Of a DNA stretch of 11,007 nt, positions 1 through 11,007 are shown piece after piece. This DNA comes from Erysipelotrichia bacterium (GTDB taxonomy: Bacteria; Bacillota_I; Bacilli_A; Erysipelotrichales; Erysipelotrichaceae). Positions within the stretch are counted from its first letter, which is position 1; the number at the start of each line of letters is the position of its first letter. The notes under the pieces are model-generated. The model was not told the DNA's origin. It did not search any database and was given only the letters and a program-made list of their open reading frames with translations. The stretch lies in contig SAAR01000094.1 of NCBI GenBank assembly GCA_009916335.1, positions 1 to 11,007 on the forward strand. The letters run 5' to 3'. The position numbers and the translations under genes are program-made.

Positions 1-537
1 TGAAAATTTATTACGTAACTTTGTCTTTGCTTTATTAAGAAGACTCTTTACAGAGCTTTCTGTTATTTGTAGCGCAGACGCGATTTCTAAGTAAGACTTA
101 TTTTCAAAAAGTTTTAATCTTAGTATTTCACGGTCTTTATATCTCATACGAGACATAAGATCGTTAATGATTTCTACTTCTTGCTTGGCTATTGTCTGAT
201 TTTCAGGAGTATTTGAATCTGGTAAATCAAAACAATTTTCATCGTCATCTAAATAGTAGTTTAGAGACTCATCCTTGTACTTACGTAAGTAATCGATAGA
301 AGTATTAACAGCTATTGTTTTAAGCCACATATCAAAGGATATGGGGTCTACATAGCTATCAATCTTTAAGAAAGCTTTCGTGAATACTACAGATAATAAA
401 TCATCTGCAATATCTGTATTACGAACTATATTCATGATAGTAAACCAAATTGATCTATTATATCTTTCATATAGTTTTGTAAAAGCGAGTTGCTTTCCTT
501 CCTTGGCCTGCTGAACTAAAGTATTTACATCATTCAT
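1..537 (-). CDS. ECF-type RNA polymerase sigma factor (C-terminus cut by window edge)
   Basis: The 179 visible codons read as a sigma-70 family protein of the extracytoplasmic-function class, which directs host RNA polymerase to specific promoters. Region 2 lies at about residues 20-85 (DIADDLLSVVFTKAFLKI, then the tryptophan-bearing FDMWLKTIAVNTSIDYLRK). Region 4 lies at about 130-178, with the helix-turn-helix pattern REILRLKLFENKSYLEIA followed by ITESSVKSLLNKAKTKLR. Only regions 2 and 4 with an acidic linker are present, as expected of ECF factors of about 180 residues, so little is missing. The ATG at 537 follows the upstream gene's stop by 20 bases and it is the last gene of that operon. 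No anti-sigma gene is recognisable nearby. Family assignment is secure; a role in switching transcription to phage genes is inference. Confidence 0.9.
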   Translation of the reverse strand, partial: MNDVNTLVQQAKEGKQLAFTKLYERYNRSIWFTIMNIVRNTDIADDLLSVVFTKAFLKIDSYVDPISFDMWLKTIAVNTSIDYLRKYKDESLNYYLDDDENCFDLPDSNTPENQTIAKQEVEIINDLMSRMRYKDREILRLKLFENKSYLEIASALQITESSVKSLLNKAKTKLRNKFS

Positions 538-557
538 AGGCACTCATTTATTTGTAA

Positions 558-1043
558 TTAGAATGGAATTTTATTTTTGTCAACCTCAATGAAAGGTAAC
601 TCAATAACATACTCCAAATACCAATTGTTCACGAGCTTGTATATAGCATAAAAAGCATCGGTAATGCTATCAAAGATAGCGTCTTTTTCACGTCTTGATA
701 ACGCGGGGATTTTCTCTAACATTGTGACAGCTATTCTTAGGTTTACTAGTAACTCTTCTTTTGATCTTGTAATCATATTATAATAAAAGACACGTTTCTG
801 CAGAAAACGAGCAATTTCTTCTAATTGATTACAAACATCAAGTGTTTGTATGTTACATTGTATAAAGTACTTGTATAAAGCACTTTTACCTAAAAAACAA
901 ATAGCAGTACATGCTTTACCGTTTGTAAATATATCACGGTCTCTTATGTCATATCTTGTATCTTGAGTTTTTTCTTCAAGATAAACAATTAATCCTTTTT
1001 TAACAGATTGTTTAATATAGATCGGGCTTCTGAAACTGTGCAT
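558..1043 (-). CDS. Hypothetical protein, alpha-helical, about 161 aa
   Basis: I do not recognise this protein. The frame stays open to 1112, but that position is only a TTG; the first ATG is at 1043, giving MHSFRSPIYIKQSVKKG. Even so it overlaps the upstream gene by 55 bases, a long overlap, so the start is uncertain. The protein has a polar N-terminus, a cysteine-containing middle (GKACTAICF, about residues 44-52) and a probably helical C-terminal half with the charged stretch LSRREKDAIFDSITDAFYAIYKLVNNW. No signal peptide or membrane segment is evident. It ends TAA 20 bases before the sigma factor start, so it is very likely co-transcribed with it. A regulatory partner of the sigma factor is possible but nothing in the sequence shows it. 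Confidence 0.65.
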   Translation of the reverse strand: MHSFRSPIYIKQSVKKGLIVYLEEKTQDTRYDIRDRDIFTNGKACTAICFLGKSALYKYFIQCNIQTLDVCNQLEEIARFLQKRVFYYNMITRSKEELLVNLRIAVTMLEKIPALSRREKDAIFDSITDAFYAIYKLVNNWYLEYVIELPFIEVDKNKIPF

Positions 1044-1399
1044 CTTTTGTCGGTCATAATTTGTGAGACAGTAAGAGGAATACTGCCTGTTAGCTGGTAT
1101 TTGGCCAGCCAAACCTGCTCCTCTTTTTTCTTTATTTGTTTAGAATTAGTTTTATCATCTAATTCCAAAACTTGTACCACAGCATGAATGTCGTTTAATG
1201 TAACTTCCTTGTAATAGTATTTACTATTTAGGATGTCTTTCATTTTCTGACTATTCACGGTCAATTTCTTGACACTTCCATTAAGGAATTCATCAAGATC
1301 TAAAATGGAACTGAATTCAACAAATGGTTCAGTACCCGATAAAACAGCTAATACATTGTATATGCCATTAAAAATTAGATATAATACACCTGTTTTCAT
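989..1399 (-). CDS. Hypothetical protein, 136 aa, possible C-terminal HTH
   Basis: Unrecognised protein in the sigma-factor operon. Its ATG overlaps the stop of the preceding 60-aa gene as TAATG, a classic arrangement for translational coupling. Residues 1-70 are mixed hydrophobic and acidic (FVEFSSILDLDEFLNGSVKKL). A lysine-rich linker follows (NSKQIKKKEEQ), then a short helical C-terminus, LTVSQIMTDKRCTVSEARSILNNLL, which has the helix-turn-helix rhythm of a small DNA-binding segment. That reading is weak and is inference. The end overlaps the next gene's frame. Confidence 0.7.
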   Translation of the reverse strand: MKTGVLYLIFNGIYNVLAVLSGTEPFVEFSSILDLDEFLNGSVKKLTVNSQKMKDILNSKYYYKEVTLNDIHAVVQVLELDDKTNSKQIKKKEEQVWLAKYQLTGSIPLTVSQIMTDKRCTVSEARSILNNLLKKD

Positions 1400-1581
1400 T
1401 ACTTTTCCTTTTGTTTCTTAATGTAAGTTTCCCTAAATCGTTTTGCTTCTAAAATGGTCAAACCAAATTTATCAGCAATGCCTTTAATCTGTAAATTTTC
1501 AGATTCGTCGCTAGAAAGTATGTTAACGAAAGCCTTTTTTTCGTTAGCATTTTCGAAAATGATCCAATCAATTATTTTCAT
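1399..1581 (-). CDS. Hypothetical small protein, 60 aa
   Basis: A 60-residue protein placed tightly between two overlapping neighbours: it starts 14 bases before the stop of the 169-aa gene, and its stop shares bases with the next start (TAATG). The sequence is charged and helical. The segment LQIKGIADKFGLTILEAKRFRETYIKKQ reads like a compact helix-turn-helix (IADKFGLT followed by a basic recognition-type helix). Small phage regulators often look like this, but there is no family I can name. The tight coupling on both sides is the best evidence that it is expressed. Confidence 0.75.
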   Translation of the reverse strand: MKIIDWIIFENANEKKAFVNILSSDESENLQIKGIADKFGLTILEAKRFRETYIKKQKEK

Positions 1582-2077
1582 AAACTTCTTTTGTCTTTGC
1601 TTTAAAGTACTTTAATAAATGTGAACTTACAATAACATTATAAGCTTCTTCGTCTGTGGACTGTAAGCCTATGTTATAAAAGTTAGTCCTAGCAATAGGA
1701 TATTTATTCACGTAATTTACGCGAACATCTTTTGTTAATCCCAAAAGATTGGTTACGTTTTCGGAACCTTTTATACGTGTATATTCTTTAAAAAATATAC
1801 CGCATTCATGACATATATCCGTAAAGTTTACACGAGCATCATATACTCGTATTTTCTTTCGGTTATGCCCATAATAAGTTTTGTACCACTTTTTTGTAAG
1901 AATTTTTAATTCTCTTGTAGTTTGATCCACAAGTAACACATTATCCGATGGTGTCTTGATATTTTCTTGTGCCCATCGCACGAGAGAATCTGCAATATCT
2001 GTTGATATCGCAAGTAGGCCAATAAGCTCAATAAGAGCTTTCACATTTTTAAATTTAACAACGAATAAGTTTAACAT
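1568..2077 (-). CDS. Hypothetical protein, 169 aa, first gene of sigma operon
   Basis: First gene of the five-gene operon that ends in the sigma factor. The ATG at 2077 lies 37 bases after the tRNA 3' end. The N-terminal third is hydrophobic and helical (KALIELIGLLAISTDIADSLVRWAQENI). The middle is basic and rich in aromatics (KILTKKWYKTYYGHNRKKIRVY) and is followed by DICHECG. A single CxxC-like pair is not enough to claim a zinc site. No catalytic motif or membrane segment is recognised. It ends TGA, overlapping the next gene by 14 bases. Confidence 0.75.
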   Translation of the reverse strand: MLNLFVVKFKNVKALIELIGLLAISTDIADSLVRWAQENIKTPSDNVLLVDQTTRELKILTKKWYKTYYGHNRKKIRVYDARVNFTDICHECGIFFKEYTRIKGSENVTNLLGLTKDVRVNYVNKYPIARTNFYNIGLQSTDEEAYNVIVSSHLLKYFKAKTKEVYENN

Positions 2078-2090
2078 AAAATTGATTTTT

Positions 2091-2100
2091 ATTTGTTAAT
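2091..2100 (-). promoter_or_regulatory. Shared 10-mer upstream of start codon
   Basis: ATTAACAAAT (minus strand) lies 14 bases before the ATG at 2077. The identical 10-mer lies 18 bases before the ATG at 2945. Both stand between a structured RNA region and the first gene of a cluster. It could be part of a promoter or of the A/T-rich initiation context that replaces Shine-Dalgarno sites in Bacteroidota. It does not match the Bacteroidota -7 box TAnnTTTG. Two copies in AT-rich sequence is weak evidence. Confidence 0.3.
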
Positions 2101-2113
2101 ACTACTTTACTTG

Positions 2114-2186
2114 TTACAATAGTGGGACTTGAACCCACGACCTCAATCCTAATAGGGTTGCGCTCTTCCAACTGAGCTATATTGCA
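2114..2186 (-). tRNA. tRNA, anticodon read as AUU (Asn-like; identity uncertain)
   Basis: A complete cloverleaf can be drawn. The acceptor stem is TGCAATA with TATTGTA (one G-U pair). The D-arm is GCTC-AGTTGGAA-GAGC. The anticodon arm is CAACC-CTATTAG-GATTG, the variable loop AGGTC, and the T-arm GTGGG-TTCAAGT-CCCAC, followed by discriminator A. CCA is not encoded. With U33 fixed, the anticodon at 2153-2151 is AUU, which would read the Asn codon AAU. Bacterial tRNA-Asn normally has GUU, and the anticodon stem has a C30-A40 mismatch, so identity is doubtful. It starts about 30 bases after the tag stop codons of the tmRNA, so RNase P cleavage here could also release the tmRNA coding piece. Confidence 0.88.
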
Positions 2187-2189
2187 CCC

Positions 2190-2324
2190 TTCCACTTTAG
2201 TAGGTTGCTCAACTTAGATTATTACACCGTAATACGGGTATAATCTGTAACATAAATATTGCCATTTCTGACTTACTGTGCCTATTCAATAACGGTAATT
2301 TGCATGTCAAAATCACGCACCCCC
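2190..2324 (-). ncRNA. tmRNA coding piece (5' half) with tag reading frame
   Basis: The piece begins with GGGGGTG at 2324. P2 is followed by AAGTC at 2274-2270, matching the AGUC that precedes the E. coli resume codon. The frame from 2269 then reads RNGNIYVTDYTRITV and ends in TAATAA (2224-2219). GATTAT (2245-2240) pairs with ATAATC (2222-2217), so the stops sit in an H5-like helix as in known tmRNAs. The resume codon could instead be the in-frame GGC at 2263, giving a 13-residue tag. The tag lacks the usual YALAA or similar proteolysis signal. The 3' end is probably set by cleavage at the tRNA 5' end (2186). Confidence 0.8.
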
Positions 2325-2356
2325 ATTTACCAGTCTTGAGATGAATACTGGTAAAT
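2325..2356 (-). other. 10-bp hairpin in tmRNA intervening segment
   Basis: On the minus strand ATTTACCAGT (2356-2347) pairs perfectly with ACTGGTAAAT (2334-2325) around a 12-base loop. Its 3' base directly precedes the first base of the tmRNA acceptor stem at 2324. It probably presents the 5' end of the coding piece for processing. A weaker ATCGG/CCGAT stem (2418-2414 with 2390-2386) lies earlier in the same 97-base segment. Confidence 0.7.
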
Positions 2357-2421
2357 TCATTGCTACCTTTCTTCGAGGCTTCTCTATCGGAATTATCGTG
2401 CACATTCAAAACGCCGATTCG

Positions 2422-2481
2422 TGGTGGAGGTGGAGGGAGTCAAACCCTCGTCCATACAAGCCTTTATTGACCTAACAGCAC
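2422..2481 (-). ncRNA. tmRNA acceptor piece (3' half, transcribed first)
   Basis: This half carries the P2 3' strand, the T-arm (2449-2433), the acceptor 3' strand (2432-2426), discriminator A (2425) and CCA (2424-2422). GTGC at 2481-2478 can extend P2 by pairing with GCAC at 2281-2278. The mature 5' end is unknown; it should lie between the stop codon of the 60-aa gene (2488-2490) and 2481. The T-arm with its flanking GGAC is, from memory, close to the one-piece tmRNAs of Bacteroidota, which points to an origin from a host of that phylum. Confidence 0.88.
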
Positions 2482-2487
2482 AATTTC

Positions 2488-2670
2488 TTATTTACCTTTA
2501 ACAGGCACGTTGTTACGATTCCAAAAAAGACTTTTATTCTTTTTGGCTCGTTTTTCCGCTGCAGTAACTTTTTTTCTCTTCTTGAGAATAAGAACACCAC
2601 CTTCTAATACTGCACACATAGTTTTATCCTTTGGTGTAGCACGACGTATTTTTGTAATAGTTCCTTCCAT
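2488..2670 (-). CDS. Hypothetical small basic protein, 60 aa
   Basis: A 60-residue lysine-rich protein with two parts: a short beta-like N-terminus (TMCAVLEGGVLIL, residues 17-29) and a basic tail with KKRKK, KRAKKNK and a final VPVKGK. The ATG at 2670 follows the stop of the 90-aa gene by two bases, so the two are translated together. The stop lies 7 bases before the first paired base of the tmRNA acceptor piece, so mRNA and tmRNA probably share a transcript and are separated by processing. Such basic proteins often bind nucleic acid, but no family is recognised. Confidence 0.75.
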   Translation of the reverse strand: MEGTITKIRRATPKDKTMCAVLEGGVLILKKRKKVTAAEKRAKKNKSLFWNRNNVPVKGK

Positions 2671-2672
2671 AA

Positions 2673-2945
2673 TTACGCGGCGGGTTGTTCTTGTACTTCT
2701 TCTTTAATTTCTTCTTTTGGAGTTTCTTCCACTACAGGTTTTGCAGCAAGTTCAGCTTCACGTTGTTCTAGCTTCAATTGCCACTTTGCAAGAAGTTGCT
2801 CTTTTTTGTGAATACGAATCGTATTTCTCGATATCGTGTCTTTCGTCTCTTTAGACGGGTCAAGGTGTTTTTTACCTAGTTCAATACGCTTTTCGATTTT
2901 ACGAATTTTTCTTTGACATAGTGAAACATAATAATCCTTTGTCAT
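2673..2945 (-). CDS. Hypothetical charged coiled-coil protein, 90 aa
   Basis: The ATG at 2945 begins MTKDYYVSLCQRKIRKIEKR. Residues 10-70 are helical with alternating basic and acidic residues (KKEQLLAKWQLKLEQREAELAAK), consistent with a coiled coil. The last 20 residues are acidic and proline-containing (VVEETPKEEIKEEVQEQPAA), a disordered tail. There is no membrane segment. It is followed after two bases by the 60-aa basic protein, whose charge is opposite to this tail, so a complex between the two is possible but is only inference. Confidence 0.75.
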   Translation of the reverse strand: MTKDYYVSLCQRKIRKIEKRIELGKKHLDPSKETKDTISRNTIRIHKKEQLLAKWQLKLEQREAELAAKPVVEETPKEEIKEEVQEQPAA

Positions 2946-2962
2946 AACGTTTTAATTTTTTG

Positions 2963-2972
2963 ATTTGTTAAT
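2963..2972 (-). promoter_or_regulatory. Second copy of the upstream 10-mer
   Basis: ATTAACAAAT on the minus strand lies 18 bases before the ATG at 2945. It is identical to the copy before the ATG at 2077. Function unknown: promoter element or translation-initiation context. Confidence 0.3.
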
Positions 2973-2998
2973 AAAAATAATTGCAGTATACGGATATT

Positions 2999-3173
2999 GT
3001 TATTTCTTATTACCCGCATCCCCTTTCCTTCCTATAAACTAGCAGACAACTGCTAGGTTCCTCCCATCGAGGCAAGCAGAGCTATTAGGGTACTGGATTA
3101 TACCACAATCATATGAGGCTGACCACCAACTCTATAGTTAACTGGCGAGAAAACTAATAGAGTATAAAATAAC
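2999..3173 (-). ncRNA. Structured RNA domain, family unknown
   Basis: A 175-base domain is closed by AAATAAC/GTTATTT pairing (3167-3173 with 2999-3005), beginning at the base after the stop of the 38-aa gene. Inside are an 11-bp hairpin with one bulge (3129-3163), a perfect 7-bp hairpin CTAGCAG-TTGT-CTGCTAG on the minus strand (3056-3039) and a possible long-range TACCC/GGGTA pairing (3092-3088 with 3015-3011). CTATTAG (3160-3154) can instead pair with CTAATAG (3088-3082), closing a tRNA-sized region; this excludes the 3129-3163 hairpin. The alternatives suggest a switching leader for the genes downstream. It matches no riboswitch or tRNA consensus I know. Confidence 0.5.
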
Positions 3174-3290
3174 TTAACGACTTCCCCGATTTGCACGTTT
3201 GTCGTACGGGGTCATCTTGAGCTTTTTAGGGCCCATTTCTTTCTTTTTTTCAAGTTTAAATTCTCTTGAGTCTTTACGTGTTTTTCCCAT
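3174..3290 (-). CDS. Small basic protein, 38 aa
   Basis: A short frame begins with ATG at 3290, nine bases after the stop of the 140-aa gene, and ends TAA at 3174. The product starts MGKTRKDSREFKLEKKK and ends KRANRGSR; about 40% of residues are Lys or Arg, and there is one Met-Gly-Pro turn. Very short Lys/Arg-rich proteins with an MGKTRK-like start are familiar from tailed-phage early regions, though I cannot name a family. Tight spacing, good codons and the absence of any competing frame support it. Nucleic-acid binding is a guess from composition. Confidence 0.72.
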   Translation of the reverse strand: MGKTRKDSREFKLEKKKEMGPKKLKMTPYDKRANRGSR

Positions 3291-3299
3291 AACAAAGAT

Positions 3300-3722
3300 T
3301 TATGATAGTAAAACAAAACACAATTCTTTTAGCTTAGGAACATTATACTGATACAGTATATTTTCATCAAATGCGCCTGCTTCTGCAATACGCACTAACA
3401 TCGCTGTGTTTATGAAAGACTTTTTACCGGAACGGATTTTATCACGTTCTTTTACAATAATTCTACCAAATTCATCCCAAGTGATTGGATTAATTTCGGT
3501 AATTTCACGTTCTTTTGCGATTTCTTTTCTTACGTTTTGACATAATGTAGAAATCATTGCTTCAAAAGAATCACGTTCGTCAACAAAACAAGCCACATAC
3601 CCTTGATTAGTATTTAATGGTTTTTTTCTTCGATTTCTTAATTCTTCTTTAGCTCTTTTTACAGCTTCATTTAAATCTTCTTCTGTCGCTGTAACAGGTA
3701 AAACAATAATGATAGAATCCAT
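3300..3722 (-). CDS. Hypothetical protein, 140 aa
   Basis: Unrecognised soluble protein. The ATG at 3722 sits in the context ATCAAAATG, resembling other starts in this window. It opens with a beta-like stretch (MDSIIIVLPVTA) and a charged helix (EEDLNEAVKRAKEELRNRRKK), followed by GYVACFVDERDSFEAMISTLCQNVRKEI. The C-terminal half contains ITWDEFGRIIVKERDKIRSGKKSF and ends hydrophobically (ELCFVLLS). There is no signal peptide, and the cysteines are not arranged as a metal site. It is preceded by a 400-base structured gap and followed by the 38-aa basic protein in the same operon. Confidence 0.75.
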   Translation of the reverse strand: MDSIIIVLPVTATEEDLNEAVKRAKEELRNRRKKPLNTNQGYVACFVDERDSFEAMISTLCQNVRKEIAKEREITEINPITWDEFGRIIVKERDKIRSGKKSFINTAMLVRIAEAGAFDENILYQYNVPKLKELCFVLLS

Positions 3723-4100
3723 TTTGATGTTTGATTTTAAGTTATTTTTAAATGAGGACGGCTATTTAACGCATAGCTGCGTGGTTTTGGTTAATCTCGA
3801 TCATTACTAATCACATTACTTGAGAAAATGAAACTTAACCAGATGAACATTGCAATCCATAGTTTAAAGTCGATGCAGGTGAGGATGCAAACCCTCTCCT
3901 TACTAGACTACCTGATTTTAACGTCTGCACTAATACTACCTTAACAATCAATCGCATAACTTAGCTTAATTGTTCAGCGGATAGATATAAGCCCCACAGG
4001 TTTGTCATGGTTTCTCACCATAATTCGTTTATTTCTAATGTTGAGTGTGTCTACTTTCACAAGCAAACACACTCTCAGATCCAAAATTAATATATAGATA
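3723..4100 (-). other. Structured intergenic region with T-arm-like stem-loop
   Basis: About 380 bases without a convincing gene. On the minus strand, in order: GAGTGTGT/ACACACTC (4074-4067 with 4050-4043), ATGGT/ACCAT (4021-4007), AACAAT/ATTGTT (3974-3943), a T-arm-like GAGG-GTTTGCAT-CCTC (3896-3881) flanked by CAGGT/ACCTG (3914-3910 with 3880-3876), GGTTAA/TTAACC pairing (3840-3835 with 3794-3789), and ACGCA-GCTA-TGCGT (3782-3769). The 3930-3925 GTGCAG strand can pair with 3878-3873 instead, through a G-U possible only on the minus strand. Probably a long structured leader or ncRNA for the 140-aa gene. A 40-codon frame (3957-3835) exists but looks like chance. Confidence 0.5.
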
Positions 4101-4120
4101 GAAAAATAGCCTAATAGGCT
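4101..4120 (-). terminator. Terminator-like hairpin after membrane protein gene
   Basis: AGCCT-ATT-AGGCT (4120-4108) is followed on the minus strand by ATTTTTC (4107-4101). It begins five bases after the stop codon of the membrane-anchored protein. The stem is short but the T-run is in the right place. Confidence 0.6.
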
Positions 4121-4125
4121 TTATC

Positions 4126-4581
4126 TTATTTTTCGGACTGTTTCGGATGATTCTCTGCCGGTACCACGGGCGTTTCTATAGGCGCGGGGTCTTTGAGTTT
4201 TACTCCGATAGTTACACTTTGCACATTGGCAGAATCGGGTCCTTTTATAGGTACACTTCCAATTTCTTCTGCGACGTGCTTTGATATATAAAATTCCTTG
4301 TTCCCTAAATATTCGGTTACTACTTGGACTTTTGTCGCGTTCGTCCCTATCTTCTGCACGATTGAAAAGTAGATTTCTGCCGGCAACTCGTAATAAGTAC
4401 GGGTTACCGTGTAGTCGTTTTTTTCAATTGAAAATGCAGCAGTAGCTTCTTCAGGGGTTAATACTACGGTCTCTGTTTGAGCCGGTACATCTTTTTTCGC
4501 GTAAGTATACGCTAAATAACTTGCAGTACCAACCAATAAGGCCACACCGAGCACTGCAATAATAATTGAAAATGGTTTCAT
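4126..4581 (-). CDS. Membrane-anchored hypothetical protein, 151 aa
   Basis: The N-terminus MKPFSIIIAVLGVALLVGTASYLAYTYAKK is one clear membrane segment (about residues 4-27) with no lipobox or obvious cleavage site, so the rest is probably a periplasmic or cytoplasmic domain on a single anchor. The body is beta-rich (YTVTRTYYELPAEIYFSIV; VQSVTIGVKLKD) and ends in a Pro/Glu/Lys tail (PAPIETPVVPAENHPKQSEK). Its base composition is visibly richer in G+C than its neighbours, and CCG and GCG occur repeatedly, which may mark recent acquisition. It has its own terminator. Function unknown. Confidence 0.78.
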   Translation of the reverse strand: MKPFSIIIAVLGVALLVGTASYLAYTYAKKDVPAQTETVVLTPEEATAAFSIEKNDYTVTRTYYELPAEIYFSIVQKIGTNATKVQVVTEYLGNKEFYISKHVAEEIGSVPIKGPDSANVQSVTIGVKLKDPAPIETPVVPAENHPKQSEK

Positions 4582-4592
4582 TTTGATAATGA

Positions 4593-4805
4593 TTATTTGT
4601 TTTTAATTGAAATAAATTCTACAATACGATTAGTATTGCGAATCCGAAATGACATGATTCTATCTTCTGATATTGCAGTAAACTTACGTTCACTTTTATC
4701 ATAAGTTAGACTAAGGATCACTACATCTGTAAAACCTGATGTGTTGTGTAGGTACGATTTTAGAAGCACAGCTGCTTCTACGAATGCTTGATTTGAATAA
4801 GCCAT
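4593..4805 (-). CDS. Hypothetical protein, 70 aa
   Basis: I chose the ATG at 4805 (MAYSNQAFVEAAVLLKSY). An in-frame ATG at 4838 would add MSLCLTQITTK, which runs back into the structured gap and reads less like protein. The sequence is an N-terminal helix (residues 3-19) followed by alternating beta-like stretches (FTDVVILSLTYD, KFTAISED, IMSFRIRNTNRIVEFISI). This resembles a small alpha/beta domain, but I cannot assign it. The stop is 11 bases before the ATG of the membrane-anchored protein, so they form a two-gene unit. Confidence 0.7.
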   Translation of the reverse strand: MAYSNQAFVEAAVLLKSYLHNTSGFTDVVILSLTYDKSERKFTAISEDRIMSFRIRNTNRIVEFISIKNK

Positions 4806-5262
4806 CTTTGTTGTTATTTGAGTTAAACATAAAGACAATGTATGCGACAGCGTGAACTCATACTCTAGATCTTTTAATATTGTTGGGGATAACTAAATTG
4901 ATTTTAGAAATCTCTCAATAATCTATTGTACTATACACACTGCCGCATTAAAGTTGAAATTAACAGAAAGATCGTTATAAAGATCTTTAAATTATATCTC
5001 TCTGTTGGTCTGTCGCTGAAGCTTGACCTACTTATTCTGCAATGGATTCGAACCCATTTTAGAACGCATTTAAGATAATTTTTAGCTGTGATTTCTTGCA
5101 AGCGATTCCAATTCAGTGCTAGAATGTTTACTTAACATTAACTTTTACCGACAAAATCAATCACTCAAAAAAGTAAAATACATACCTTGATAGTACATAC
5201 TACCCCTTATCAATGCTAAAGAGAGTTGTGACTCCCTAAAAATTACCCAGCAAACGTATATT
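4806..5262 (-). other. Structured intergenic region with orphan T-arm-like hairpin
   Basis: A 457-base gap without a credible gene. On the minus strand, in order: AGGGAGT-CACA-ACTCTCT (5237-5220, with a G-U pairing only on this strand), GGTAG/CTATC (5204-5189), AATGG-GTTCGAAT-CCATT (5058-5041) extended by GTTCT/AGAAT across a 2x2 internal loop (5065-5034), GGTC/GACC (5028-5007), and a perfect AAAGATC-TTTATAAC-GATCTTT (4988-4967) enclosed by AACAG/CTGTT. The T-arm-like element has the tRNA consensus GTTCGAAT but an 8-base loop. A 93-base type II tRNA ending near 5034 can be sketched from ATTCT, but its D and anticodon arms do not pair. Interpretation open: ncRNA, leader or decayed tRNA. Confidence 0.5.
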
Positions 5263-6744
5263 CTACGCTTTAATTTCAACTTTAGAATTGTTAAAAGCAT
5301 TGATTATACTTCTAATAATTTTTTCATTTATTGGAATACCTTTTAGTATAGCTTTATTGATTTGAATTGCTATTAGCATTTCAGCAACAGTTCGACTATA
5401 GTTAAATGTAGGAGTAAGCATCCTATATTCAACTGTATGATGTTCATCACAAGTTTTTACGTTTGTTAAAAACAGTAATAACGATGAAACGAAATCAAAA
5501 TTAGTCATTCCAAAAAACGAAAGTACCTCTTTCCAAATCAATGGAATATCTATTCCGTTAATAAAATTTTTTAATTCAGAGTTACAAAGAAATCCATTAC
5601 CCCAATAGTCGTTTAAAGTTTTGTGGAGTTTTATTAATGGTATGTTCTTTTCATTTTCTTCGTAACTATCACTAAGGTAACTAAAAATGTTATTAATCAT
5701 CATATTATGATAACCCAAACACTCTTTATTTACATTCTTTATTATGCGAGTATAACTATTGTTATATCGATGATCTAAATGAACATGAATGGAGCTTTCA
5801 TTTGTTAAATTTGTACTTTTACGCATTTCTTCAACAATCTGATAAAACCCAGTTAATCCTTTTATTCCATCCAGTCTAATGCGATTTTCATTTAGTCTTG
5901 AATGACAATCACCATCCCAACCCACATCGTATGACAAGATTCCTTTTTTTAACAAATGTTTGTACTTTTGCTTTTTGTATAACATTTGCTTTGTTTTTCG
6001 ATATACACCTCCATATAAAGGACGTTTACTTTCTATGATATGTCTTTTCTGATAATATTCAATTTCTACTCCAAATGTCATTCGTTTTTTGTTACTAATA
6101 ACTTTTGTTGTTTCTTCAAATAATAAGATCTTCAGTAAAGCATATGATAAATATAGACAGAATATATCCCGCATTGTATGTGTTGATGGGATTATTAGCT
6201 CAAAATGTTTAATATATCCACAATGCTGCCTAGATAACTGTCTTAATATCATTGACATATTGTTTCCGCAATAAATATCAGGCTGCCATAAAGGATTCAT
6301 ATAAATAACTCTAAAATCTATATCTCTAGATCCAGTATATGTGATACGGTTTAACAGACTGGTATCTAATTTACGGTATAATCTTTCATATACCCACTGG
6401 TGTTGTTTGTCGTTACAATTTGTGTTTAATATTAGTTTATTTTCAACACCCGGTTTTATAGAGAATTCACTAAGAAAGTCCAAATATGTATAATTTGTAT
6501 TTTTTTCTACAAATAATCGAAGATCATTTATAGATTCAAAACTTAAATCTTCTTTTGAGAAACTTTCATCATTCATTCTAGGTTCATAAACAATCTTTTT
6601 CTCACATTCAACCATTTCTTCAGGAAATAGTTTTTTAACAAATGTGTGTATGTAAGGCATGTACTTTCTATTATTTCTCTTAAAAGTATTAAACTCTGTT
6701 GGAGAAGTAAGTAATGCTTCAATCAATTCTTCTTGAAAATTCAT
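5263..6744 (-). CDS. Amidoligase-like protein (Amidoligase_2 type), 493 aa
   Basis: The C-terminal half matches the putative amidoligase family of the COOH-NH2 ligase (glutamine synthetase-like) fold. Visible motifs are TFGVEIEYY (about 223-231, the GxExE motif), WDGDCHSRLNENRIRLDGIKG (about 276-296), SSIHVHLDH (about 317-325, the HxH motif) and TVEYRMLTPTFNYSR (about 437-451, the ExR motif). Members are thought to join a carboxylate to an amine using ATP, often modifying proteins or cell-wall peptides. The first 220 residues are a separate domain I do not recognise. I start at ATG 6744; the frame extends nine codons further to a TTG at 6771, but that lies in the loop of the hairpin at 6760-6789. 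Substrate unknown. The glycine usually before the HxH is replaced by SSI, so activity is not assured. Confidence 0.78.
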   Translation of the reverse strand: MNFQEELIEALLTSPTEFNTFKRNNRKYMPYIHTFVKKLFPEEMVECEKKIVYEPRMNDESFSKEDLSFESINDLRLFVEKNTNYTYLDFLSEFSIKPGVENKLILNTNCNDKQHQWVYERLYRKLDTSLLNRITYTGSRDIDFRVIYMNPLWQPDIYCGNNMSMILRQLSRQHCGYIKHFELIIPSTHTMRDIFCLYLSYALLKILLFEETTKVISNKKRMTFGVEIEYYQKRHIIESKRPLYGGVYRKTKQMLYKKQKYKHLLKKGILSYDVGWDGDCHSRLNENRIRLDGIKGLTGFYQIVEEMRKSTNLTNESSIHVHLDHRYNNSYTRIIKNVNKECLGYHNMMINNIFSYLSDSYEENEKNIPLIKLHKTLNDYWGNGFLCNSELKNFINGIDIPLIWKEVLSFFGMTNFDFVSSLLLFLTNVKTCDEHHTVEYRMLTPTFNYSRTVAEMLIAIQINKAILKGIPINEKIIRSIINAFNNSKVEIKA

Positions 6745-6759
6745 AATATTAACTGTTTT

Positions 6760-6789
6760 ATAGGGTCTCAATATTACATGAGACCCTAT
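6760..6789 (-). promoter_or_regulatory. 11-bp perfect hairpin before amidoligase gene
   Basis: TAGGGTCTCA (6761-6770) and TGAGACCCTA (6779-6788) are perfectly complementary, and A6760-T6789 adds one pair, with an 8-base loop. It lies between the 86-aa gene and the amidoligase-like gene, ending 15 bases before the ATG at 6744. No T-run follows on either strand, so it is not a standard terminator. It may be a processing site, an mRNA stabiliser or an operator. Confidence 0.6.
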
Positions 6790-6806
6790 TTACAATAAAA
6801 TTACTT

Positions 6807-7067
6807 TTAACCGCGACGAGGTTCACCGTAGTGTCCTGTGTTGATTTTCTTTTCCTTTACAGCTTCTACCTTTTCAGGCTCCGGAACTTCTTTTTTGCCA
6901 AGAACGCCGTTGACATACTTCGCTACTGCTGGAATTTGGTAAGCCTTCGTTGTACGAATTGCTTTACAAATTTCATTTTCACTTGCATTGGCTGCGATTA
7001 GGCTTGAAGCTTTGCTTGTCTTGCTGAGATTTGCTCCATTTTCTTTCAGAATACTTTTGATTGACAT
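6807..7067 (-). CDS. Hypothetical protein, 86 aa, basic C-terminal tail
   Basis: Unrecognised. Residues 1-55 look like a small helical domain rich in Ser and Ala (SLIAANASENEICKAIRTTKAYQIPAVAKYVNGVLG). A linker KKEVPEPEKVEAVKEKK leads to the tail NTGHYGEPRRG. The proline/glutamate linker and short Gly/Arg tail look disordered. The ATG at 7067 follows AATTAAATT, with no Shine-Dalgarno site. It is immediately upstream of the amidoligase-like gene and may be co-transcribed. A substrate or partner role is possible, since amidoligases modify protein or peptide ends, but this is speculation. Confidence 0.75.
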   Translation of the reverse strand: MSIKSILKENGANLSKTSKASSLIAANASENEICKAIRTTKAYQIPAVAKYVNGVLGKKEVPEPEKVEAVKEKKINTGHYGEPRRG

Positions 7068-7214
7068 AATTTAATTGATTTAATTTATGAATAATAGGAA
7101 AATTTGCTTCTATCACAATTATAGTTGTAAAAACTATTCCACGCCTTTAGACGTGCGATGGGTGTTTAAAGCATTTGTTGTATGCAACTTCACATACTTG
7201 TAGTGTTTTAGGTA
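7068..7214 (-). other. Hairpin-rich 147-base gap
   Basis: No reading frame of useful length. Minus-strand hairpins in order: GTAGT/ACTAC starting at the TAG stop of the membrane protein, GTATG/CATAC, CACGTC-TAAA-GGCGTG (with a G-U pair) and ATAGTT-TTTAC-AACTAT. The third has the most stable look. None is followed by a clear T-run. Likely a 5' leader for the 86-aa gene. Confidence 0.4.
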
Positions 7215-7670
7215 CTACCAACCTCTTTTGTTTAATCTTGCAATTATACAATCATGAGGTATAATCTTGTAAGATATATCAAATTCAGGCACATCGGGAT
7301 CTGTAATCGTATATGTACGAATTAATTTTCCATTTGCATCTAAATTTCTATGCACTGTTACAATCTTTGCCGTTAAATAACGACCTGTTTTAGGATCTTT
7401 GTAAGATATAGTATCCCATTCTTTGTAATCTATCACAATATGTTCACTGATATCTAATTCAAGTAAAGTTAATTTACCTACTATACCGCAACAAAGTGTA
7501 AACACAAATATATTGAATATAAGGAATACCCCATTTGTTATTGGTTCATCTACTTTGGCAGTAGATAAATAAATAATTAGACAAAGCATAAAAGCACATA
7601 ACATGATGAGACTGTAACGAATAATCCACCCGTAAATAATAGGAAATTTATACATTTTCTTTAATAACAT
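7215..7670 (-). CDS. Membrane protein with two transmembrane segments, 151 aa
   Basis: Two hydrophobic helices are plain: WIIRYSLIMLCAFMLCLIIYLS (about 15-36) and GVFLIFNIFVFTLCCGIVGKL (about 47-67). A soluble domain of about 80 residues follows, with beta-strand character (GRYLTAKIVTVHRNLDANGKLIRTYTI). The start at 7670 overlaps the upstream gene by 23 bases; an ATG at 7655 would reduce this to 8 bases, giving 146 residues, and is an equal candidate. It ends with TAG, the last gene of the 7215-9767 operon. Function unknown; an inner-membrane role during infection is plausible. Confidence 0.8.
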   Translation of the reverse strand: MLLKKMYKFPIIYGWIIRYSLIMLCAFMLCLIIYLSTAKVDEPITNGVFLIFNIFVFTLCCGIVGKLTLLELDISEHIVIDYKEWDTISYKDPKTGRYLTAKIVTVHRNLDANGKLIRTYTITDPDVPEFDISYKIIPHDCIIARLNKRGW

Positions 7671-7848
7671 TGATTGTTAGACATAATGATTCCGCTTTTT
7701 GCCTAACTTCAATTTCTCTTGAAGCTAGAACACTTAAGTTGATTTCCTTTTTAGGATCTAAATGATTTACCAATTCCTTTGCGGTTCTGACCGCATCAGT
7801 TCGTAATGTACCAGGATAGCAAAATTTAACAAAGTCTGCAATTTGCAT
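7648..7848 (-). CDS. Hypothetical protein, 66 aa
   Basis: The start at ATG 7848 (MQIADFVKFCYPGTLRTD) follows the upstream stop at 7865 by 16 bases. An upstream ATG at 7971 in the same frame would add 41 residues overlapping the preceding gene by more than 100 bases, which is unlikely. The protein is helical and charged (RTAKELVNHLDPKKEINLSVLASREIEVRQKAESLCLTI), with no motif known to me. Its end overlaps the start of the two-helix membrane protein, indicating coupled translation. Confidence 0.65.
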   Translation of the reverse strand: MQIADFVKFCYPGTLRTDAVRTAKELVNHLDPKKEINLSVLASREIEVRQKAESLCLTINVIKENV

Positions 7849-7864
7849 AACTCTGTTTATGTTT

Positions 7865-8095
7865 TCACTTTTCCTTATTACAATTACAAGCTTCGTTGGT
7901 GTAAATTGTAACGGTTCCTTTTGATTCATATCCTCTAATGGTTGCGTGAATAGCACCAAGACTACCCACAATTACTTGTTGATTACTCACGGCAGCGTAT
8001 AGCTGCACTTTTCTTTTATTCTTTGGCATTTCAGCCAAAGTGAATCCTGCTTGTATAATTCTACTTTTGCAGTAATCCGTAGCGTTAGTAGGCAT
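7865..8095 (-). CDS. Hypothetical protein, 76 aa
   Basis: Unrecognised soluble protein beginning MPTNATDYCKSRIIQAGFTLAEMPKNKRKVQLYAAVSN. The middle is beta-like (QQVIVGSLGAIHATIRG; GTVTIYTNE) and the C-terminus ends ACNCNKEK. There are three cysteines (Cys9, and two in ACNC), which could bind metal but do not form a standard finger. The ATG at 8095 is one base after the stop of the 38-aa gene. It ends in TGA. Part of the 7215-9767 operon. Confidence 0.72.
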   Translation of the reverse strand: MPTNATDYCKSRIIQAGFTLAEMPKNKRKVQLYAAVSNQQVIVGSLGAIHATIRGYESKGTVTIYTNEACNCNKEK

Positions 8096-8096
8096 A

Positions 8097-8213
8097 CTAG
8101 TTTAATATTATTTCTACTCTTACCGTTTGACTAGGTCCTTTGTAATTTGTATTTAACAATTTTACGAAAGCCCCGTATATAATATACCGTACACACAAAT
8201 CATCCCATTTCAT
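8097..8213 (-). CDS. Small hypothetical protein, 38 aa
   Basis: A short frame fills what would otherwise be a 122-base gap. Its ATG at 8213 comes four bases after the TAG of the secreted-protein gene, and its TAG at 8097 is one base before the next ATG. The product begins MKWDDLCVRYIIYGAFVKLL and ends TVRVEIILN. The exact fit between neighbours is the main evidence. No motif is recognised. The hydrophobic stretch is too short and interrupted for a confident membrane segment. Confidence 0.65.
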   Translation of the reverse strand: MKWDDLCVRYIIYGAFVKLLNTNYKGPSQTVRVEIILN

Positions 8214-8217
8214 AACG

Positions 8218-8607
8218 CTAATCATTTGGATTTAAAACATACCTGACAGAAGCATTACTAAACTCTATTATAAATAATAAAGTTCCATTAGTTAATTCAT
8301 AGAAATACAAAACTACAATTTTACCCTCATTGTCCTTGGCAATTGCCCTTAATCGGGTATATTCATTTGTTTCAATTTTATTGAACTTAGAATATGTGTA
8401 TCTTTGTGGTTCTTTTGAATTGATTTCAATGAAACCTTTGTCAGTATCCCAATAGAGCATTAAATCTACTGGTGATGGTTTGGAATATCCTTGACCATGA
8501 TAAGCAAAGGATACACTTATGGGATTAAACACATAAACGCCATCCATTTGTGCATTAACACTAAATGATAGCATAAACAGAATAATTAAAGTAATTAACT
8601 TTTTCAT
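8218..8607 (-). CDS. Secreted protein with signal peptide, 129 aa
   Basis: The N-terminus MKKLITLIILFMLSFSVNA-QMDG is a textbook signal peptide: lysines, a hydrophobic core to about residue 16, and a VNA cleavage motif followed by Gln, typical of Bacteroidota secreted proteins. The mature part of about 109 residues is beta-rich and aromatic (YVFNPISVSFAYHGQGYSKPSPVDLMLYWDTDKGF; KIVVLYFYELTNGTLLFIIEF), resembling a small barrel-like periplasmic domain I cannot assign. Its ATG overlaps the stop of the 57-aa membrane protein gene as ATGA. A phage-encoded exported protein could alter the cell envelope or exclude other phages; this is inference. Confidence 0.82.
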   Translation of the reverse strand: MKKLITLIILFMLSFSVNAQMDGVYVFNPISVSFAYHGQGYSKPSPVDLMLYWDTDKGFIEINSKEPQRYTYSKFNKIETNEYTRLRAIAKDNEGKIVVLYFYELTNGTLLFIIEFSNASVRYVLNPND

Positions 8608-8777
8608 GACTTTGTTTGATTTACTGCAATAATTATGCAGATTAATGCACTTACTAAAGAAAAAAGAAATGCTACAGAATATGCAAAACTATCTTTACAA
8701 TTCATTAAGCAATAAAATGCTACAAATGCAAGGAGTATGCCTAATAGACCAATACCTTGTCGAGTTCTTTGTTTCAT
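8604..8777 (-). CDS. Small two-helix membrane protein, 57 aa
   Basis: A short frame begins with ATG at 8777, two bases after the TAA of the 162-aa gene, and ends with TGA overlapping the next start (ATGA). It reads MKQRTRQGIGLLGILLAF, then a first membrane segment (about 9-24), CMNCKDS-like polar residues, and a second segment FAYSVAFLFSLVSALICIII (about 31-50), then AVNQTKS. Positive N-terminal charge suggests N-in topology. Fit to both neighbours and clear hydrophobic pattern make it convincing despite its size. Small membrane proteins next to a secreted protein suggest an envelope-directed gene set. Confidence 0.8.
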   Translation of the reverse strand: MKQRTRQGIGLLGILLAFVAFYCLMNCKDSFAYSVAFLFSLVSALICIIIAVNQTKS

Positions 8778-8779
8778 AC

Positions 8780-9268
8780 TTATTCATAATGATAGAATAC
8801 GTGTATAAAAGCCATAATAGCACAAAACAATATACTACAACCAAGGACAATCATATATTGTAATTGATTGGGATGTAGTGCAATGTTTTCAGGAATTATT
8901 ATAAGACCTTCACTCATCAATGATTCTCTAAGTTTCATTAATAAATTAGTTTCTTCTAATACGGTACCTTTCTTTACATCCATTACCCATACTTCTTTTT
9001 GACAAGCTTTTAAATTAGCATACCATGAAGTAAGGTCTGTTGACGGTCCTTTAATGAAGAATGCTGTATTCCCGGATGTAAGTTGATTCTGTTCAATGTA
9101 TTGAATAGCTTTATCTAAATTAGTTTTTGCTAACTCAATAGAGTTTGCATTAGCTGCTAAAGATAAATACTCTTTACATTGATAATCAAATACAATAGAT
9201 CGATAAGTACCATATCCAAGACATGATACGAATAGCATGATAGAAAGACTAATTAAAATTGTTCTCAT
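8780..9268 (-). CDS. Membrane protein with N- and C-terminal helices, 162 aa
   Basis: A hydrophobic N-terminus (ILISLSIMLFVSCLGYGTY, about 4-22) and a C-terminal helix (YMIVLGCSILFCAIMAFIHVFY, about 138-159) bracket a soluble domain of about 110 residues, so the central domain probably lies on one side of the membrane. It contains a helical repeat-like stretch ELAKTNLDKAIQYIEQNQLTSGNTAFF and the signature STDLTSWYANL. I have a sense that A..NL..A..Y...N.LT.G....WY.NL is a recurring pattern in uncharacterised bacterial and phage proteins, but cannot name it. One base separates it from the upstream stop. Confidence 0.82.
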   Translation of the reverse strand: MRTILISLSIMLFVSCLGYGTYRSIVFDYQCKEYLSLAANANSIELAKTNLDKAIQYIEQNQLTSGNTAFFIKGPSTDLTSWYANLKACQKEVWVMDVKKGTVLEETNLLMKLRESLMSEGLIIIPENIALHPNQLQYMIVLGCSILFCAIMAFIHVFYHYE

Positions 9269-9269
9269 A

Positions 9270-9527
9270 TTAAAACTTGTTTAAATAGTCCTCTAATTTT
9301 AACACAGAATCACTTAATAGAGCTCTATCCCTAATTGCCCGCGAGTAATCATACTTACGAATAGTTAGTATAATTGCTGTTGCAACACTATTACGTATAG
9401 GGGTTCCATTAACATATGTGTTAATTTTTCTCAGTCTTTTATAACAATTTATGAGGCTTTTTACCTCTTTTATTGTTTTGGGTACTCTGATTGCCCACTT
9501 TGCATTTGTAAGTTCTTCTCTTGTCAT
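9270..9527 (-). CDS. Hypothetical basic protein, 85 aa
   Basis: Unrecognised. It is highly basic and helical: MTREELTNAKWAIRVPKTIKEVKSLINCYKRLRKINTY, then RNSVATAIILTIRKYDYSRAIRDRALLSDSVLKLEDYLNKF. There are no membrane segments. ATG at 9527 follows ATATCAA, the A-rich context seen at other starts here. TAA is one base before the next ATG, so translation is probably coupled. Basic and helical suits a nucleic-acid- or membrane-surface-binding protein, but nothing specific can be said. Confidence 0.75.
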   Translation of the reverse strand: MTREELTNAKWAIRVPKTIKEVKSLINCYKRLRKINTYVNGTPIRNSVATAIILTIRKYDYSRAIRDRALLSDSVLKLEDYLNKF

Positions 9528-9551
9528 TTGATATGTAATTTAAGTAAATAA

Positions 9552-9767
9552 TTATTTACAATCAATTTGTGATATATCAGGAATATCAGATTTCATTGGT
9601 AAAGGTGCTTCTTCATTATACCAATTTAATTCTAATAAATCCCAAACATTTTCAACACAAAAATCTAAATCATTAGGATCTACAAATTGTGATAAAACTG
9701 CTTGTAATCTTTCTTTTTTAGTTAAACCTTTAAGAGTTATATCTGCATTGTCTAATATCATTCCCAT
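9552..9767 (-). CDS. Hypothetical acidic protein, 71 aa
   Basis: First gene of the 7215-9767 operon, beginning MGMILDNADITLKGLTKKERLQAVLSQFV. A second ATG two codons later (MILDNAD) could be the true start. It is acidic, with a Trp/Leu-rich middle (FCVENVWDLLELNWYNEEAPLP), and ends in a short motif-like tail SDIPDISQIDCK. Small acidic early proteins often inhibit host enzymes, but that is only analogy. It is preceded by a gap containing a T-arm-bearing RNA element whose 3' strand ends about 30 bases before the ATG. Confidence 0.72.
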   Translation of the reverse strand: MGMILDNADITLKGLTKKERLQAVLSQFVDPNDLDFCVENVWDLLELNWYNEEAPLPMKSDIPDISQIDCK

Positions 9768-9795
9768 AAATTTATGTGTTATTAGGTTAATACTT

Positions 9796-9878
9796 AAAAA
9801 TTTGGGGGATTCGAACCCCCGATAGCATGTAGTGTAATAAAAACTGTTGATCCCTCTCTAATTTTTCTACATACTACC
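9796..9878 (-). ncRNA. T-arm-bearing structured RNA with 12-bp helix
   Basis: On the minus strand GGTAGTATGTAG (9878-9867) pairs with CTACATGCTATC (9832-9821) over 12 bp. Two of these pairs are G-U, which would be C-A mismatches on the other strand, so the RNA runs on minus. Directly after it comes a perfect tRNA-type T-arm, GGGGG-TTCGAAT-CCCCC (9820-9804). The tail AATTTTT (9802-9796) can pair with AAAAATT (9866-9860) in the loop, making a pseudoknot or a tRNA-like acceptor. No D-arm or anticodon stem can be drawn, so it is not a normal tRNA. It may be a tRNA mimic in the leader of the 9552-9767 gene, or a decayed tRNA. Confidence 0.6.
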
Positions 9879-9903
9879 TCCAGTTGTGATGTTTATTACC
9901 AAA

Positions 9904-9925
9904 GATCATGATCCGGATCATAATC
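9904..9925. promoter_or_regulatory. 22-bp near-perfect palindrome (candidate operator)
   Basis: The core ATGATCCGGATCAT (9908-9921) is a perfect palindrome with no spacer, extended to 22 bp (9904-9925) with one mismatched pair. A zero-loop palindrome cannot form a good RNA hairpin, so a dimeric DNA-binding protein site is more likely. It is upstream of the 7215-9767 operon and of the T-arm RNA. Confidence 0.5.
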
Positions 9926-9955
9926 TCCCGCACAATGTGATAAATATAAAACCCA

Positions 9956-10003
9956 CTACATATGCGCACATATAGTAGGTGTGTAACTCAACCCGCGGAG
10001 TTA
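9956..10003. repeat. Two adjacent hairpins
   Basis: The first is CTACATATG-CGCA-CATATAGTAG (9956-9978), nine pairs with one bulge and a tetraloop. The second is TAACTC-AACCCGCG-GAGTTA (9984-10003), six pairs with an 8-base loop. They lie within the long gap upstream of the 7215-9767 operon. The strand is not settled; neighbouring genes suggest minus. No T-run follows on either strand. Confidence 0.45.
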
Positions 10004-10031
10004 GGGACACTTATATTATACCACTACTTAT

Positions 10032-10060
10032 ACTATATTACTATAGATAAGGCATTTCAA
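10032..10060 (-). promoter_or_regulatory. Possible sigma-70-like promoter
   Basis: TTGAAA (10060-10055), a 17-base spacer and TATAGT (10037-10032) match the general bacterial -35/-10 pattern on the minus strand; a TATAAT also lies at 10020-10015. The region is very AT-rich, so chance matches are expected, and Bacteroidota vegetative promoters normally use TAnnTTTG. It would drive the gap RNA and the 7215-9767 operon. Confidence 0.25.
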
Positions 10061-10130
10061 TTAGAAATGCTGCCACCATTTTGTATTCTTTTTATCCTTA
10101 AACCCCTCACAAGGCGGAAGATATACAAAA
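10052..10130 (-). other. Structured RNA-like segment
   Basis: TTTTGTAT (10130-10123, minus) pairs with ATACAAAA (10086-10079) over 8 bp, with an inner CCTT/AAGG stem (10114-10111 with 10099-10096) and loop GTGAGGGGTTT. It is followed by a 7-bp hairpin GCATTTC-TAATT-GAAATGC (10070-10052). Together they suggest a folded leader or ncRNA. A 79-codon plus-strand frame spans this region but is not credible. Confidence 0.4.
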
Positions 10131-10262
10131 CTTCGTATTTCTCTACCTACAATATATTATTATATACTATAAATCATGGGTCTAATTGTTTACCAATATA
10201 GACAGAATGATAAGATAATATACAAAGGTATATAGATATGAAATTCTATAAAAATGTTTTCC

Positions 10263-10288
10263 AGGGCTGAGTTTGATACCCAGCCCTT
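10263..10288 (-). terminator. Hairpin terminator after 183-aa gene
   Basis: GGGCTGGG-TATCAAA-CTCAGCCC on the minus strand forms an 8-bp GC-rich stem with one G-U, ending about 10 bases before ATTTTTATAG. It starts shortly after the TAA at 10299. The T-run is offset from the stem, so termination may be partial. Confidence 0.65.
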
Positions 10289-10298
10289 ATTTATTTGC

Positions 10299-10850
10299 CT
10301 AACCTAAAGTTTTTTCTAAACCAAAATCTTTCAAAATATCATTTGACATTATGAAAGTATTGTTAAGAAGATTTTTAGAACCTTTAATGGATCTAGCAAT
10401 ATTGAGCAATGCTTGTTCGAGGGATGCTATTTTTAGTTCCTTCTCGCGTAATTGCTCAGACAGTTCACGATTTTCTTTTTCCAAGCCTTTAATATAATCA
10501 GATAATGCCATTAAAGCTGCAGGATAAGAATCATTTGATTCTTTCGTATCTGTGTTAATATCTGATATTATAGCAGACCGCTCATGTACATAAACATATT
10601 CAATGTCATGTTCATCTGCCATCTTTTCAAAGATTTCTTTACTGAAGTTAAAACCTTTAATAAGATATGTGGCATTCGGATCTTTCAATTTTTCAAACAG
10701 ATCATTTATCATAACCCTTGCTGTATTAAAGTCAACCAAAAATGAAGCCTTAATGATTTGTGCAAGTTTAAATCGATTAATGCGTGTGTCTGTAAGTTTT
10801 CCTGTGTTAACAATGTTAACTCCGATACAGTTTGATTCTTCTTTACTCAT
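10299..10850 (-). CDS. Hypothetical coiled-coil protein, 183 aa
   Basis: Unrecognised. Residues 1-100 are a mixed alpha/beta domain (GVNIVNTGKLTDTRINRFKLAQIIKASFLVDFNTARVMINDLFEKLKDPN; DIEYVYVHERSAIISD). A heptad-rich coiled coil follows at about 115-150 (YIKGLEKENRELSEQLREKELKIASLEQALLNIARS), then a short C-terminal segment ending LKDFGLEKTLG. This layout, a small folded domain plus coiled coil, is common in phage DNA-binding or scaffold proteins, but no family is evident. The ATG at 10850 is three bases after the stop of the upstream gene. A hairpin terminator follows. Confidence 0.8.
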   Translation of the reverse strand: MSKEESNCIGVNIVNTGKLTDTRINRFKLAQIIKASFLVDFNTARVMINDLFEKLKDPNATYLIKGFNFSKEIFEKMADEHDIEYVYVHERSAIISDINTDTKESNDSYPAALMALSDYIKGLEKENRELSEQLREKELKIASLEQALLNIARSIKGSKNLLNNTFIMSNDILKDFGLEKTLG

Positions 10851-10853
10851 GAT

Positions 10854-11006
10854 TTAAATGTTATTATACTCATTTTTATAAGCAATTAATACTGCAATTA
10901 CCCAGTCTAGAAATAATAATCTTGGTTTTACGCAACGTGAACAAAACGGATCATTGCAATAGTTTGTAATCCACCAATAGGTTGTATCCTTAAATGGATC
11001 ATTCCA
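10854..11006 (-). CDS. C-terminal end of a hypothetical protein (partial)
   Basis: Fifty codons and a TAA are visible; the start lies beyond the right edge. The fragment begins WNDPFKDTTYWWITNYCNDPFCSRCVKP and ends DWVIAVLIAYKNEYNNI. It is rich in Trp and aromatics, and has CNDPFCSRC (three cysteines in nine residues), which could bind a metal or form disulfides. The hydrophobic stretch LLFLDWVIAVLIAY might contact a membrane. No family is recognised. The stop is three bases before the ATG of the coiled-coil gene, so they share an operon. Confidence 0.7.
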   Translation of the reverse strand, partial: WNDPFKDTTYWWITNYCNDPFCSRCVKPRLLFLDWVIAVLIAYKNEYNNI

Positions 11007-11007
11007 T

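Follow-up and report, generated by a model that had tools for sequence, protein, structure and literature searches.

The permuted arrangement of tmRNA genes is well established: the tmRNA database paper gives 11,946 unique sequences of this form and 79 unique tmRNAs from bacteriophages, all forms taken together (PMC11915505). The accessible part of that paper treats standard, intron and permuted genes as separate forms and makes no mention of a permuted gene that holds an intron. Among 133 unique tmRNA structures from phages, 53 are of the two-piece form (PMC9004378), and RNase P and tRNase Z have been called probable processors of two-piece tmRNAs (PMC3985003). The permuted form has been described in three bacterial lineages and in phages; the phages considered here have likely Bacteroidota hosts, whose sampled genomes almost always contain the standard form. 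CrAssphages are predicted to infect Bacteroidales (PMC6235969). A search of the open-licence literature returned no paper on a crAss-like permuted tmRNA gene, and tmRNA is absent from the main text of a crAss genome survey (PMC7886860). Only PMC11915505 and a paper on permuted tRNA were found for permuted tmRNA with a group I intron.

Architecture of the locus

The minus strand of the window, the whole 11,007-nucleotide stretch of DNA that was analysed, carries at 2187-2482 a circularly permuted tmRNA gene in which an acceptor half is followed by a 97-nt intervening sequence and a coding half. The acceptor half runs from 2482 to 2422 and contains, in order, a P2 strand, GGAC, the T-arm and CACCUCC-A-CCA. 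It opens with the 3' strand of P2c (UGUGC, 2478-2482), which is the 5' end of the gene according to the match to the Rfam model RF04321. This is followed by an internal loop, UGUUAGG (2471-2477), opposite AUAG (2285-2282), and by the 3' strands of P2b (UCAAUAA, 2464-2470) and P2a (UUGUAU, 2454-2459). The P2 strands are supported by covariation and by the minimum free energy (MFE) fold, and the conservation of the UGUUAGG/AUAG loop is partly by construction, because both motifs served as anchors in the collection of the aligned rows. The T-arm, GAGGG-UUUGACU-CCCUC (2433-2449), is covered by the RF04321 match and has U56 in place of C56 in its loop. The acceptor 3' strand CACCUCC (2432-2426), the discriminator A73 (2425) and an encoded CCA (2424-2422) complete this half, with 2422 as the expected 3' end of the acceptor piece.

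The intervening sequence (2325-2421), which would be removed by tRNA-processing enzymes, leads to the coding half, which extends from G1 at 2324 past the tag stop at 2222 and up to a tRNA gene at 2186-2113. It begins with the acceptor 5' strand GGGGGUG (G1-G7, 2318-2324), the expected 5' end of the coding piece, and with a D-arm analogue, CGUGAUUUUGAC (2306-2317), which has GA here versus GG in 22 of 25 rows. The P2 5' strands AUGCAA (2305-2300), UUAUUGA (2292-2286) and GCACA (2281-2277) follow, the last two separated by the AUAG loop (2285-2282). The tag frame GNIYVTDYTRITV was located by tag mapping and by a match to the lineage model R1 described below, and reads from the resume codon GGC to UAA (2222-2263). 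The remaining 3' part of the coding piece (2187-2221) is expected to end at the start of the directly adjoining tRNA gene (2113-2186), called by ARAGORN as Asn with anticodon AUU. An A at position 34 is unusual in a bacterial-type Asn tRNA. At the equivalent position the relatives have tRNA-like elements, some of them degenerate, and a T-arm was found within 190 nt 3' of the tag in 20 of 25 loci versus 2 of 546 control pieces.

As originally predicted, the acceptor stem formed between the two halves is a perfect 7-bp helix, GGGGGUG (2324-2318) with CACCUCC (2432-2426), of the alanine type with G3-U70. The predicted P2 of 7 plus 9 pairs proved real as a pairing, by covariation and by the fold, but is better described as three helices of 6 bp (2459-2454/2305-2300), 7 bp (2470-2464/2292-2286) and 5-6 bp (2482-2478/2281-2277). 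The distance from P2 to the resume codon is 13 nt, in agreement with the claim that there is no space for PK1. PK2-PK4 had not been seen either, and inspection of the window likewise revealed no clear pseudoknot 3' of the tag. In many relatives this region contains a recurring pseudoknot-like element, AACGGCTAAGCTAATGTCGT..AGC, which was not seen in the window. The locus shares with tmRNA genes of this class the order of the halves, the G3-U70 acceptor, the T-arm and D-arm analogue, the joining P2 and a conserved tag frame.

Model searches and folding

A cmscan search with RF04321 (tmRNA_permuted), a model built from RF01849-RF01851, matched the window over its full length and in permuted order with 40.3 bits and an E-value of 2.2e-5. 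The proposed Infernal/Rfam check was thus successful in length and order, but the score did not reach the gathering score of 47 bits, which is a search threshold and not a biological feature. Relatives called tmRNA* by ARAGORN are also below this cut-off (cr115_1, 37.5 bits; cr60_1, 40.3 bits; cr52_1, 41.3 bits), and locus L146, called by ARAGORN as well, scored 32.1 bits. The beta_tmRNA model RF01850 gave a partial match of 30.1 bits (cut-off 84) that included only positions 76-168 of 331. The other proposed check, ARAGORN, was negative: it reported the neighbouring tRNA only and did not call a permuted tmRNA in the window.

The relatives decide the question. R1 is a sequence-only model of the coding halves of 23 relatives from which the window and L155, a locus in a Bacteroidota genome, were left out. 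R1 matched the window at 2324-2218 with 48.3 bits and an E-value of 1.3e-14 (such E-values are rough for this tool), and also matched L155 (E 2.7e-12). When searched against 72 other phage permuted loci, R1 had 0 matches at an E-value of 0.01. In an unconstrained single-strand MFE fold the acceptor, the T-arm and all three P2 helices appear; the energy of this fold is ordinary (z -0.97), with 35 of 200 shuffles at least equal.

Covariation and compensating changes

The alignment comprises 25 sequences, mapped by script and by eye: the window, 23 crAss-type relatives and L155. Covariation was evaluated for 26 pairs in 24 distinct rows (621 cells). Cells were paired in 83.3% of cases versus 70.6% after shuffling, and 18 of the 26 pairs change on both sides versus 10.7 in the shuffled sets, with 77 versus 29.3 cells showing such changes. 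The covariation score was 0.346 versus 0.121 (0 of 500 shuffles as high), and slid registers did not exceed 0.125. The covariation in related phages that had been called for was therefore found. The number of pair types (34 versus 29.1) shows a weak excess, 14 of 500 shuffles being as high.

The helices contribute unequally. Paired cells amount to 98.6% in P2c, 82.1% in P2b and 50.4% in P2a in the register of the window, and some rows pair better in P2a one position over. The full P2b (six pairs) is present in 13 of 25 rows and the full P2c (five pairs) in 24 of 25. Pairs 5-7 of the acceptor stem covary, and row CANRPB, whose acceptor is shifted by one column, was scored as misses. A 7-bp acceptor with G3-U70 is found in 25 of 25 sequences, in six sequence versions, although this count is partly by construction because the acceptor halves were located with a pairing pattern. 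The rows were gathered with the motifs ATAGG and AGG, whose conservation is for that reason partly by construction as well.

The window itself displays two matched changes. Its P2c, GCACA/UGUGC, replaces GUCAA/UUGAC and fully pairs with 0 of 24 swapped partners in either direction. The other change involves the tRNA elbow, whose tertiary pair is 19-56. Among the 13 rows with a plain 7-nt T-loop, TTC accompanies GG in the D-like loop in 11 of 11 cases, and TTT accompanies GA in 2 of 2, the window and cr53_1. GA with TTT would preserve the elbow pair G19-C56 as A19-U56, on the evidence of these two cases only. In cr6_1 and in the cut locus L235, TTTG lies at the T-loop exon-intron edge, with GG in cr6_1; both were left out of the 19-56 count because their splice site is not fixed. 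The matched change of T-loop and D-like loop would speak against decay of the window gene. At the level of sequence comparison, the relatives confirm that the permuted tmRNA gene of the window is real.

The tag peptide

In 33 of 33 sequences compared, several of which are near or exact copies, the tag frame keeps its resume and stop codons. The tag of the window is GNIYVTDYTRITV as above, and that of cr114_1, whose syntenic gene ARAGORN calls permuted, is GNFYVTDYTRIAA. The first residue is G in 28 tags and D in 5. The last two residues are AA in 17, VA in 13, SA in 1, GA in 1 and TV in 1, the window, whose ITV end makes it the only one of the 33 tags without a terminal Ala (32 of 33 end in A). 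The DYT core occurs in 22 of 25 tags, and the window keeps the core YVTDYTRI.

The terminal AA of a tag is the usual degradation signal. Among distinct ARAGORN-called tags of Bacteroidota standard tmRNAs, 36 of 36 end in AA and 18 of 36 start with G or D, in a set that consists of the 30 best-scoring loci plus weak permuted-model matches and is not a random sample. Distinct ARAGORN-called tags of other phage permuted genes, likewise a non-random set that shares one acceptor pattern, end in AA in 70 of 73 cases and start with A in 70 of 73. The predicted tag is retained in the Suoliviridae lineage, yet its AA end is relaxed. Because the tag of the window lacks a terminal Ala-Ala, ribosome release, and not marking for proteolysis, is probably its main effect.

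Phage placement and gene order

A megablast comparison of the window with the phage collection gave no match, and another DNA comparison with phage records gave three short matches, confined to the tRNA part. At the protein level, the 502-aa ORF at 5263-6771 has partial relatives in the crAss-like phages cr114_1, cr118_1 and cr125_1 (25-49% identity over 13-42% of the query). Proteins P0001-P0007 are 83-95% identical to it, and close relatives of the window phage therefore exist. The window and cr114_1, which is classified as Crassvirales, Suoliviridae, Uncouvirinae, share the order 502-aa ORF, Hatchet, RAGATH-9, tmRNA and sigma-factor gene at similar distances. The Hatchet ribozyme of the window (3910-4027, minus strand) scores 88.8 bits and has a copy at the matching place in cr114_1. 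RAGATH-9 RNA (2979-3122, minus strand; 46.2 bits, below its cut-off) lies upstream of the tmRNA, as it does in several relatives with 97-158 bits. A lone T-arm, GGGGGTTCGAATCCCCC, was also seen at 9804-9820 of the minus strand, outside the listed minus-strand ORFs and in a place where no tRNA is called.

Among the ORFs of the window, PHROGs and Pfam name only the sigma factor (10 scanned), as does NCBIfam (7 scanned), and no terminase, capsid or portal hallmark gene was recognised in the 10 ORFs scanned from the 11-kb window. Searches of IMG/VR returned nothing useful for the sigma factor, for the 502-aa protein or for an exact acceptor string. The window likely derives from a Suoliviridae-related crAss-like phage, a placement made because of the 502-aa homologue, the gene order and the R1 match. 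Its hosts are likely Bacteroidota, because of the crAss-like kinship. The original prediction of a permuted tmRNA gene in a phage of Bacteroidota is accordingly supported by the R1 match, the covariation, the conserved tag and the gene order of cr114_1, with the hosts as the presumptive part.

Distribution among phages and hosts

R1 matched 19 of 24 phage records, which correspond to 19 of 20 Suoliviridae and 0 of 4 others. Half of the records (12 of 24) had been found via the tmRNA gene and had fed R1; the remaining 12 were picked after a terminase search. In these 12 records outside R1 the gene is present in 7, all of them among the 8 Suoliviridae, and in none of the 4 others. The Suoliviridae record without an R1 match is Azobacteroides phage ProJPt-Bp1, and the four records outside the family in which R1 had no match are crAss001, DAC15, CrAssphage ZA and Flavobacterium phage Fpv1. 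Four of the seven independent matches are weak (26.9-30 bits). RF04321 detects these as well as cr50_1; of the five, cr273_1 lies just below the cut-off and the other four exceed it. ARAGORN calls the same five genes permuted (5 of 5). RF04321 had no match in cr1_1 and cr55_1.

In other sets, ARAGORN made permuted calls in 7 of 17 loci, which include the unrelated L122, and in 4 of 13 loci (L142, L143, L146 and L153, of which L142 and L143 are copies), and it also called L155. A last pattern scan added L237 as a complete gene and L235 and L236 as cut ones, with a permuted call in 1 of 3 (L237). L122, a match to the tag pattern, was rejected as a chance hit in a protein-coding gene, and the genome loci L144, L145, L148, L149, L150, L152 and L154 were also rejected as chance. 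Six crAss-like records carry an SsrA annotation (cr114_1, cr125_1, cr115_1, cr52_1, cr60_1 and cr10_1). The gene had been taken for an unusual lone case, a view contradicted by the 19 of 24 records, the six annotations and the presence of permuted tmRNA in many phages. The predicted gene is kept in most Suoliviridae examined, and the window appears as a divergent member of the lineage.

Several loci lie outside the named phage records. L146, L147 and L151 (98.7-100.1 kb) have the size of crAss-like phages and are binned in Bacilli and Sphaerochaeta MAGs; they are likely misbinned phages. L034 from IMG/VR is another permuted tmRNA of phage origin; its tag, GKFSIASEGRVVPMTRQQLKAVA, starts with G, a tRNA with anticodon TTA lies next to it, and in a search of smaller size R1 matched it weakly (15.1 bits).

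The host phylum was sampled through a Sphingobacteriales MAG, whose phylum was taken to be Bacteroidota. Standard tmRNA above the cut-off (full-length RF00023) was found in 113 of 118 sampled genomes, which agrees with the statement that Bacteroidota normally have one-piece tmRNA. Permuted tmRNA above the cut-off was found in 1 of 296 Bacteroidota genomes, in the phage-like region of L155. A further 23 of 296 gave weaker permuted-model matches, and for the 11 loci fetched ARAGORN reported standard tmRNA in 10 and tRNAs only in one. The L155 gene (also L197; 63.1 bits, tag GKVIQMNNAPVRLAA) is on a 1.6-Mb contig and adjoins tRNA genes, with DNA polymerase A and helicase genes about 4-7 kb away, a phage-like neighbourhood. 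SmpB is encoded in 0 of 12 relatives (the control was positive in 10 of 14 genomes), and host SmpB would therefore be needed.

Inserts in the genes of relatives

The permuted gene gathers inserts in the relatives: group I introns, endonuclease ORFs and a tRNA gene. Matches to the group I intron model RF00028 (74.9-96.7 bits) fall between the two strands of the T-stem in cr6_1 (L132, 909-1168), cr4_1 (L133, 1091-1380), L138 (4117-4373) and L151 (4609-4860). By sequence alone, cr118_1, cr1_1 and cr55_1 resemble these T-loop intron cases; an RF00028 scan of cr118_1 gave no match. Pfam finds an HNH domain in ORFs of cr4_1 and cr118_1 and has no match in the ORF of cr6_1. Where a permuted gene has such a predicted T-loop intron, the permuted and intron forms are combined.

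In cr56_1, cr113_1 and MT835588 (L130, L131 and L129) the halves are separated by a gap of 601 nt (about 1560-2162) with a reverse-strand ORF inside, annotated as an endonuclease in cr56_1 and cr113_1; the cr56_1 ORF has no Pfam match. The intervening sequence of cr114_1 (L121) contains a tRNA-His gene (15854-15925). Upstream of the tmRNA in L128, L130, L131, L133, L139 and L146 there are interlocked inverted repeats, GACCAAAG..CTATGTAGG..TTTGGTC..CCTACATAG, which are pseudoknot-like by eye and mostly stop a few nucleotides before the acceptor half, so that they might shape its 5' end.

Proposed function and alternative explanations

We consider it very probable that this is a permuted tmRNA gene from a phage of likely crAss-like type, that cleavage of its transcript would produce a two-piece tmRNA, and that this RNA likely serves to rescue stalled ribosomes of the host. 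RNase P probably cuts the precursor at G1 (2324) and 3'-end enzymes at the CCA (2422), with loss of the 97-nt intervening RNA; the coding piece likely receives its 3' end through cleavage at the adjoining tRNA (2186/2187). The two pieces would be held together through P2, charged with alanine and then bound by host SmpB, upon which Ala-GNIYVTDYTRITV would be appended to the stuck chain, giving the expected tag AGNIYVTDYTRITV. That rescue without proteolysis is the purpose is a guess from the tag ends.

The least probable alternative, with a likelihood close to nil, is that a tRNA fragment pairs by chance with unrelated sequence and that there is no tmRNA at all. The ordinary MFE energy (z -0.97) and the silence of ARAGORN would be compatible with it, but the independent R1 match (E 1.3e-14), the covariation, the conserved tag and the gene order contradict it, and R1 and covariation together refute it. 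The same silence, along with the RF04321 score below the cut-off, can be read as decay of a gene that was functional earlier in the lineage and is now drifting, a reading also favoured by a tag end, ITV, unlike that of 32 of the 33 and by a post-tag pseudoknot that is not recognisable in the window. We regard such decay as improbable, since the acceptor stem is perfect with G3-U70, P2c has been swapped yet is intact, A19-U56 is a matching change and the tag frame is open with its conserved YVTDYTRI core. Low RF04321 scores, moreover, are also found in relatives that ARAGORN does call (cr115_1, 37.5 bits; L146, 32.1 bits).

An intact RNA could also oppose trans-translation by the host, competing for SmpB and stalled ribosomes. 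Likely hosts already own a tmRNA (113 of 118 sampled genomes above the cut-off), the tags of the lineage drift from the AA end (17 of 33 versus 36 of 36 in the host set), and the tmRNA of phage DS6A, which has no CDS, inhibits endogenous tmRNA in E. coli (PMC11915505). A mere competitor, however, would need neither the tag frame, kept in 33 of 33, nor its core, conserved in 22 of 25, and we think this role unlikely. Stop-codon recoding was rejected as a reason for the gene, TAG being the stop in 5 of 22 listed ORFs of the window (some overlap and may not be genes). In cr114_1 the terminase frame is interrupted under table 11 by 12 stops that table 15 reads, and there is a tRNA with anticodon CTA.

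Beyond ribosome rescue by a two-piece tmRNA, a broader and more doubtful proposal, which we hold as possible but would not bet on, is that Suoliviridae have their own permuted tmRNA lineage, distinct from the alphaproteobacterial, betaproteobacterial and cyanobacterial ones. Its tags would have been adapted in their first residues to the Bacteroidota type and would have lost the AA degron, so that ribosomes are freed and products are not destroyed, and the gene would also be a landing site for mobile elements, giving rise to the T-loop group I intron forms. Two candidates for evidence of origin were rejected: the resume-codon context, which is not specific, and the ATAGG motif, which is too short for a tree and with which the lineage rows were collected. 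ATAGG occurs in 10 of 102 other phage permuted genes and in 0 of 29 Bacteroidota standard genes. The presence of the gene in phages whose likely hosts have the standard form, and its retention across a gut-phage family, open two questions to direct test: why a phage has a ribosome-rescue RNA of its own, and whether trans-translation with a tag that lacks the AA degron frees ribosomes but spares the products from proteolysis.

Comparison with known systems

The closest counterparts within the lineage are the SsrA genes of cr114_1, cr125_1, cr115_1, cr52_1, cr60_1 and cr10_1, which represent the same gene, in cr114_1 also in the same neighbourhood. The window differs from these six records in U56/A19, which it shares with cr53_1, in the encoded CCA, in another P2c, in the ITV end of its tag and in a post-tag pseudoknot that is not recognisable. 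The Suoliviridae lineage is set apart from other phage permuted genes by tags that start with G or D (33 of 33; A in 70 of 73 of the others), by tag ends that depart from AA and by R1, which at an E-value of 0.01 matches 0 of 72 of them. The two-piece tmRNA of the marine phage Melnitz is also phage-borne and permuted (PMC9004378). That gene was grouped with alphaproteobacterial tmRNA in the accessible part of PMC9004378, whereas the likely hosts of the window phage use the standard form and its tag differs. The standard tmRNA of Bacteroidota (RF00023) shares with the lineage a possible G or D at the start of the tag but, unlike the gene in the window, is unpermuted and has tags that end in AA (36 of 36). 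With the permuted tmRNAs of the RF04321 type from alphaproteobacteria, betaproteobacteria and cyanobacteria, the locus has in common the order of the halves, a short intervening sequence, G3-U70, the T-arm, P2 and a tag that follows P2.
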